A stretch of DNA of 64,000 nucleotides, from assembly GCF_020886695.1 (NCBI RefSeq), contig NZ_AP024485.1, positions 443,001 through 507,000 of the forward strand, written 5' to 3'. The notes beneath the pieces are model-generated. The model was not told the origin of the DNA and made no database searches. It saw nothing but the letters and a program-made list of their open reading frames with translations. This DNA is from Pseudodesulfovibrio sediminis. GTDB lineage: Bacteria; Desulfobacterota; Desulfovibrionia; Desulfovibrionales; Desulfovibrionaceae. Shown in pieces: positions 1 to 64,000 of the stretch (positions are counted from its first letter, which is position 1; each line of letters starts with the position of its first letter). The translations under genes were made by a program, and so were the position numbers.

Positions 1-2
1 CA

Positions 3-230
3 CTGCACTCAGTGCTTTTGCCCTTTGGCGTTTTGCTTTCATTTGCGTTTGTGGCCGGTGCCTTGCTGACTCTGCTCTATTTTGCCGTAGACAAATTTCG
101 CACCATGTCCACAATGCGCGAATACCGGACTCGTATGTCCAGCCTGGAGCAGGAGCTCAATTCTCTGCGCAACATGCCCATTACTGAAGAGCAGTCTTAC
201 TCAGAAGTGAAAGAAGAAGAGAACGCATAG
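3..230 (+). CDS. lapA: LapA-domain inner-membrane protein, 5' truncated
   Basis: The reading frame is open to the window edge, so the true start lies upstream and only the C-terminal part is visible. What remains is one hydrophobic segment (from LPFGVLLSF to LLYFAVDKF) followed by a short basic-acidic coiled-coil-like tail with heptad leucines (SLEQELNSL). This is the layout of LapA (DUF1049) proteins, which are small inner-membrane partners of LapB in controlling lipopolysaccharide synthesis. The stop lies 8 bases before lapB, so the two are almost certainly cotranscribed. The call rests on this adjacency plus topology, since the fragment itself is short. Confidence 0.75.
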   Translation: MHSVLLPFGVLLSFAFVAGALLTLLYFAVDKFRTMSTMREYRTRMSSLEQELNSLRNMPITEEQSYSEVKEEENA

Positions 231-238
231 GGACCTCT

Positions 239-1390
239 ATGGTTTGGAAATTGTTTGGACGTAAAAAGGTTTCAACATTCGATGAGAACATTGAAGCCGC
301 ACGAGCAGCCGGTGGTGGGGAATCCCTGCCGGTTGAGGATACTCGTGCCGCTATCGAGGAGCTTAGTCAGGTCGTCAAGAACGACCCCGAAGCTGTTGAA
401 ATCTATCTCGCATTGGGAAGCTTGTATCGCTCTCAAGGGGAAATAGAGCGTGCCATCCAAATCAGAAACAGCCTTATTGTACGGCCTAGCCTGGATCGTA
501 AGTTCAAGGCCCGAGCGTGGTTTGAGCTCGGCAGGGATTTTCGTAGAGGCGGATTCCTTGATCGTGCTGAAAAGGCCTTTGAAGAAGCCCGTGCTCTGGG
601 ACAATCCTCGTCATCCATTCATCAGGAAATGGCTCGACTCGCAGCAGAACGCGGTGCCTTTGAGATCGCAGCCGAATCATATGGACAATTGAATCTTCCC
701 TTGCCGCAGGCCCACTATCTGGTGCGACTCGCAACGGATCAGTTCTCCGATGGTGAAGACTCTCGGGCTCACCGATCCTTGCGACATGCCATACGGGCAT
801 ACCCGGGAGCGATAGAAGCGTGGCTGGAGCAGCTTGTTCAGGCCTATAAAAGCGGCAGTGCCAATAAGGTCGGGGATATTTTAGGACAAGCTCTTGAGCA
901 TGTTGCCCCTGAACTGCGGTTTGTCCTTTTCGAGGGAATCCTGCAGGCCATTACTAAAGCCGAGATATTCAAGGAGAGAGCTGCGGGCGAAGAGACTGAA
1001 TGGTCTCATGCCTGTGCCGATGAAAAGCTGGTGGCCAAGATCATTCCAATCATGGAGTGTCAGGCACCAGATGTCCTGATTCTCTACTATGGGGCATTGT
1101 TTTATCTTAAGATCAATGATCAGGATAACGCGCAGGCCTGGTTGGAGAAATCCATGGTCATGCTGCCCGATTTCTGGCTGGCCCGGTTGGAACTCTTTGA
1201 ACTTTCACGAGCCGATCAGACGTTGACTCCGTTTTTCAGGGAGCAATTAACTTTTTTCATTGATCGGGCCAGACGTGTGCGTCGGTTTTTCTGCCGTCGT
1301 TGCGGGTTAAAGCGAGATCAGTTGTTTTTCAACTGCCCCCGTTGTCGAAGCTGGCACTCCATTGCTTTTCGCACTGATATTTCAGAATAA
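239..1390 (+). CDS. lapB: LapB, lipopolysaccharide assembly TPR protein
   Basis: This 383-residue protein has successive tetratricopeptide-like helices over most of its length (for example AIEELSQVVKNDPEAVEIYLAL and the AEKAFEEA helix). It ends in a rubredoxin-type metal knuckle with Cys352, Cys355, Cys366 and Cys369. TPR array plus C-terminal rubredoxin-like module is the signature of LapB/YciM, which in Escherichia coli brings LpxC to FtsH for degradation and so balances lipopolysaccharide with phospholipid. The length matches the family (about 389). Unlike the E. coli protein, the first 25 residues are polar and show no clear membrane anchor, so attachment may depend on LapA, encoded just upstream. 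An AGGGA ribosome site precedes the ATG. Confidence 0.9.
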   Translation: MVWKLFGRKKVSTFDENIEAARAAGGGESLPVEDTRAAIEELSQVVKNDPEAVEIYLALGSLYRSQGEIERAIQIRNSLIVRPSLDRKFKARAWFELGRDFRRGGFLDRAEKAFEEARALGQSSSSIHQEMARLAAERGAFEIAAESYGQLNLPLPQAHYLVRLATDQFSDGEDSRAHRSLRHAIRAYPGAIEAWLEQLVQAYKSGSANKVGDILGQALEHVAPELRFVLFEGILQAITKAEIFKERAAGEETEWSHACADEKLVAKIIPIMECQAPDVLILYYGALFYLKINDQDNAQAWLEKSMVMLPDFWLARLELFELSRADQTLTPFFREQLTFFIDRARRVRRFFCRRCGLKRDQLFFNCPRCRSWHSIAFRTDISE

Positions 1391-1409
1391 CTCTATCTAA
1401 ATACATCAC

Positions 1410-4040
1410 GTGACCAAAAGAAAACTCACTCCCATGCTTGAGCAGTACCTCCGTTTCAAGGAGGAGCACCCTGGTTGTCTGCTTTTTTTCCGCATGGGCG
1501 ATTTTTACGAATTGTTTTTTGAGGATGCGGAGATTGTGGCCAGGGCCGTCCAGATAGCCCTGACCAGCAGAAATCCCAATGACGAGAACCCTATTCCCAT
1601 GTGCGGCATGCCCCACCACTCTGTGGAGCCATACCTCAGCCAGTTGCTCGACAAGGGATACAAGATTGCCATCTGTGATCAAATAGAAGATCCCAAGGAA
1701 GCCAAAGGGTTGGTGAAACGCGATGTAACGCGGGTCCTCACGCCTGGCACCGTGGTTGAGGATTCCAACCTTACTTCCAAGGCAAACAATTACCTTGGCG
1801 CACTGTATTGGGGTTCCTCCAAAGAGGCCGGGGGCATTGCCTGGGTTGATTTTTCAACAGGTCAGTGGTCCGGTCTGCATAGCCGTCGTGAACTTGAACT
1901 GTGGCAATGGATGGCCAAGATCAATCCCAGAGAGCTTTTGCTTCCGCAGGGGATGAAGGTCCCGCCACAGTTTTCCGAGTTGAGTGATCAGGTAACACCG
2001 GTTTCTACCGGGACATTTTTTGACATGCCCTCTTCTGTTCATAGAATTCAGGAGACACAGGGGACGGCCGATCTTGGCAGTCTGGGCTTGAAAGGCAAGA
2101 ATGAACTTGTGCTCGCGTGTGGCGCCCTGCTCACCTACCTTGACCAGACCCAGAAAGGGGAATTTGGTCATATTGGCGAATTCAAGCCACTCAATCTATC
2201 GAAGCATCTTTTGCTTGATGAGATAACCGAGCGGAATCTTGAGATTTTCAGACGGCTGGATGGCAGACCTGGCAAGGGAACCCTGTGGCGCGTGTTGGAC
2301 CGAACCATGACGCCCATGGGCGGCCGTTTGCTTGAAGCGCGTCTCCGCCAGCCATGGCGTCAGCTTTCCCCTATCGAGAAAACTCTTGATTGTGTGTCTT
2401 TCTTCTTTGAACGGGATCAACTGAGAGGCGACATCCGTCATGCTCTTGATTCGGTTTATGACCTCGAAAGACTGTCAACGCGCATCTTTCTTGGACGGGC
2501 AAACCCAAAAGATTTCATTGCATTGCGAAAAAGTCTGTCAATGTTGCCGACTCTTCAACGGCATTTGAAAGAGCAGAATCTCGAAAAGGCAACAGAGCTG
2601 GGGCGTATCATCAGGAAGTGGGATGCCATGGATGATCTGTCCACACTTCTGGACACTGCCCTGGTGGACAGCCCTCCGCCAACCATCATGGAAGGCGGTT
2701 TGTTCAAAAAGGGATTTGATGCGGTATTGGATGACCTTATTGATCTCCATGAACACGGCGAGGATCTGCTTAACGAACTGCATCAAAAAGAATTGGCAGC
2801 CAATGATATTCCCAAATTGAAATTGGGATATAACAAGGTCTTCGGTTATTATTTCGACGTATCTAAAGCCTATAAGGGCCAGGTCCCGGAACATTTTATC
2901 CGTCGACAGACCCTTGTGAACAGCGAACGGTATATTACCCCTGAACTCAAGGAACTCGAAGACCGGATTATCTCTGCGTCTGATGAACGCAAGAGTCTGG
3001 AATACAAACTTTTTCAGGATTTGAGAGCACAACTGGCCAAAGCGCGCAGCCGATTCCTTTTCATGGCCGACGTGGTGGCGGCACTGGACTACTGGCAGGG
3101 ATTGGCCGAAGCCGCCCGAGTGAACGAATGGTGCAGGCCGGAATTGCATGAAGGCATGGAGATAGAAATTCATGCTGGCCGACACCCTGTGGTCGAAGAT
3201 GCCATGGGTGCGTCAAATTATATTCCCGGTGATATGAAAATGGATACGGATCGACGTATCCTGCTTATTACCGGCCCGAACATGGCTGGTAAATCCACGG
3301 TCCTCAGACAGGTCGCCATTCTGACCATTATGGCGCAGATCGGTTCCTTTGTGCCCGCCAAATCGGCCCGTATCGGCCTTGCCGATCGTGTTTTTTCTCG
3401 GGTGGGCGCTTCTGACAACCTCGCGCAGGGCCACTCCACTTTCATGGTGGAAATGACTGAAACCGCCCGTATTCTGCGCCAGGCCACCAAAAGAAGCCTG
3501 GTTATTCTGGATGAAATCGGGCGTGGAACGAGTACCTATGACGGACTTTCACTGGCCTGGTCTGTGGTCGAAGAACTCTCCATGCGCGCCAGTGGCGGCA
3601 TCCGCACGCTTTTTGCCACCCATTACCACGAATTGACCAGCCTCGAAGGGAAGATAGACGGCCTCAGAAACCTCAATATTGCAGTCAAGGAATGGAAAGG
3701 CGATATTGTGTTCCTGCGCAGGCTTGTCCCCGGCCCCGCGGATCGAAGCTATGGTATCGAAGTCGCCCGTCTGGCCGGTGTGCCGCGTCCCGTGGTCGAA
3801 CGAGCTCGGGAAATCCTTGCGAAACTCGAAGAAAAATCGCAGGATAGCAACTCACGAGGAGCGGTTGAAAAAGCCTCTCAAACATTGTTGCCCGGCTTTG
3901 GGGCGCCTCCCATCGAGATACGCGAAGAGTTGACGGAACATCCTATTATCACTCAGCTTGTTGATCTTGATGTGGACGGCATGACGCCTATCCAGGCGTT
4001 GATGCTCCTCAATCAATGGAAGGATATGATCAAGGATTGA
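1410..4040 (+). CDS. mutS: DNA mismatch repair protein MutS
   Basis: This 876-residue protein aligns with MutS from end to end. The N-terminal mismatch-binding Phe-X-Glu is F32-Y-E34 within GDFYELF. The Walker A loop GPNMAGKST is at residues 622-630, followed by the GHSTFMVEM signature, the Walker B LVILDEIGRGTSTYDG and the ATHYHEL switch. MutS recognises base mismatches and small loops and recruits MutL. Translation starts at GTG. This choice is supported by the conserved start KLTPMLEQY, although the upstream ribosome site is weak. The gene follows lapB after 19 bases and precedes a small lipoprotein gene by 4 bases. Confidence 0.97.
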   Translation: MTKRKLTPMLEQYLRFKEEHPGCLLFFRMGDFYELFFEDAEIVARAVQIALTSRNPNDENPIPMCGMPHHSVEPYLSQLLDKGYKIAICDQIEDPKEAKGLVKRDVTRVLTPGTVVEDSNLTSKANNYLGALYWGSSKEAGGIAWVDFSTGQWSGLHSRRELELWQWMAKINPRELLLPQGMKVPPQFSELSDQVTPVSTGTFFDMPSSVHRIQETQGTADLGSLGLKGKNELVLACGALLTYLDQTQKGEFGHIGEFKPLNLSKHLLLDEITERNLEIFRRLDGRPGKGTLWRVLDRTMTPMGGRLLEARLRQPWRQLSPIEKTLDCVSFFFERDQLRGDIRHALDSVYDLERLSTRIFLGRANPKDFIALRKSLSMLPTLQRHLKEQNLEKATELGRIIRKWDAMDDLSTLLDTALVDSPPPTIMEGGLFKKGFDAVLDDLIDLHEHGEDLLNELHQKELAANDIPKLKLGYNKVFGYYFDVSKAYKGQVPEHFIRRQTLVNSERYITPELKELEDRIISASDERKSLEYKLFQDLRAQLAKARSRFLFMADVVAALDYWQGLAEAARVNEWCRPELHEGMEIEIHAGRHPVVEDAMGASNYIPGDMKMDTDRRILLITGPNMAGKSTVLRQVAILTIMAQIGSFVPAKSARIGLADRVFSRVGASDNLAQGHSTFMVEMTETARILRQATKRSLVILDEIGRGTSTYDGLSLAWSVVEELSMRASGGIRTLFATHYHELTSLEGKIDGLRNLNIAVKEWKGDIVFLRRLVPGPADRSYGIEVARLAGVPRPVVERAREILAKLEEKSQDSNSRGAVEKASQTLLPGFGAPPIEIREELTEHPIITQLVDLDVDGMTPIQALMLLNQWKDMIKD

Positions 4041-4044
4041 TTTC

Positions 4045-4491
4045 ATGCAAAAGGCAATCTTAACGATAGTATTACTGCTGTTTACTCTGACTGTACTTGG
4101 GGGCTGTGCGCTTGGTCGCAAGGAATGGCCACAGGCAGTGGAAAGTGAAGATACATTCAAACTGAAAATCATCGAAGGGGTTCGGCAGGATGACTGCTTG
4201 ACCCTGAATGTTGGTGTTACAGGTGCCACCCATCGTCTCTGGCGGGCCAGTATTCAATACGAGGCCGTTGGTAGTGGTGAAGGAGAAGGATGTGAGGGGT
4301 GTCCATTCGTACCGAGAGATGCAGTGCATTTTACTCGCGATCAGCATGGATTCACTGTGCAGGACAATCACATGCAGCTCAGTTTCTGTGGGTTGACCCC
4401 GGGAACGGAATACAGGTTTCGGGTTGTGGGAAAGAGCGAGCTGCCTACCATGCCTCTCGAATACACTGATGTGTATATGTCATTGCCCTAA
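4045..4491 (+). CDS. Small lipoprotein of unknown function
   Basis: This 148-residue protein begins with a hydrophobic signal (from KAILTIVLLLF) ending in a lipobox LGGC, with Cys21 as the lipidation site. The remainder looks like a small beta-rich domain: the stretch GLTPGTEYRFRVVGKSELP resembles the end of a fibronectin-type-III fold. There is a CEGCP cysteine pair in the middle. I do not recognise a named family. It starts 4 bases after mutS, so it is probably cotranscribed with it, but the proximity does not suggest a shared role. An export-competent envelope protein is the safest description. Confidence 0.7.
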   Translation: MQKAILTIVLLLFTLTVLGGCALGRKEWPQAVESEDTFKLKIIEGVRQDDCLTLNVGVTGATHRLWRASIQYEAVGSGEGEGCEGCPFVPRDAVHFTRDQHGFTVQDNHMQLSFCGLTPGTEYRFRVVGKSELPTMPLEYTDVYMSLP

Positions 4492-4588
4492 ACTTTTCAG
4501 ATTTCTTTTGATATAATAAAAGTATTGGATGATATCAAAGTATACGGAGTACGTATTCTTCACATCATTTTCAGGAGATTGAATCACA

Positions 4589-5827
4589 ATGCATCATTTT
4601 GAATACCGCGACGGCTCCCTCTTTGCTGAAGAGGTCAGCGCTACCAAGTTGGCTGAAGAATACGGGACTCCTTTGTATATTTATTCCGCCGCTACGTTCA
4701 GGCGTCATTTTCAGGCCTTTGACTCTGCCTTCAAAGGCCTTGACCATTTGACGTGTTTTTCGGTCAAGGCGAACTCCAACCTGTCTGTTCTCAGAATGTT
4801 GGGCGAAGAAGGCGCCGGCATGGATATCGTCTCCGGTGGCGAGCTGTATCGTGCTTTGCGAGCCGGTATTGACCCCGGCAAAATCGTCTACTCGGGCGTG
4901 GGCAAGCGCGAATCCGAGATCAGAGAAGCATTGGAAGCGCGCATCTTGATGTTCAACATCGAATCTGTCGCTGAATTGCACAAGATTAACGCCGTGGCTG
5001 AAGAAATGGGTACGGTTGCCAAGGTCAGTTTCCGCATCAACCCGGATGTGGATGCCAAGACCCACCCCTATATTTCAACCGGCATGGCTAAAAACAAATT
5101 TGGTCTGGATATCGAACATTCACTGGAAGCCTACAAGCAGGCAGTGGAACTCAAGAACATTGATCCCGTGGGCATGGATTGTCATATCGGCTCCCAGCTG
5201 ACCTCAATTGATCCGTTTTTGGAAGCCCTGGATAAACTGCTGAATTTTTATGAAAAATTGAAAGATATTGGTGTGGATATCAAGTATCTTGATCTCGGTG
5301 GTGGACTTGGTATCCCCTATGACGAAGAGGAACCGCCCCACCCTACGGAGTTTGGTCAGGCTCTTGTTGAGAAACTCAAGGCATTACCGCTCAAGATCAT
5401 TCTCGAGCCGGGCCGTGTCATTGCCGGTAACGCCGGCATCATGATCACCGAAGTCGTCTATACCAAATCCAACCCCATGAAGAATTTTCTCATTGTGGAT
5501 GGCGCCATGAACGATCTGGTACGGCCGAGCCTCTATGGCTCCTACCACCGTATTGATGAAGTGGAAAAAAATGGTCGTGAGACCGATATCTTTGACGTAG
5601 TCGGTCCTATTTGCGAATCCAGTGATTTTCTCGCCCGGGATCGCGAACTGCCCAAGATGGAACAGGGGGAAAGATTGGTTGTCTTCTCCGCTGGAGCGTA
5701 TGGTTTCACAATGGCTTCGAACTACAACACCCGTCCTCGGGCCTGCGAGCTCATAGTGGATGGAGACAAGGTGCTTGTAGCCAGAAAACGTGAAACATAT
5801 GAAGATCTTATAGAGAACGAAATCTAA
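4589..5827 (+). CDS. lysA: Diaminopimelate decarboxylase
   Basis: This 412-residue type III PLP-dependent decarboxylase makes the last step of lysine synthesis, converting meso-diaminopimelate to lysine. The PLP lysine is Lys60 in CFSVKANSN. Other family motifs are the MDCHIGSQ stretch, the DLGGGLG phosphate-binding loop, EPGRVIAGNAG, and the C-terminal active-site block GAYGFTMASNYNTRPRA. An AGGAG ribosome site lies about 12 bases before the ATG. The gene stands alone with its own intrinsic terminator directly downstream. dapA, another lysine-pathway gene, is at the far end of this window. Confidence 0.97.
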   Translation: MHHFEYRDGSLFAEEVSATKLAEEYGTPLYIYSAATFRRHFQAFDSAFKGLDHLTCFSVKANSNLSVLRMLGEEGAGMDIVSGGELYRALRAGIDPGKIVYSGVGKRESEIREALEARILMFNIESVAELHKINAVAEEMGTVAKVSFRINPDVDAKTHPYISTGMAKNKFGLDIEHSLEAYKQAVELKNIDPVGMDCHIGSQLTSIDPFLEALDKLLNFYEKLKDIGVDIKYLDLGGGLGIPYDEEEPPHPTEFGQALVEKLKALPLKIILEPGRVIAGNAGIMITEVVYTKSNPMKNFLIVDGAMNDLVRPSLYGSYHRIDEVEKNGRETDIFDVVGPICESSDFLARDRELPKMEQGERLVVFSAGAYGFTMASNYNTRPRACELIVDGDKVLVARKRETYEDLIENEI

Positions 5828-5833
5828 TTGGAC

Positions 5834-5861
5834 AGGCCGGGGGTTCGCCTCCGGCCTTTTC
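5834..5861 (+). terminator. Intrinsic terminator after lysA
   Basis: A 10-bp GC-rich stem with a TTCG tetraloop is followed by four T residues. It begins a few bases after the lysA stop and also excludes a longer, TTG-initiated reading of the next gene. Confidence 0.85.
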
Positions 5862-5875
5862 ATTTCAGGCTAGTC

Positions 5876-6613
5876 ATGTCCAGACTCAATTCATTTTATC
5901 TTTCTCCTGATCAATGGCCCACAGCGGTTGGTGACACGGTTGTGTTGGAAGGAGCCGAGGTCAAACACATGGGGACCGTCCTGAGAACGGAAAAGAACCA
6001 GACCGTTCGCCTATTTGATGGGCAGGGTCGGACCGGACTGTTTGTGGTAATCGATTTCGGACGAAACAAGGCTGTTCTTCAGGCAACAGAACTGGCTGAG
6101 CACCCTGCTCCGGCTACTGGACTCACCCTTGCCATTGGTTGGGGAAAATCAAAAAGACGCAACTACCTTTTCGAGAAAACCGTTGAACTCCAAGGTAATG
6201 GAATTGTCTTTTGGCAGGCGAAACGGAGCCAGGGGCGCGTTCCCGATCAAATAAAAGCGACATGGTCAGACAAATGCATCCAGGCCGCAAAGCAGTGCGG
6301 CAGTGTGTATTTACCAGAATTGAAGACCAGTGTAGGTGGCGTGGCGGCTTTGGTTCAATTGGCTGATGCTTTTGATCACTGCTATATTGCGTGGGAATCA
6401 GATCAAATTTCATCTCCGCTCTCCCCTTTCATGCTTTCCAAAGGCCGTTCTCTTGTAGTAATCGGACCGGAAGGCGGGTTCGATGATGCGGAAGCCGAAA
6501 AGCTTATTCAGGCATCGTTCAAGGCCGTCACGTTGGGACGGAGTATTCTTCGCTGGGAAACGGCGGCTACATATTGCCTTAGTTTGGCCATGTTTGGTGG
6601 ACAGGAAGTATAA
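5876..6613 (+). CDS. rsmE: 16S rRNA (uracil1498-N3)-methyltransferase
   Basis: This 245-residue SPOUT-class methyltransferase modifies U1498 of 16S rRNA. It shows an N-terminal PUA-like domain (with GAEVKHMGTVLR and VRLFDGQG) and the C-terminal knot motifs VVIGPEGGFDDAEAE and TLGRSILRWETA, which bind S-adenosylmethionine. The ATG at 5876 is preferred over an in-frame TTG at 5828, because the latter lies at the lysA terminator and would add 16 non-conserved residues. The stop overlaps the start of rarA by one base (TAATG), which implies translational coupling. Confidence 0.93.
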   Translation: MSRLNSFYLSPDQWPTAVGDTVVLEGAEVKHMGTVLRTEKNQTVRLFDGQGRTGLFVVIDFGRNKAVLQATELAEHPAPATGLTLAIGWGKSKRRNYLFEKTVELQGNGIVFWQAKRSQGRVPDQIKATWSDKCIQAAKQCGSVYLPELKTSVGGVAALVQLADAFDHCYIAWESDQISSPLSPFMLSKGRSLVVIGPEGGFDDAEAEKLIQASFKAVTLGRSILRWETAATYCLSLAMFGGQEV

Positions 6614-7836
6614 TGAAACTGGAAATAGAAGAAAATCAACCTCTTGCTGATCGAATTCGTCCTGCCACACTGGATGATTTTGTTGGGCAGGGGCATATTC
6701 GAAACAGAATAGAGGCATTTACTCACTCCAAGAGGATGCCCAGTCTTTTGCTGTTTGGTCCCCCCGGATGCGGCAAGTCGACCCTGGCAATGTTGTTGGC
6801 ACACATGACCGGAAAGAAATTTTTGCGTGTCAGCGCCCCGGAAGCAGGGTTGACCGCACTGCGCAAGATGCTGCCCGGGCAGGATATTCTTATCCTTGAT
6901 GAGTTGCATCGTTTTTCCAAGGCCCAACAGGATTTCTTCCTCCCCATTCTTGAAAGCGGCGAAATTACTCTGTTGGCTACGACTACGGAAAATCCGTCGT
7001 TCAGCGTCACCCGTCAACTCCTCTCGCGGCTCCATGTTTTGCGTTTGCGTCAACTCAGCCGAGAAGAACTTTTGGATGTCAGCGTGCGTGGTGCCAAGGA
7101 ACTCGGTGTTGATCTCGAAGAAGACAGCCATAAGATGCTGGCCGCCATGGCTGGTGGTGACGCTCGTACTCTGCTGAATTTACTTGAGTATACTGCTGAA
7201 CTTCCCAAGGATAAACGATGCCCTGAGTGCCTGCGCGAGTCGCTGCCGGAGATACTTGTCCGGGGCGATCGGGATGGTGACTCGCATTATGAGCTTGTCT
7301 CGGCGTTGATTAAATCCATTCGGGGCAGCGATCCTGATGCAGCGCTCTACTATCTTGCCTGTCTCATCGAAAGCGGTGAGGATCCGCGTTTCATCACGCG
7401 TCGTCTGATTATTTCTGCTTCCGAAGATGTGGGACTGGGCGACCCAACTGCCTTGAGTCATGCAGTGGCCTGCCACCAGGCTGTTGAAGCCATCGGCATG
7501 CCCGAAGGGTTTATTCCCATGTCGCAAACAGCTGTATATCTTGCGTTGGCGCCCAAATCGAACTCAACATATGGAGCGTATCGGACTGCCCAAAAGGAAG
7601 TGCGGGAAAATGGCGCCAAGCCGGTTCCTCTTCATTTGCGCAATGCAACGACATCCCTGCAGCGCGAGTGGGGATATGGTCGAGGCTATCTCTATCCTCA
7701 TAATTTTCCCAAATCCTGGGCTGATCAGGATTACCTGCCTAGTGATTTGTCAGGAAGAAAATTCTATCATCCCAAAGACCAGGGAACAGAACCAAAACTG
7801 CTATCCTGGTTAAGACAATTCAAGAAACAGCGATAA
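6613..7836 (+). CDS. rarA: RarA/MgsA replication-associated recombination AAA+ ATPase
   Basis: This 407-residue protein has the clamp-loader-like AAA+ core: Walker A GPPGCGKST (residues 49-57), Walker B LILDELHRF, sensor TTTENPSF, and SRLHVLRL. The C-terminal helical tetramerisation part includes AALYYLACLIESGEDPRFI and ends in the typical QREWGYGRGYLYPHNFP-like stretch. RarA acts at stalled replication forks. It is coupled to rsmE by a one-base overlap. The next gene is convergent, with only about 60 bases between the stops. Confidence 0.93.
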   Translation: MKLEIEENQPLADRIRPATLDDFVGQGHIRNRIEAFTHSKRMPSLLLFGPPGCGKSTLAMLLAHMTGKKFLRVSAPEAGLTALRKMLPGQDILILDELHRFSKAQQDFFLPILESGEITLLATTTENPSFSVTRQLLSRLHVLRLRQLSREELLDVSVRGAKELGVDLEEDSHKMLAAMAGGDARTLLNLLEYTAELPKDKRCPECLRESLPEILVRGDRDGDSHYELVSALIKSIRGSDPDAALYYLACLIESGEDPRFITRRLIISASEDVGLGDPTALSHAVACHQAVEAIGMPEGFIPMSQTAVYLALAPKSNSTYGAYRTAQKEVRENGAKPVPLHLRNATTSLQREWGYGRGYLYPHNFPKSWADQDYLPSDLSGRKFYHPKDQGTEPKLLSWLRQFKKQR

Positions 7837-7896
7837 CAAATACCCATTAAAACGAATGGTTACGTTTTTGTCTTGCTAGACACTTAAGCCATCACT

Positions 7897-9177
7897 TTAA
7901 GAAATTGCTCCCGTTTTTTTATAGAGCTTCTGCCACTCATCAAGGAACAGAATTGCCGTATCCAGATCGGAGAGTTTGCCCTCCTGTTGTCGAACAGCCC
8001 ATACTAAATCTTCAAATGAGACATCTTCCGGCAAACGGAGTTTACCAAGTAGCTTTTTAATGTCCTCAGCCAATTCAGGCGGGTAATCTGTGTTGAAAAC
8101 GGATGACTGTTTCTTTGGTTTTGGCCATCCTGGTATACGTTCAGCCGTGAATTCAATGAGTGTGCGCATACGATGTGTGTAGGTGTGGTCAGCAAGAACG
8201 CGTGCCCTTCCACGTTCAGCGATGGCCTTACGTTTTTCTGGTTGAGTTGAATAATAATCAATCTTTTCAATAAGATCATCCATACTTGAGAATGTCGCAA
8301 GCTCATCCTCAGCAAACGCCTTGTCAAGCAAGGTTCGTTTATCCACCAATTGAAAAGCGCCACAGGCCGCCAACTCAAAGGTACGAGGATTGACGAAGTC
8401 GCCGAAAGTCACCAGTTCCTCCGCCTGAATGCTCGAATGCAAATTGAGATTGATCTTTGTGGCATTAAAAATTTTCACACATTCTTCGGGCGTTACGCGA
8501 GCCCCTTTGAGTTGAAGAAGTGGTGCCAGCACATGATCTCCGTCCCATTCGGTACCCCACAGTTTAAAATCATATTTGACCAGATCACGAAACGCCTTAC
8601 GTCGATTGGCATACCCTGCTCCCATGAATGACACGTCCGATCCGAATTTGCGTTTTTCCACTGGGGTCAGATCAACGGGCTGATGGAAGTCGGGCTGGGC
8701 TGCCAATGGCAGGTAGACGGCATTGGGTTGACCTATTGACTCAAGATCTTTGAAAAATTGTCCTTTTTGAATGACTGCAAAGATATCATACAACGGTGCA
8801 AACGACTTCCAGTATGTGAAGAGTGTATGATCTTCGACAAACCACATCGCCGTCACCACTCCGTCACGTCTGAGTCGTTTAAGTGCCTGACGATTGAGAG
8901 GCGCTTGAGCCATGGACAGAACCATATCCGGCTCAAAAGACTCCACTTTGGCAAGAACGGCCTGACTGACGACGTTCAAAAAGGAATTCTGTAAATAATC
9001 CAGTCGATCCGTTGTCACCTTGAGAGCGTCCAGTGAATCGTAGGCAGGGTAAAAATCCGGTGCTTCAAAAGTTTCGACAAGGTGGCCCTCCTGTTGAAGA
9101 GCCGAGGCAACATATCGCCCAATGGGCAAAGAGCCGCCGTACAGTGGAAGAACAACCAGTATTCTCAAAGTGTTCAT
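7897..9177 (-). CDS. CgeB-type glycosyltransferase
   Basis: This 426-residue protein has a two-lobed glycosyltransferase layout. The N-terminal half starts LRILVVLPLYGGSLPIGRYV and continues to VTAMWFVEDHTLF, as in DUF3880-like domains. The C-terminal half carries the sugar-nucleotide block PRTFELAACGAFQLVDKR and a helical tail (DHTYTHRMRTLIEF), as in CgeB proteins. Such proteins are common in Desulfovibrio next to lipopolysaccharide or flagellin glycosylation genes. The donor and acceptor cannot be read from the sequence. It follows a GT9 family gene by 4 bases on the same strand, so the pair probably works on one glycan. Confidence 0.8.
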   Translation of the reverse strand: MNTLRILVVLPLYGGSLPIGRYVASALQQEGHLVETFEAPDFYPAYDSLDALKVTTDRLDYLQNSFLNVVSQAVLAKVESFEPDMVLSMAQAPLNRQALKRLRRDGVVTAMWFVEDHTLFTYWKSFAPLYDIFAVIQKGQFFKDLESIGQPNAVYLPLAAQPDFHQPVDLTPVEKRKFGSDVSFMGAGYANRRKAFRDLVKYDFKLWGTEWDGDHVLAPLLQLKGARVTPEECVKIFNATKINLNLHSSIQAEELVTFGDFVNPRTFELAACGAFQLVDKRTLLDKAFAEDELATFSSMDDLIEKIDYYSTQPEKRKAIAERGRARVLADHTYTHRMRTLIEFTAERIPGWPKPKKQSSVFNTDYPPELAEDIKKLLGKLRLPEDVSFEDLVWAVRQQEGKLSDLDTAILFLDEWQKLYKKTGAIS

Positions 9178-9181
9178 CTAG

Positions 9182-10429
9182 TTATCCATGTGTTGCGTTG
9201 GGTTGTATCTTGGTCATCCAGTCTTTTTCACGATAGAATTCGTGAGCAAAAGCGTGCTCCAATTCCGAAAAACCAGCAGAGACACCAGAGAGATGCTGAA
9301 GTATGAACTGCCGCAGCACTGTTCGTTGCTGCAAGTCAGCGTCTTCCCCAGCAAAAGATGTGTATATCTGGCCCAGAGCATCAAATGACGACTTGAAACC
9401 AAGTATCCCTTCAGGAGTGTGATCACTCTTTCCTGTAATGAGAAAGCGTTGCAACTGAGGGGCGGTAAAGCCTCCGAGACACCGTACATCATACGGGCAT
9501 GGCTGTGTCTCAAGGCACGGCAGACACTCTGTAACTCCCTGATAAACCGTATGCCCGAGGCCGTAAGGGCCGGTCTCGAAACACCATGCAGATGAAAGGA
9601 AAAAGGCTCGGACAGGCGTTCCAAGGTGTGCTGCCAGGTGCATGGTTCCGGTATCCGGCGTCAAAAGCATATCCAAAGATCCTACTAAATCAACAAGTTC
9701 AGCCCAATCGGTTTTGCCAGCTTTGTTCTCTGTCCGGGATTGGAGGCTGGGAGACAACGCTTTGAGCAGTGACTGCCCCGCCTGATGTTCACTTGCCCCA
9801 CCCAAAAGAAATATTTTTCCTGAAACGGTGGATGACATGGTCGTTACCATGGTCGCCAGAAGAGATGCGGGAAGCGAGCGTCGTGACTCCCGTCCAGCCA
9901 GAACAACGCCTATACCGCCTCCTTTGGGCGAGGCATGGGGGTTGACCTGTTCCGGGACAATCATGTCCGGGCAGTACCCGGCCCAAAAATCCACGAGGTT
10001 CATACCGAGGCGACGCAGTCTGGACCAACGCATGGCCATTGCCGGCCACTGTCCGGTGATCTCCTGCCCATTGTGCCAGGAGTATCCTTCCACTTTTTCA
10101 TGATCAAAAAGCGCGGCCAGTCTGAAGTTCAGCGGCGAAAAGTTGAGATTGTAGATGGTCTCAAAATCAATACCGGAGAGTTCTGCAAAGGAGCGTCTGT
10201 TCTCCACAAGCATTTTCAAGGCGGCATCATGCCCACTCAATCCGGTTCCATGTGCCAGAATCGGGTGAACGATAACATCGGGATAAACCAGTCGTGCCAA
10301 TGGTTCAAGAGAGATATCAACACATAGATGTACAGTGGCGTCAGGACGTGTCGTCAGAGTGGCGACGAGTCGCTTTGTCTGGATTAAATCCCCGAATCGG
10401 GCGAGTTGTATGACAAGATAATTTTTCAT
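9182..10429 (-). CDS. Glycosyltransferase family 9 (heptosyltransferase-like)
   Basis: This 415-residue protein begins with the GT9 motif LVIQLARFGDLIQTKRL. It carries the C-terminal donor-binding block LLTPDTGTMHLAAHLGTPVRAFF, typical of ADP-heptose:LPS heptosyltransferases. A cysteine-rich stretch (ECLPCLETQPCPYDVRC) follows, which is often seen in GT9 proteins of this group. The likely role is adding heptose to the lipopolysaccharide core or to a surface glycan. It is the first gene of a two-gene operon with the CgeB-type transferase. About 100 bases separate it from the divergent siroheme synthase gene, which would hold both promoters. Confidence 0.85.
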   Translation of the reverse strand: MKNYLVIQLARFGDLIQTKRLVATLTTRPDATVHLCVDISLEPLARLVYPDVIVHPILAHGTGLSGHDAALKMLVENRRSFAELSGIDFETIYNLNFSPLNFRLAALFDHEKVEGYSWHNGQEITGQWPAMAMRWSRLRRLGMNLVDFWAGYCPDMIVPEQVNPHASPKGGGIGVVLAGRESRRSLPASLLATMVTTMSSTVSGKIFLLGGASEHQAGQSLLKALSPSLQSRTENKAGKTDWAELVDLVGSLDMLLTPDTGTMHLAAHLGTPVRAFFLSSAWCFETGPYGLGHTVYQGVTECLPCLETQPCPYDVRCLGGFTAPQLQRFLITGKSDHTPEGILGFKSSFDALGQIYTSFAGEDADLQQRTVLRQFILQHLSGVSAGFSELEHAFAHEFYREKDWMTKIQPNATHG

Positions 10430-10531
10430 GGTCCTTCAGGGTGTCAAAATACTAGCGTAATTCAATTGATTATTGCAAGAACCGGGCAATTTCCCATTTT
10501 ACATGCAAGCGGGCATTGGTTATCAAGACAG

Positions 10532-11209
10532 ATGCGATACTATCCAATCTTCGTGAACTTGGAAAACAAACACTGTCTCGTTGTCGGCGCCGGTGACGTT
10601 GGCAAACGGAAAATTCAATCTCTGCTCGATTCCGGGGCCGCTGCGGTCACCATCATTGATACCCGAGAGCCTGATTCGTCTTTGGATTCCATTCTTAAGC
10701 AGGGTAATGTAACCTATTGTTGTCGGGAATTTGATGATGCGGACCTCAATGGACAGTTCCTGGTTATAGCCTGCACTACTTCCGAGGCAATCAACGAGCA
10801 TATCAGTCGTGTTTGTAATGAACGTGGTATTCTGTGCAATATCGCCGATCAACCGGAGAAAAGCAGTTTCATTGTCCCGGCATCAGTCAAGCAGGGAGAT
10901 CTAACCCTTGCCATTTCCACCGGAGGACAAAGCCCTGCTCTGGCCAAATGTATCTGCAGGGATCTGCGAGAATCGTTTGGCGACGAATATGCGCGCTTGC
11001 TAACTCTTATGGGCCTCATTCGTCCCCTCATGCTTGATCTTGCTTTGGAAACCAAGGAGAATACAGCTGTCTTTCGTAAGTTGGTCAACTCGAATCTATT
11101 GACGGCAATCAAGGATCATGACCTTGACTCTGTCGTCGAAATACTTAAAGAATCTTTGCCCGAACCGTTGCACGACAACATCCCGGAGTTACTTGATGGG
11201 CTCGTTTGA
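10532..11209 (+). CDS. Precorrin-2 dehydrogenase / sirohydrochlorin ferrochelatase
   Basis: This 225-residue protein corresponds to the CysG-B/Met8p part of siroheme synthase, without the methyltransferase half. It starts MRYYPIFVNLENKHCLVVGAGDVGKRK, where GAGDVGKRK is the NAD-binding glycine-rich loop. The middle (SFIVPASVKQGDLTLAISTGGQSPALAK) is the conserved Met8p/CysG catalytic stretch. It oxidises precorrin-2 and can insert iron to give siroheme, which is needed by dissimilatory sulfite reductase and as a precursor of the alternative heme route. The ATG at 10532 matches the family start, although the ribosome site is weak. The 3' end overlaps ccsA by 14 bases. Confidence 0.92.
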   Translation: MRYYPIFVNLENKHCLVVGAGDVGKRKIQSLLDSGAAAVTIIDTREPDSSLDSILKQGNVTYCCREFDDADLNGQFLVIACTTSEAINEHISRVCNERGILCNIADQPEKSSFIVPASVKQGDLTLAISTGGQSPALAKCICRDLRESFGDEYARLLTLMGLIRPLMLDLALETKENTAVFRKLVNSNLLTAIKDHDLDSVVEILKESLPEPLHDNIPELLDGLV

Positions 11210-12008
11210 ATCATTACATATCTGCATTATCGTACTCTATGCTCTTGGCACCCTGTTGTTTCTGACCGGTATTTCTTCCGGAAACGACAAGCTTAAGCGC
11301 ATCGCCACATGGTTTGCTGTACTCGGTTTTGCTTTGAATACAGTAGACTTGGGGCTCATGGTCAACAGTGACCCCTCAGTGCTGTATGGTGGTACTTTTT
11401 ATTTCAATATTCTGGCCTGGTCAGTGGTGGCCTTCTACTTCTTCCTTTGGTGGAAGCTCCGCCTTGAATTTCTGGCCATAACCGCCCTGCCCTTGGCAGC
11501 CCTTCTTTTTGTCGGCTCGATGGCCTTTGGCGGTATCAAGGTCTTCATGCCGCCGCATTTGACGCTTTTGTTCTTCGGCTTGCATATAGGAACCCTTGTC
11601 TTGACACTTGGTGCCCTGATGATGGCCTTTGGGGCCGCTCTGGCATTCATTTATTACAACCGCCAGCTCAAGACCAAGGCCGGCCTGACCTCAATGGGAC
11701 AAGGAGTACCTTCTCTCAACAAATTTGACACGGTTAATCATTGGACCGTAACTCTCGGGTTTCCCTTGTACACATTGGGGCTTTTTTCCACCTTTTTCTG
11801 GTACTGGGTGGCTCCTGACAAGAAATTCGCATGGGATATCATGAAGATAGGCTCATTAGCAGTCTGGTTCCTCTACGCCTTTCTTTTTCACCAACGCATC
11901 GTATTGGGGTGGCGCGGACGTAAACCCGCCATCCTGACAATCTGGGTCTTTGCCGGTATGTGCATCTCCCTTATTCATCACACAATTACTTTCAGGGCGA
12001 TGCCATGA
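11196..12008 (+). CDS. ccsA: CcsA/HemX-type cytochrome c assembly membrane protein
   Basis: This protein of about 270 residues has multiple membrane spans (about eight hydrophobic segments, for example the VLYALGTLLFLTGI and LTLLFFGLHIGTLVLTLGAL regions). It belongs to the CcsA/ResC/HemX family, which handles heme for cytochrome c maturation. Histidine and tryptophan residues in the VNHWTVTLGFPLYTLGL region fit the family heme-handling face. The ATG at 11196 overlaps the upstream gene, and its stop overlaps hemA (ATGA). The three genes therefore form a translationally coupled tetrapyrrole block. Whether it acts in cytochrome assembly or in stabilising HemA cannot be decided here. Confidence 0.85.
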   Translation: MGSFESLHICIIVLYALGTLLFLTGISSGNDKLKRIATWFAVLGFALNTVDLGLMVNSDPSVLYGGTFYFNILAWSVVAFYFFLWWKLRLEFLAITALPLAALLFVGSMAFGGIKVFMPPHLTLLFFGLHIGTLVLTLGALMMAFGAALAFIYYNRQLKTKAGLTSMGQGVPSLNKFDTVNHWTVTLGFPLYTLGLFSTFFWYWVAPDKKFAWDIMKIGSLAVWFLYAFLFHQRIVLGWRGRKPAILTIWVFAGMCISLIHHTITFRAMP

Positions 12009-13378
12009 ACAATAGAAAAATCATACTTATTGGATTGAACCATCGTACCGCAGGTGTGGACGTACGTGAAAAATTCGCTCTGACTGACGTGGAGAACTTT
12101 GAACAGGGGCTCATGGGCAACTGTCCAGTGCATGAATGTATGGCGCTCTCCACCTGTAACAGGGTGGAGATTGTGGCTGTTGGCAAAGGTGTCCCGGAAA
12201 GAGAAGTTATGGATTCGCTCATCCAGTACTGGGCAGGAGTCTGTAAGGCCTCTCCGGAGCTGTTGATGGAAAATATCTATCAATATTCTGACCTTGAAGC
12301 CGTACAGCACATCTTTACCGTGGCCAGCAGCCTGGATTCCATGGTCATGGGAGAGCCGCAGATTCTCGGCCAGCTCAAGGATGCCTACCGTGTCGCGGTC
12401 GAACGCGGTGCAGCCAAAACCATCGTCAATCGTCTGCTGCACAAGTCGTTTTCAGTGGCCAAACGCATTCGTACAGAGACCGCCATTGCTTCCAGCGCTG
12501 TTTCAATCAGTTATGCGGCCGTGGAGTTGGCGCGCAAGATTTTCGGCGACCTTGAGGGCACCAAGGCCATGCTGGTCGGTGCTGGTGAAATGGCAGAATT
12601 GGCCGCAACCCACCTGATGCGTAATGGTGTGCAGGATATCATCATTGCCAATAGAACACTCTCTCGGGCCAAGGAGCTGGCTGATAATCTTGGTGGTGAG
12701 CCTATCCAGATCGAGTCAATGCCTGATCGACTGCATGAAGTGGATATCGTCATCAGTTCCACAGGCTCACCGGTGGCGGTCATCAAGGCCAAGGATGTCA
12801 AATCTATCCTCAAGCGGCGCAAAAACAAACCCATGTTTTTTATCGACATCGCAGTGCCACGAGATATCGACCCCAACATCAACAACCTGGACAACGTATA
12901 TCTATACGATATCGACGATCTCAAAGAGGTGGTCGACGAAAACATGGCCCAGCGCCAGGAAGAGGCATCCAAGGCGCATGCCGTTGTCGAACTGGAGACC
13001 GAAATTTTTGGCAACTGGTTGAACTCATTGAGTCTGCAACCTACCATTGTGGACATGGTGGACAAAACCGAAGAAGTTGCTCTTCGGGAATTGAACAAGA
13101 CGTTGAAAAAAATTGGCCCAGTGGACAACAAGACGCTCAAGGCTCTTGAAACACTGGTCCTTTCCATCGGGCGTAAATCCCTGCATGAGCCTATCTGTTT
13201 CCTGAAACGACGTACTCAGGAAGAAGGTTCGGCCGAACGGTTTATCGATCTGGCACGTCGCATGTTCAATCTGGATGACGAGGTCGTTCCGCCTACGGCG
13301 CACCTCAACAGGAAATCGCAGACATGCGCACCCGAAGATATTGAACAACTCATTGAAGTATCGAAAAAGGAACAATAA
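12005..13378 (+). CDS. hemA: Glutamyl-tRNA reductase
   Basis: This 457-residue enzyme reduces Glu-tRNA to glutamate-1-semialdehyde, the first committed tetrapyrrole step of the C5 pathway. The start is ILIGLNHRTAGVDVREKF. The catalytic cysteine lies in ALSTCNRVEI. The MGEPQILGQLKDAYR and the NADPH-binding VGAGEMAELAATHL blocks follow, and then the C-terminal dimerisation helices. It starts within ATGA shared with the ccsA stop, and its own stop overlaps the next gene by one base. Placement beside siroheme synthase fits an organism that feeds uroporphyrinogen mainly to siroheme, corrinoids and siroheme-derived heme. Confidence 0.97.
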   Translation: MNNRKIILIGLNHRTAGVDVREKFALTDVENFEQGLMGNCPVHECMALSTCNRVEIVAVGKGVPEREVMDSLIQYWAGVCKASPELLMENIYQYSDLEAVQHIFTVASSLDSMVMGEPQILGQLKDAYRVAVERGAAKTIVNRLLHKSFSVAKRIRTETAIASSAVSISYAAVELARKIFGDLEGTKAMLVGAGEMAELAATHLMRNGVQDIIIANRTLSRAKELADNLGGEPIQIESMPDRLHEVDIVISSTGSPVAVIKAKDVKSILKRRKNKPMFFIDIAVPRDIDPNINNLDNVYLYDIDDLKEVVDENMAQRQEEASKAHAVVELETEIFGNWLNSLSLQPTIVDMVDKTEEVALRELNKTLKKIGPVDNKTLKALETLVLSIGRKSLHEPICFLKRRTQEEGSAERFIDLARRMFNLDDEVVPPTAHLNRKSQTCAPEDIEQLIEVSKKEQ

Positions 13379-13725
13379 TGCGGAGCTATCTGATAGAAGA
13401 TCTCGTTGAAGACGATTACAAGAAGGTAATGAAATCCTTTGATGAACTTGGATTTCGTGGTCCTATTGATGATATTTATTACCTTCCCATGCCAGAGGAA
13501 CTTCTTCAACGTGAACAGCAAGAGCATATGGATGAATGTGGTCCGTACTTCATGGCGCTGGAATGTATCGCCGGTACAGAAGAAAGCTCTTTGAAGCTGG
13601 AGCTTCTGGTACGTGGCCGCAACAGAATGCGGTGCTCCTGTGTCACCTACGCGACTTCTGAGCAACGCAAGCACATGATTGAGTACCTCGATCAGTTCAT
13701 CGAGGAGCTTGAAATCTCTGTCTAG
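13378..13725 (+). CDS. Conserved-looking hypothetical protein, 115 residues
   Basis: An acidic 115-residue soluble protein with no signal peptide or membrane segment. It begins RSYLIEDLVEDDYKKVMKSF and has a CSCVTYATSEQ stretch before a C-terminal helix. I do not recognise the family. The start overlaps the hemA stop by one base, and tilS starts one base after its stop. It is therefore a genuine translated member of this operon and not a chance frame. The context gives no clear function. Confidence 0.75.
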   Translation: MRSYLIEDLVEDDYKKVMKSFDELGFRGPIDDIYYLPMPEELLQREQQEHMDECGPYFMALECIAGTEESSLKLELLVRGRNRMRCSCVTYATSEQRKHMIEYLDQFIEELEISV

Positions 13726-13726
13726 T

Positions 13727-14737
13727 ATGACGAGTTCAAAAGATACCCCTCTGCAATCATTGCAGGATTTGCTCCCCAAGTGGGCGCATTTCTGTTTGTA
13801 TACCGAAAAATTCATTACGCACGAATTGAATGTCGATCTGAAAGAGAAAAAGATCGTCATCGGTGTCTCGGGCGGCGTGGATTCCACCGCCCTGCTGCTT
13901 GTCCTGCACTACTTGTCTCCCAGGCTGGGCTGCCACGTCATCGCCGCTCACCTTAACCATACTCTTCGCGATGAAGCCGACGATGATGCTCGCTGGGTGC
14001 AGGAATTGTGTGCTTCATTGAACATCAAGTGTCTTGTCAATTCTCAGGACATCAGAGCGTTGGCCAAAGTAATGGGAACTGGTCTGGAAGAAGCGGGCCG
14101 TTCTGCACGCTATTCTTTTTTTAACGAGGTCCTGCAATCCCACTCGGCGCAGTATATTGCTTTGGGACATCATCTGGACGACCTGAGCGAAGATGTCCTT
14201 ATGCGCTTCATCCGGGGAACCGGCTGGCCCGGTTTATCCGGCATGTCCGGGTATGATCCAGACCGCAATCTCATTCGTCCTTTTCTCATGCTTCCCAAAT
14301 CCACATTAAAGGCGTTTGTGACGCATGTGGGTGTGCTGTGGCGCGAAGACGCTACCAATGCGGAGTCCGATATGACTCGCAACCGTGTGCGTAATGAAAT
14401 TCTCCCCCTGCTCCTCAAGGAGAACCCCAATTTCAGGGATTCCGTTGGGCGGCTTTGGAAAATTGGTCGTATCGAGAGCGACTATTGGGAGAAAATGACT
14501 CAGGATGCCTCAGATACGCTTTCTGCAGACCTCTTGGACGCATCTCACAAGGCGGCTCGGCTTCGTCTCTATAAAGCCTGTCTTGACCGTTTGGGACCGG
14601 GACAGGCACTGGCACACACATTATTCAATCTTGATGAAGCCTGGCAGGAAAAACGTGTAGGCGCTGTGCTGCAATTCCCGGGTGAAAAGACTGCTACGAT
14701 TACCGCTTCCGGCATGGTTTTCGCCACCACCCATTGA
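13727..14737 (+). CDS. tilS: tRNA(Ile)-lysidine synthetase
   Basis: This 336-residue N-type ATP pyrophosphatase converts C34 of the AUA-reading tRNA-Ile to lysidine. The PP-loop motif SGGVDS is at residues 48-53. Further family stretches are AAHLNHTLR, GLEEAGRSARYSFF and ALGHHLDDLSEDVLMRFIRGTG. The protein is shorter than E. coli TilS, and the C-terminal TilS_C module appears reduced or missing, as in many short-form enzymes. The start at 13727 leaves one base after the preceding stop. A start further upstream would overlap the neighbour by about 50 bases without conserved sequence. Confidence 0.93.
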   Translation: MTSSKDTPLQSLQDLLPKWAHFCLYTEKFITHELNVDLKEKKIVIGVSGGVDSTALLLVLHYLSPRLGCHVIAAHLNHTLRDEADDDARWVQELCASLNIKCLVNSQDIRALAKVMGTGLEEAGRSARYSFFNEVLQSHSAQYIALGHHLDDLSEDVLMRFIRGTGWPGLSGMSGYDPDRNLIRPFLMLPKSTLKAFVTHVGVLWREDATNAESDMTRNRVRNEILPLLLKENPNFRDSVGRLWKIGRIESDYWEKMTQDASDTLSADLLDASHKAARLRLYKACLDRLGPGQALAHTLFNLDEAWQEKRVGAVLQFPGEKTATITASGMVFATTH

Positions 14738-14832
14738 CTTCCTTTACTGCCCGGTATAAGAGCATGTGATCTTTTGCACAATGTGCTGAACTGCCATGCG
14801 GCATTTCGCTTTTTCACTCATCAGGAGGAATT

Positions 14833-15501
14833 ATGAATATTCTTATTTTCGGCCCCAACGGCTCCGGTAAAGGCACCCAGGGAACCCTGGCCAAAGACAA
14901 ATACGGTCTGGATCACATCGAATCCGGTGCCATTTTCCGCAAGCACATCGGCGGCGGCACCGAACTCGGCATGAAAGCCAAGGAATACATCAACAAGGGC
15001 GAGCTCGTTCCTGATGACATTACCATCCCGATGGTTCTGGACGTTCTGTCCAACTCTGATGAAAACGGCTGGTTGCTTGACGGCTTTCCCCGCTCTCTCG
15101 TTCAGGGTGAAAAGCTGTGGGAATCCCTGCAGAAAGATGGCGAAAAGCTCGACTTCGTTATCGAAATTAAGCTGCCCCGCGAAATCGCCAAGGGTCGCAT
15201 CATGGGTCGTCGCCTCTGCGAGAACAACCCGAACCACCCTAACAACGTCGGTATCCCTGTGATCGCTCCTGACGGTGACAAATGTCGTGTCTGCGGCGGC
15301 GCTCTGTCCGCTCGTGAAGATGACCAGGATGAAGCCGCTATCGATCAGCGTCACGACATCTACTACGATGAAGAGACCGGCACCATGGCCGCTTGCAACT
15401 TCTACAAGAACATGACTGACGGTGGTTTCAAGTTCATCGAACTCAACGGTGAAGATTCCATTGATACTATCAAGGACTACCTGATGAGCCAGCTCGTCTA
15501 G
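14833..15501 (+). CDS. adk: Adenylate kinase, metal-binding Desulfovibrio type
   Basis: This 222-residue adenylate kinase interconverts ATP, ADP and AMP. The P-loop is GPNGSGKGT (residues 7-15), with the DGFPRS AMP-site motif near residue 83. The LID carries Cys129, His135, Cys151 and Cys154. This is exactly the Cys-X5-His-X15-Cys-X2-Cys pattern, with the same numbering, described for the zinc/cobalt/iron adenylate kinase of Desulfovibrio gigas, and it differs from the four-Cys site of Gram-positive enzymes. A strong AGGAGG ribosome site and a downstream terminator show a highly expressed single gene. Confidence 0.97.
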   Translation: MNILIFGPNGSGKGTQGTLAKDKYGLDHIESGAIFRKHIGGGTELGMKAKEYINKGELVPDDITIPMVLDVLSNSDENGWLLDGFPRSLVQGEKLWESLQKDGEKLDFVIEIKLPREIAKGRIMGRRLCENNPNHPNNVGIPVIAPDGDKCRVCGGALSAREDDQDEAAIDQRHDIYYDEETGTMAACNFYKNMTDGGFKFIELNGEDSIDTIKDYLMSQLV

Positions 15502-15522
15502 TTCTGTCTTTAGAGAATATGT

Positions 15523-15557
15523 AAAGTCCTTCAGGCATGCCTGAGGGACTTTTTTTG
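15523..15557 (+). terminator. Intrinsic terminator after adk
   Basis: An AAAGTCC/GGACTTT outer stem continues into an inner TCAGG/CCTGA stem with a CATG loop and is followed by a run of seven or more T. Confidence 0.85.
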
Positions 15558-15691
15558 CGTCTATTACCCAGACACACGGTGACGTCTTTAACTGATCAGA
15601 TACAGACGGTTTTATTCGAAGGACTCCCCTCTCTACAGTATGCCTTGTTGTTTTTAAGCCCGAGGGGACTGATGTTGACAAGCCGGACAAC

Positions 15692-15725
15692 AAAAAAAGG
15701 GAAGGACCATGAGGCCCTTCCCTTT
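15692..15725 (-). terminator. Intrinsic terminator after secF
   Basis: A 10-bp stem (AAAGGGAAGG/CCTTCCCTTT on the plus strand) is flanked by a run of A, which reads as a T-tract on the minus strand. It closes the yajC-secD-secF transcript. Confidence 0.8.
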
Positions 15726-15746
15726 GTCTTTTCGAATTGAATCGAT

Positions 15747-16817
15747 TTATGCTTCTACTTCGTCCTGCTTGGCAAAGTCGCTGGGGCCGAAACCAAGAAG
15801 GATCGGGCTGGCGACAAAGATGGAGGAATACGTTCCAACGCCGATGCCTATGAGCAGTGCCAGGGCAAAGTCGTGGATAACGGAACCACCAAGAACAAAC
15901 AGGCAGAACACGACCATCAACGTCGTGAGTGACGTCATGATGGTACGAGACAATGTCTGGTTGACTGACAGATTGATCACATCCGCAAAGGAATTGGTGT
16001 TCTTGCGTGCGTTGCTGTTTTCACGGATACGGTCGAATACGATAATGGTATCGTTAAGCGAGTAACCGATGATGGTCAGCAATGCCGCAATGATCGTCAG
16101 GTCGAATTCCTTGCCCAGAATTGAGAAGATGCCGATCGTTATGGTCACGTCATGTATAAGCGCCGTTACAGCGCCGAGAGCGTAGTTGAGTTTCAGGTAC
16201 CAACACAGCCCGACCGTGATGGCCAGAGCCGCGATAATGAGCCAGCCCATGTCAAGACCGAGCAAACCGATACCATACACACCTGCGCCCAAAGCGGCGG
16301 CCATGAAGCCAGCTACGGTCCACCGCTGTTCAAAGCGGCCCGAGATGTAAACGGCAATCAGCAACACTGCGTAGAACAGTGCTTCCAAGGCCTTGGAACG
16401 TAAGTCGGCACCGACCTTGGGGCCAACCATTTCAAGGCGTTGGATATCGTACGATGCACCGTCAAGATTGGCTTGAAACGCATTGTTCACCCGGTTCCTG
16501 ACTTCCTCCGAGGAGATGTTGGAACTGGAGGTGCGAATCAGGTACTCGTGGTCGCCTTCCAGACCGAATGTCTGGACGACCAATCCGGGCAGCTCGACAC
16601 CCTTCAGGGCATCCTTGACCATATTGACGTCTGTATCTTTTTCGATCTTTACCTGGACGATCATGCCGCCTGCGAAGTCGATGCCGTACTTGGGGCCACC
16701 CTTGATAATCAGGGAGCCGAGACCGGCCAGAATAAGCAGCGCCGAGAGAATAAAGGCAATCTTCTTGATGCCGATGAAGTCAATAGTCGTGTTGGGTTTA
16801 ATTATTTGAAGTCCCAT
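15747..16817 (-). CDS. secF: Protein translocase subunit SecF
   Basis: This 356-residue RND-type membrane protein partners with SecD to drive late steps of Sec-dependent export using the proton or sodium gradient. It shows an N-terminal membrane helix, the periplasmic start KYGIDFAGG, and five further membrane helices. These include GYSLNDTIIVFDRIRENS, the signature of SecF transmembrane segment 4 and the following loop. It begins 10 bases after secD and ends before a clear terminator. Confidence 0.96.
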   Translation of the reverse strand: MGLQIIKPNTTIDFIGIKKIAFILSALLILAGLGSLIIKGGPKYGIDFAGGMIVQVKIEKDTDVNMVKDALKGVELPGLVVQTFGLEGDHEYLIRTSSSNISSEEVRNRVNNAFQANLDGASYDIQRLEMVGPKVGADLRSKALEALFYAVLLIAVYISGRFEQRWTVAGFMAAALGAGVYGIGLLGLDMGWLIIAALAITVGLCWYLKLNYALGAVTALIHDVTITIGIFSILGKEFDLTIIAALLTIIGYSLNDTIIVFDRIRENSNARKNTNSFADVINLSVNQTLSRTIMTSLTTLMVVFCLFVLGGSVIHDFALALLIGIGVGTYSSIFVASPILLGFGPSDFAKQDEVEA

Positions 16818-16827
16818 GATCGTCCCC

Positions 16828-18423
16828 TTAAATGCTCAGCTTCGCGTTGGCGGAGCGGCTTTTAGTGTACAGGTCGAACAGGATGCGCGACACGAAGATG
16901 GCCGTGAACATGGATGTGACGATACCGAGTATCAAGGTAACAGCAAAACCACGAATCGGGCCGGTTCCGAACTGATAGAGGATAATGGCCGCAATGACGG
17001 TGGTCAGGTTCGCGTCCAGGATGGTGAGCGTAGCTCTGTCATACCCTTCAATTATGGCCTGCGTCGAGGAGAGGCCTCGTCTGAGTTCTTCACGGATACG
17101 TTCAAAGATGATGACGTTGGCGTCAACGGCCATACCGATAGTCAGGATGATACCCGCTATACCCGGCAAGGTCAGCGTCGCACCAAATAAGGCGAGACCA
17201 CTCATGATGAGCATGATGTTGATGCAGAGCACCAGGTCGGCGACCATGCCAGCGAATCCGTAATAGATCAGCATGAAGGCAAGCACCGCGACCATACCGA
17301 TAACTGCGGACATGATACCGTTGTCGATGGATTCCTGTCCCAGGGACGGGCCTACTGTGCGCTGCTCAAGGATCTGAACTGGGGCAGGCAGGGAACCGGC
17401 GCGCAATACGACAGCCAGGTCACGCGCTTCTTCCTGAGTGAATTGACCGGTAATGGATGCGCGACCGCCGGAGATACGTTCCTGAATGACCGGGGCGGAA
17501 TACACCTTGCCATCCAGAACGATCGCCATGCGTTTGTTGACGTTTTCGCTGGTAAGGTTGGTGAAGATGGCGCCACCGCGTGCATTAAAGGTAATGGACA
17601 CGAAGGGCTTGTTCCACTGGTCCATGGAAACCTTTGCGTCAGTGACATACTCACCGGTGAGCACAGAGTCTTTTTTGAGAACAATGGATGTCTCAGAGTA
17701 CTTACCGTTGGGCAGTTTGTGCAGAATCGTTGAAAGTTCTCGACCTGGAGCAAGTATGCCCTTCTTCGCTTTTTCGATATCAGCAGTGTCATCGACCATC
17801 TTGAATTCGAGGAGTGCTGTCTGCCCGATGATCTTGATGGCGCGTTCAGGATCCTGAAGACCAGGCAACTGGACCTGGATTCGATTATCCTGCTGACGAC
17901 GGATATCAGGTTCGGCAACGCCGAACTGGTCAATCCTGTTGCGGATGGTCTTGATAGCCTGTTCCATTGTCAGCTTTTCGATATTGCTGCGGTACTGGGG
18001 GGAAATGGACAGGACATATTTCAGCTTGCTGTCACCCAGGGGAGTACTACTCTCTATGGCAAAAGGGCTGGAATTTTTGATGATTGTATCAAAGGCATCT
18101 TTTTGATCACCTTTGAGCAGGGTCACCTCGATCTGAGATTCGGACAGCACTGTCGGACGCAGGATGAAGACATCCCCCTCGCGTGCCGTGGCCTTGAGGT
18201 CGTCTCCAAGACGGGCCAGGTTGTTGTCCATGGCCGTATCCATATCAACACCAAGAGTGAGATGGATACCGCCTTTGAGGTCGAGGCCAAGATTAATGGC
18301 ATCGCCCGGAAGGATTTTGCCCAAAGCAGAATCCTGTACGCCGGGAACGGACGGTAACATGTATACCAGTCCGAGGATCAGGACGATCAGGGCCGCAATG
18401 GCTCTGAAACGTAAACTTTGCAT
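16828..18423 (-). CDS. secD: Protein translocase subunit SecD
   Basis: This 531-residue RND-type membrane protein starts with an N-terminal membrane helix followed by GLDLKGGIHLTLGVD. The large periplasmic region includes IRNRIDQFGVAEPDI and QLPGLQDPERA. The C-terminal five-helix part includes GMAVDANVIIFERIREELR. SecDF binds emerging substrates on the periplasmic side and pulls them through SecYEG. The start follows yajC by 124 bases, a gap that contains a strong hairpin. Confidence 0.96.
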   Translation of the reverse strand: MQSLRFRAIAALIVLILGLVYMLPSVPGVQDSALGKILPGDAINLGLDLKGGIHLTLGVDMDTAMDNNLARLGDDLKATAREGDVFILRPTVLSESQIEVTLLKGDQKDAFDTIIKNSSPFAIESSTPLGDSKLKYVLSISPQYRSNIEKLTMEQAIKTIRNRIDQFGVAEPDIRRQQDNRIQVQLPGLQDPERAIKIIGQTALLEFKMVDDTADIEKAKKGILAPGRELSTILHKLPNGKYSETSIVLKKDSVLTGEYVTDAKVSMDQWNKPFVSITFNARGGAIFTNLTSENVNKRMAIVLDGKVYSAPVIQERISGGRASITGQFTQEEARDLAVVLRAGSLPAPVQILEQRTVGPSLGQESIDNGIMSAVIGMVAVLAFMLIYYGFAGMVADLVLCINIMLIMSGLALFGATLTLPGIAGIILTIGMAVDANVIIFERIREELRRGLSSTQAIIEGYDRATLTILDANLTTVIAAIILYQFGTGPIRGFAVTLILGIVTSMFTAIFVSRILFDLYTKSRSANAKLSI

Positions 18424-18484
18424 GTAAACTCCCTTACTGAAACTCGACGAACATGGTCAAATTCCACGTTCAAGAAACACAAGT

Positions 18485-18517
18485 GCGGATCGGGCCACAG
18501 ACAGTGGTCCGATCCGC
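18485..18517 (-). other. Intercistronic hairpin between yajC and secD
   Basis: A perfect 14-bp stem with a 5-base loop (arms 18485-18498 and 18504-18517). No good T-run follows on the minus strand, so it looks more like an mRNA stability or processing element, or a leaky terminator, than a full stop. Confidence 0.6.
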
Positions 18518-18547
18518 TTGATCGTCTCAAATACCGGGTGCAAGAAC

Positions 18548-18910
18548 CTACTTCTTGTCGGCTGCGGGTGCGCCGCCATCCTTGTCGGCTACGAAGCCGC
18601 GCTTGATGACAACGTTGACACCTGTGGCGATTTCAATGGTGATATTGTCACCATCGATGGACACGATAGTGCCAAGGATGCCGCCATTGGTCCATACTTT
18701 GTCACCCTTTTTGAGGGCTTCCAGCATAGCCTTGTGGGTTTTCTGCTTTTTCTGCTGCGGACGGATGAGCAGGAAGTAGAAAATGGCGAACATCAGGACG
18801 AGCATGGGCAGCGGACCGCCAATAATGGCGCCCAAGCCGCCTTCACCACCGCCACCTGCGGGCGGGGCCATGGCATATGCTACGGATTCGAAGAGCATAG
18901 GTTTCTCCAA
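18548..18910 (-). CDS. yajC: Preprotein translocase accessory subunit YajC
   Basis: This 120-residue single-span membrane protein has a glycine-rich start followed by the hydrophobic stretch LPMLVLMFAIFYFLLIRPQQKKQK, in which FLLIRPQQKK is the family signature. The soluble tail (GDKVWTNGGILGTIVSI) is the YajC fold. It associates with SecDF in the holotranslocon. A GGAG ribosome site precedes the start. It lies only 35 bases after the last glutamate synthase gene on the same strand, so readthrough from that operon is possible. Confidence 0.95.
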   Translation of the reverse strand: MEKPMLFESVAYAMAPPAGGGGEGGLGAIIGGPLPMLVLMFAIFYFLLIRPQQKKQKTHKAMLEALKKGDKVWTNGGILGTIVSIDGDNITIEIATGVNVVIKRGFVADKDGGAPAADKK

Positions 18911-18945
18911 AAAAAGTTAATAATGTTGTACTGTTCCCAGTTTTT

Positions 18946-19707
18946 TTAGCACGGCACGTATAGGTTGGCATACGGACGATGCGAAAATGGACGTATTTTC
19001 ACGAAGTTATCGCTCAAAATGTCCTTGCTGTCCAGCTTCAATTCCTTGGCATAATCTTCAACAAGACTTTCAATGATTTTGAAGTCTTCTTCGTCCGCTG
19101 GCTGAGCGCTCAAGCCCGGACCGAGCTGGGCTTCAGGCATTTCGCCACGTACATAGATGACACCGCCGTGCATGCCTGTTCCGAGATTTCGTCCCGCAAC
19201 AGGCGCATCAGGCTTATCAGAAAACATACCCAAGAGCAAAATAATTCCTCCAGCCATATATTCTCCGAGGAAGTCCCCTGCCTTGCCTCCGATCACGATT
19301 TTAGGCTGATGTTCAAGATAGGCTTTCATATGGATTCCAACACGATAACCGACATCTCCTCGTATGAATATTTCACCCCCACGCATGGCGTAGCCAATAA
19401 CGTCGCCAGCGATACCGTCGATGATAACGCGTCCGTCATCCATTGTATTGCCGACACCGTCCTGCGCGTTGTTGTGGATATGGATTCTTGGACCACGCAT
19501 GAATGCGCCGAGATCCTGGCCGGGGACGCCGTAGATATCAAATGAGAGATCCCCTTCAAGAGCGGTTGCGATATATCGTTGGCCAGTACATTGCTTGATG
19601 GTGAAATCAGTCACGCCTTTATTGACAAGCTCCCGTATTTCCTCATTTAACTGACGATAATGTGTTCGCCCTGCCGTGAGCGTCTTCTGTTTTATTTTGA
19701 CTGGCAT
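18946..19707 (-). CDS. Glutamate synthase GXGXG (alpha C-terminal) domain protein
   Basis: This 253-residue stand-alone equivalent of the C-terminal right-handed beta-helix domain of glutamate synthase has repeated glycine turns (for example GNTMDDGRVIIDGIAGDVIGY and GVIYVRGEMP). In bacterial GltB this domain scaffolds the amidotransferase and synthase domains. Here it is a separate polypeptide, as in archaea and Thermotogales. It starts directly after the stop of the amidotransferase gene (zero-base gap) and is the last gene of the five-gene set. Confidence 0.88.
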   Translation of the reverse strand: MPVKIKQKTLTAGRTHYRQLNEEIRELVNKGVTDFTIKQCTGQRYIATALEGDLSFDIYGVPGQDLGAFMRGPRIHIHNNAQDGVGNTMDDGRVIIDGIAGDVIGYAMRGGEIFIRGDVGYRVGIHMKAYLEHQPKIVIGGKAGDFLGEYMAGGIILLLGMFSDKPDAPVAGRNLGTGMHGGVIYVRGEMPEAQLGPGLSAQPADEEDFKIIESLVEDYAKELKLDSKDILSDNFVKIRPFSHRPYANLYVPC

Positions 19708-20805
19708 TTAAGCCTCCATATCCACAATTACCGGTTCGCCTGCCTTGGGCATCCATACCCTGTCCAGTTCCGGGCAGACATCACGCACGGCAGATTCTTC
19801 TGAAGACATGAAGATCATGTCGTCCTTTTCAGCCACCAGCAATGGCCTGAGTTTGATCCGATCATTGAGTCCCATGAGCCTGTTGTTGCTCGCCACCAGG
19901 ATGGCGAACGGCCCGTTGAGCATGGCCGGTCCGTATGTGGCGCGAAGCGTGGTGTAGAGTTCCTTTTCATCCTCGTCCATACGTTCAATTTCATCCCAAA
20001 AAGGCGGAGCAAACACCTTAGCTGCCATTTCCCAGGAAAGACCATGTTTGCGGATGAGCATATCGAGTTCATAGGCCACAACCTCGGTGTCAGTCATCAT
20101 GGTGCACAGGTAGTCGTGCTCACAAAGGTAGCGCCGGTTGATACCGTAGGAAGAAATTTCGCCGTTATGTACTATGGACCAGTTTAAAATGGTGAAAGGA
20201 TGAGCCCCTCCCCACCAGCCCGGTGTATTGGTCGGGAAGCGATTATGGCCGGTCCAGATATACGCTTCATATTCTTCCAGCCGGAAGAATTCAGCGATAT
20301 CTTCAGGAAAACCGACCCCTTTGAAGGCTCCCATGTTCTTGCCGCTGGAGACGACGAACGCGCCGGGAATGGTGGTGTTGATTTTCATGACAACGGCCAC
20401 CACATAATCCTCCTCAGGCAGTTCCCAGAATTCATTGTCCGGATTCTCGGGAACAGTCACGAAATACCGATTGAATCTGGGAGACGTCGGAATAGCCAAT
20501 GTCCGGCGTGTCGGAATCGGTTCGTAGAAATGTAACTCGAAGTATTTCTTGAGCAAGGATTCAGACCCACTGATGGCAGCTGTATCATCACACATCATGT
20601 GAAAGCAGTATTTGTCTGCATGGTCCGGGTAAATGCCATAGGCGGCGAATCCGCCACCCAGCCCGTTACCTCGGTCATGCATGCAGGTCATGGCCTGAAT
20701 GGGCATGTCACCGGAAATCAGACCACGCTTCTTGTTGATGACGCCAAAGACGCCGCAACCGGAAATGTCTTTTTCGAAATCATAATATCTGTCTGGTGCT
20801 TTCAT
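19708..20805 (-). CDS. Class II glutamine amidotransferase subunit of split glutamate synthase
   Basis: This 365-residue Ntn-type amidotransferase is equivalent to the N-terminal domain of GltB. It hydrolyses glutamine to supply ammonia. The probable catalytic nucleophile is Cys17 in ISGCGVFG, which would require removal of a 16-residue propeptide. Other active-site motifs are TGHNRFPTNTPGWWGGAHPF and HNGEISSYG, and the MTDTEVVAYELD stretch. The lone domain must act with the synthase subunit encoded at the start of the operon. Confidence 0.9.
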   Translation of the reverse strand: MKAPDRYYDFEKDISGCGVFGVINKKRGLISGDMPIQAMTCMHDRGNGLGGGFAAYGIYPDHADKYCFHMMCDDTAAISGSESLLKKYFELHFYEPIPTRRTLAIPTSPRFNRYFVTVPENPDNEFWELPEEDYVVAVVMKINTTIPGAFVVSSGKNMGAFKGVGFPEDIAEFFRLEEYEAYIWTGHNRFPTNTPGWWGGAHPFTILNWSIVHNGEISSYGINRRYLCEHDYLCTMMTDTEVVAYELDMLIRKHGLSWEMAAKVFAPPFWDEIERMDEDEKELYTTLRATYGPAMLNGPFAILVASNNRLMGLNDRIKLRPLLVAEKDDMIFMSSEESAVRDVCPELDRVWMPKAGEPVIVDMEA

Positions 20806-20816
20806 TGCGTATCTCT

Positions 20817-22103
20817 TTAGTCGGGGTCAACAACGCCGGGATTCCATGTTTCCTGGAAAAAATCGTCGGGCCACATCAACACATCAGGCTCTCCGGCCAG
20901 GATTTGCTTCTTGGCCCCTTCCGGGACAGCCATCTTGAATTTGACAAAAGCGGTGTACATGCCTGCCATATCAATATCACCCACCAAAACATAGCCCACC
21001 AGGCGATCGTTCTGAAATACGAGCTTGCGATAGCTTTTTTTCTTTTCATCCAGCGACAGGGCTATTTCATAAGAATCATCGCCCTCGGGAGGATTTACCC
21101 GCCCCACTGAAATAGTAGGCAAACCATAAAATGATATTGAATTCATGGACAGGGAACCGGTGAATTCGGTAGCGCAACCAGCCATGTTCTTGCCTGCGCA
21201 AAAGCCCTGATTGTAAGCGTTGGTCCAGATGGGAATGACGCGTTTTTCACCGAACAACAGATCTTTGGCCTGGGCCACATCGCCTGCGGCATACACTCCC
21301 TCGGCGCTGGTGTGCATATGTTCATCCACCCTGATGCCTTGATCCACTTCGATGGCGGCATTTTTGGCAAGATCGTAGTTGGGCACTACGCCGATGGCAA
21401 TCACCACTGCGTCACATTGCAAAAAGTCGCCGTCTGTCAGATGGATCCCTTTGAGTCGGCCATCAGTATCTCGTTGAATGTCCTTGGCTGTTACACCGCA
21501 TCGAACATGAAGCCCCACTTCTTCCAGTCGTTTTCCTGCAAGCGCTGCCGCATTCTCGTCAAAAGCCAGACTCAAAATGCGTGGAGAAAGCTCCAGAATG
21601 GTTACCTCAACCCCTCGATCAAAAAGTGATTCACCTGCTTTGAGGCCGATAAGCCCCCCGCCGATGACAACCGCCCTCTTTATTTCCTTGGCTTTCGATA
21701 TGAGAAGCTGTGTGTGTGTCAGGTTGGTGAAATTATAGACGTCAGCACCATCGGTTCCCGGAATGGACGGTGAAAAAGGAATACCGCCTGTGGCAATGAG
21801 TAAATGCTGAAATTCAACCGTGTCACCCTGGTCGGTCGTTATTGTCTTTGTCGTGGTGTCTATGCCGGTAACCCGCGTACCAAGCATCAGAGAAACATTG
21901 CTTTTTTGATAAAAATCCTGCGGACGAAGGGCTAATCGCTCGGGGCCGATCTTCCCGGCCAACAGGTAGGAGATAAGCGGACGTCCGTAGGCATGGGAGT
22001 CTTCGGCGCCAATAACCAGAATTTCGTTTGTGGTATCGACCTTGCGGATGCCTTCAATGGCACCGATAGAAGCGATTCCGTTCCCGATGATGACGTATTT
22101 CAT
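20817..22103 (-). CDS. FAD-dependent pyridine nucleotide oxidoreductase of the glutamate synthase operon
   Basis: This 428-residue two-dinucleotide-fold flavoprotein starts KYVIIGNGIASIGAIEGIR (FAD loop). It has a second loop VVIGGGLIGLKAGESL for NAD(P)H, the ATG motif LLIATGGIPF and the FAD-binding VYAAGDVAQ. It resembles NADH:rubredoxin or nitrite-reductase-type oxidoreductases more than bacterial GltD, because the cysteine-rich N-terminus of GltD is absent. That role may be filled by the separate ferredoxin subunit encoded next door. The likely job is to pass electrons from NAD(P)H to the ferredoxin subunit and synthase. Confidence 0.82.
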   Translation of the reverse strand: MKYVIIGNGIASIGAIEGIRKVDTTNEILVIGAEDSHAYGRPLISYLLAGKIGPERLALRPQDFYQKSNVSLMLGTRVTGIDTTTKTITTDQGDTVEFQHLLIATGGIPFSPSIPGTDGADVYNFTNLTHTQLLISKAKEIKRAVVIGGGLIGLKAGESLFDRGVEVTILELSPRILSLAFDENAAALAGKRLEEVGLHVRCGVTAKDIQRDTDGRLKGIHLTDGDFLQCDAVVIAIGVVPNYDLAKNAAIEVDQGIRVDEHMHTSAEGVYAAGDVAQAKDLLFGEKRVIPIWTNAYNQGFCAGKNMAGCATEFTGSLSMNSISFYGLPTISVGRVNPPEGDDSYEIALSLDEKKKSYRKLVFQNDRLVGYVLVGDIDMAGMYTAFVKFKMAVPEGAKKQILAGEPDVLMWPDDFFQETWNPGVVDPD

Positions 22104-22113
22104 GGTCTCGTTC

Positions 22114-22560
22114 CTATCGTTCTTCGAATTTTAGTGCCCCATTAGGACACGCTTCCACACAGGCGGGACCGTTCTCGCGCTCAAAACACAAATCACATTT
22201 AACGATCTTATCCTCTGTGGGGTGCCGCCTAATGGCACCGTATGGGCAGGACATGAGACAGGACCAGCAGCCGACACATTTTTCTCTGTCATAGACAGTG
22301 CGCCCTGTTTCCGGGTCTTTGTGCAGGCCACCGGCGATACAGGCCGCCACACAGGCTGGCTCGTCACAATGACGGCAACTTATGGCCACTGAGATGTCTC
22401 CGTTTTCGAATACGCGTTTTCGCGGAGAAAGCCCGTCCTTTCCCCGCTCCTCGCGGAAAGCGATGATCAGATCCTTTGACTTGGAGTGGGATGTAATACA
22501 GGCCAGCTCACAAAGGTGGCAGCCGATACAATATTCTTTATTCGGATAAACTCGTTTCAT
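22114..22560 (-). CDS. Four-cluster ferredoxin-like electron transfer subunit
   Basis: This 148-residue protein has 16 cysteines in four ferredoxin-type groups: CIGCHLCELAC, CRHCDEPACVAAC, CVGCWSCLMSCP and CDLCFERENGPACVEACP. This is the HycB/DmsB/CooF pattern that binds four [4Fe-4S] clusters. It lies 10 bases from the FAD subunit and 12 bases from the synthase gene. It is best read as the electron wire of the split glutamate synthase complex, although such subunits also serve hydrogenases and formate dehydrogenases elsewhere. Confidence 0.88.
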   Translation of the reverse strand: MKRVYPNKEYCIGCHLCELACITSHSKSKDLIIAFREERGKDGLSPRKRVFENGDISVAISCRHCDEPACVAACIAGGLHKDPETGRTVYDREKCVGCWSCLMSCPYGAIRRHPTEDKIVKCDLCFERENGPACVEACPNGALKFEER

Positions 22561-22572
22561 TATGCCCTCTGT

Positions 22573-24102
22573 CTAGCGCCCGGCGTGTTTGATGCCGAGA
22601 ATGTCGAGTTCAGTGTCGGAAATACCCACGCCGCGCAGTTTGTCTCGATTGCCGCGCAGGGATTCGATGGAGTTCAGCCCCATACCTCCGAGCATCTCTT
22701 CAATTTCGTGCCCCCATGCACGAATGAGGTTGGCCATTTTCTTGGCCGCGATATCCGGATTTTGCCGTTTGGACAGCTTGGGGTCATTGGTGGCGATCCC
22801 CCACGGACATTTGCCCGTATAGCACCGTCCGCACAGAGTACACCCCACTGAGATCAGGGTTGCGGTGCCGATATACACGGCGTCGGCACCCAGGGCGATT
22901 GCCTTGACCACGTCACCGGAACAACGGATGCCGCCTGCTGCCACAATGGACACATTGTTGCGGATGCCCTCATCTCTCAGTCGTTGATCCACCTGTGCCA
23001 GAGCAAGCTCGATAGGAATCCCCACATTGTCTCGAATCATGGCCGGGGCAGCTCCAGTACCGCCACGCATTCCGTCAATGGTCACGATATCGGCGCCAGC
23101 CCGGGCGATACCTGAAGCAATGGCGGCCACGTTGTGTACCGCTGCTATCTTGACCGAGACAGGAGCCTTGTATTCGGAGGCCTCTTTCAATGCATAGATA
23201 AGCTGGAGCAAATCCTCGATAGAATAAATATCGTGATGCGGTGCCGGCGAGATGGCGTCTGAGCCAATGGGAATCATCCGGGTTTCAGAGACCTTGTCGT
23301 TGATCTTTTCACCGGGGAGATGACCGCCTATCCCAGGCTTTGCGCCCTGTCCGACTTTGATCTCGATCCCTGCGCCTGCCTTGAGGTAGTCGCGGTGCAC
23401 GCCGAAACGACCGGACGCCACCTGAACAATGGTGTTTGCGCCATACTTATATAATGATTTGTGCAGACCGCCCTCGCCTGTGTTGTAGGCGGTGCCGGTT
23501 TCCGTGGCGGCACGGGCCATGGCGCGGTGAAGATTGAAATTGATGGCACCAAAACTCATGGCTGCGAACATAATGGGAATATCCAATTCAAGTTGCGGTG
23601 TGAGCCGGGTGTTCAATCGGGGTTTTCCGGTTTTCTTGTCGGTCGTGATATCCAACTTGCGGGGCTTGGCCCCGAGGAACGTCTTCAACTCCATGGGCTC
23701 GCGTAGAGGGTCAATTGATGGATTGGTTACCTGGGAGGCATCCAGAAGCATCTGATCCCAATAAACGGGAATATCTACCGGCGAGCCCATGCCTGCCAGA
23801 AGTACACCGCCTGTATCCGCCTGTTTATAGATATTTTGCAGAAAGACCGGTCTCCACAAGCTGTTTGTCCGAAAATCTGATGGTTTGTTGCGTATATTCA
23901 ACGCGTTGGTCGGACAGAGGGCTTCGCATCTATGGCAGCCGATACACTTGGCATTGTCATGCATGACCTTTTGGCGGGCATCATCCCAGAAATGCGCCTC
24001 ATAGGAACATTGCCGGATGCAGACCTTGCAGTTGATGCACAGGTCCGGGTCCCGGTCTATGACGAACTCATGATAGTTCTTGTTGATGGGCTGAAACAGC
24101 AA
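22573..24102 (-). CDS. Archaeal-type glutamate synthase catalytic (FMN) subunit with ferredoxin domain
   Basis: This 509-residue protein has an N-terminal 2x[4Fe-4S] domain (Cys22, 25, 28 and 32; Cys53, 56, 59 and 63) fused to the FMN-binding synthase barrel. Barrel motifs include PIMFAAMSFGAINFNLHRAMA, GQGAKPGIGGHLPGEK, TIDGMRGGTGAAP and GADAVYIGTATL. The VGCTLCGRCYTGKCPWG stretch carries further cluster cysteines. It makes glutamate from 2-oxoglutarate and ammonia. The start is TTG, with GAGG nine bases upstream. No downstream ATG would retain the first cluster motif. It is the first gene of the operon. Confidence 0.9.
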   Translation of the reverse strand: MLFQPINKNYHEFVIDRDPDLCINCKVCIRQCSYEAHFWDDARQKVMHDNAKCIGCHRCEALCPTNALNIRNKPSDFRTNSLWRPVFLQNIYKQADTGGVLLAGMGSPVDIPVYWDQMLLDASQVTNPSIDPLREPMELKTFLGAKPRKLDITTDKKTGKPRLNTRLTPQLELDIPIMFAAMSFGAINFNLHRAMARAATETGTAYNTGEGGLHKSLYKYGANTIVQVASGRFGVHRDYLKAGAGIEIKVGQGAKPGIGGHLPGEKINDKVSETRMIPIGSDAISPAPHHDIYSIEDLLQLIYALKEASEYKAPVSVKIAAVHNVAAIASGIARAGADIVTIDGMRGGTGAAPAMIRDNVGIPIELALAQVDQRLRDEGIRNNVSIVAAGGIRCSGDVVKAIALGADAVYIGTATLISVGCTLCGRCYTGKCPWGIATNDPKLSKRQNPDIAAKKMANLIRAWGHEIEEMLGGMGLNSIESLRGNRDKLRGVGISDTELDILGIKHAGR

Positions 24103-24370
24103 GGTTTGTTACCTCGTATATTGGTTGCCAAAACTTTGATTTATTGAAACAACTTCCCGAAAAGGTGATTTGCTTTTGATAATCCATGAATTTTCACTAT
24201 TTTTTCAGGGGATAACCAAAAAACCACATCTCATTCCTATCTGTCAAGGAAGCAGTTAATCACTCGATATTAAACCCATTTAAATCTGCTCATAGTTATC
24301 GAGCACGCCAGAACCGAGAAAACGCCGTCTTTCCTTGACTTACAACTCCTTTAATAATAAAGAGATTCGC

Positions 24371-24460
24371 ATGAACACGAACCAGAATCGCTTTAGCTTC
24401 TTTTTCTTTTTTAGCTTTCGCTTTTTTAGAAGCGCCTGCGGTTCTGAGGTGTGCATGTAA
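24371..24460 (+). CDS. Phenylalanine-rich leader peptide
   Basis: A 29-codon open frame encoding a peptide with nine phenylalanines, seven of them in the core SFFFFFSFRFF (residues 9-19). An AAAGAGA ribosome site lies about 5 bases upstream of the ATG. Long runs of a single amino acid in a short ORF ahead of a terminator hairpin define attenuator leader peptides, as in pheL of enteric bacteria. The Phe codons fall inside segment 1 of the downstream alternative structures, so a ribosome stalled for lack of Phe-tRNA would disrupt the pause hairpin. No coding role other than sensing is expected. Confidence 0.85.
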   Translation: MNTNQNRFSFFFFFSFRFFRSACGSEVCM

Positions 24461-24515
24461 ACGACAGTAGACTACATACACAACAAGGGCCGTAGGCGTT
24501 AAGCTTACGGCCCTT
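24379..24515 (+). promoter_or_regulatory. Phe-responsive transcription attenuator (segments 1 to 4)
   Basis: Segment 1 (GAACC at 24379-24383, GCTTC at 24396-24400) pairs with segment 2 (GAAGC at 24429-24433, GGTTC at 24440-24444). Segment 2 (24433-24444) can instead pair over 12 positions, including three G-U pairs, with segment 3 (24487-24498), which is the 5' arm of the terminator. Segment 3:4 is the terminator. These are the mutually exclusive pairings of a classical amino-acid attenuator. With Phe-tRNA scarce the ribosome stalls in segment 1, 2:3 forms and transcription continues into the symporter genes. Confidence 0.8.
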
Positions 24516-24522
24516 TTCTTTT
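24485..24522 (+). terminator. Attenuator terminator hairpin
   Basis: A 13-bp stem (24485-24497 with 24503-24515, one G-U pair) with a five-base loop and a T-rich tract interrupted once by C. It lies 25 bases after the leader peptide stop and 48 bases before the first structural gene. Confidence 0.88.
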
Positions 24523-24569
24523 GCGGGTCGAAGTGGATGCCGGGGTCGAAAACGAGAGGGGAATTTGTG

Positions 24570-24704
24570 ATGATGTTGGGTTTTGGAAGTATGGAGATAG
24601 CACTTGCGTTCTGGCTATCCGTCGGTGCGACGGTACTGTGTGTTGTTTATGGACTCTTGAACTGGAACAACAAAGGCAATGATGAACCCGGGGGGGATGC
24701 ATAG
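24570..24704 (+). CDS. Small membrane accessory protein of the symporter, 44 residues
   Basis: A 44-codon frame whose stop is immediately followed by the symporter ATG. A GAGGGG ribosome site lies nine bases upstream; an in-frame GTG three bases before the ATG is an alternative start. The protein is one membrane helix (about residues 8-30) ending VVYGLLNWNNKG, then a short polar tail. Very small proteins with a VVYG..NW motif directly upstream of sodium:solute symporters are annotated in related bacteria as symporter small accessory proteins. I rely on memory of that family for the name. It may stabilise or complete the transporter. Confidence 0.78.
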   Translation: MMLGFGSMEIALAFWLSVGATVLCVVYGLLNWNNKGNDEPGGDA

Positions 24705-26312
24705 ATGGAAGGCAAACTCATCGGCATACTCATTTACTTGGGAGTCATTTTCTTTCTTGGATACAAAGCATGGAAAAAGACCAAGGAATCGACTGATTAC
24801 ATGCTCGCCGGTCGCTCCATGAATCCGTTCGTTCTGGCCATGTCATACGGAGCAACCTTTGTATCCACATCCGCCATTGTGGGGTTTGGCGGCGTGTCCG
24901 GCATGTTTGGCATGTCGTTGCTCTGGCTCACCTTTCTGACCATTTTTGTCGGTGTTTTCATTGCCATGGTCTTTTTTGGCAAGCGGACCCGCCGTATGGG
25001 GCTGGCCCTGAATACGCACACCTTCCCAGAACTGCTGGGAAGGCGCTATAAATCGAAGTTCATCCAGCAGTTCACCGGGGTCGTCATTTTTGTCTTCATC
25101 CCGGTCTATGCCGCTGCCGTGCTTATCGGCATCTGCCGCATGCTTGAAGTGGCTTTTCCGGCGATCAGCTATCATTACTGGCTTATTATCGTCACTGCGA
25201 TTGTTGCCATGTACGTCATTACCGGCGGCTTGAAAGCGGTCATGTATACAGACGCCTTCCAAGGATCCATCATGGCCGTCATGATGCTTATCCTTATGGT
25301 GACTACCTACTCTCTTCTTGGAGGAATGACCGAAGCGCACCAGGCCCTTACGGATATGGTCAACCTGATCCCTGCCAAAATGCTCAAAGGGGGCCTTGTC
25401 AGTTGGACAGAAGGACCAAACTTCAAATCCCCTATCGGCCTGACTGTCTACACCACCATCATTTACGGTGTCGGCATCGGGGTTCTGGCACAGCCTCAAC
25501 TCGCTATCCGCTACATGACCGTGCCCTCAGACCGTGAGCTGAATCGTGCCGTGGCTATCGGCGGTGTCTTTATCCTGCTCATGACCGGCGTGGCATTCAT
25601 CACCGGCGCTCTGTCAAATGTCGTCTTTTTCAATGAATTCGGGAAGATTTCCAGTGTCATGGCCAAAGGTAATTACGACAAAATCATTCCCCTTTATATC
25701 GATAAAATAATGCCGGGATGGTTTTCAGGGCTCTTCCTTGTGGCCATGTTTGCCGCAGCCATGTCCACCATGAGTTCTCAATATCATGTGGGTGGTACAT
25801 CGCTCTCGCGCGACTTTCTGGAACAGTACGTTGAAATTGGCAATGACGGCTCGTCCATGAAGCTGAATCGTCTTGGAGTCACTATCGCCATCATCGCCAC
25901 CCTGATTTGGGCCTGGCTGCTTCCTGAAGGGGTCATCGCACGCGCCACGGCATTCTTTTTTGGTCTGTGTGCAGCCTCGTTCCTGCCCATTTACGTGCTT
26001 GGACTGTATTGGAAGGGCATGACAAAGCTCGGCGCCAAGATATCCATGATCGGTGGATTCTCTTTTTCCATGTTCTGGCTGCTATTCATTCACCTGAAAG
26101 AAGCTGCCCCCATTGGATTGTGTCAGGCTGTGACCGGCAAGGTTACGCTGGTCGCTGATGCCGCGCCCATGTCCTGGTTGTGGCTCATGCAATGGGTGGA
26201 CCCCAATGTGGTCGCCCTGCCCGTCTCCATCATTCTGGCCGTCGGTGCCAGCCTTGCCACTCGACGAATGGAACAGGATCATCTGAATCTGTGCTGGGAC
26301 GGACTCTGTTAA
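24705..26312 (+). CDS. Sodium:solute symporter (SSS family)
   Basis: This 535-residue membrane protein has about 13 hydrophobic segments and SSS family landmarks: DYMLAGRSMNPFVLAMSYGATFVSTSAIVGF near the N-terminus, YVITGGLKAVMYTDAFQG, and FVAMFAAAMSTMSSQ-like sequence (VAMFAAAMSTMSSQYH). These correspond to the core helices of the PutP/PanF/monocarboxylate transporters. The substrate is not readable from the sequence. The preceding Phe attenuator suggests an aromatic amino acid, a related acid, or another compound tied to phenylalanine supply. It begins right at the stop of the small accessory gene and ends at a strong terminator. Confidence 0.9.
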   Translation: MEGKLIGILIYLGVIFFLGYKAWKKTKESTDYMLAGRSMNPFVLAMSYGATFVSTSAIVGFGGVSGMFGMSLLWLTFLTIFVGVFIAMVFFGKRTRRMGLALNTHTFPELLGRRYKSKFIQQFTGVVIFVFIPVYAAAVLIGICRMLEVAFPAISYHYWLIIVTAIVAMYVITGGLKAVMYTDAFQGSIMAVMMLILMVTTYSLLGGMTEAHQALTDMVNLIPAKMLKGGLVSWTEGPNFKSPIGLTVYTTIIYGVGIGVLAQPQLAIRYMTVPSDRELNRAVAIGGVFILLMTGVAFITGALSNVVFFNEFGKISSVMAKGNYDKIIPLYIDKIMPGWFSGLFLVAMFAAAMSTMSSQYHVGGTSLSRDFLEQYVEIGNDGSSMKLNRLGVTIAIIATLIWAWLLPEGVIARATAFFFGLCAASFLPIYVLGLYWKGMTKLGAKISMIGGFSFSMFWLLFIHLKEAAPIGLCQAVTGKVTLVADAAPMSWLWLMQWVDPNVVALPVSIILAVGASLATRRMEQDHLNLCWDGLC

Positions 26313-26337
26313 CCTTCGGATATTAAAAGAAGTATGG

Positions 26338-26371
26338 GGACGCCGGGGCAGATGCTCCGGCGTCCTTTTTA
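26338..26371 (+). terminator. Intrinsic terminator after the symporter
   Basis: A nine-bp GGACGCCGG/CCGGCGTCC stem is followed by five T. Confidence 0.88.
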
Positions 26372-26380
26372 TATGGTGGA

Positions 26381-26409
26381 TTGACAGTTTCAAGCAATGC
26401 GAACATAAA
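26381..26409 (+). promoter_or_regulatory. Sigma-70-type promoter for dut
   Basis: A perfect TTGACA at 26381-26386, a 17-bp spacer and CATAAA at 26404-26409 lie 30 bases before the dut start and immediately after the symporter terminator. Confidence 0.6.
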
Positions 26410-26438
26410 CAACTATTCTGATTAAAAAGGACACCAAT

Positions 26439-26897
26439 ATGAATAAAATCAATGTAAATATGAAATTTCTCCACCCAGTGTGGGAGGAGCACAAGCTGGC
26501 CTATGCAACGGAATATTCGGCAGGACTCGACCTGCGCGCCTGTCTCGATGTGGATGAAATCGAAATCGGGCCAGGTGAAAAGGCAGCCATTCCTGCCGGA
26601 GTCGCCATTGAAATCCATGAACCTTCCATTGCAGGGTACGTTTTTTCTCGGAGCGGCCTTGGCACCAAGGACGGCCTTACCGTCAGCCAGGGCGTTGGAG
26701 TCATTGATCCGGACTATCGTGGGGAAATCAAGGTGTCTCTGCTCAACACCTCCGATCAAGTGCGACGAATCAAGCGCGGACAGCGCATCGCACAACTGGT
26801 CTTCATGCCCATCTTTCAGGCCAACATCCTTCCAATGGATGAACTCGGTGAAACAGACCGTGGGGCCGGAGGATTCGGATCAACAGGCAAACATTAA
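26439..26897 (+). CDS. dut: dUTP diphosphatase
   Basis: This 152-residue trimeric-type dUTPase hydrolyses dUTP to dUMP, preventing uracil incorporation into DNA and feeding thymidylate synthesis. All five family motifs are visible: AGLDLRACLD, SRSGLGTKDGL, GVGVIDPDYRGEI, RGQRIAQLVF and RGAGGFGSTGKH. An AAAGGA ribosome site precedes the ATG. It is followed by argD after 17 bases, so the two share a transcript. Confidence 0.97.
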   Translation: MNKINVNMKFLHPVWEEHKLAYATEYSAGLDLRACLDVDEIEIGPGEKAAIPAGVAIEIHEPSIAGYVFSRSGLGTKDGLTVSQGVGVIDPDYRGEIKVSLLNTSDQVRRIKRGQRIAQLVFMPIFQANILPMDELGETDRGAGGFGSTGKH

Positions 26898-26914
26898 CGA
26901 GTTGAGAGAATATA

Positions 26915-28132
26915 ATGAGTAATACATTTGATGCGATAGTAAAAAGAGAGAACAGTCTGCTCTGCAACACCTACGGACGCTATCCTTTGGCAGTGTCCAA
27001 GGCAAAAGGCTGCAGGCTGTACGACCTGGACGGCGTTGCATATCACGATTTCCTGGCCGGGATCGCGGTATGCAGTCTGGGGCATAGTCGGGAAGACCTG
27101 GCCGAGGTCATGGCTGAACAAGCCAGGAAAATGGTCCATGTTTCCAACTTGTTTTATCAGGAACCGCAATTGGACCTGGCTGAAAAGCTCCTGAATACCT
27201 GTGCCGCAGACAAAGTCTTCTTCTGTAACTCCGGGGCGGAAGCCAATGAAGGAGCCATCAAGCTCGCACGTCGCTACATGCATTCGGTCAAAAATGACGA
27301 TCGGCATGAAGTGATCACGCTTGAAAAATCCTTCCACGGCAGAACTCTGTCCACCCTGACCGCCACAGGACAGTCCGGCCCTATCAAGGATGGTTTCAAT
27401 CCGCTGCCCAAGGGTTTTGTGACCGTGCCTTTCGGCAATGTGAACGCCCTGCGTGGTGCAATCAACGCACAAACAGCTGCCATCATGATCGAAATGGTCC
27501 AGGGTGAAGGCGGCGTACGCCCCCTGCCGAGCGATTACGTCAACGATATAGTCGCGTTATGCAAGGAAAACGGCATTCTGCTTATCGTCGATGAAGTGCA
27601 GACCGGGTTGTGCCGCACCGGAAAGATGTGGGCGCACCAGCATTACGGAATTACGCCGGATATCTTTACCTCTGCAAAGGCCCTGGCCAATGGCCTACCC
27701 ATGGGGGCGGTCATGTGTACCGATGAGGTTGCAAAGGGGTTTGCCCCTGGCTCTCATGCCACCACATTCGGTGGGGGCGCGGTCGTGTCTGCCGTGGCAT
27801 CCAAGGTGCTTGATATCATGGTAACCGAAAAGCTCGCTGAACGGGCCTGGGATATGGGGGAATTCGCCAAGGCCGAAGCACAAAAAGTCATGGCCAAACA
27901 TCCTGACAAGATTGCCGGGACACGTGGGTTGGGGCTGCTTTTCGGCATCGAATTGACCTTCAACGGCGCAGATGTCTGGAAAGCCCTTTTGGAAAACAAG
28001 ATGGTGTGCAATTTGACTCAGGGAAACATCCTGCGCCTTGTACCGCCTCTAACCATAGAGAAAGAGGATATCGTCACCTTTATGGAGGTACTCGATTCCA
28101 TTCTTTCTTCTGTTGAAATCGACCCGGCTTGA
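26915..28132 (+). CDS. argD: Acetylornithine aminotransferase
   Basis: This 405-residue class III PLP aminotransferase contains NTYGRYPLAVSKAKGC at its start, FFCNSGAEANEGAIKLAR, FHGRTLSTLTATGQ, the IVDEVQTGLCRTGKMWAHQHYGI block and the PLP lysine in FTSAKALANGLPMGA. It acts in arginine synthesis (N-acetylornithine). In many bacteria it also serves as succinyldiaminopimelate aminotransferase for lysine. Its sequence type separates it from ornithine and GABA aminotransferases, though the substrate cannot be proved from sequence alone. Confidence 0.92.
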   Translation: MSNTFDAIVKRENSLLCNTYGRYPLAVSKAKGCRLYDLDGVAYHDFLAGIAVCSLGHSREDLAEVMAEQARKMVHVSNLFYQEPQLDLAEKLLNTCAADKVFFCNSGAEANEGAIKLARRYMHSVKNDDRHEVITLEKSFHGRTLSTLTATGQSGPIKDGFNPLPKGFVTVPFGNVNALRGAINAQTAAIMIEMVQGEGGVRPLPSDYVNDIVALCKENGILLIVDEVQTGLCRTGKMWAHQHYGITPDIFTSAKALANGLPMGAVMCTDEVAKGFAPGSHATTFGGGAVVSAVASKVLDIMVTEKLAERAWDMGEFAKAEAQKVMAKHPDKIAGTRGLGLLFGIELTFNGADVWKALLENKMVCNLTQGNILRLVPPLTIEKEDIVTFMEVLDSILSSVEIDPA

Positions 28133-28177
28133 CCGTCAACAGGTGAATGCGTATCTTGATGAATAGAGGATACAGAT

Positions 28178-28393
28178 ATGAGCGGTGTGGCCCCCATAGA
28201 AGGTGCGAGTGAATACCACCCCAAGCACAAAGACCTTGAAGTCGATCGTTTGGAGCAGACTTCCACTCAGCCCCTGCCCGACGAGAAGCCCGTTGTGGCT
28301 TTGAATGGAGACGCCGCTAAACAAGCTGAAAAAACGACGATTTACGGATTTCAATATACCGGAAAAGGTTCGTTTATCGACAATGTTTTTTAA
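28178..28393 (+). CDS. Small hypothetical protein, 71 residues
   Basis: A 71-residue polar protein with no membrane segment or signal peptide, preceded by a GAGGA ribosome site seven bases from the ATG. The middle is proline/glutamate-rich and probably disordered. The C-terminus (TTIYGFQYTGKGSFIDNVF) looks more ordered. I do not recognise a family. It sits between argD and prmA and is followed by a GC-rich hairpin, which supports a real transcript end. No function can be proposed. Confidence 0.55.
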   Translation: MSGVAPIEGASEYHPKHKDLEVDRLEQTSTQPLPDEKPVVALNGDAAKQAEKTTIYGFQYTGKGSFIDNVF

Positions 28394-28422
28394 ATTGATT
28401 CACATGCAATAACACAAAAATA

Positions 28423-28449
28423 AAGGCCGGGGACCAGGTTCCCGGCCTT
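28423..28449 (+). terminator. GC-rich hairpin after the 71-residue gene
   Basis: A nine-bp AAGGCCGGG/CCCGGCCTT stem is followed only by TTGTC, so termination strength is uncertain. Confidence 0.5.
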
Positions 28450-28481
28450 GTCATATTCAACTCACGGAGACGACGTATTCC

Positions 28482-29345
28482 ATGTCTACCCTGCTCAAAA
28501 TAGAATTTATCATTGCCGAAGAACTGGCTGATGAAGCCGGTGTATTTATTGTATCCAAGGTGCCCCATGGCTGGGAAGAGACTCCGATCGAAGGTGGTCG
28601 AAAAATCACACTGTATCTGGAAGATCATCCTCTCGGCATGGAAGTTGTCAAAGAGTTTCAGGCTCGGTTCCCTGATGGTGACGTCACCTATGGAGAAGAA
28701 GAACCGGAAGATTGGGCCATGGCATGGAAGGACTTCTTCGTCCCAGTCAATTGTGGAGAATCATTCAAGATTTTCCCGCCGTGGTTGAGTGATGACGATG
28801 ATACGACAACCAAGCATATCACCATAGAACCCAAAATGGCCTTTGGCACCGGCCATCACCCCACGACGTCATTGTGCCTTGCGACAATAGGCGACCTGGC
28901 TAAAAGCGAGGTCATTCTTCCCGGACAGACTTTTCTTGATCTCGGCACCGGCTCCGGTATTCTCGGCATTGGTTTAAGCATGCTCGGTCTGACTGGTGTC
29001 GCACTGGATATCGACCCGCTCGCGGTGTCCTGTGCTGTCGAAAATGCCGGAATCAATGATGTTGCCGAATGCATGGAGTTGGCTGTGGGGTCAATTGACT
29101 GTCTGGCTGATGACGTTGAATTTGATCTGGTTGTGGCCAATATCCTGTCAGGACCGCTTATCGAAATGGCCTCGGATATTCTCGCTCGTATCAAACCGGG
29201 CGGTTCGCTTGTCCTCTCGGGTATCCTTGTTGACAAGCAGTCCGATGCCGTGGCCGACGCCTATGAGAAGCGTGGCATAGGCCAACCGCAACGGTTCACC
29301 GAAGGCGAATGGGTTTGCCTCACCTGGGACAACATAGGAAGCTAA
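28482..29345 (+). CDS. prmA: Ribosomal protein L11 methyltransferase
   Basis: This 287-residue S-adenosylmethionine-dependent methyltransferase modifies ribosomal protein L11. An N-terminal substrate-binding domain contains the DWAMAWKDFF stretch typical of PrmA. The catalytic domain contains MAFGTGHHPTTSLCL, the SAM loop FLDLGTGSGILGIGLSMLG, and VVANILSGPLIEMA, which is the N-I-L variant of the usual catalytic loop. It lies nine bases before the DNA glycosylase gene. Confidence 0.93.
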   Translation: MSTLLKIEFIIAEELADEAGVFIVSKVPHGWEETPIEGGRKITLYLEDHPLGMEVVKEFQARFPDGDVTYGEEEPEDWAMAWKDFFVPVNCGESFKIFPPWLSDDDDTTTKHITIEPKMAFGTGHHPTTSLCLATIGDLAKSEVILPGQTFLDLGTGSGILGIGLSMLGLTGVALDIDPLAVSCAVENAGINDVAECMELAVGSIDCLADDVEFDLVVANILSGPLIEMASDILARIKPGGSLVLSGILVDKQSDAVADAYEKRGIGQPQRFTEGEWVCLTWDNIGS

Positions 29346-29353
29346 GGCCGTCA

Positions 29354-30004
29354 ATGACGCAGGCTGATACCCTTCTGGCAATGTACGAGGCCATGCATGA
29401 TGCTTTGGGGCCGAGTGACTGGTGGCCGGGAGATTCTCCCTTTGAGATAGCTATCGGAGCCATTCTTACCCAGAATACCAATTGGAAGAATGTCGAACGG
29501 GCCATCGGCAACCTCAAGGACCATCAGGTCTTGACGCCGGAAGGACTGCACTCCCTGCCGGTTGACACGTTGGCAGAATTGATACGCCCTGCCGGATATT
29601 ACAATATCAAAGCGCGCCGTCTTCGCCATTTTCTTCAATTCCTCTGCGAGGAAGTCGAGTATGATTTGCTCGCTCTCAAAGGATACACCCTTGAGGATCT
29701 CCGTCCCAGGATTCTGGGCATCAATGGTATCGGCCCGGAGACAGCAGATGCAATTTTATTGTATGCGCTCGATTTTCCAACATTTGTTGTCGACGCATAT
29801 ACCCATCGGATGATGGGACGCCACGGGCTCGCTTACGAAGACATTGACTACAATGAGTTGCAGTCCATTTTTATGGACGCGTTGCCCGAAGATGTGGCAC
29901 TGTACAACGAATATCACGCCCTCATCGTTCGAGTTGGCAAAGATTGGTGTAAAAAAAAGGTCGGTCTTTGCGAGACCTGCCCCCTCAAACACTTTCTTGA
30001 TTGA
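29354..30004 (+). CDS. Endonuclease III-like DNA glycosylase, MagIII type
   Basis: This 216-residue HhH-GPD protein lies on the same transcript as prmA. It shows SDWWPGDSPFEIAIGAILTQNT, RPAGYYNIKARRLRHFL, the helix-hairpin-helix GINGIGPETADAILLY and the catalytic aspartate Asp147 in VVDAYTHRM. The residue matching the bifunctional Lys of endonuclease III is Glu129, so it should be a monofunctional glycosylase. The WWP, YYN.KA and VVD features resemble Helicobacter MagIII 3-methyladenine glycosylase. The C-terminal cluster motif has Cys199, 206 and 209 but the fourth cysteine position is Leu, so the iron-sulfur cluster may be absent or altered. Confidence 0.82.
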   Translation: MTQADTLLAMYEAMHDALGPSDWWPGDSPFEIAIGAILTQNTNWKNVERAIGNLKDHQVLTPEGLHSLPVDTLAELIRPAGYYNIKARRLRHFLQFLCEEVEYDLLALKGYTLEDLRPRILGINGIGPETADAILLYALDFPTFVVDAYTHRMMGRHGLAYEDIDYNELQSIFMDALPEDVALYNEYHALIVRVGKDWCKKKVGLCETCPLKHFLD

Positions 30005-30013
30005 TACGGTTTC

Positions 30014-31120
30014 ATGAAACAACTTTTCTTACTGTTCCTCATATCCACCCTCCTCTTTCCCGCCGTCGCGTGGTCGGAGGGAGAAGGCGACGCGCTCAAT
30101 GAAACGCTTCAGCAACAACACGACAAGGCTGATCGCAACGAACAGAAGGTTCGTGAGCTCACCAAAAAAGCCGGACAGATTTCCACTCGCCTTTCCGACA
30201 TTGAGGCTGATGTCAAATATCTCAAACAAAAGGTCAGCAAGCAGGAGGCCGTCCTCAAGGATATCAAAGCAAAGGAAATGAAAACCCGCCAGGATCACTT
30301 TCTTCTTGAGGAAGAAAAACAACGGATCACGCTCGAACTTTCCGGTCTGATGCAAACCTTGTGGCCCGTACACCTGCAAAATATCCGTTCCCGGTTTGAG
30401 GGCGTCGACAGTTGGGATATGTTTGATCGGCGTTTCAACTGGCTGGCCGAGATTTACAAAGCCACCGGCGACAAGCTTGCCGAGGCAAAGGCCAATTCTG
30501 AACAAATTGCCAAAAATCTTGAACATCAACGGCAACTTGCGGCTGAAGCCGAAGAACAACTGGGACAGATCAACAAAAATAAGGACAGACTGCTCTCGAA
30601 CAAATATGCGTTGCGCAAGAACCTCAGAAAGGTTCGAAAAGAACGGCAGAATGTTGAGAGTGAGTTGACGGATATTCTGGCCACAATCGAAGATCTCAAG
30701 TATCAACTACAGTCACAGACAACCAAACGATTTTCCTTATATAAACGGAGTCTTCCGTGGCCGGTCAAAGGTCGTCTGGTCTCCGGGTTCAACATGCGGG
30801 CCAAGCCGCCGCTCCATGGATGGACCATCAGTACAGGTGAGGGCGTCAACGTCCAATCTGTTTTCTGGGGTAAAGTTGTTCACAACGACACCCTGCGCGG
30901 ATTCGGTCATGTTGTCATCGTATATCATGGCTATGATTACTACAGTCTTTATGCCTATCTTTCCGAGACCTTTGTCAGGAATGGGCAGGAAATTGAAAAG
31001 AATGAACCTTTGGGGTTGGTCGGATACTGCCCCAAAGCCGATGGACCTGGGTTGTATTTTGAATTGCGTTTTCATCAAAAACCAATTAACCCAAAAACTT
31101 GGTTAACAGCTTTGAAATGA
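30014..31120 (+). CDS. EnvC-like murein hydrolase activator
   Basis: This 368-residue exported protein has a signal peptide (QLFLLFLISTLLFPAVAW, cleavage after about residue 20), two long coiled-coil stretches (about residues 30-100 and 150-240) and a C-terminal LytM/M23 domain starting near PVKGRLVSGF. The usual zinc ligands of M23 peptidases are missing: the HxxxD site is replaced by GWTISTGEG and the HxH site by YAYLS. This is the degenerate form seen in EnvC, which activates amidases for septal peptidoglycan splitting rather than cutting itself. It is followed by ctpA and a divergent deacetylase gene, a common trio. Confidence 0.88.
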   Translation: MKQLFLLFLISTLLFPAVAWSEGEGDALNETLQQQHDKADRNEQKVRELTKKAGQISTRLSDIEADVKYLKQKVSKQEAVLKDIKAKEMKTRQDHFLLEEEKQRITLELSGLMQTLWPVHLQNIRSRFEGVDSWDMFDRRFNWLAEIYKATGDKLAEAKANSEQIAKNLEHQRQLAAEAEEQLGQINKNKDRLLSNKYALRKNLRKVRKERQNVESELTDILATIEDLKYQLQSQTTKRFSLYKRSLPWPVKGRLVSGFNMRAKPPLHGWTISTGEGVNVQSVFWGKVVHNDTLRGFGHVVIVYHGYDYYSLYAYLSETFVRNGQEIEKNEPLGLVGYCPKADGPGLYFELRFHQKPINPKTWLTALK

Positions 31121-31167
31121 TGTCAGTTAACCCAACATATTAGGACTCCGTTTACGGGGAGGCTTTC

Positions 31168-32454
31168 ATGCGTGTTTCGCTTTGGATTTTTACTTTTCTT
31201 CTTCTCTTCACCCTTTCGGTCGCACCCGGTCCTACCATGGCCGACAACGACGACCACTATGAGGCCCTCAAGCGGTTTTCCCAGATTCTTGATATAATTG
31301 AGAATTCCTATGTAAAGCCCCTCACGAAAAAGGAACTTATAGACAATTCAATTCGTGGCATGCTTGAACAGCTCGATCCCCATTCAGCATATCTTTCTCC
31401 TGATGATTTCAAGGATATGCAAGAAGATACCGCTGGCAAATTCAGCGGAATTGGTATCGAAATCACGCAGGAACAAGGGCGTATCCTTGTTGTCACTCCG
31501 ATTGAGGATACTCCGGCGTACAAGGCCGGTCTGTTGGCAGGAGATCTTATTCTTGAAATCAATGGAGAGTCCACACAGGGAATGACACTCAAAGATGCCG
31601 TGGACCGTATTCGCGGTGAAAAAGGAACGACTGTCAGGCTCATGATTCTGCACAAAGATTCAAACAAGCCTGTTGAGATTCCCATCGTGCGTGGCACCAT
31701 CCCCATCGTCAACGTCAAAACCCAATCGCTCGAAGATGGATACCTGTATCTCCGTTTGACCAAATTCCAGGAATCTTCCACGCGTAACCTGCGTGAAAAA
31801 ATCGCGGAATATCAACAGCAGCATACACTTAAAGGCATTGTCTTTGACCTGCGCAACAACCCCGGCGGCCTTCTCGGCCAGGCTGTATCCGTTGCGGACA
31901 CCTTCATCGGTGAAGGAACTATCGTCTACATGCAGGGACAAGAAAAGGCCTCTCGCAAGGACTTCTACGCTTCCAACAATGAAAACGAAATAACCGTGCC
32001 CATGGTCACGCTGATCAACGCCGGTTCTGCTTCCGCTTCGGAAATCGTTGCCGGAGCCTTGCAGGATCATAATCGGTCCCTCCTCGTGGGAGAACGCTCC
32101 TTCGGAAAGGGTTCTGTTCAGACGATCATGCCCATGACCGATGGATCTGCCATCAAGTTGACCACTGCACTTTATTACACCCCCAATGGCCGCTCCATTC
32201 AGGCCAAGGGTATTGAACCTGATTTGAACATTCCCTTTGTCGCCCCCAACAAGGACGACGATTCCCAGATGCGCAACCGCTTTACTGTTCGTGAAAAGGA
32301 TTTGAGTGGCCATCTGGAAAATGGACAGGGCTCAGCCAAGAACAAGAAAGACACTGATGCTGAAAAGGCCAAGGACATGCTCCAACGCGACAATCAGCTC
32401 CGTATGGCTTTGGAACTCGTGAAGAGCCTGCCGCGACTGAAGGAAATCAAGTAG
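31168..32454 (+). CDS. ctpA: Carboxy-terminal processing protease (S41 family)
   Basis: This 428-residue periplasmic protease has a signal peptide (WIFTFLLLFTLSVAPGPTMA), a PDZ domain (from GIGIEITQEQGRILVVTPIEDTPA to GMTLKDAVDRIRGEKG) and the S41 catalytic core. The Ser-Lys dyad is Ser289 in GSASASEIVAG and Lys314 in GERSFGKGSVQT, spaced 25 residues apart as in E. coli Tsp. CtpA proteases trim or degrade envelope proteins, including peptidoglycan hydrolases. The location between an EnvC-like activator and a deacetylase-like gene fits cell-wall remodelling. Confidence 0.95.
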   Translation: MRVSLWIFTFLLLFTLSVAPGPTMADNDDHYEALKRFSQILDIIENSYVKPLTKKELIDNSIRGMLEQLDPHSAYLSPDDFKDMQEDTAGKFSGIGIEITQEQGRILVVTPIEDTPAYKAGLLAGDLILEINGESTQGMTLKDAVDRIRGEKGTTVRLMILHKDSNKPVEIPIVRGTIPIVNVKTQSLEDGYLYLRLTKFQESSTRNLREKIAEYQQQHTLKGIVFDLRNNPGGLLGQAVSVADTFIGEGTIVYMQGQEKASRKDFYASNNENEITVPMVTLINAGSASASEIVAGALQDHNRSLLVGERSFGKGSVQTIMPMTDGSAIKLTTALYYTPNGRSIQAKGIEPDLNIPFVAPNKDDDSQMRNRFTVREKDLSGHLENGQGSAKNKKDTDAEKAKDMLQRDNQLRMALELVKSLPRLKEIK

Positions 32455-32468
32455 GAAAGACTGATCTT

Positions 32469-33695
32469 ATGGACGATCACTCTCCTGAGGAAACCACACA
32501 AGAACAGACCGGGTTCGATAAGCTTGTCACCAAGCTGTATCGGCCCGGTCCTCTTATTGCCTTCTTTTCCGTCGTGTTCCTGGCCCTTGTGTCGCTGGGA
32601 ATTTTTATCCTGACGAAAGAGACGCCCCCTCCCCCTGTGTTGCCCCCACCCGCTGCTCAAGAGGCTCCGGTTGAGACCAAGGAGTATGAAGAACCCACTT
32701 CAGAAATGGAAGATTGGGTCAAGCAGGCAGATCTGGCCATCATTCAATCCATGCAGGATTTGGGATTGAAGATGAGTAATCTCGATCTGGTGGACGTTGA
32801 ACTGCGTCAGCTGGATGGCCGAGGGTATCACTATCAGATTCTCCAAATGCCCAAGGTTGATGACAGGCAGCATTTTCTGATCACTTTGAGGAAGCGCCTC
32901 TATGAGCGCCTGCCTGATGCCGTTCTTTTGGATAATGGTGACAATGAGGCCATGGTGGAAATAAATGGTCTGCCGACCCATCGCCTGCTGCTTGAGGCCA
33001 AGCCCCGTGTCATTGCCATTCCCGAAGTCAAAGGCCCCAAACTCGCTATTGTCATTGATGATGTTGGCGAAAATTATTCTGTACTCAAAGGATTGATTCG
33101 TCTCGATCTTAACCTGACGTTTGCCGTCTGGCCCAATGCAAGTTCAACCAGAGCCTCGGTGGAACTCATCAGTCAGAACAGGCATGATCTGATTGTACAT
33201 TTCCCAATGGAGCCTATTGGATATCCTGCTGTCAACCCAGGGGATGACGCCTTGTTCGTGACCATGAGTGCTGCCGATATCAGGAAGCAGGTCCAGGCCA
33301 ATCTCCAGAAAATCCCCGAAGCCATCGGGGTCAACAATCATATGGGGTCGCAATTTACAGGCAATGCTCAGGGGATGAGAGTTGCTCTGGAAGAATTCAA
33401 ACGGCATGGTCTGTACTTTCTTGACAGTTTAACCTCTTCGAAGAGTGTAGGCAGAAAAGTCGCGAAATCCGTGGCTATTCCCTTTTATGAAAGGGATACC
33501 TTTCTGGACAACGTCAAGGATGTGGATGCCATCGTTCATCAACTCAAAAAGACCGAACGGGTTGCCCTGACCAAGGGGACAGCCATTGCCATCGGACACC
33601 CCTATAAGGAAACTCTGGCCGCGCTCAAAAAATGGAGCAAATCCAGAAACAGAACCATTCAGATTATTGCTCTATCGAGACTCTCTCCAGAATAA
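32469..33695 (+). CDS. Divergent polysaccharide deacetylase family protein (YibQ type)
   Basis: This 408-residue protein has a cytoplasmic N-terminus, one membrane anchor (about residues 33-53), a proline-rich linker (PPPPVLPPPAAQE) and a periplasmic domain of the DUF610/YibQ divergent polysaccharide deacetylase family. Family motifs are KLAIVIDDVGENY, LNLTFAVWPNA, LIVHFPMEP and IGVNNHMGSQFT, with GTAIAIGHPYKETL near the end. Whether it has deacetylase activity is unknown for the family. It begins 14 bases after ctpA and completes the envC-ctpA-yibQ trio. Confidence 0.88.
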   Translation: MDDHSPEETTQEQTGFDKLVTKLYRPGPLIAFFSVVFLALVSLGIFILTKETPPPPVLPPPAAQEAPVETKEYEEPTSEMEDWVKQADLAIIQSMQDLGLKMSNLDLVDVELRQLDGRGYHYQILQMPKVDDRQHFLITLRKRLYERLPDAVLLDNGDNEAMVEINGLPTHRLLLEAKPRVIAIPEVKGPKLAIVIDDVGENYSVLKGLIRLDLNLTFAVWPNASSTRASVELISQNRHDLIVHFPMEPIGYPAVNPGDDALFVTMSAADIRKQVQANLQKIPEAIGVNNHMGSQFTGNAQGMRVALEEFKRHGLYFLDSLTSSKSVGRKVAKSVAIPFYERDTFLDNVKDVDAIVHQLKKTERVALTKGTAIAIGHPYKETLAALKKWSKSRNRTIQIIALSRLSPE

Positions 33696-33975
33696 ATTTC
33701 TGCAGTTTTAATGTGCATCTAAATGCTCATTTGCACTTTTTTGTTCCTAATTTGCACCTTTTTGTTGCACATCAGGCTGTAGTGTGTTTTTACACTCCCA
33801 CATTTTTTAAAGAAAAAGTGTCGATGTGTAACAGTCTGTTTTTGTTATTATATTCCAAAAGCTGTATGTAGATATTTGAAAAACTCCCAAAATTGTTTAA
33901 ATAATGTTATGAATAAATGCGGATATTTGGCGCCTTTTTATTGCTTTGAATTGTTCCTGAGTGTAAAAATCAATT
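33696..33975 (+). other. AT-rich gene-free leader region upstream of fliM
   Basis: An unusually AT-rich stretch with no credible gene. It contains two direct copies of a 17-base motif (ATTTGCAC followed by a T-rich tail) at 33729-33745 and 33750-33766, with one mismatch and a 21-bp period, and a further GTGCAT/TTGCAC-like element beside them. This looks like a regulator-binding or bent-DNA region. The rest shows no structure I can interpret. Confidence 0.5.
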
Positions 33976-34002
33976 TAAGCAAATATGCAGAGTTGACGAT
34001 AA
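33976..34002 (+). promoter_or_regulatory. Sigma-28 (FliA)-like promoter for fliM
   Basis: TAAGCAAA (33976-33983), an 11-base spacer and GACGATAA (33995-34002) match the flagellar sigma-28 consensus TAAAGTTT-N11-GCCGATAA well at -10 (7 of 8) and weakly at -35. A start near 34010 would give a leader of about 106 bases before fliM. Confidence 0.45.
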
Positions 34003-34115
34003 GAAGATGAGCCATACGGTCCATTTTTTGCTTAATATCTACCCGATATTCAATTTATTGGCGAAAACCGATGACAAACGGGCCGAACAATCGGCAAGAA
34101 TGAGGCTTTTTTGAA

Positions 34116-35093
34116 ATGAGCAAAATCCTCGAACAAGATGAAGTAGATGCCCTGCTCCGGGGACTTTCCGGCGGGGATGTCGAAACAGAGACTGAGATAC
34201 CGGAGGATGATACCGGCGTTGTCGCTTTTGACCTGGCCAACCAGGACAGGATCATTCGCGGTCGTATGCCCGTCCTTGAGATCGTCAACGATCGTTTCGC
34301 TCGTTTGTGCACAAATGCCTTGGCCAACACCATGCGCAAACGTGTGGACATCAACCCCATCTCCATCGACATGTCAAAGTTTGGAGACTTCATGCGCTCG
34401 CTGCCGGTGCCCACCTCCATATCCATTTTCAAAATGGATCCGCTACGCGGCAACGCATTGCTGGTTGTTGACTCCCGCCTGGTCTTCGCATTGGTTGAAA
34501 ACTTTTTTGGCGGAGCTGGCTCCCAGCCCAAAGTTGAAGGTCGTGACTTCACGCCGATCGAACAGGCCATTGTCGAGCGCGTGGTCAAGATCGCTCTGGC
34601 AAACATGGAAGAATCCTGGAAACCGGTCCATGAAGTGCATGTCGAGATGGTGCGCACAGAGGTCAACCCCCAGTTCGCCGCCATTGTTCCACCTTCGGAT
34701 GTCGTGATCGTGGTTACGTTCGAGGTTGAACTTGAAAACGCCATCGGCTCTCTTATCGTGTGTCTGCCCTATGCGACCATGGAACCTATCCGTTCCAAGC
34801 TGCATGCCTCTTTCCAGTCGGAACGTCTGGAAGTCGACCATGTCTGGATCAACCGGTTCAAGGAACGGCTCATGGAAACTCCGGTGGAGATTGTTGTCCG
34901 CATGGGAAAGACCGCCATCAGCGGCCGTCAGCTTCTTTATCTGCAGGAAGGGGATATCATTCTGCTGGATACAGACGAAGACGAATTGCTGGAAGCGGAA
35001 ATTGAGGGGATCCGCAAATTCCGTGGCCTACCTGGCCGCGTCAAAGGCAATAAGTCCTTTCAGATCGTTAAAGAGGAAGAGATCAGATTCTGA
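34116..35093 (+). CDS. fliM: Flagellar motor switch protein FliM
   Basis: This 325-residue protein is the switch component that binds phosphorylated CheY. The N-terminal CheY-binding peptide is ILEQDEVDALL. The middle CheC-like domain includes VDINPISIDMSKFGDFMRSLPVPTSISIFKMDPL and FFGGAGSQPKVEGRDFTPIEQAIV. The C-terminal SpoA domain begins near METPVEIVVRMGKTAISGRQLL. It stands alone, with its own terminator, outside any flagellar operon visible here, and follows a long AT-rich leader. Confidence 0.96.
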   Translation: MSKILEQDEVDALLRGLSGGDVETETEIPEDDTGVVAFDLANQDRIIRGRMPVLEIVNDRFARLCTNALANTMRKRVDINPISIDMSKFGDFMRSLPVPTSISIFKMDPLRGNALLVVDSRLVFALVENFFGGAGSQPKVEGRDFTPIEQAIVERVVKIALANMEESWKPVHEVHVEMVRTEVNPQFAAIVPPSDVVIVVTFEVELENAIGSLIVCLPYATMEPIRSKLHASFQSERLEVDHVWINRFKERLMETPVEIVVRMGKTAISGRQLLYLQEGDIILLDTDEDELLEAEIEGIRKFRGLPGRVKGNKSFQIVKEEEIRF

Positions 35094-35117
35094 TACATCT
35101 TCACTATATATTGTTCC

Positions 35118-35146
35118 AAGGGCCGCATTTCGCGGCCCTTTTTTTG
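35118..35146 (+). terminator. Intrinsic terminator after fliM
   Basis: A nine-bp AAGGGCCGC/GCGGCCCTT stem with a five-base loop is followed by a T-run of more than six. Confidence 0.9.
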
Positions 35147-35230
35147 TTCTCCGAATTGAAAACACCTTGACTTTGCACCCTGCTGTTGTTCAACTTCCAC
35201 TCTCAATTAATTCGAGGAGGGATTCATTTC

Positions 35231-36181
35231 ATGAAAAAGATATTACTGACCATGGCAGCGCTCCTGCTGCTTACGGCACCATCCTTTGCCGGTGACCACT
35301 ACACAGTCTCTGTCACACAGATAGTAGAACATCCCGCGCTGGATGCCATACGAAACGGTGTTATCGACAGATTGAAAGAGAAAGGCATCGACGCTACGTT
35401 CAACGTGCACATTGCCCAGGGAAACTCGGCAACCAACGTGCAGATTATCAGTCAGATAAAGGGCGAAGAGCCTGATCTCGTCCTGGCTATCGCCACTCCC
35501 GGCGCACAGGCTGCAGCCCAGAAAATCAAAGATCGCCCCATCGTTTTCACTGGTGTCACCGACCCTGTTTCAGCCGGCTTGGTCAAAGATCTCAAAAACA
35601 GCGGAAACGGCAACGTAACCGGCATGTCCGATTTCAGCCCCATGGACAAACATGTGGCTTTGATCAAAGAAATTGTCCCTTCCGTGAAAACCATTGGTGT
35701 CATTTACAACGCCGGTGAGCCCAACTCAGTGGTGCTGGTCAATGCGCTTACAGAACAGGCCACTCTTGTCGGCCTTGGCGTTGAAGAGGCGACAGTCGCC
35801 AACTCCAGCGGAGTGTATCAGGCGGCGAAAAGCCTGGTCGGACGCTGTGACGTTGTTTACATCCCCACTGACAACACCGTTATCTCTGCCGTGGAGTCCG
35901 CAGTCAAAGTCTGCTCTCAGAACAAATTGCCTTTGATTGTCGCTGATGTCGATTCAGTTGCTCGGGGCGCCATTGCCGCTGTTGCTGTCGATTATTACAG
36001 AATGGGCTTGCAAACAGGTGATATGGCTGCAAAAATTCTGGCCGACGGTGTGAAAGCCGGCGACATGCCGGTGGAGTTTCTCAATGATCTCAAGCTGCAT
36101 GTAAACAAGAAAGCCGCTGCGGCCATGGGTGTCACCTTGCCTGAGGACATCATCGCCCGTGCAGATAAGGTTATTGAGTAG
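35231..36181 (+). CDS. ABC transporter substrate-binding protein, TrpX-like
   Basis: This 316-residue exported binding protein has a signal peptide KKILLTMAALLLLTAPSFAG. It belongs to the ABC-substrate-binding family of TrpX and DUF534 proteins: YTVSVTQIVEHPALDAIRNG, GEEPDLVLAIATPGAQAA, PIVFTGVTDPVSAGLV and KTIGVIYNAGEPNS are characteristic. It is the receptor for the permease and ATPase encoded next. The family has been linked to tryptophan or other aromatic substrates in Gram-positive bacteria, but the substrate here is unproven. A GGAGG site sits 12 bases upstream of the ATG. Confidence 0.88.
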   Translation: MKKILLTMAALLLLTAPSFAGDHYTVSVTQIVEHPALDAIRNGVIDRLKEKGIDATFNVHIAQGNSATNVQIISQIKGEEPDLVLAIATPGAQAAAQKIKDRPIVFTGVTDPVSAGLVKDLKNSGNGNVTGMSDFSPMDKHVALIKEIVPSVKTIGVIYNAGEPNSVVLVNALTEQATLVGLGVEEATVANSSGVYQAAKSLVGRCDVVYIPTDNTVISAVESAVKVCSQNKLPLIVADVDSVARGAIAAVAVDYYRMGLQTGDMAAKILADGVKAGDMPVEFLNDLKLHVNKKAAAAMGVTLPEDIIARADKVIE

Positions 36182-36219
36182 GCTCTGCTCAATTTGCGTA
36201 TTGTCCCTAATAAGTATAC

Positions 36220-36250
36220 AAGGCGCGTTGTCTACAACGCGCCTTTTTTT
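36220..36250 (+). terminator. Hairpin terminator between binding protein and permease
   Basis: An 11-bp AAGGCGCGTTG/CAACGCGCCTT stem is followed by seven T. Placed inside an ABC operon, it should make the binding protein more abundant than the membrane components. Confidence 0.88.
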
Positions 36251-36306
36251 GCCCTTTTTCCAACGGGCTGAAATGTAATGTCTTCTTGATACATCAGGAA
36301 AGGAAT

Positions 36307-37206
36307 ATGACCAGTTACGCTTTATTTGGAGCTCTTGAACAAGGATTTGCCTACGGCCTTATGGTTATCGGCGTTTATCTGACGTTCAGAGTGCTTGATT
36401 TTCCGGATCTTACCGTTGATGGCAGCCTGCCTCTCGGAGCATCCGTATCCGCCGTGGCCATCACCGCCGGCTATTCTCCCTTCCTGGCTGTGCTTATGGC
36501 AACCGGCGCCGGATTTATTGCAGGGATGGTGACCGGTATACTCAATACCAAATTCAAAATATTACACTTGCTTGCATCCATCCTGACCATGATCGCGCTC
36601 TACTCCATCAACCTGCGCATTATGGGGCGGCCCAATATGGCGCTGCTTGGTCAGGACACCGTGGTAGACTGGTTCAACAACCTTACCGGGTTGCTTCCAC
36701 AATATTCGACCCCACTCCTTTTCTGCATTATCAGTATTATCGTCATTCTCATATTGATATGGTTTCTGCACACGGAAAAAGGGTTTGCTTTTCTGGCTAC
36801 CGGGGACAACAAGCAGATGATCACCAGTCAGGGGATTAATACAGACAATGTCATCATCTTCGGCGTCGGCTTGTCCAACGCCCTTGTGGCGACATCCGGC
36901 GCACTCGTAGCACAGAATCAGGGTGCGGCAGACGTCAACATGGGTGTGGGAACCATCGTAGCAGGGCTGGCTTCTGTAATCATTGGTGAAACCGTGTTTG
37001 GCGACAAGACCATTAGTCGAGCGCTTATTGCCGCCCTGCTTGGTTCTGTTTTGTATCGTATTGCCATTGCCTTGGCTCTCGGACTGAAACTTGGTGCTTT
37101 TTCCATTACTCCCAGTGACTTGAATTTGATCACAGCGACCTTGGTTGTCTTTGCTCTGATCATGCCCAAAATGAAGAAAAAATTCCTCGCCGGGAGGTCT
37201 GCATGA
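36307..37206 (+). CDS. ABC transporter permease, TrpY-like
   Basis: This 299-residue membrane protein of the branched-chain-amino-acid/ribose permease superfamily has eight or nine hydrophobic segments. The N-terminal block GLMVIGVYLTFRVLDFPDLTVDGS is characteristic of the partner of TrpX-type binding proteins. The LNTKFKILHLLASILTMIALYSINLRIMG and GLASVIIGETVFG stretches are also conserved. An AGGAA ribosome site precedes the ATG at 36307. It overlaps the ATPase gene by four bases (ATGA). Confidence 0.88.
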   Translation: MTSYALFGALEQGFAYGLMVIGVYLTFRVLDFPDLTVDGSLPLGASVSAVAITAGYSPFLAVLMATGAGFIAGMVTGILNTKFKILHLLASILTMIALYSINLRIMGRPNMALLGQDTVVDWFNNLTGLLPQYSTPLLFCIISIIVILILIWFLHTEKGFAFLATGDNKQMITSQGINTDNVIIFGVGLSNALVATSGALVAQNQGAADVNMGVGTIVAGLASVIIGETVFGDKTISRALIAALLGSVLYRIAIALALGLKLGAFSITPSDLNLITATLVVFALIMPKMKKKFLAGRSA

Positions 37207-37997
37207 TTTCCATTACAGGTGTAACCAAATCATTCAATAAGGGTGACGTCAACGAAGTGACCGCACTCAACGGCGTCAACCTGGAAATACAAGATGGCGA
37301 TTTCATCACTATCATCGGCTCAAACGGTGCAGGAAAGTCCACTTTTCTGAATGCGCTTGCCGGATCATTCTACACGGACTCCGGCAAGATTGTTCTTGAG
37401 AACACAGACATTACCAAGTGGCCGGAACATAAGCGTGCCGGCATGATTGGTCGCGTGTTTCAGGATCCGTTGCTTGGAACCTGTGCCGGAGCCACCATCG
37501 AACAGAACCTTGCCATGGCCAACAAACGCGGTATGTCTCGCAGTTTGCGTTTGGGTATCAAGGCCAAGGACCGTGAATTCTTCAAAGAGAAGCTGGCAGT
37601 ATTGGGGCTTGGGCTGGAAGATCGCCTCAAAACGCACACAGGGCTCCTCTCTGGCGGACAGAGACAGGCATTGACCATGCTTATGGCGACGCTAGTTCGT
37701 CCTCGCCTGCTCCTGCTTGACGAGCATACGGCCGCCCTGGACCCGAAGACAGCAGCCATGGTTCTGGACTTGACCGAAGAAATCGTCAGCTCGCAGAATC
37801 TGACCACCATGATGGTGACACACAACATGAATCAGGCCATCAGCATGGGGAACAGGCTTATCATGTTCCACCGCGGTCAGGTTGTCATGGATATCAGTGG
37901 CGAAGAAAAACAAAATCTCAAGGTCGAAGATCTCCTCAATCGGTTCTCCGAGTTGCGTGGCGGTGAGGGAGTCTCTGACCGTATGTTATTGAGTTAA
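37203..37997 (+). CDS. ABC transporter ATP-binding protein, TrpZ-like
   Basis: This 264-residue nucleotide-binding subunit has Walker A GSNGAGKST (residues 39-47), a Q-loop near GRVFQDPLLG, the signature LLSGGQRQALTMLMA, Walker B RPRLLLLDEHTAALDPK and the H-loop MMVTHNMNQAI. It energises the upstream permease. The start codon overlaps the permease stop, and the pair is one translational unit. Together with the binding protein it forms a complete importer. Confidence 0.92.
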   Translation: MISITGVTKSFNKGDVNEVTALNGVNLEIQDGDFITIIGSNGAGKSTFLNALAGSFYTDSGKIVLENTDITKWPEHKRAGMIGRVFQDPLLGTCAGATIEQNLAMANKRGMSRSLRLGIKAKDREFFKEKLAVLGLGLEDRLKTHTGLLSGGQRQALTMLMATLVRPRLLLLDEHTAALDPKTAAMVLDLTEEIVSSQNLTTMMVTHNMNQAISMGNRLIMFHRGQVVMDISGEEKQNLKVEDLLNRFSELRGGEGVSDRMLLS

Positions 37998-38078
37998 GGC
38001 CCGCGGGGGCTGGCCTTATGGCATGGATTGGCAAATCCATGTCAATGTGTATATGAACAACAATTAATGGAGGCTCAT

Positions 38079-38501
38079 ATGGCTATCGAAAAAACCTTTT
38101 CCATCATCAAGCCCGACGCAGTCGAGCGCGGTCTCATTGCTGAAATCCTGAAAATGATCACCGATTCCGGTCTGAAGATCAAAGGCATGAAAATGATCCA
38201 CATGGATCGTGCAAAAGCCGAAGGCTTCTACGCTGTTCACAGCGAACGTCCTTTCTTTGGCGAGCTCGTGGACTACATGATTTCCGGTCCGGTTGTGGTT
38301 TCCTGCCTCGAAGGCGAGAGCGCCATTGAAAAGTACCGCGCTCTCATGGGTGCCACCAACCCTGCCGAAGCTGCCGAGGGCACCATTCGCGCCGCTTATG
38401 GCCAGGATATCCAAAACAACTCCTGCCACGGTTCTGACGGTCCTGACACTGCCAAGACCGAGGTAGCCTACTTCTTCAACGACAACGAGCTGGTGGGATA
38501 A
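38079..38501 (+). CDS. ndk: Nucleoside diphosphate kinase
   Basis: This 140-residue enzyme transfers the gamma-phosphate from ATP to NDPs through a phosphohistidine. The start is [15 protein letters not shown]. The catalytic histidine is His117 in NNSCHGSD, followed by the conserved AYFF ending. A GGAGG ribosome site seven bases upstream fixes the start at 38079. The stop overlaps the proC start by one base. Confidence 0.97.
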
Positions 38502-39301
38502 TGACTAAAAAACTCGGGTTCATAGGCGTTGGCAACATGGGCTCAGCCATCATCAAGGGGCTGGCTTCTCGTGACGACATCCAGTTGCATGGTTTTGACC
38601 TGGACAAGGAAAGCCTTGCCAAACTGGGCAAGGATTATGGTCTGGTGTCGCATGACACAGCCGTGGATCTGGTCAAGGCATGCGACTATATTGTGCTGGC
38701 AGTTAAACCCCAGCACGCCGAACCCGTGGTCAAGGAAGTCACAACAGAGCTGAAAAGCTCCACGTGCTTCATCTCCATCTGCGCCGGTATCACACAGGCA
38801 AAATATGAAGACTGGACCGAGGGCAAGTGCCCTGTAGTCAGAGTCATGCCCAACACCCCAGCCCTTGTGGCCGAAGGTGTTGCCGCCATCTGTCTGGATG
38901 ACAAAAAGCTTACGGATGACATGAAAGTGTTTGTACCCGAGGTTTTTGAATCCATTGGCCAGTCTCACATTCTGCCCGAAAAGCTCTTTGATGCCTTTAC
39001 AGGCGTGATCGGCTCCGGGCCTGCCTATGTCTTCTATTTCATGGAAGCCATGATAGAATCCGGCGTTGCACTCGGTCTTACCCGGCCACAGGCAGCCGAA
39101 ATGGTCAAAGGACTTTTCCTCGGTTCTGCCAAACTGGCCAGCGAGTCCGATTACTCCGTTTCTGAACTGCGGGAAATGGTCACCTCTCCTGGAGGAACGA
39201 CTATTCGTGCGTTAATGCATTTTGACCGTCAGGCGGTCAGAGGTGACATTATCGACGGCGTGTTCGAATCATATATGCGAAGTATCGAACTCGGAGAGTA
39301 A
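38501..39301 (+). CDS. proC: Pyrroline-5-carboxylate reductase
   Basis: This 266-residue NAD(P)H-dependent reductase makes proline. The Rossmann loop is LGFIGVGNMGSAIIKG. Other family motifs are VLAVKPQ, VVRVMPNTPALVAEGV, TGVIGSGPAYVFYFMEAM and the C-terminal signature REMVTSPGGTTIRALMHF. It is translationally coupled to ndk by a one-base overlap, an unusual functional pairing. A strong terminator follows. Confidence 0.97.
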   Translation: MTKKLGFIGVGNMGSAIIKGLASRDDIQLHGFDLDKESLAKLGKDYGLVSHDTAVDLVKACDYIVLAVKPQHAEPVVKEVTTELKSSTCFISICAGITQAKYEDWTEGKCPVVRVMPNTPALVAEGVAAICLDDKKLTDDMKVFVPEVFESIGQSHILPEKLFDAFTGVIGSGPAYVFYFMEAMIESGVALGLTRPQAAEMVKGLFLGSAKLASESDYSVSELREMVTSPGGTTIRALMHFDRQAVRGDIIDGVFESYMRSIELGE

Positions 39302-39311
39302 ATTCATTTAA

Positions 39312-39339
39312 AAAGGGCTTCTTATGAAGCCCTTTTTTT
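39312..39339 (+). terminator. Intrinsic terminator after proC
   Basis: A 10-bp AAAGGGCTTC/GAAGCCCTTT stem is followed by a T-run. Confidence 0.9.
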
Positions 39340-39423
39340 ATGTTATAATGCCATTGTTATTCCCGACTTTATAGGTCAGAAATTGGGCTGGGTTTTGATA
39401 CAAATTTGAAGCGGGAGTTAGGC

Positions 39424-40581
39424 ATGGACACATCACTTATTACAGCAAGCGGACTTATCTTTTTAGGTGCGCTCATCATGCTCGCCAATATTCTCAGCTA
39501 TCAACAGAACATTAAGGAAACAGACAGATATACAAGCACTCAAGATGATAAGACACGACATTTCATCAGAATCCATCATCTTTTCATGGCATTTTTCCTT
39601 TTAGGGTATCTTGGTGTTTTATATCTTTTCATGACGAAAGTTCACACATTAAGCGCCCTTTTTGTTTCGATCATTTTTTTGTTCGGTGCGATCTTCGTTC
39701 ATATGAGTGTCGTCATCCAAAAAAGGATGTTTCGGCTTCTGCAGGCAAAAAATGATCACCTTGAACATGAAAGAACTCGGCTTATTTCCATAAACAATCA
39801 ACTGCAAGAAGAGATCGACGGCAGAATCAAGGCAGAACAATCAGATCAAAAGAAATCCAATTTCTTGTCGTTGGTATCCCACGAGCTGCGAACACCACTG
39901 ACCTCCATATTCGGATTTACCAAATTGATCAGTAAAGGAGTGGCCAATCTTCCTCAATCCATTGATGGGCAAAATATAGACAAGATCAAGAAAAGGATGG
40001 CCGAGAACCTGAATATCGTCAGTAACGAGTGTTGCAGACTCACCCGTTTAATCAACAATGTTCTGGATTTGGCCAAAATTGAATCAGGCCAGATGGAATG
40101 GTTAGACACAGATATATGTCTGAAAGATGCAGTAGAATCAGCGCTCAACTCATTGGCGGGGATGTTCGTCAACAATGCAAAAGTGTATGTTTGCATCGAC
40201 ATACCACAGGATGCTCCTGTCGTACGCCTTGATGCAGATCTGTTTACCCAGGTGCTCATAAACATTATCAGCAATGCGGTAAAATTTTCGGAAGAAGGAG
40301 AATTGAGCGTACGCATGTCATCTCATGAAGAAGGCGTACTCCTTTCTATTACGGATCAGGGCCAGGGGATTCCTCAAGAGAACTTGAGTGATATATTCGA
40401 CAAATTCTACATAGTAAGAAGCGGTGATACTCTGGGTGAAAAGCGCCAGGGAACAGGACTCGGTCTTCCCATCTGCCAACAGATCATCAAGCATTATAAT
40501 GGGCGGATATGGGCTGAATCCAATATCGGAGAAGGCAGTACATTTCATATCCTCCTCCCGGATGCAATTATTGTCGAATAA
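39424..40581 (+). CDS. Membrane-bound sensor histidine kinase
   Basis: This 385-residue kinase has three N-terminal membrane helices (about residues 5-25, 53-71 and 78-98), a short coiled coil and a HisKA domain with the phosphoacceptor His153 in FLSLVSHELRTPLTS. The HATPase domain has the N-box NIISNAVKFS, G1 ITDQGQGIP and G2 GTGLGLPIC. There is no periplasmic or PAS sensor domain of any size, so sensing is probably through the membrane helices. No response regulator is adjacent. The ATG at 39424 follows a GGGAG site. Base composition is more AT-rich than its neighbours. Confidence 0.9.
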   Translation: MDTSLITASGLIFLGALIMLANILSYQQNIKETDRYTSTQDDKTRHFIRIHHLFMAFFLLGYLGVLYLFMTKVHTLSALFVSIIFLFGAIFVHMSVVIQKRMFRLLQAKNDHLEHERTRLISINNQLQEEIDGRIKAEQSDQKKSNFLSLVSHELRTPLTSIFGFTKLISKGVANLPQSIDGQNIDKIKKRMAENLNIVSNECCRLTRLINNVLDLAKIESGQMEWLDTDICLKDAVESALNSLAGMFVNNAKVYVCIDIPQDAPVVRLDADLFTQVLINIISNAVKFSEEGELSVRMSSHEEGVLLSITDQGQGIPQENLSDIFDKFYIVRSGDTLGEKRQGTGLGLPICQQIIKHYNGRIWAESNIGEGSTFHILLPDAIIVE

Positions 40582-41535
40582 TTAAAACACTAATCGCAAC
40601 AAACCAAGAAGTGGAATAAGAATACAGGCGGTCAGAAAGCCTGTCCAACGGCACAGCCCCAACAATAGCTGGACCTTTTCTTTTGACCACTCAACGCCTT
40701 TCAAACCGAGTATGGGCTTTTCCTTGATCTTGCCGAAATAAACGGTACTGCCGCCCATCTGCGCTCCCACCAACCATGCGGCTGCCGCCATGGGCCACCC
40801 TGCGTTAGGGCTTTCCATCTTCCTGGCGTCAAAAACAAAATTCGACCACGCATCCTTGAAATTCAGTCCTCGAATTTTACCCACGAGGATCATCAGACAG
40901 GCGGTTATTCTGGCGGGTATGTAGGCAAGAACATCATCCACCCTTGCCGCCCCTTCTCCCAGGTCCTTGTATTTTTCCGTCTTATAGCCCCACATTGAAT
41001 CCATGGTGCTGACGGTTTTGTAGACCCAGAGACCACCAACGCCGCACAGAAGAAGATAGAAAAGCGGTGCTACAAAGCCATCATTGAAATTTTCACTGAG
41101 GGTCTCAGCCAGAGTCCTACGGAGACCATTCTCATCGAGCGCTTCTGTATCCCTGCTCACCAACAGGCCAAGCTTTTGCCGAGCCTCTTCAAGGTTCCCT
41201 TCATCCAGTAAATTGGCGACCTTGTTGGATTCATTGAGCAGACTGCCCAGTGCCAGCCCTGCATAGGCAAGGTATAGGACGATGATGACGCCGACATAAG
41301 GGATGGACGCGAGCGATTTCGTGACAACCCAGGCTAGTCCTGAAAAGAGAAAAATTGCTCCCCACCCTGTCGGACGCAGGTTTATATCAATATCGCGCGC
41401 GGCTTTTTCAAACATATCTAACCCTTTGCCAATAAGCCGAACAGGATGAGGCAAAGAATGGGGATCGCCGAATACACGGTCGATAACAATGGCCAAAACC
41501 GGAATGATGAACGCGTAGTATATTTCCATATTCAA
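40582..41535 (-). CDS. cbiB: Adenosylcobinamide-phosphate synthase
   Basis: This 317-residue membrane protein of the CbiB/CobD family attaches aminopropanol phosphate to adenosylcobyric acid in cobalamin synthesis. Landmarks are the N-terminal DRVFGDPHSLPHPVRLIGK, the VSRDTEALDENGLRRTLAETLSENFNDGFVAPLFYLLLCG block, and SPNAGWPMAAAAWLVGAQMGG near the C-terminus. Its stop codon directly abuts the stop of the convergent histidine kinase with no intervening base. It lies downstream of rpoD behind a terminator. No cobalamin riboswitch is visible in the 44-base upstream gap. Confidence 0.93.
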   Translation of the reverse strand: MNMEIYYAFIIPVLAIVIDRVFGDPHSLPHPVRLIGKGLDMFEKAARDIDINLRPTGWGAIFLFSGLAWVVTKSLASIPYVGVIIVLYLAYAGLALGSLLNESNKVANLLDEGNLEEARQKLGLLVSRDTEALDENGLRRTLAETLSENFNDGFVAPLFYLLLCGVGGLWVYKTVSTMDSMWGYKTEKYKDLGEGAARVDDVLAYIPARITACLMILVGKIRGLNFKDAWSNFVFDARKMESPNAGWPMAAAAWLVGAQMGGSTVYFGKIKEKPILGLKGVEWSKEKVQLLLGLCRWTGFLTACILIPLLGLLRLVF

Positions 41536-41570
41536 TAAAAAAAGGGTCGAGAAGCAGAACTCCTCGACCC
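41536..41570 (-). terminator. Intrinsic terminator after rpoD
   Basis: An eight-bp GGGTCGAG/CTCGACCC stem flanked by seven A on the plus strand reads as a T-tract on the minus strand. Confidence 0.82.
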
Positions 41571-41579
41571 GATTGGTTT

Positions 41580-43325
41580 TTAATTTTCGAAGTATGACCT
41601 AAGCAGTGCGCTCCGAACCGGGTGACGCAGCTTCCTGAGGGCCTTGGCCTCAATCTGTCTGATACGCTCACGAGTGACGTTGAAAAGCTTACCGACCTCT
41701 TCCAGAGTGTGGTCGGACTTTTCACCAATGCCGAAGCGCTTCCTGAGTACCTGCTCCTCACGTGGAGTCAGGTCAGACAGGACTGAGGCAATCTGCTCAC
41801 CGAGTTTGGTGGAGACCACCTCTTCAGCAGGCGCAGTGGCCTTCTTGTCTTCAATGAAATCGCCAAGGCTGGAATCTTCCTCGTCACCGATTGGCGTCTC
41901 AAGAGAGATAGGCTCTTTGGCGATCTTGAGAACCTTTTTGACCTTTTCAAGCGGATAATCCATACGCTCCGCAATCTCTTCGGGAGAAGGATCACGACCC
42001 AGTTCCTGTACGAGATACCGAGAGGTCCGGATAAGCTTGTTGATGGTCTCGATCATGTGCACAGGGATACGGATCGTCCTGGCCTGGTCCGCGATGGCAC
42101 GGGTGATGGCCTGACGAATCCACCATGTGGCGTACGTGGAGAATTTATATCCACGCTGGTATTCGAATTTATCGACAGCTTTCATCAAGCCGATGTTGCC
42201 TTCCTGAATGAGATCCAGGAATTGCAAGCCTCGGTTGGTGTACTTCTTGGCAATCGACACAACCAGACGCAGATTGGCACGAATGAGCTCCTGCTTTGCC
42301 CGCATGGCCGTGCTGTTGCCGGACTTGATGCGCCACAGCACCTCTTCGAGGTCGTGGACAGAGTGACAGCACTTGTCCTGAAGACGATTCATGATCTCCA
42401 GCTTACCTGCGAGCATTTCCTTGAAGGAGAAGAATTCCTCCACGGTCATGCCAAGTGTGTCGGCAGCCACAACGGGGTTGATCTCGCGATCGTCAACCTG
42501 TTTGAACAGTTCTTCTATCTCAGTCTTGGTTTGTCCCACAGAGAGGATATATGCTGACAAGTCGCGCTGGCAGTTGTGCATCTGGCGCACATAGTCATTA
42601 ACTGTCTCGATAATACGATCAATCAGTGTCTTTTCCAGCTTGATGTCGCGAAGACGCGTGACAACCTCTTCCTTGAAATCAAGGATTTCCTTCTGGACAC
42701 TGTAGACGCGCTTGTCCAGGCACGCACAGTAGTCAAGCTTGCCATACAGTTTTCTCTTCTTATCGTAGAGGTCTCTCACCTCACCGAGCAGATGGATGAC
42801 GCGCTGGCGCTGGTTCATTTCATCTTCGGAAGGATCATCTTCTTCAATGGTTTTGACCACGTCCTTGAGCTTGATATATCCTTCATCGAGGTCATGCCCC
42901 ACATCAATGAGCTCTTCGATAGCCACGGGAACTTCAACCAGAGAGTAAAGAACGTCCATTTCGCCATTTTCAATCTTCTTGGCTATGACGACCTCACCTT
43001 CCCGGTCCAGAAGCGGCACAGCGCCCATCTCACGCAAATACATGCGTACCGGGTCTGTGGAGCGAGAGGCATATTCCGTGGAATCTTCCTCCTTTTCATC
43101 CAACTCCAGTTCCTTTTCAGGATTGAGTTTTTTGCCGCTATCTTCGGAATCCACGATGGCAATGTCCATCTGGTCGAAAATGGCGTGAATCTCTTCCAGT
43201 TGTTCCGGCGAATTATAGTCGGATGGAAGAGCTTTGCTCAATTCTTCATATGTGAGAAATCCCTTTTTCTTACCTTCGGCAATAAGGGTTTTTATCTGTT
43301 GAATTTCTTTAATGTTGCTCATCAT
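41580..43325 (-). CDS. rpoD: RNA polymerase primary sigma factor (sigma-70)
   Basis: This 581-residue protein has region 1.1 (the first 80 residues), an acidic linker, region 1.2 ([18 protein letters not shown]), a long non-conserved insert of about 200 residues and region 2 ([60 protein letters not shown], read in pieces). Regions 3 and 4 follow, ending in [18 protein letters not shown]. It is the last gene of the macromolecular synthesis operon. The start overlaps the dnaG stop by 17 bases. Confidence 0.97.
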
Positions 43326-45060
43326 CCCTCCTGCGAGATTCCTTCAAGGCCAAGAGTTCAAGTGCCCGCTTGGTGTCGCCTGTTTCCTGCGCCTGACGTA
43401 TGGCCTCAGTGAGCTGACGTCTGTTCATTTCATCTTTACCAGACGAGATTTTGTTACAAATATGCTGCCATTCGTTCAACAACTCCCGACCGGACAAAAT
43501 GTTTGCCCGCATTTCTTCGCGGCATCTGATGTAGAAGCTTTTTTCCTGGCCACCCAACAGATCTGCTATCTGGCCTGGTTGCGCATTGACCAGCTTCTCC
43601 CACAATGCCTTCGCCCAATCAGTGCGAAGAATACGATCAAATCCTCTTTTGGATAGTTCCGGCACATAATCCGGATACTGGATCGGAAACTGTAAAAAGT
43701 ACCGATCGTCCTTATCATCCTTGCCTACACCCATTACCGGTGCCTGCTGAGGAGCCTGAGTCTGTCGAGGCTGCTGTTGTGTGTTGCGTGGCGGTGCGCT
43801 TACACCGGCATCACGCCTGAAGTCAGCCTCTGATAACCCGAGCCCTGCAGCCAACCGGGGCAGGTAATATGCCCTCAAGGATGCATCGGCCAAATCCGAC
43901 AAAAAACTTTTGGCCCAAGCCATGATTTCCCTTGGCGCGAAAGCCGTGCGCAAAGTATTCATGCAATACGCCAAACCATCCGGGGCCTCATTCATGCAAG
44001 CCTCGAATCCATCCGCTCCCTGAACCTGAAGCAGACTATCCACATCTTCCCCATCCGGCATGATGACCACTTTGCAAGCCACACCCTGCAACAGGATCAT
44101 TCTGCTGGATTTCATGGCGGCCTTATGGCCGGCTCCATCGCCATCAAAAACAAGATCAATACGCGACACAAATCCAGCCAACCTTTTAACCTGTTCAGAT
44201 GTCAGGGCAGTTCCCAAAACACCACAGGCGTCAGTGTAGCCGAATTGATGCAGCGATATCACATCCATGTATCCTTCGGTCAGAATGGCTCGTTTTGTTC
44301 GAGTCATAGTGGACCGTGCCAGATTCAACCCATACAAGTGGTCGCCCTTCTTGTAGATGGGAGTATCCGAACTGTTCAGATACTTGGGTTCTCCATCTGT
44401 AATAATTCTACCGCCAAAAGCAATAACCTTCCCTGATAAATTCTGAATGGGAAAAATCAATCTTCCACGGAATCTATCGTAAATATTACCTTTTTCGTTT
44501 TTTGACAAAAGTCCGGCTTCGACCCCTTGATCAGGATTTCGCCCTTTTGATTTCAAAAAATTGTCCAAACCATGCCAATCGTCAGGACTATACCCCAACT
44601 GGAATTTGTCCATGACGTCCTGTGTCATACCACGATCAGTCAAATATTTTCGACAAAAATCTCCAGAGGCTACACGCAAATTCCGCTGAAACCACTGGCT
44701 GGCTTCCTCATGCATGGCAATGAGCATCTGTGTACGGGCTTTCCGTTCAGCTGCATGCGGGTCATGGGGGACATGTGAGAGCTCGATCCCGGCCTCGGCA
44801 GCCAACTGCTCAAGAGCCTCCCGAAAATCCAGCCCATTGATACGTCCATAAAAATCAATGACATCACCTGAGGCCTGACACCCAAAGCAATAGAAAAATC
44901 CTTCGTCATCATTGACGGACATGGAAGGTTTGGTTTCCTGATGGAATGGACACGCCCCCATAAATCGGCCTGAAACGGGTTTCAGGTCTACATAACGGCG
45001 CACTATGTCCGAGATATTGATTCGGGCCTTGACAGCCTCGACACCACTTCTGTCCACCAA
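43309..45060 (-). CDS. dnaG: DNA primase
   Basis: This 583-residue primase makes RNA primers for replication. The N-terminal zinc ribbon shows CPFH and CFGC. The catalytic core follows with [13 protein letters not shown], and the TOPRIM motifs are [14 protein letters not shown] and [12 protein letters not shown] glutamine/proline-rich linker near residue 430 separates the core from the C-terminal helicase-interaction domain. It overlaps rpoD by 17 bases and follows mutS2 by 13. Confidence 0.96.
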
Positions 45061-45073
45061 GCGTCTCCGTCGA

Positions 45074-47368
45074 TTACTTCAATTTCACTTCAGTCATGCC
45101 ATCCCCACCCCGATCTTCGGGTGCCAGGGAAAACGTCTCAACCGCCGGATAGTATTTAAGAAAATTATGGACTTCACGTCGCAATGCCCCAGTACCGCGA
45201 CCATGAACGATCTCCAACTTGCCAGCACCCTTGCGCAAAGCGCTATCCATGGCCCGCTCAAGTTCGGCAATAGCCATATCCGCCCTGTTTCCCCGAAGGT
45301 CGACTTCTACCACAAGATCGTTTGGCGAAGACACTGGTTTTGCGTTTTTGAAGGGCGCCTTCCTTGTCTTACCAGCCGGACCGAGATGTTCCGCCTTGAC
45401 CCACATGGCTACACCGCCGATATCGACTTTGGCCTGCTTTTTCTTGGTGTTGACTTCAAGCACGGTACCGATCTTGTTCCATGCCAGATACGACACTTTC
45501 ATGTTCGGGACAATATCATTGAAGGCAAAGGAGGCAACTTTTTCTTGTGATGCTCCCATATCTTCAACTTTCATACGAACCTGAGACAATTTTTTACGGG
45601 CCTCTTTTCGACTGATTTTGTCAGCCTGCCACTGTTTGACCAGGTCCTGAGTGCGTGTCTGAATATCCTTGAGAAGTTTGGTCCGCTCCTTCTCAAATTT
45701 TTCTTCCAGTTTGGCGCGCTTCTGCTCAATCTTTCCCCGTTCCCTTTCAATGGCATCCAGTTCGTCTTCGCGTTTCACGGCCATTGCATTGAGTCTGTCG
45801 AGGACAGAGGATGTATCGGAACCATCCAGCAATAAATACTTTTCGGCACGAGTGAGAATTTCTTGAGGGAGTCCATGCTCTTTTGCCACATCCAGTGCGA
45901 TGGATGCTCCCACCTGGTCGTAGGCGAGCTTGAACAACGGCTTCTTTGTACTCGGATCAAACAGCACGCTGGCAGCACGAACGGCTTCGGTGGCCATTGC
46001 ATACGCCTTCAGCGCCGGGAAATGGGTTGCCGTAAAGGTTGTAGCCTGCCGTTCAACCAATGAATCAATCACGGCCTGAGCTAACGCGGCGCCCTGCGTA
46101 GGATCGGTGCCAGCGCCAAATTCGTCGAGAATGAACAGAGAACGGCTGTCAACATGCTCCCATACGCGTTGCAGATATTGAATCTGCGCCGTGAATGTGG
46201 ACACATTTTCTTCAAGGGATTGCTCATCACCCATGATAACAAATATTTCAGTCCAGAACGGCAGTCGACTGCCCTCGGCCACAGGCACAGGCAGACCGGA
46301 AAAGGCCATCAATCCAATGAGGCCCACGGTCTTGAGACAGACCGTCTTACCACCAGCGTTGCCTCCGCTGACAATCATGGCCTTCTGGCCATCCAACAAT
46401 CCTATGCTAAGAGCCTGAACAGATTCTTCTGCCAGGGCCAACAGAGGGTGCCGAGCCTTGAGCAGGTTGGGCGCCCCTTCTTCCACTACTTCTATAGTGC
46501 GACCGTCGTACTGATTGGCCAGTTGCACCTTGGCCATGAGAACATCCATAACAACAAGCGCCTGATATGCTCCAGCAACCTCTTCCCGTTCTGTACGAAC
46601 GAGATCGGTCAGATATTGCAGCACCTTGTACTCTTCAGCGCGCTCTTCACGCTTGAGTTCCTGAAGCTTGTTGTTCGTCTCAACAAGAAAAATTGGTTCG
46701 AAATAGCAGGTCTCACCCGTCTGTGAATAGTCGTGGATGATGCCTTTGGTTTTGTTCTTGTAGTTTGCCTTGATGGGCAGCACATAACGGTCTGACGAAA
46801 CCGTCATGTATTCATCCTGCATGGCCTGGGCCATGTTCTCCTGCAAAATGAAGTCTTTGACCCGCTTGGTGCAACGTTGATGAATGGAACGAATTTCCTG
46901 CCTGACAGCCAATAGGTCGGGCGAGCTTTCATCTCGTATTTGCCCTTCCGCATCCAGGCAACGGACAATGCCGGAAATAGTCTTTTGGGGCCATGCATAG
47001 TTGAAAAGAGTCGTGTGAAGCGTATCCCATTCCCGATCCTGAAAACGTTCAAGGGACTCCCTGGCGTTTTTGGCTATATCAAGAATGATACGTAAGGCAA
47101 AAAGCGCATCCTGATCCAGGACCGCCTGATCACTGTCCAGATGGGGAAAGATGCCTCCCATCTCGGGGAATGGCGTCAACTTGAAGCCGGACTCCCCTAC
47201 CCACTGGGCTGCCTGTTCAAACAGAACGGACGCGTTCCGCACGTCTTCACATGATTTAAACGGGCTGATCTCCAGGCACGACTGAGCCCCGGGTTCGGAT
47301 ATGGCGAAACCGGATAATGCCCCAAGGATCTTGGGAAACTCCAATACATGGAAAGTTCTGGACTCCAT
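45074..47368 (-). CDS. mutS2: MutS2 family protein with Smr domain
   Basis: This 764-residue protein lacks the mismatch-binding N-terminal domain of MutS. It has the MutS core with Walker A SGGNAGGKTV, Walker B SLFILDEFGAGTDPTQGAAL and ATHFPALKAYAM. A long charged coiled coil follows (about residues 510-600), and a C-terminal Smr nuclease domain carries VDLRGNRADMAIAELE and EIVHGRGTGALR. MutS2 proteins act on branched DNA or on collided ribosomes, depending on species. Its position inside the rpsU-dnaG-rpoD operon is notable and fits the ribosome or replication link. Confidence 0.94.
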   Translation of the reverse strand: MESRTFHVLEFPKILGALSGFAISEPGAQSCLEISPFKSCEDVRNASVLFEQAAQWVGESGFKLTPFPEMGGIFPHLDSDQAVLDQDALFALRIILDIAKNARESLERFQDREWDTLHTTLFNYAWPQKTISGIVRCLDAEGQIRDESSPDLLAVRQEIRSIHQRCTKRVKDFILQENMAQAMQDEYMTVSSDRYVLPIKANYKNKTKGIIHDYSQTGETCYFEPIFLVETNNKLQELKREERAEEYKVLQYLTDLVRTEREEVAGAYQALVVMDVLMAKVQLANQYDGRTIEVVEEGAPNLLKARHPLLALAEESVQALSIGLLDGQKAMIVSGGNAGGKTVCLKTVGLIGLMAFSGLPVPVAEGSRLPFWTEIFVIMGDEQSLEENVSTFTAQIQYLQRVWEHVDSRSLFILDEFGAGTDPTQGAALAQAVIDSLVERQATTFTATHFPALKAYAMATEAVRAASVLFDPSTKKPLFKLAYDQVGASIALDVAKEHGLPQEILTRAEKYLLLDGSDTSSVLDRLNAMAVKREDELDAIERERGKIEQKRAKLEEKFEKERTKLLKDIQTRTQDLVKQWQADKISRKEARKKLSQVRMKVEDMGASQEKVASFAFNDIVPNMKVSYLAWNKIGTVLEVNTKKKQAKVDIGGVAMWVKAEHLGPAGKTRKAPFKNAKPVSSPNDLVVEVDLRGNRADMAIAELERAMDSALRKGAGKLEIVHGRGTGALRREVHNFLKYYPAVETFSLAPEDRGGDGMTEVKLK

Positions 47369-47391
47369 AAGTGAGTCGCGTCCTTGGAAAG

Positions 47392-47838
47392 TTAGGAGAG
47401 CTTGGACTTAACCAGTCCACTGGCTTTCTTGCCGTCCACCTGCCCCTGGTGGGCGGAAAGGACAGCTTGCATCACCTTACCCATGTCAGCCATGGAGGAC
47501 GCACCGAGGTCGGCAATGGCCTTGTCGACCGCTGCATTCAACTCATCATCGGAAAGTTGTTTGGGAAGATATACTTCAAGCTCGACAAGCTCTGCGGCTT
47601 CGATCTTAGCCAGATCTTCTCTGTCAGCTTTCATATATTGATCGTATGAATCTTTGCGTTGCTTGACCTGTTTTGCAATAAGATCAAGAACGACTTCGTC
47701 CGCGAGGGACTCAGCCTTTTCATCGACCAAACGGTTTTTAATGGCCGTCTTGAGATGTCTCAAGACGGCCACTTTTACCGTCGATTTAGCCTTGTAGGCC
47801 TCGATGTAGTCTTTGTCTATTTGTTTAAAAAGACTCAT
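47392..47838 (-). CDS. yqeY: GatB/YqeY domain protein
   Basis: This 148-residue all-helical YqeY protein is homologous to the tail of GatB, the tRNA-dependent amidotransferase subunit. Conserved pieces are LRHLKTAIKNRLVDEK, IAKQVKQRKDSYDQYMKADREDL, EVYLPKQLSDDEL and MGKVMQAV. The exact role is unknown. It follows rpsU by two bases and precedes mutS2 by 23, as in many bacteria. Confidence 0.93.
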   Translation of the reverse strand: MSLFKQIDKDYIEAYKAKSTVKVAVLRHLKTAIKNRLVDEKAESLADEVVLDLIAKQVKQRKDSYDQYMKADREDLAKIEAAELVELEVYLPKQLSDDELNAAVDKAIADLGASSMADMGKVMQAVLSAHQGQVDGKKASGLVKSKLS

Positions 47839-47840
47839 GT

Positions 47841-48041
47841 CTACATGTTGCGCATTTTACGCATCTTTTTAGCAAGCCTTTTCTTGGCGGCAGCTTTCTT
47901 TTTCTTCTTCTGCACGCTGGGCTTTTCGTAGTGCTGACGCTTTTTCAGCTCGGACAGAATTCCGGCCTTCTCGACCTGCTTCTTGAAGCGGCGGAGAGAG
48001 ATGTCGAAATTGTCATTTTCATCAAAGTAAACGCCTGGCAA
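47841..48041 (-). CDS. rpsU: 30S ribosomal protein S21
   Basis: This 66-residue ribosomal protein has a TTG start behind a very strong GGAGGTGAT ribosome site. It begins [21 protein letters not shown], contains [19 protein letters not shown] and ends in a highly basic tail. S21 sits at the platform of the 30S subunit near the anti-Shine-Dalgarno sequence. It is the first gene of the macromolecular synthesis operon. The extreme complementarity of its ribosome site may matter for its own control. Confidence 0.95.
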
Positions 48042-48065
48042 AGTAAATCACCTCCTCGGTGAACT

Positions 48066-48085
48066 GCCCGCATGTTTTGGCGGGC
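48066..48085 (-). other. Hairpin in the rpsU 5' leader
   Basis: A six-bp GCCCGC/GCGGGC stem with an eight-base loop lies about 25 bases before the rpsU start on the minus strand, directly upstream of its ribosome site. It could influence rpsU translation. Confidence 0.35.
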
Positions 48086-48166
48086 TAGCGAAATAAGAGA
48101 ACTTACATATACGTATCACACGTGGAATGCAACACTTAATTTTTATAAAGCAAAAGTTCGTATCAT

Positions 48167-48200
48167 AAGAAAAGGCCTGTCGACTGAGACGACAGGCCTT
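48167..48200 (-). terminator. Intrinsic terminator after the 57-residue membrane protein gene
   Basis: An 11-bp AAGGCCTGTCG/CGACAGGCCTT stem is followed on the minus strand by TTTTCTTA. Confidence 0.82.
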
Positions 48201-48221
48201 GATTCTCAAAAAATGTATGAA

Positions 48222-48395
48222 CTAGTGTTCGGCTGCTTTGGCGTCACGCAGAGACTGCAGGACAGTAACAGCAAGGGCGAGGCCGATAACGCCAAGGACG
48301 ATGTACAAGACACCGAAAAAGACGAAGTGATCGGGCATCCACCAGGGAAGGTCCATGGGCAGTGGGCTGTGTACGGTTTCACCGTGAATCATCAT
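48222..48395 (-). CDS. Small single-span membrane protein, 57 residues
   Basis: A 57-codon frame 14 bases downstream of hupB on the same strand, with a GGAG ribosome site nine or ten bases before the ATG and a terminator just after its stop. The protein has a short polar N-terminus with PLPMDLPWWMPDHF, one membrane helix (about residues 24-46: FVFFGVLYIVLGVIGLAL) and a charged C-terminal tail. I do not recognise a named family. The clean transcriptional unit argues that it is real. It may be a small regulator or subunit of a membrane complex encoded elsewhere. Confidence 0.75.
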   Translation of the reverse strand: MMIHGETVHSPLPMDLPWWMPDHFVFFGVLYIVLGVIGLALAVTVLQSLRDAKAAEH

Positions 48396-48409
48396 AAAAA
48401 TTACTCCAA

Positions 48410-48682
48410 CTATTTGACGGCGTCTTTAAGAATTTTGCCAGGGCGAAATTTGACGACCTTTGTGGCCGGGATCTTGATCTCAGCCCCGGTGCGAGGGTTG
48501 CGTCCTACGCGGGCCTTACGCGCTTCAACAGCGAAAGTGCCGAAACCAGTCAGGGTCAACTTGCCATCTGATACCAGAGTGCCCTCAACGGTCTCAAGAA
48601 ATGCATTCAGTGCGCGCTCAGCGTTAGCTTTGGTCAAGTTGGCCTTTTCCGCGATTTTAACAACCAATTCAGCCTTTGTCAT
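48410..48682 (-). CDS. hupB: HU family DNA-binding protein
   Basis: This 90-residue histone-like protein starts TKAELVVKIAEKANLTKANAERALNAF and carries the DNA-binding arm signature GFGTFAVEARKARVGRNPRTG, ending in KVVKFRPGKILKDAV. It bends and compacts DNA as a dimer. A GAGGAGG site precedes the start. A second, diverged HU-like gene lies at 61.5 kb, so the organism has at least two. The 273 bases upstream are AT-rich and hold its promoter, which I could not pinpoint. Confidence 0.95.
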   Translation of the reverse strand: MTKAELVVKIAEKANLTKANAERALNAFLETVEGTLVSDGKLTLTGFGTFAVEARKARVGRNPRTGAEIKIPATKVVKFRPGKILKDAVK

Positions 48683-48955
48683 CAGTCATTCCTCCTCGAT
48701 GAATAATTACCTGTACGTATCTGGTTAAAGTGCAGCCAGAGCACAAAACGTACTCACACTTTGATTCCTTCAACAAGTCACTTCTTGGCCTTTAAATGAA
48801 CTTTCGCTGTGTGTCCAGTCTGAGCAGGAAAAAAACGAAAAAAACTACGCCATATGGCGCTTTCAAGGCCATTTTACTTTTTTAAAATATACACTGAAGT
48901 GCATTTTTTTGCCCATTCGAATAAAAGAGGCCTCAGCTTTTTGTGAAAATGTGCA

Positions 48956-49735
48956 CTAAATACATTTCGACAGCGCCCTAAATTGTTCCGGGGTGAGGTT
49001 CTCAGGGCGACTCTTTGGATTGACGCCTTCCTGATCAAACCAGGCTTCAACAGCAGGCGACCACCGCTTCTTGAGTATGGTGGAAATCTGTTTTCTTCGT
49101 TGTTGAAATAATATCTTAATCAGTCCGGACAACTTTTCGGGATCTTCCGGCCATTGATTTATAGGTAATGGATCAAACCGAACGACAGCTGAATCAATTT
49201 TAGGCTGAGGTCTGAAAACTGTCGGCGGTACTTTGAACAGATATGTCGTGGTGCAAAAATTCTTGACCCAGGCAGTCAGTCCGCCAAAGGCCTTGCTGTT
49301 CGGTTGAGAGGTCAGCCGAAGGGCAACTTCATGTTGGACCATGAATACCGCCCTTTGCAGCGTTGTCACCTGACTCACGATGTCCCAAATAAGTTTGGAA
49401 CCCACATTGTATGGGAGGTTGCCAATGATTTTACACGGCTCATTGTTCAAAGACGCCCAGGGGAATTTCAAGGCATCGCACCGAACGACGTTGAGATCCG
49501 GGTAGTCTTCATCCAGTCGGTCTGCAAGGCTGTCGTCCATTTCGATGGCTGTCAGCGACTGCGCCCCGACTTCAGCAAGATGCTCTGTCAAAGCCCCCTG
49601 CCCCGGACCTATTTCTATTATTATATCATCGCTTCCGGGATCGAGAGCATCCACGATTTTGCGACAGATGTTTTGATCGATCAAAAAGTTCTGTCCCAGA
49701 CTTTTCTTGGCTCTATGCTGATGGCGGTCATTCAT
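48956..49735 (-). CDS. rsmA: 16S rRNA dimethyladenosine transferase (KsgA)
   Basis: This 259-residue enzyme dimethylates A1518 and A1519 of 16S rRNA. It starts HRAKKSLGQNFLIDQNICRKIV and has the SAM motif IIEIGPGQGALTEHL. The adenine-methylating motif is NLPYNV, followed by VFMVQHEVALRL and the C-terminal KIDSAVVRFDPLP block. The 114-base gap upstream is shared with the divergent apt operon. Confidence 0.96.
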   Translation of the reverse strand: MNDRHQHRAKKSLGQNFLIDQNICRKIVDALDPGSDDIIIEIGPGQGALTEHLAEVGAQSLTAIEMDDSLADRLDEDYPDLNVVRCDALKFPWASLNNEPCKIIGNLPYNVGSKLIWDIVSQVTTLQRAVFMVQHEVALRLTSQPNSKAFGGLTAWVKNFCTTTYLFKVPPTVFRPQPKIDSAVVRFDPLPINQWPEDPEKLSGLIKILFQQRRKQISTILKKRWSPAVEAWFDQEGVNPKSRPENLTPEQFRALSKCI

Positions 49736-49789
49736 TCTTTGTTCTCCGTTGGCAATGGATAGCCGAAGGCCATTTGTCTGGCAACATCA

Positions 49790-49819
49790 TTGACACCATA
49801 ATGTGTCAAAACGTATGGG
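49790..49819 (+). promoter_or_regulatory. Promoter with operator-like inverted repeat for apt-mtnP-mtaD
   Basis: A perfect inverted repeat TTGACAC-N6-GTGTCAA (49790-49809) contains TTGACA as the -35 box. TATGGG at 49814-49819, after an 18-bp spacer, is the best -10. A repressor bound to the repeat would block the promoter. Confidence 0.5.
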
Positions 49820-49849
49820 TCTTCGGTATTAATTATTTTAGGAGGACTC

Positions 49850-50371
49850 ATGGATTTACGTCATTATGTGCGGGACATTCCCGATTACCCCAAAAAAGGT
49901 ATCACCTTTTACGATATTACCCCGATTCTGATGGACCCGGAAGCATTTCAGTATGCTGTGGATCAATTGGCAGAGAAATATAAAGAGAGCGGTGCAACAA
50001 AGATTGTGGCTGCTGACGCACGTGGATTCATCTTCGGCGCTCCCCTGGCTCTCAAAATGGGCATCAGCTTTGTGCCTATCCGCAAGCCCGGTAAACTGCC
50101 CTATAAGAACCGCTGTGTTACCTATGACCTTGAATATGGTTCCGACACACTGTGCATGCATGTGGATGCCATTGGACAGGATGACAAAGTTCTCCTGATC
50201 GATGACCTGCTGGCCACCGGCGGCACAGCTGAAGGCATGGTCAAACTGGTCAAGGAAGCAGGTGGAATTATCGTGGGTGCCGGTTTCATCATTCAGCTCG
50301 GCTTCCTGGATGGAGACAAGGTTATGAAAGCCGCAGGCGTTGACCACGATTTTCTCCTTGAAATCAACTAG
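49850..50371 (+). CDS. apt: Adenine phosphoribosyltransferase
   Basis: This 173-residue purine salvage enzyme converts adenine plus PRPP to AMP. It starts RHYVRDIPDYPKKGITFYDITPI, carries GFIFGAPLALKMGISFVPIRKPGKLP, and has the PRPP-binding VLLIDDLLATGGTAEGM. A GGAGG ribosome site is present. It is followed by methylthioadenosine phosphorylase after 11 bases, whose product adenine is its substrate. Confidence 0.96.
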   Translation: MDLRHYVRDIPDYPKKGITFYDITPILMDPEAFQYAVDQLAEKYKESGATKIVAADARGFIFGAPLALKMGISFVPIRKPGKLPYKNRCVTYDLEYGSDTLCMHVDAIGQDDKVLLIDDLLATGGTAEGMVKLVKEAGGIIVGAGFIIQLGFLDGDKVMKAAGVDHDFLLEIN

Positions 50372-50382
50372 AAGGTATTACC

Positions 50383-51132
50383 ATGACCAAGATAGGCATT
50401 ATTGGCGGCAGCGGCCTGGACGATCCTCAACTGTTGCAGAACGCACACGATCTTGATGTTGACACCATTTACGGCAAGCCCTCGGCTCCGCTCAAGGTCG
50501 GAACCATCGAAGGCAAAGACGTTGTTCTTTTGGCCCGCCATGGCCGTGAACACACTGTCCCGCCTACTTTTGTCAACTACCGCGCAAACATACAGGCATT
50601 GAAAGATGCGGGCTGCACTCTTATTCTGGCCACTACGGCCTGTGGCTCCCTGCGTGAAGAGATCGATCGGGGACATTTGGTCATCCTTGACCAATTCATT
50701 GATTTCACTCGCCGTCGGCCGGTGTCATTCTATGAAGAGTTCGAACCCCATGGCGCGGTCCACACCGGCATGGCCGATCCTTTTGACGACAACCTGCGGT
50801 CTTTATTCAACGATGCGTGCAAAAGCCTGGATATCACCCATCACGAAACCGGTACGGTCATCACCATTGAAGGCTCCCGTTTCTCCACCCGTGCGGAATC
50901 GAACATGTTTCGCATGTGGGGTGCGGATGTCATCAACATGTCTGTTGCCCCTGAATGCATCCTGGCCAATGAGGCCGGCATTCCCTATGCCGCGGTTGCA
51001 ATGAGCACCGACTACGACTGCTGGAAGACTGATGAAGCGCCCGTTACCTGGGATGATATCCTCGAAGTATTCAAGGGCAACGTGGAAAAAGTCACCTCAC
51101 TGATCGTTGAAGTCATAAAAAACATAGACTAG
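50383..51132 (+). CDS. mtnP: S-methyl-5'-thioadenosine phosphorylase
   Basis: This 249-residue purine phosphorylase cleaves methylthioadenosine to adenine and methylthioribose-1-phosphate. It starts IGIIGGSGLDD and shows ARHGREHTVPPTFVNYRAN, ATTACGSLREEI, EGSRFSTRAESNMFR and MSVAPECILANEAGIPYAAVAMSTDYDCWK. The D-Y-D-C-W-K stretch marks the MTA-specific branch rather than inosine/guanosine phosphorylases. It sits between apt and a deaminase for the same metabolite family. Confidence 0.93.
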   Translation: MTKIGIIGGSGLDDPQLLQNAHDLDVDTIYGKPSAPLKVGTIEGKDVVLLARHGREHTVPPTFVNYRANIQALKDAGCTLILATTACGSLREEIDRGHLVILDQFIDFTRRRPVSFYEEFEPHGAVHTGMADPFDDNLRSLFNDACKSLDITHHETGTVITIEGSRFSTRAESNMFRMWGADVINMSVAPECILANEAGIPYAAVAMSTDYDCWKTDEAPVTWDDILEVFKGNVEKVTSLIVEVIKNID

Positions 51133-51137
51133 TTGTA

Positions 51138-52487
51138 ATGACACACCCCACCGCCAATACACCCGCTCCGTCACCCTGCGACTTGATAATCAAGGCAGAT
51201 GTCGTTGTCACACAAGACGATGCTCGCAGAATTCTCACTGATGCCGGGGTTGCTATCAAGGACGGCCTTGTTCTCGATATCGGCTCCTATGCATCCATGG
51301 AAACAGGATACTGTCCCGCACAACGTCTTGACCTTTCCGGCAAGATGCTCATGCCTGGATTGGTCAATGGACATACGCATTTGCCCATGACGCTGCTCCG
51401 GGGCGTAGCGGACGACCTGCCGCTCATGGAGTGGCTCGAGAGCCACATCTGGCCTGTCGAGGCGCATCTGACTGACGAACTGATTACCATTGGTGCTCAG
51501 ATTGGTTGTGCAGAATTCATCCGCACAGGGTGTACTTCGTTTCTCAATGGCTATTTCCATGAGCATCTCACTGGAAATGCTGTCGCTGATTGTGGTCTGC
51601 GTGCCGTTCTGGGTGAAGGGTTCTTCAGTTTTCCTTCCCCGATGTTCAAGACGGCGGAAGATTGCTGGCAAACGCTTCGTGGACTGAATCGGCAATTCGA
51701 GACGCACTCCAGAGTGCGTACGGCCATTACGCCACATGCGGCTTTCACGGTCATGCCGGAGGAGCTCATCGCGAGTTTCGAGCTGGCGGAAGAGCTGGAT
51801 ATTCCATGGCAGATTCATCTCGCGGAATCCCCAATGGAAACAGCTGTCTGTTTGGATAAATATGGTAAACGACCCATTGAGCTGCTACACCATCATGGTC
51901 TTCTGACCAAGCGCACCACCCTGCATCACTGTGTGGACGTTACGGATGAGGAGATCGAGATTCTTGCTGATTCCGGTGTGAACGTTGTTCATAACCCGGT
52001 CTCCAATCTCAAGCTCTGTTCCGGCATTTCACCCGTACAAAAGATGCTGGACGCCGGGGTCATGGTCGGACTTGGCACGGATGGCGCATCAAGTAACAAC
52101 CAACTCAACATGTTTCGTGATATGGGGTTGGCAGCACTTGTCGGCAAAGTCCGTCATGAAGACGCTTCTGCGGTCAATGCGCAGTCAGCTTTGGACATGG
52201 CCACTCGTAACTCGGCACATTGCCTTGGATGGCCTGAATTGGGCAGGATTGAAAAAGGATGCCCGGCAGACATGATTGCGCTTGATTTGGCGTATCCGAA
52301 TCTCATGCCTGTGTTCAATTATGTCTCACATGCGGTGTATGGTGCGACAGGCATGGAAGTGTGCATGACCATGGTCGGAGGTGAAGTCCTCTATCTTTAC
52401 GGAGATTTCAAGACAATCGACATAAATCTGTTGCGCACCAATGCTTTGCAGGCTAGTGACTGGGTACATTCTGTTGCGGAAAGATGA
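51138..52487 (+). CDS. mtaD: 5'-methylthioadenosine/S-adenosylhomocysteine deaminase
   Basis: This 449-residue amidohydrolase has metal-binding motifs GLVNGHTHLPMTLLRG (HxH), WQIHLAESPMETAV, the HCVDV histidine and LGTDGASSNNQLN. It belongs to the MtaD/SsnA branch and would deaminate SAH or MTA to the inosyl forms. It starts five bases after mtnP with a weak ribosome site, consistent with coupling. The operon therefore clears the two nucleoside by-products of S-adenosylmethionine use by deamination and phosphorolysis. Confidence 0.9.
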   Translation: MTHPTANTPAPSPCDLIIKADVVVTQDDARRILTDAGVAIKDGLVLDIGSYASMETGYCPAQRLDLSGKMLMPGLVNGHTHLPMTLLRGVADDLPLMEWLESHIWPVEAHLTDELITIGAQIGCAEFIRTGCTSFLNGYFHEHLTGNAVADCGLRAVLGEGFFSFPSPMFKTAEDCWQTLRGLNRQFETHSRVRTAITPHAAFTVMPEELIASFELAEELDIPWQIHLAESPMETAVCLDKYGKRPIELLHHHGLLTKRTTLHHCVDVTDEEIEILADSGVNVVHNPVSNLKLCSGISPVQKMLDAGVMVGLGTDGASSNNQLNMFRDMGLAALVGKVRHEDASAVNAQSALDMATRNSAHCLGWPELGRIEKGCPADMIALDLAYPNLMPVFNYVSHAVYGATGMEVCMTMVGGEVLYLYGDFKTIDINLLRTNALQASDWVHSVAER

Positions 52488-52506
52488 AAAAAGAAGAGCA
52501 AATAAC

Positions 52507-52536
52507 TTGACAACACCCACCCCGGGTGCATATCGA
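52507..52536 (+). promoter_or_regulatory. Promoter candidate with internal palindrome for the PxxKW gene
   Basis: TTGACA (52507-52512), an 18-bp spacer and TATCGA (52531-52536). The spacer contains the palindrome CACCC-C-GGGTG (52518-52528), which could be an operator. The -10 match is only partial. Confidence 0.4.
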
Positions 52537-52610
52537 ATTCTGCTCTTGCATTAATCAAGATTCAAAGCTGCTGACTTTTAGCCGCATAATTTTTAGGAGG
52601 AAGGCACAAC

Positions 52611-52898
52611 ATGGCCAAGAAAAAAGTTATTGTTTCCCTGGAAGGCGCTGTGAAGACCGATGAAGGTCTGAGCTACAAGGGCGTCATCATGGAACCTGTC
52701 GTTGAGCAATGTGAAGGTTGCGAGCGTGTTGTTTCTGTTGAAGAAGCAAAGTACTGCCCGACCTACGCCCAGCCCGCTACCAAATGGGCTCACGGCGTCT
52801 GCAACTTTGCCACCCACGTTCGCGCAGAAGTGGACAAGACCGGCAAGGTCAAAGTCAACCCGCTCAAGGCTTCCAAGCGCGCCGCTCGCGGTCGTTAG
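52611..52898 (+). CDS. PxxKW family cysteine-rich protein
   Basis: This 95-residue basic protein has four cysteines (Cys34, Cys37, Cys49 and Cys64) and the motif P55-A-T-K58-W59, followed by HGVCNFATHV. The pattern CEGC...YC...PATKW...C matches the PxxKW cysteine-rich family that recurs in Desulfovibrio and related sulfate reducers. The function is unknown. Four spaced cysteines suggest a zinc site or a small iron-sulfur site. A strong GGAGG ribosome site, its own promoter candidate and a strong terminator point to high expression as a single gene. Confidence 0.85.
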   Translation: MAKKKVIVSLEGAVKTDEGLSYKGVIMEPVVEQCEGCERVVSVEEAKYCPTYAQPATKWAHGVCNFATHVRAEVDKTGKVKVNPLKASKRAARGR

Positions 52899-52914
52899 GA
52901 TTTTGCAAGCAAAA

Positions 52915-52947
52915 AAGGCGGGGGCGAATGTCCCCGCCTTTTTTTTG
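52915..52947 (+). terminator. Intrinsic terminator after the PxxKW gene
   Basis: A nine-bp AAGGCGGGG/CCCCGCCTT stem is followed by eight or more T. Confidence 0.92.
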
Positions 52948-52998
52948 TTTGTACCTTTGAACATTTGGGATATTGAGTAAATAAACACTGGAGAATCC

Positions 52999-54222
52999 AT
53001 GGACGCTCTTTTTTCAAAACTTGATCAACAAGCTGAAATCGTTGTCGATATACAAAAGAAACTCACCGCAATCCCTGCATTGGGCCCCACCAACGGCGGT
53101 GATGGTGAAAAAGAAAAAGCTGAATTTCTGGTTGAGCACTTGAAGTCCATGGACATCGCTGACATCCGTGAATTTCACGCTCCCGATGACAGGGTCTCCT
53201 GTGGCTATCGTCCCAATATCGCAGCCATTATGCCGGGTAAAAACACAGAAAAAACGCTGTGGGTCATCTCGCACATTGATATCGTGCCCCCTGGCGACCT
53301 GGCTCTGTGGTCCTCTGATCCATACACCCTGGTTCAGGAAGACGACAAAATCATCGGTCGTGGCGTAGAGGATAATCAGCAAGGCATTGTCTCTTCACTT
53401 CTTGTTGCTCAGGCTCTCATTGATCTCGATATCACCCCGGAGATCAATTACGGCATGATCTTTGTGGCTGATGAAGAAACCGGTTCCCAATATGGACTGG
53501 GGTATCTTGTTGATGAGCATGAAGACCTTTTTTCCAAGGACGATCTTTTTCTGATCCCGGATTTTGGTGAACCCACCTCTGAACAAGTTGAAGTGGCTGA
53601 GAAGTCCATGTTCTGGCTCAAGGTCATCATTGAGGGCAAGCAGTGCCACGCGTCCACTCCCGACATGGGATTGAATACGCTGGTCCCCTGTGCGGACTTC
53701 ATTCTGCGTATCAAAGAATTGGAAAGCATTTTCGATGCGGAAAATCCCATTTATGATCCGCCCCGCTCCACGTTCCAACCGACAATGAAAGAAGCCAACG
53801 TCGCCAATGTGAACACAATCCCCGGCCGAGATGTCTTCTATGTGGATTCCAGGGTTATGCCGGAATATGATCTTGATGACATTCTCAATACTATCAAGGG
53901 CTTTGGGTCAGAGGTCGAGAAAAAGTACGGTGTAACCATTTCCTATGACATCCCCATGCGTGAACAAGCCGCTCCTGCGACTCCCGTAGACAGCGAGATC
54001 GTTATCAAGACCATGCAATCCATCAAGAAGGTGTACAATAACAACCCGCGCACCGTGGGTGTTGGTGGAGGCACTGTGGCGGCGATGTTACGGCGCAAAG
54101 GATATGATGCCGTGGTTTGGGCTACCTTGAACCACAAAGCACACCAGCCCAATGAATGGGCGTCCATCCAGAACACCATCAATGATGGCAAGGTCATCGG
54201 CGATATGCTCTGCTCCAAATAA
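52999..54222 (+). CDS. M20 family metallohydrolase
   Basis: This 407-residue two-domain M20 zinc hydrolase resembles the ArgE/DapE/PepT-like group. Metal-binding residues include His92 and Asp94 in VISHIDIVPPGD, the GRGVEDNQQG aspartate, MIFVADEETGSQYG and a late HKAHQPNEWA. A dimerisation domain covers about residues 210-320. The substrate (a peptide, N-acyl amino acid or succinyl-diaminopimelate) is not evident. The gene lies 15 bases before mnmG on the same strand, without a functional link I can see. Confidence 0.85.
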   Translation: MDALFSKLDQQAEIVVDIQKKLTAIPALGPTNGGDGEKEKAEFLVEHLKSMDIADIREFHAPDDRVSCGYRPNIAAIMPGKNTEKTLWVISHIDIVPPGDLALWSSDPYTLVQEDDKIIGRGVEDNQQGIVSSLLVAQALIDLDITPEINYGMIFVADEETGSQYGLGYLVDEHEDLFSKDDLFLIPDFGEPTSEQVEVAEKSMFWLKVIIEGKQCHASTPDMGLNTLVPCADFILRIKELESIFDAENPIYDPPRSTFQPTMKEANVANVNTIPGRDVFYVDSRVMPEYDLDDILNTIKGFGSEVEKKYGVTISYDIPMREQAAPATPVDSEIVIKTMQSIKKVYNNNPRTVGVGGGTVAAMLRRKGYDAVVWATLNHKAHQPNEWASIQNTINDGKVIGDMLCSK

Positions 54223-54237
54223 CACCACGGAGTTTTC

Positions 54238-56121
54238 GTGCAGTCCAAAGCCCTCTTTCCCGATCAATTCGACCTTATAGTGGTCGGCGCAGGTCATGCC
54301 GGTTGCGAAGCAGCTATGGCTGCGGCAAGACTTGGCCTGAAAACCCTGTTGCTGACCATCAATATCGACCGTATTGGCCACCTCTCCTGCAATCCCGCTA
54401 TTGGTGGGCTTGCCAAGGGGCACATGGTCAAGGAAATTGATGCGTTGGGCGGCATGATGGGGGTATGGGCCGACGCAGCCGGAATTCAGTTTCGCATACT
54501 GAACACCCGCAAAGGACCGGCGGTACGCTCCAGCCGAGCCCAGATTGACCGCATAGAGTATATGCGGGTGGTGCAAAAATCCATTTTCTCTCAGGAAAAT
54601 CTCTGGGTATTTCAGGATACCGGAGCAGCGATCCTGACAAAAGATGGGAAGGTCTGCGGTCTCAGAACTGAACTTGGTGAGATTATGCACTCCCGAGCCG
54701 TGCTTTTGACCACCGGCACTTTTTTGCGCGGCCTCATGCACATTGGGTTGGAGAACTTCAAGGGTGGGCGCATGGGCGACCCTGCCTCCAACTTCCTGTC
54801 GGACAACCTGCGTGAACTCGGTTTTGAACTCGGTCGATTGAAAACAGGGACCACTCCCCGCTTGTTGAAAAGCTCCATTAATTTCGATGTAATGCAAATC
54901 CAGCACGGAGATGATCCACCGGTCCCCTTCAGTTTTCGTAATAAAAGCGTCCCCATGCCGCAGATCCCTTGTTATCTGACGTACACCAACGAAAAGGCGC
55001 ATGACGCCATCCGTTCTGGTTTCGACCGTTCACCCATGTTTACCGGTGTCATTGAAGGGACCGGCGCGCGTTATTGTCCTTCCATCGAAGACAAGGTTGC
55101 CCGTTTCCCTGAAAAAGACCGGCACCAGATTTTTGTGGAACCCGAAGGGTATGACAGCCCGGAAATGTACCCCAGCGGTATCCCGACCAGTCTCCCGTTT
55201 GATGTGCAGAAAAAAATGATCGCTGCCATCGAAGGACTGGAAAACGCCCAGATTGTTCGTCCGGGATATGCCATTGAATACGATTACTCTCCTCCGACAC
55301 AACTCAAGCCGACACTTGAGACCAAGCAGGTCCCGGGACTGTACTTTGCCGGACAGATCAACGGCACTTCGGGATACGAGGAAGCCGCTGCACAGGGCTT
55401 GTGGGCTTCGTTGAATGTCTTCAGCAAACTCACCGGGCATGAGCCTTTCCTTTTATCCCGAGATCAAGCGTATATGGCTGTGCTTGTTGATGATCTGGTT
55501 ACCAAGGGAACAGAAGAACCATACCGCATGTTCACCTCGCGCGCAGAACATCGACTGCTGTTGCGGGAGGGCAACGCAGATGAACGCCTGACCCCCATAG
55601 GACGCGAATTCGGCCTGGTTGATGACACCCAATGGACACTGTTTTCGGCCAAACAGGAAAACATGCAGGAAACGCTGAAAGCTATGCGAACCATCAGGAT
55701 TCGCCCTGATGCCGCCACACGGGATATCCTGAAAGAAATCGGGGCAGCGGTCCCTGGCAAGGCGGTTGAACTGGCCGCACTGTTGCGCCAGCCACAGATG
55801 TCCATCGAAAAACTGACCGTTTTTTATCCGGCGCTCGCCGACCTTGAAGAAGATGTGTTGCGCGAGGCTGAAACCCAGGTTCGCTACGAAGGATACCTCG
55901 TCAAACAGGAAGAACTTGTCGCAAAGTTCAAAACAATTGAACATACCATTTTACCTGAAGATATAGACTACTCCGAAATTTCAGGCCTGACCCGAGAGGT
56001 GGTGGAGAAGTTGACAAACGTACAACCTCGTACGCTGGGACAGGCTGGACGCATATCCGGGATTACACCAGCGGCTCTTTCCTGTATCGAAATTCATCTT
56101 AAAAAACTTGGCGTTGTGTAA
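54238..56121 (+). CDS. mnmG: tRNA uridine 5-carboxymethylaminomethyl modification enzyme MnmG (GidA)
   Basis: This 627-residue FAD protein, with MnmE, builds the cmnm5 group on wobble uridine 34 of certain tRNAs. The FAD loop is [19 protein letters not shown]. Family motifs include [53 protein letters not shown] and the C-terminal helical domain. The start is GTG. The next gene has its own promoter candidate. Confidence 0.96.
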
Positions 56122-56142
56122 CCAAACCTTCATAAGATCGTA

Positions 56143-56171
56143 TTGACAGGCTGAGTGTCACTGTCTAAATA
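56143..56171 (+). promoter_or_regulatory. Sigma-70-type promoter for corC-lnt-prfB
   Basis: A perfect TTGACA (56143-56148), a 17-bp spacer and TAAATA (56166-56171). Transcription would begin near 56178, leaving a leader of about 74 bases before the TTG start preferred for the next gene. Confidence 0.5.
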
Positions 56172-56251
56172 GAGAAAATATGATGAAACGTTTGTCGTCA
56201 AACGTTTATACCATTTTTCATAGCTTCGAACCCCATTCAAGGAGTCTGATC

Positions 56252-57073
56252 TTGGACGAAGGATCTGACAGTCGATTTATTTATATCTTAAAAAAAATAT
56301 TCGGCAACAATGACCAGCAAATAGAGGAGCATATCCTCGAAGCCAGAGCTGAAGGAGAAATTGATCGCAACGAAGTCTCCATGCTCTTGAACATCCTTGA
56401 ACTGGACGACAAGTTGGTCAAAGAAATCATGGTTCCACGTACCGACATGGTGTGTGCAGGAATCGACAGCTCTGTAAAAGATGTTGCTGATATCATTACT
56501 AATCTTGGGGCACACTCCCGTATCCCCATCTATCGCAACACCAAGGATCATATCGTGGGCGCGGTCCATGCCAAGGACCTTCTTGACCCACTTCTTCATG
56601 GTCAGGACGACTCCCCTGTCCTCTCACTCATACGTGATGTTTCCTTTGTGCAGGAGGAAGTCAAACTGGACGAAATCCTCTCCCTGTTCAAACGGGAAAA
56701 ACTCCAGATAGCTATTGTTCAGGATGAATATGGCGGCACATCCGGCATGGTCACCCTTGAAGATGTTCTTGAAGAAATCGTCGGAGAAATCCCGGATGAA
56801 CACGACCAGGAACGTCCTGAAGATATTCAAAAAACATCAGACGGCGTCTTCATCGTGTCCGGTCGCGTTCCTCTGGACGAGGTCAGTGAGCGATGTGCGC
56901 TTGAGCTTGAAAGCGAAGAGGTGGACTCCATCGGCGGGTATGTGGCAGCAATGGCTGGCAGCATCCCTCGGCAGGGAGAGTTCTTCACCATTGCGAACAG
57001 GCGCTTTACCGTCCTTGAGGCAGATGACCGCCAAATCTGGTCCATTAAAATCGAACCCAACAAGAAAGCGTAA
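56252..57073 (+). CDS. CorC/HlyC-type CBS-domain transporter-associated protein
   Basis: This soluble protein of about 273 residues has a pair of CBS domains (IMVPRTDMVCAGIDSS and the VQDEYGGTSGMVTLEDVLEEIVGEI block) and a C-terminal CorC_HlyC (transporter-associated) domain. It lacks the membrane DUF21 part. CorC in enteric bacteria affects magnesium or cobalt efflux. I place the start at the TTG at 56252 because AAGGAG lies seven bases upstream and the promoter candidate would start transcription beside an in-frame ATG at 56180, which is the longer alternative (297 residues). corC followed by lnt is a widespread pairing. Confidence 0.83.
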   Translation: MDEGSDSRFIYILKKIFGNNDQQIEEHILEARAEGEIDRNEVSMLLNILELDDKLVKEIMVPRTDMVCAGIDSSVKDVADIITNLGAHSRIPIYRNTKDHIVGAVHAKDLLDPLLHGQDDSPVLSLIRDVSFVQEEVKLDEILSLFKREKLQIAIVQDEYGGTSGMVTLEDVLEEIVGEIPDEHDQERPEDIQKTSDGVFIVSGRVPLDEVSERCALELESEEVDSIGGYVAAMAGSIPRQGEFFTIANRRFTVLEADDRQIWSIKIEPNKKA

Positions 57074-57076
57074 ATC

Positions 57077-58594
57077 GTGCTGACACTGGTACTCATCTCC
57101 ACTCTGGGCGCCTGGATCGGATTCGCCAATCCCCTGTTCCACTTTCCGCTGGCCGCCCTGGCCTTTCCCATGGGGCTGGCATGGATAGGATTCAGAGCAA
57201 CATCAGGGAAGAAAGCTTTTAAATTCGGCTGGATGGCAGGAGTGCTTGCTGCCACGGGCTGTTATTACTGGATGGTCATTCCCGTTCAGGTTTATGGTGG
57301 ACTGCCGTGGTACATCGCCCTTCCCTGCCCGTTTCTGCTGGCCTCTTTCATGAGCCTGTACTTCGCCTTTTTTTCCCTCGGCATGTATCACGCAGGGCAA
57401 AAACTGACCGGTATTCCGCTTTGTCTGCTGGCTGGGCTTGCATGGGCGACCATGGAGATGCTCATGGGCATCGTCCTGACTGGATTTCCTTGGGTCAACC
57501 TTTCGTCGGCCTTTGCCTCATGGCCCGTCGCCATTCAGGGTGCTTCTGTCATCGGAGCGTACGGCCTGTCTGGGGTGATGACCACCCTGGCCGTGGCGCT
57601 TCTGCTTTACAGCACCTATAGAAGCGCATTGTGGCTGGCGGTCGGTATCACCATTACCTTGATTTCCTTTGGCTTCTACAGAGTAAACACTCTGGAAAAG
57701 GGCAACGGGGACTACGTGCTCTCCGCCATTCAAGGCAATGTTGATCAGGGTGAAAAGTGGATTCCGGCCTATCAGGCCGATACTATAAAAAAGTATGCCC
57801 ATTTGACGCTTCAGGCAATCAGACAGAACAAGCCTCGAGCAGTCATCTGGCCCGAAACCGCCATGCCGTTCTATCTTCAGGACAGGACCCAATACCGCAA
57901 AGCGGTTGAGACTCTAGCGCAGGAAGCCGATATCAATATCATTACCGGTTCTCCCGCATATAAAGTCACAAACATGAAGTCCAGCTCCTATGTTCTTTTC
58001 AACCGAGTCTGGCTCATGGATACCCTTGGTCGGACAACACAATATTACGACAAGGAGCACCTTGTCCCCTTTGGCGAATATATGCCCTTTGCCGAATGGC
58101 TGCCTTTCGATAAATTGGTCACGGCTGCCGGAAACTTTGTCCCTGGCGAGGACAATAAGCCCCTGATGTTGGATGGTGTTGCCCTTGGCATGCTCATTTG
58201 TTATGAAGCCATATTCCCTGAACTGGCACAGAAGCAAGTAGCCAATGGTGCTAATATACTCATCAATATTAGCAATGATGCCTGGTTTGGTGACACATCG
58301 GCACCACGACAGCACTTGAATTTATCCATCATGCGTGCAGTTGAACAGGACAGATGGCTGGTTCGCAGCACCAATACGGGCATATCCGCTTTTGTCGCAC
58401 CTACCGGACGCATTGCGGCCATGGGCACCCAGTTCAAAGCTGAAAGTCTCAGCCATGCTGTTGAACCCCGAACCGGGTTCACTGTTTTTCATCGTATTCA
58501 CTACTGGTTGGAATATTGTATCTTTACTTTGACCATCGTTGGATTCGGTTACATACTCTTTGTCGCCAGACGACAAAAAGGAACGATCATATAA
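57077..58594 (+). CDS. lnt: Apolipoprotein N-acyltransferase
   Basis: This 505-residue membrane enzyme adds the third acyl chain to lipoproteins. Six or so N-terminal membrane helices are followed by a nitrilase-type domain. The catalytic triad is Glu260 (VIWPETAMP), Lys326 (YDKEHLVPFGEYMPF) and Cys375 (MLICYEAIFPE), with spacing close to E. coli Lnt. A final membrane helix follows. The start is GTG, three bases after corC. The stop overlaps the prfB ATG. Confidence 0.95.
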   Translation: MLTLVLISTLGAWIGFANPLFHFPLAALAFPMGLAWIGFRATSGKKAFKFGWMAGVLAATGCYYWMVIPVQVYGGLPWYIALPCPFLLASFMSLYFAFFSLGMYHAGQKLTGIPLCLLAGLAWATMEMLMGIVLTGFPWVNLSSAFASWPVAIQGASVIGAYGLSGVMTTLAVALLLYSTYRSALWLAVGITITLISFGFYRVNTLEKGNGDYVLSAIQGNVDQGEKWIPAYQADTIKKYAHLTLQAIRQNKPRAVIWPETAMPFYLQDRTQYRKAVETLAQEADINIITGSPAYKVTNMKSSSYVLFNRVWLMDTLGRTTQYYDKEHLVPFGEYMPFAEWLPFDKLVTAAGNFVPGEDNKPLMLDGVALGMLICYEAIFPELAQKQVANGANILINISNDAWFGDTSAPRQHLNLSIMRAVEQDRWLVRSTNTGISAFVAPTGRIAAMGTQFKAESLSHAVEPRTGFTVFHRIHYWLEYCIFTLTIVGFGYILFVARRQKGTII

Positions 58595-59713
58595 TGCTTG
58601 AATATCCTGATCTCAAAGCCGCATCCGCGGAGCTTATTGAGCAATTCCAAACCCTCTGGGGGCGTCTTTGACTACGCTGAGACGGCAGAACGACTTGAGG
58701 CGATAGAAAAAGAACTCTCCAAGCCCGATGCATGGGACAACCCTGAAGCATTGACCCCTGTTCTCAAGGAAAAAAGTCAGCTTTCCACCAAACTCGATAT
58801 GTACAACGGCCTTTCCGAAGCAAAGGAAGACCTCGATGAGTGGCTTGAGTTGGCTCAGGAAGACCCTGAAGAGGAATCCCTGGCAGCACTCGACAATCAG
58901 GTAAAACTGCTTCGTCAGCGCCTTGCAGGCACGGAATTGGCCACCATGTTCGCCTTTGAACATGATAAATCCAACGCTATTCTCGAAATTCACCCCGGAG
59001 CCGGTGGTGTGGAGTCGCAGGATTGGGCCGAAATGCTCCTGCGCATGTATATGCGCTATGGCGAACGCAAAGGATTCAAAGTCAATCAGCTCGATTATCA
59101 GGCGGGGGACGAGGCCGGAGTCAAATCCGTCACCCTGCAGTTGGAAGGTCTATTCGCATACGGCCTCCTCAAAGGGGAAGCCGGCGTGCATAGATTGATT
59201 CGAATTTCTCCCTTTGACTCTTCTGGAAGGCGGCATACCTCATTTGCTTCGGTTGATGTCTACCCCGATCTGGATGACGACATTGAAATTGAAGTCAAAG
59301 ACGAAGACTTGCGCGTGGACACATTCCGTTCAAGTGGTCCGGGTGGCCAGTCTGTCAACAAGACCAGCTCAGCCGTACGTATTACCCACATTCCCACCGG
59401 CATTGTTGCTCAGTGTCAGAATGAGAAATCCCAGCACCGCAACAAAGCCACGGCAATGCGTTTGCTGAAGGCTCGTCTTTTTGAACAGGAATTGAAAAAA
59501 ATTGAAGAAAGCCGTCGACAAGACTATCAGGCCAAGGAAGCCATTGCCTGGGGAAGTCAGATCCGGACATATACTCTGCAACCCTATCGTTTGGTCAAGG
59601 ACCATCGTTCCAACAGTGAAAGCGGCAATGTTGACGCTTTTCTAGACGGAGATCTAGACGAAATGATTCGAAACCACTTACTATATATCCATGCTCATGG
59701 AAAAAACTCTTAA
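58594..59713 (+). CDS. prfB: Peptide chain release factor 2, with programmed +1 frameshift
   Basis: RF2 releases peptides at UGA and UAA. The gene starts at the ATG overlapping the lnt stop, reads 25 codons to CTT (58666-58668), meets an in-frame TGA and continues in the +1 frame from 58670, giving a protein of about 372 residues. The product shows the stop-recognition tripeptide SPF in RISPFDSSGRRHTSF and the catalytic GGQ in SSGPGGQSVNKTSSAVR. An intact-looking frame beginning at 58598 is the wrong N-terminus and should not be used. Confidence 0.95.
58657..58672 (+). promoter_or_regulatory. Programmed +1 frameshift site of prfB
   Basis: A Shine-Dalgarno-like TGGGGG lies three bases before CTT-TGA-C, the same slippery codon, stop and spacing as in the E. 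coli prfB site. Low RF2 levels favour the shift, giving autoregulation. Confidence 0.93.
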
Positions 59714-60548
59714 TTTCTCAGAACAGGAACTCGCCACAGAATTGGCTGCACTTCAGGAAGAACTCTGTGCGTTCTCCAGTCAGTGCCCTGATTCTCCCGA
59801 GAAGAATAATGCAGTGTGGATTTTCCGGCTATGCCAAGGCATATCCACCGATGAATGGGAAAGCCTGTCAGAGAAGCATGACTTCAGGCAATGGTTAACC
59901 ATGCCCATAAACGACAATGCCTTTCCGCACCTCAAACAGTTTCAAAAGACCCTAGAGCGGTTGGCATATCAGACAGATCATGATCCTCTTACGGGGCTGG
60001 CGAACAGACGCGCTTTTGATCGTACCCTTGATATTGAAATGGAACGCTCTCGGCGGGCTAAGACACCTCTTTCGTTAGCCATCTTTGACCTGGATAACTT
60101 CAAATCAATAAACGACACCTATGGCCACCCCAAAGGTGATGAGGTTCTGGTCAAATTTGCCGAGCATTTAAAATCAGGCACCCGCCGATATGATCTAGCA
60201 GCACGCTTTGGTGGAGAAGAGTTCGCGCTGATCATGGCCGGTTCCGGCGTGGTCAGGGCAAAAAACCTGCTTGAACGACTCCTCATGGAATTCAGGCAGA
60301 TTGAATTTACTTCCCCAGATAACAAGACGATTTTCAACGTCACCTGTTCAGCTGGACTGACCTGCTTCAAGGGGATGGGGAAAATAGATGATACGCAGCT
60401 CATTGAACTGGCTGACGGTGCACTCTATGAAGCAAAATCTGCCGGCAAGAATCAGGTCAAAGTATCCCGGTTACTCTTTGTAGACAATGTACCGAATGAA
60501 ACTCTTGTACATGCAAACGAGAAGCAATTCCTGTTTGGCGGGAAATAA
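59691..60548 (+). CDS. Diguanylate cyclase (GGDEF protein)
   Basis: This 285-residue soluble protein has an N-terminal helical region of about 95 residues of no recognised family and a GGDEF domain starting at HDPLTGLANRRAFDRTL. The active site is GGEEF (residues 174-178) and the inhibitory I-site RxxD (Arg165 to Asp168) is intact, so both c-di-GMP synthesis and feedback inhibition are expected. It overlaps the prfB 3' end by 23 bases and abuts the MinD-like ATPase gene. Proximity to the latter could link it to flagellar or polar functions. Confidence 0.92.
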   Translation: MLMEKTLNFSEQELATELAALQEELCAFSSQCPDSPEKNNAVWIFRLCQGISTDEWESLSEKHDFRQWLTMPINDNAFPHLKQFQKTLERLAYQTDHDPLTGLANRRAFDRTLDIEMERSRRAKTPLSLAIFDLDNFKSINDTYGHPKGDEVLVKFAEHLKSGTRRYDLAARFGGEEFALIMAGSGVVRAKNLLERLLMEFRQIEFTSPDNKTIFNVTCSAGLTCFKGMGKIDDTQLIELADGALYEAKSAGKNQVKVSRLLFVDNVPNETLVHANEKQFLFGGK

Positions 60549-60559
60549 TGGAGAATGTC

Positions 60560-61369
60560 ATGAATAATAACAATACTCTCAGCCTCGCCATTATGAGCGG
60601 TAAGGGTGGTGTCGGAAAGACTAATATCGCCCTCAACCTGGGCTATGCCTTGCACCAGGCAAAGATGAAAGCCATCCTGATGGACTGCGATCTTGGTTTA
60701 GCCAATCTAGATGTACTGCTCGGCATTTCCCCGGAACGCAATTTACGCGACCTGCTTCAGACCGGCGTGAACGCCGAAGATGTTGTCGTTGCAATTGAAA
60801 ACGGATTCGACATGCTCCCGGCCACCAGCGGCATCCCCGAACTTGTCGAAATGGATGAAGACATGCAGGACATCCTCTTCAAGAAACTTGTTCTGCTGGC
60901 AGGTTCATATGACTTTCTGATGCTTGATCTTGGTGCTGGCATCAGTCACACAGTCCTCTCTTTTGCCGAACTCTCCCAGTTACGCATTGTGGTGGTTACT
61001 CCAGAACCGACCTCCATGACCGACAGTTATGCCATGATAAAAGTACTGGTTACGCAACATCAGGTCAAAGATTTTTTAATTGTGGTAAATCAGGCGACCA
61101 ACGCCAACGAAGCAAACCAGACTTTTGAGCGACTAGCCGCTGCTTGCAAGAATTTTCTTGATATCGATCTGATGAATCTCGGATTTGTTCATCAGGATCA
61201 GACACTTGTTGAGTCTGTTCGCAGGCAGACGCCCCTTATGAAATTTGCTCCGGATGCCCCTGCCAGCAAGGACATTCGCGGGTTAGCCAAGAAGATAATG
61301 CGCTATCGGGAAGATAATCTTGAACGCATTGCAGGAAGACCAATCCTGAAGAATTTCCCTAGTGAATGA
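60560..61369 (+). CDS. MinD/ParA-type ATPase, FlhG-like
   Basis: A deviant-Walker ATPase of about 269 residues: SGKGGVGKTNIALNLGYAL (P-loop with signature Lys15), DCDLGLANLDVLLG and LDLGAGIS. The C-terminal part includes FVHQDQTLVESVRRQTPLM, a stretch common in FlhG/FleN proteins that set flagellar number, though no flhF is nearby. An alternative ATG at 60548 overlaps the upstream stop. The one at 60560 has a GGAG site six bases upstream and is preferred. No membrane-targeting helix like that of MinD is obvious at the C-terminus. Confidence 0.82.
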   Translation: MNNNNTLSLAIMSGKGGVGKTNIALNLGYALHQAKMKAILMDCDLGLANLDVLLGISPERNLRDLLQTGVNAEDVVVAIENGFDMLPATSGIPELVEMDEDMQDILFKKLVLLAGSYDFLMLDLGAGISHTVLSFAELSQLRIVVVTPEPTSMTDSYAMIKVLVTQHQVKDFLIVVNQATNANEANQTFERLAAACKNFLDIDLMNLGFVHQDQTLVESVRRQTPLMKFAPDAPASKDIRGLAKKIMRYREDNLERIAGRPILKNFPSE

Positions 61370-61387
61370 AAAAGTCCAATTTTGGGG

Positions 61388-61417
61388 TTGACGAAAAGAG
61401 TCATTTTTCGGCATAGT
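61388..61417 (+). promoter_or_regulatory. Sigma-70-type promoter for the second HU-like gene
   Basis: TTGACG (61388-61393), an 18-bp spacer and CATAGT (61412-61417), about 90 bases before the HU-like gene. The leader contains a bulged hairpin around 61454-61484. Confidence 0.5.
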
Positions 61418-61506
61418 TAGTGAGAATTTAGGAACTAATATTTTTCTTGTTCCCCTACAGGACACATTTTGAACCTGTGGGTAACTCTTTTTTTCAGGGG
61501 GAAACC

Positions 61507-61782
61507 ATGAATAAGAGCGAATTGATCAAGGCTCTGTCAGAACAGAAGAAAATGCATGTGGACGAAGCCACCAAAGTTGTCGGAGCCTTTGTTGATTCTG
61601 TCAAAGAGGCTCTTCTCCGCGGCGATCGTGTTGAGATCAGAGGCTTTGGCAGTTTCAAGATAAAGGATTATGAAGGCTATACCGGACGTAATCCGAAATC
61701 TGGTACTGTCGTTCAGGTCAGGCCCAAAAAGCTTCCTTTCTTCCGTCCTGGTAAAGAGCTGAAAGAATTTATAAACCAATAG
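61507..61782 (+). CDS. HU/IHF family DNA-binding protein
   Basis: This 91-residue histone-like protein starts NKSELIKALSEQKKMHVDEATKVVGAFV, with the arm signature GFGSFKIKDYEGYTGRNPKSG and the ending LPFFRPGKELKEFIN. It is diverged from the HU at 48.4 kb and is not clearly HU or IHF. An AGGGGG ribosome site nearby supports the start at 61507. It precedes the UshA-like selenoprotein gene by one base. Confidence 0.92.
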   Translation: MNKSELIKALSEQKKMHVDEATKVVGAFVDSVKEALLRGDRVEIRGFGSFKIKDYEGYTGRNPKSGTVVQVRPKKLPFFRPGKELKEFINQ

Positions 61783-61783
61783 A

Positions 61784-62644
61784 ATGAGACGGTTTTTCTA
61801 CTGCCTTATTGTGGCAGTTGCTTTTGTCGTATGCGGTTCAGCCCATGCGGAACAGACTGTTCTGACCATTCTTTACTCGGCAAATACGTTTGGCACGGTG
61901 CGGCCATGTCCATCATGAGGGGGAAAAACCCTTGGTGGCGTGGCCCGGCGGGCCACGTATTTTTTTGACGTGCAGAACCCATCATCACCCCAGATAATTG
62001 TATCCGGTGGCTTTGAGTACAAGCGTCCTGAGTCTCGATCTCCCGAATCCAGCACATTACAATCATTAGCAAAAGCATATGACAGAATGGGCTACAAAAT
62101 TGGCATGTTGTCAAATGAGGAAGCAGAGACATTAAAGGATGCCGGCATCACGCCCCCTCAATGGCAGAGTACGGCCGAGAGAGTGCCCTACTCGATCATC
62201 AGAACGGAATCGGGTGACGATATCGGATTCATACGTTTTCCCAGTCTCCCCAAAGGGGTTGATATTCCATCTGCAAGAGTAATAGAGGAAATATCAAAGA
62301 CTATCGAAAGAGAACAACCACATGTTCGCCTTGTTGTCGCCCTTTCTGATTGGGGATGGATCGGAGAACAGAAGTACCTTCAAAAAAATCCACAAGTTGT
62401 ACCGGATTTTCTTTTAGGGAGCGGAATAGGTTCAGGTATTAACGGACGACCACTGGCTGATGGACGCTGCGTCTGGGTACGTCCGTATGATCGAGGACGA
62501 AGTGTCGCCAAAATCGAAATTTTTTCCTGGCCAAATCGTAAAAATCCAATTGCCTGGCAAGGCGCGAAGAACTATAAGACGAGTTCAATCGGATTGAACG
62601 ACACATACAAGAGCAATCCAGAAGTAGAAGCGATATTCCAGTAG
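61784..62644 (+). CDS. UshA-like exported selenoprotein (in-frame UGA as selenocysteine)
   Basis: One continuous frame of 287 codons is interrupted only by TGA at codon 45 (61916-61918). The N-terminus is a signal peptide (RRFFYCLIVAVAFVVCGSAHA). LTILYSANTFGTVRPCPS then leads to the UGA and GGKTLGGVARRATYFFDVQ, which resembles the start of 5'-nucleotidase/UshA metallophosphoesterases. Cys42-Pro-Ser-Sec45 would be a CxxU redox motif. A stem-loop lies 20 bases after the UGA. The remainder (with VPDFLLGSGIGSGINGRP) is degenerate for catalysis. An alternative is a nonsense-mutated pseudogene, but no other lesion is present. A GTG start at 61940 would remove the signal peptide and is less likely. 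Confidence 0.75.
61939..61957 (+). promoter_or_regulatory. Candidate bacterial SECIS stem-loop
   Basis: An eight-bp CGTGGCCC/GGGCCACG stem with a GGC loop starts 20 bases after the UGA. The loop, 28 to 30 bases from the UGA and beginning with G, fits bacterial SECIS rules. A run of seven T follows two bases after the stem, so it also resembles a terminator. Confidence 0.6.
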
Positions 62645-62686
62645 CGCCTACTTTCGAAGAATAATTAACTGCAGAAGGAGATGACA

Positions 62687-63571
62687 ATGGAATTCAGAGG
62701 AGCCTTTACCGCCCTCTCGACGCCATTCACCGCTGACGGTGAAATTGATGAAGCGAACTTTCGCGACTTCATTGAATGGCAAATCGAACAGGGAATTGAT
62801 GGGTTGGTGCCTTGTGGCACTACAGGCGAAGCAGCGACCATGTCCCACTCAGAACAGGGGCGCATCATCAAAATTGCCGTTGAACAGGCCAAAGGACGTG
62901 TCCCCGTCATTGCCGGCGCTGGTTCAAATTCCACCAAAGAGGCCATTGAGCTGACCAAGATGGCCAAAGAAGCCGGGGCGGATGCGGCGCTTCAGATTAC
63001 GCCTTACTACAATAAACCCACTCCTGGTGGTCTGGTAGAGCACTTCAAGGCTATCGCCAAAGAAGCATCCATGCCTATCGTTCTGTACAATGTTCCTGGG
63101 CGCACCGGACTGAACTGCCTTCCGGCTCACCTCAAGGCCATTGTCGATGCCGTACCAGAAGTTGTCGCTATCAAGGAAGCCACTGGCAACCTGAGCCAGG
63201 CAGCACAGGTCATTGAGGAATGCGGCAAGAACTTCAATCTCATGTCAGGTGATGATTTTACCGTGCTGCCTCTCCTCGCTGTCGGTGGATGTGGCGTCAT
63301 CTCAGTTACTTCAAACATCATGCCTGCTGCCATGAGCAATATGTGCAAGGCCTTCTTTGACAAAGATCATGAAAAAGCCATTGACCTGAGTCTGCTTATG
63401 GCTCCGGTAAACCGCGCCATGTTCTTGGAAACAAATCCCATTCCGGTCAAAACTTCTTTGAAAATGATGGGTATTTTTAAAGAAGCAACTTTCCGTCTGC
63501 CCATCGTTCCCCTGCAGGAAGAAAACAAACCCAAACTGGAAGCTGTCCTCAAGACCGCTGGTGTTTTGTAA
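62687..63571 (+). CDS. dapA: 4-hydroxy-tetrahydrodipicolinate synthase
   Basis: This 294-residue class I aldolase condenses pyruvate and aspartate semialdehyde in lysine and diaminopimelate synthesis. The Schiff-base lysine is Lys163 in VVAIKEATGN. The active-site Tyr is in VLYNVPGRTG, and VPCGTTGEAATMSHSE is the pyruvate-binding loop. The AAGGAG site sits six bases before the ATG at 62687. The in-frame ATG at 62681 immediately abuts that site and is too close. It shares a strand with the HU-like and UshA-like genes and ends at two terminators. Confidence 0.96.
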   Translation: MEFRGAFTALSTPFTADGEIDEANFRDFIEWQIEQGIDGLVPCGTTGEAATMSHSEQGRIIKIAVEQAKGRVPVIAGAGSNSTKEAIELTKMAKEAGADAALQITPYYNKPTPGGLVEHFKAIAKEASMPIVLYNVPGRTGLNCLPAHLKAIVDAVPEVVAIKEATGNLSQAAQVIEECGKNFNLMSGDDFTVLPLLAVGGCGVISVTSNIMPAAMSNMCKAFFDKDHEKAIDLSLLMAPVNRAMFLETNPIPVKTSLKMMGIFKEATFRLPIVPLQEENKPKLEAVLKTAGVL

Positions 63572-63576
63572 ATATA

Positions 63577-63605
63577 AAAGCCCCTGTTTTAACAGGGGCT
63601 TTTTC
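63577..63605 (+). terminator. Intrinsic terminator after dapA
   Basis: A 12-bp AAAGCCCCTGTT/AACAGGGGCTTT stem is followed by T residues. Confidence 0.9.
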
Positions 63606-63615
63606 GTCATCTCCG

Positions 63616-63645
63616 AAAGGGACGGTCAATTGACCGTCCCTTTTT
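63616..63645 (+). terminator. Second, symmetrical terminator between dapA and ppaC
   Basis: A near-perfect 28-base palindrome (AAAGGGACGGTCAA and its complement) with a T-run on the plus side and three A on the other. It could stop transcription from either direction. Confidence 0.7.
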
Positions 63646-63737
63646 ATTTGATATTGTCGTGATTGGAAAGCTGACATGCGTGATTTCGTAACCGATTGAA
63701 TACCATGTCGCACACGTTCATCTTGAATTGAAGACGC

Positions 63738-63768
63738 AAAAAAGCCCGCCAGCACAACGCTGACGGGC
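63738..63768 (-). terminator. Intrinsic terminator after ppaC
   Basis: A GCCCG-CAGC/GCTG-CGGGC stem with one mismatch, followed on the minus strand by six T. Confidence 0.82.
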
Positions 63769-63802
63769 CGATACTTTGCGCTAATCAATCAGATCGCTTC
63801 AA

Positions 63803-64000
63803 CTAGGCTTCGAAAGCCTTGATGAAGTTCGGGGCAACCTGTTTCTTACGGCTCATGACGCCATCAAGGTAAACAGGAGCACCATCGGTAGCAACACCGA
63901 AAGCCTTCTCAACGACAGAGGTGTCGTCAGAAGCGATGAGCATTTCGGAGCCTTCTTTCATGATGTCGGTCAGCAGCAGGAAAACGGAGTGACGGCCGTC
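63803..64000 (-). CDS. ppaC: Manganese-dependent inorganic pyrophosphatase, 3' part
   Basis: The last 65 codons of a gene that continues beyond the window edge. The visible protein contains SVFLLLTDIMKEGSEMLIA and DTSVVEKAFG and ends in GVMSRKKQVAPNFIKAFEA. The S-R-K-K-Q active-site stretch and the ending are diagnostic of family II (DHH-type) pyrophosphatases, which hydrolyse pyrophosphate released by biosynthesis and by sulfate activation. In sulfate reducers this reaction pulls ATP sulfurylase forward. Confidence 0.9.
   Translation of the reverse strand, partial: DGRHSVFLLLTDIMKEGSEMLIASDDTSVVEKAFGVATDGAPVYLDGVMSRKKQVAPNFIKAFEA

Follow-up and report, generated by a model that had tools for sequence, protein, structure and literature searches.

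A symporter operon in the window (the whole stretch of 64,000 nucleotides analysed here, G000:C1:443001-507000 of the 3.76-Mb, single-contig home genome G000) is very probably controlled by a leaderless, ribosome-mediated attenuator that senses charged tRNA-Phe. The operon encodes a small accessory protein and a sodium:solute symporter of the SSS family, which probably imports phenylalanine or tyrosine. This reading draws on the anatomy of the leader, its conservation among related loci, its homology to leaders that stand before genes for ADH synthase (2-amino-3,7-dideoxyheptulosonate synthase), and shifts in the sensing codons of distant relatives. On that basis we predict a leaderless transcription start, a switch governed by timing, an aromatic amino acid as substrate, and a response to phenylalanine. 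The features, all on the plus strand and numbered from the first base of the window, are as follows.

24335..24340, plus strand: -35 box (TTGACT) of the leader promoter; all 28 loci have TTGAC 35-37 nt upstream of the leader ATG
24358..24363, plus strand: -10 element (TAAAGA), after a 17-nt spacer and 7 nt before the ATG; it agrees weakly with TATAAT (3 of 6 positions)
24371..24460, plus strand: leader peptide ORF, 29 aa, stop included; nine Phe codons, with a Phe-rich leader in 28 of 30 compared loci
24383..24401 (24383-24391 and 24396-24401), plus strand: arm 1 of the pause (1:2) hairpin; 83.3% of cells paired, two-sided changes in 7 pairs
24428..24446, plus strand: arm 2, whose partner is arm 1 (via 24428-24433 and 24438-24446) or arm 3 (via 24431-24444)
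24485..24500, plus strand: arm 3, which forms either the terminator with arm 4 (through 24485-24497) or the antiterminator with arm 2 (through 24487-24500)
24503..24522, plus strand: terminator arm 4 (24503-24515) followed by the T-tract; the terminator is paired in 94.3% of cells
24570..24704, plus strand: symporter small accessory protein of 44 aa, matching NCBIfam NF045580 with 52.8 bits (cut-off 35)
24705..26312, plus strand: sodium:solute symporter of the SSS family (PF00474), 535 aa, which probably imports aromatic amino acids
26336..26367, plus strand: intrinsic-terminator-like site 3' of the symporter, from a terminator scan

A conserved phenylalanine-rich leader

The initial annotation had described a leader of 29 codons with nine for phenylalanine, and we reproduced these counts. 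The ORF runs from an ATG at 24371 to a TAA at 24458-24460 and encodes MNTNQNRFSFFFFFSFRFFRSACGSEVCM. At least nine Phe codons arose in 1 of 2000 dinucleotide shuffles of this ORF, and at least nine together with the absence of a stop codon in none of the 2000. A 41-aa variant beginning at a TTG was rejected because its start codon is part of the -35 box. Neither Pfam nor NCBIfam holds a family for the leader peptide.

When the symporter was searched for in 98 genomes, 42 gave matches, and the closest named contigs carrying it are Pseudodesulfovibrio. Among the best 30 symporter loci, 28 have the Phe leader, the terminator, the NF045580 accessory gene and the SSS symporter, and the accessory ORF lies between leader and symporter in all 28 of these; the two loci without a leader (L024 and L028) stop at contig edges. 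In one genome whose symporter lies at a contig edge (G020), the leader and accessory gene are found on a separate contig. Across the genus, a leader is present in 31 of 32 genomes with the symporter, counting G009 and G031, which have more distant symporters; the other, G008, could not be judged. The second symporter copies of G009 and G031 lack a recognisable leader. Outside the genus, homologous symporters occur in ten genomes, five with a leader (G041, G047, G055, G067, and G079) and five with none that could be recognised (G048, G050, G054, G062, and G095). In 19 loci from named genomes, some of which are the same records, no leader was seen in five (L057-L061).

The 28 genus leaders keep the reading frame and the Phe codons. 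Each contains 6-10 Phe codons, with an in-frame mean of 8.5 against 3.7 and 3.4 in the other two frames, and together they hold 237 Phe codons (165 TTT and 72 TTC), 12 Tyr, and 1 Trp. Their peptide core near FFFFFSFRFFRSACG is strongly conserved, as might be expected if the ORF encoded a functional small hydrophobic protein followed by an ordinary terminator, with no attenuation at all. We consider such a protein extremely improbable. The core is gone in L027, L029, L030, and the distant loci, yet the aromatic run and the terminator persist there, and the ADH synthase leaders described below have the same layout with a different peptide sequence.

Mutually exclusive pairings in the leader RNA

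The region 24340-24530 (191 nt) folds at -65.8 kcal/mol (z = -6.4), and none of 200 shuffles reached so low an energy. Three pairings had been claimed for it, and each was recovered in some form. The terminator is a helix of 13 pairs between 24485-24497 and 24503-24515 followed by a T-tract, as had been described. The 12-position antiterminator proposed earlier (24433-24444 with 24487-24498) is contained in a longer pairing of 14 positions, G-U counted, between 24431-24444 and 24487-24500. The pause hairpin, placed previously at 24379-24400 with 24429-24444, is present, and its limits are now refined to two helices, 24383-24391 with 24438-24446 and 24396-24401 with 24428-24433. The overlapping arm positions agree with the claim that these pairings exclude one another.

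A comparison across orthologous loci, which had been suggested with the initial annotation, found the Phe run in 28 of 30 loci and the pairings in 83-94% of alignment cells. The pairing percentages and covariation counts come from an alignment of 28 rows, 27 of them distinct (A1), and the shuffles used to judge the counts ignore the relatedness of the rows. For the terminator, 94.3% of cells are paired, with two-sided changes in 3 pairs (5 of 500 shuffles as high) and in 10 cells (0 of 500); its further pair types number 8, fewer than the shuffle mean of 9.0. The pause hairpin is paired in 83.3% of cells, with two-sided changes in 7 pairs (7 of 500) and 11 cells (0 of 500). The antiterminator, paired in 88.0% of cells, shows covariation on A1 that is not above shuffles: a two-sided change occurs once, and 396 of 500 shuffles score at least as high. 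This pairing is nearly invariant, and therefore covariation decides neither for nor against it.

We also assessed the complementarity of arms 2 and 3 by the duplex energy between the last 60 nt of each leader and the 5' arm of its terminator, taking as the pass mark that no more than 2 of 200 mononucleotide shuffles did as well. The mark was reached by 24 of the 28 symporter loci in the genus, by 6 of the 11 distant ones, and by 20 of the 22 loci with ADH synthase; the scan overlooked the terminators of L030 and L036, which are visible in their sequences. RNAalifold favours a local hairpin within arm 2 over the 1:2 pairing. This hairpin, at 24432-24454 of the window (arm 2 and the 3' end of the leader), would compete with both the 1:2 and the 2:3 pairings.

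A switch that would depend on timing

In a transcript ending at arm 3 with no ribosome, equilibrium folding gives the 2:3 pairing a mean probability of 0.88 and the 1:2 pairing 0.05. For the full transcript, a ribosome was represented by hiding the RNA up to 12 nt beyond each Phe codon. Pooled over 237 Phe stall positions, the terminator then has a mean probability of 0.82 and the antiterminator 0.10, compared with 0.88 and 0.04 over 545 non-Phe positions, and there are only three loci among the 28 in which the antiterminator mean over Phe stalls exceeds that of the terminator. Even with a ribosome mask, therefore, equilibrium folding did not reproduce the switch in the 28 genus loci, and discrimination would have to be kinetic, by timing.

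The same calculation is what a constitutive, leaky terminator with an incidental resemblance between arms 2 and 3 would lead one to expect, because in 25 of 28 loci the terminator has the higher equilibrium mean in the full transcript over Phe stalls. We nevertheless regard a leaky terminator as very improbable, since the complementarity of arms 2 and 3 beats shuffles in 24 of 28, 6 of 11, and 20 of 22 loci of the three sets.

Under the attenuation model that we prefer, transcription would start at or next to the leader AUG, and the mRNA, being leaderless, would take up a ribosome at its 5' end. With ample charged tRNA-Phe, the ribosome would pass the Phe codons and reach the stop codon, arms 1 and 2 would pair, and arm 3 would be left free for arm 4, so that transcription ends there. 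During a shortage of charged tRNA-Phe, the ribosome would instead stall at codons 10-14 and mask arm 1; the 2:3 pairing would then form before arm 4 is made, allowing transcription of the accessory protein and symporter genes.

Promoter position and a predicted leaderless start

The promoter is conserved in both sequence and placement. Across the 28 genus loci, TTGAC lies 36 nt (19 loci), 35 nt (six), or 37 nt (three) before the leader ATG, and at the 17-nt spacing T is present in 93% and A in 86%. When these loci are aligned on TTGAC, the upstream DNA is near background, with a mean of 0.14 bits per column 5' of the -35 box; the conserved exceptions are TTGAC itself (with a C just 5' of it in 96%), the bases that follow the box, and the TA at the 17-nt spacing. 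Similar placement recurs elsewhere, with TTGAC at 35-37 nt in 8 of 11 distant symporter loci and in 16 of 22 ADH synthase loci, or 21 of 22 if 35-40 nt is allowed. Among the distant loci, L054 (37 nt) and L056 (36 nt) fit this spacing when translation is taken to begin at an in-frame ATG 21 nt farther upstream; L034 lacks TTGAC at the expected distance before its leader ATG. A generic promoter scan of the window did not list the leader promoter, so the case for it rests on conservation.

The gap between the -10 position and the leader ATG is 6-8 nt, which places the expected start of transcription on or beside the A of the ATG. The leader mRNA is thus probably leaderless, because the -35 box lies 35-37 nt from the ATG in 28 of 28 loci and because Shine-Dalgarno-like matches, even by a loose definition, are rare (4 of 28 genus symporter, 1 of 11 distant symporter, and 3 of 22 ADH synthase loci). 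Our findings support the earlier reading of this region as an attenuator and add to it the leaderless leader mRNA, a prediction from promoter position that was absent from that reading.

On the other side of the promoter, a divergent glutamate-synthase-like cluster occupies 19708-24102 of the window on the minus strand, its first gene starting about 270 bases upstream of the leader. It encodes a class-II amidotransferase domain, a pyridine nucleotide-disulphide oxidoreductase, a 4Fe-4S protein, and a protein with Fer4 and Glu_synthase domains.

Homologous leaders before aromatic biosynthesis genes

A covariance model built from the symporter leaders (R1) was searched in the home genome, where its top match is the symporter leader itself (167.1 bits), which is in the model by construction. 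The second match (81.6 bits) is a Phe-rich leader, MHNITARFFFFFSYYFRNACGLGVH, before a lone ADH synthase gene whose product matches TIGR01949 at 389.7 bits (cut-off 299.45). This second, lone ADH synthase behind a Phe leader (L086 1501-1644; G000:C1:813494-813637) is a possible Phe-controlled isozyme of the first aromatic step. The third match (37.5 bits) is a Phe/Tyr/Trp leader, MNTTSSNAYFSNYYFGYWFSRARGLGRGAV, before another ADH synthase, followed by genes for 3-dehydroquinate synthase II and a prephenate dehydratase with a chorismate mutase domain. The same aro operon continues with aroA-like, prephenate dehydrogenase-like, and trp-like genes, the aroA and trp names being our reading of the translations and the prephenate dehydrogenase falling under model cut-offs. 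The whole (L098/L087; G000:C1:3502000-3513200, minus strand) resembles an operon running from ADH synthase through pheA-like and tyrA-like to trp-like genes behind one mixed leader.

Six weaker R1 matches in the home genome (L088-L091, L093, and L094) were judged by eye to be chance terminators and set aside, and matches near E = 0.1 are thus not specific. Over the 98 relatives, R1 matched 91 genomes at E <=0.1, a threshold that also admits plain terminators. We examined 20 of the non-symporter matches, chosen by hand rather than at random, and all 20 have an aromatic-rich leader with an ADH synthase homologue just downstream (tblastn, 57-89% identity, full length). In a wider search of 297 genomes of the phylum at 1e-6, R1 matched 12, G000 included. 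Eight of the 11 new loci have an ADH synthase homologue behind the match (seven in the same family and one, L165, in another), and tblastn found none behind the other three (L170, L172, and L173, all in other families). L165 (G283), which lies outside the order of the window's organism, has an aromatic-rich leader and terminator before its ADH synthase homologue, and L173 (G379) has an aromatic-rich short ORF (RFFYFSGY) and a terminator before a gene that is not an ADH synthase. Searching simply for runs of four Phe codons did not discriminate, giving 80 matches against 91 in a backward control.

Rfam release 15 gave nothing above the gathering score in the window or in five related loci, the best sub-threshold score in the window being 26.6 bits for the trpB motif, which requires 59. 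The leader, whose exclusive pairings the initial annotation likened to those of pheL-type attenuators, thus falls in no Rfam family at threshold; the relatives of this leader are those preceding ADH synthase. Our best reading is that the attenuator belongs to an aromatic leader family and regulon of the Desulfovibrionales, one branch of which would control a probable Na+-coupled importer of Phe/Tyr.

Proposed retuning of the sensing codons

Among the 11 distant symporter loci that bear leaders, eight leaders are Phe-rich (L031, L034, L035, L037, L039, L040, L053, and L055), one is Phe/Tyr (L036), and two, from the Halodesulfovibrio loci L054 and L056, contain ...MNSYFYAYYGYRV..., with five Tyr codons and one Phe. 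In the leaders of L031 and L053 two adjacent Trp codons come after the Phe run (FIFTSPVAWWCSLA), and a second sensed amino acid is possible there. The symporter itself is duplicated in tandem in Halodesulfovibrio L054 (1086-2714 and 3480-5102) and at G055:C7:73229-76530.

A quick maximum-likelihood tree of the symporters comprised 53 rows, with L028 (a fragment) and L062 (remote) left out. One side of it holds 39 leader-bearing symporters, one tandem second copy, which we chose to group with the leader-bearing rows, and L024, whose locus stops at a contig edge; 12 leader-less rows fall outside, across a branch of modest support (SH-aLRT 80). The simplest account of this distribution would be that the leader was gained once and its sensing codons were then retuned.

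The transporter and its probable substrate

Both gene products said to lie downstream, a 44-residue protein and an SSS symporter, exceed the cut-offs of their models, NF045580 and PF00474, the latter with 182.9 bits against a Pfam cut-off of 22.8. The NCBIfam equivalogs assign no solute, with the symporter scoring 192.4 against 515.5 for PutP and 174 against 328.05 for PanF, and all ten matching NCBIfam models under cut-off. By sequence, its nearest solved structure is a sodium/glucose cotransporter.

The leader offers another route to the substrate. Leaders of the same family precede ADH synthase and the aro-pheA-tyrA-trp operon, and the symporter therefore most likely takes up Phe, or both Phe and Tyr, in a Na+-coupled manner. 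An aromatic substrate had been proposed from the Phe leader; two findings strengthen that proposal, namely the shifts from Phe to Tyr codons in distant homologues and the presence of homologous leaders upstream of ADH synthase and of the aro operon. Phe codons alone are no proof of a Phe-specific product, since the lone ADH synthase also has a Phe-rich leader.

It could be that the attenuator is real and the symporter takes up a precursor or another aromatic compound, such as phenylpyruvate, phenylacetate, or a shikimate-like molecule. SSS proteins carry many types of solute, so the family, like the NCBIfam scores, leaves room for such a substrate. The leader family also stands before the first enzyme of the common pathway, and its regulon is therefore wider than end-product genes. 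A common-pathway precursor would, on the other hand, predict Trp codons, which many ADH synthase leaders outside the genus do mix with Phe and Tyr; the 28 genus symporter leaders have a single Trp among their 237 Phe and 12 Tyr codons, and two distant leaders are Tyr-rich, although L031 and L053 do carry two Trp each. We therefore hold a precursor or other aromatic substrate to be doubtful, if well worth keeping in mind. The balance tips toward Phe/Tyr import, which is favoured by Phe and Tyr codons with few Trp, by the Phe-to-Tyr shift, and by a leader family shared with aromatic biosynthesis.

A broader evolutionary reading seems to us evenly poised. An ancestral leaderless cassette of promoter, leader, and terminator, standing before ADH synthase in the Desulfovibrionales, may have been duplicated onto a transporter, after which its sensing codons would have changed (Phe/Tyr/Trp, Phe, Phe/Tyr, Tyr) along with the function under control. 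If so, the codons would reveal what is carried by an SSS sub-group that had no earlier assignment: it would import Phe/Tyr with Na+ and have a small accessory subunit.

Comparison with known systems

In regard to its mechanism, leader-peptide attenuation through Phe codons is already known. What look new here are the control of a transporter, the homologues of the leader before ADH synthase, the retuning of codons, and the predicted leaderless start. In the open-access full-text literature we found no report of an attenuator before this symporter, which is weak evidence of absence; most subscription journals lie outside that scope. Our findings suggest that regulation alone can yield a testable substrate class for an uncharacterised sodium symporter. 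They also indicate an attenuation-controlled regulon for aromatic amino acids in bacteria that use the ADH synthase route, and they provide a natural series in which one attenuator has sensing codons that shift among Phe, Tyr, and mixtures.

The classical counterparts are the pheL and pheM attenuators of enterobacteria, which act on pheA and pheST. They likewise combine a short Phe-rich ORF with a pause hairpin, an antiterminator, and a U-tract terminator. The present system differs in its symporter target, its predicted leaderless mRNA, and its lack of an Rfam match at threshold, and the pheA of the home genome sits instead in the aro operon behind a mixed F/Y/W leader. Closer relatives are the ADH synthase leaders of the Desulfovibrionales, which share the layout, have a similar terminator sequence, and mostly have the same promoter position, but precede an enzyme and, outside the genus, mostly mix Phe, Tyr, and Trp. 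As for the transporter, the nearest known type is an SSS symporter (PF00474) accompanied by a small accessory protein (NF045580), and both models match here.

Leader-peptide attenuators for pheA and other genes are described in PMC2659441. For the predicted start, the nearest parallel is the trpL RNA of Sinorhizobium meliloti, which, according to PMC7298713 and PMC10117765, begins with the ATG of the leader ORF. It thus has a leaderless leader peptide, as we predict here, though it is alphaproteobacterial, senses Trp, and controls trpE(G). A title cited in PMC4046766 states that the ilvBNC leader peptide of Corynebacterium glutamicum forms without a ribosome binding site, and the same article describes a putative aromatic leader with Phe-Tyr-Phe before aroF; as presented there, these leaders differ from ours in having biosynthetic targets and in belonging to another phylum. 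Mycobacterial polycysteine leaderless ORFs are likewise amino-acid-responsive attenuators, going by a title cited in PMC13236596, and would also be leaderless short ORFs, responding to Cys instead. If the leaderless start predicted here is correct, leaderless leader peptides, as described for Sinorhizobium and, going by cited titles, for Corynebacterium and mycobacteria, would extend to the Desulfobacterota.
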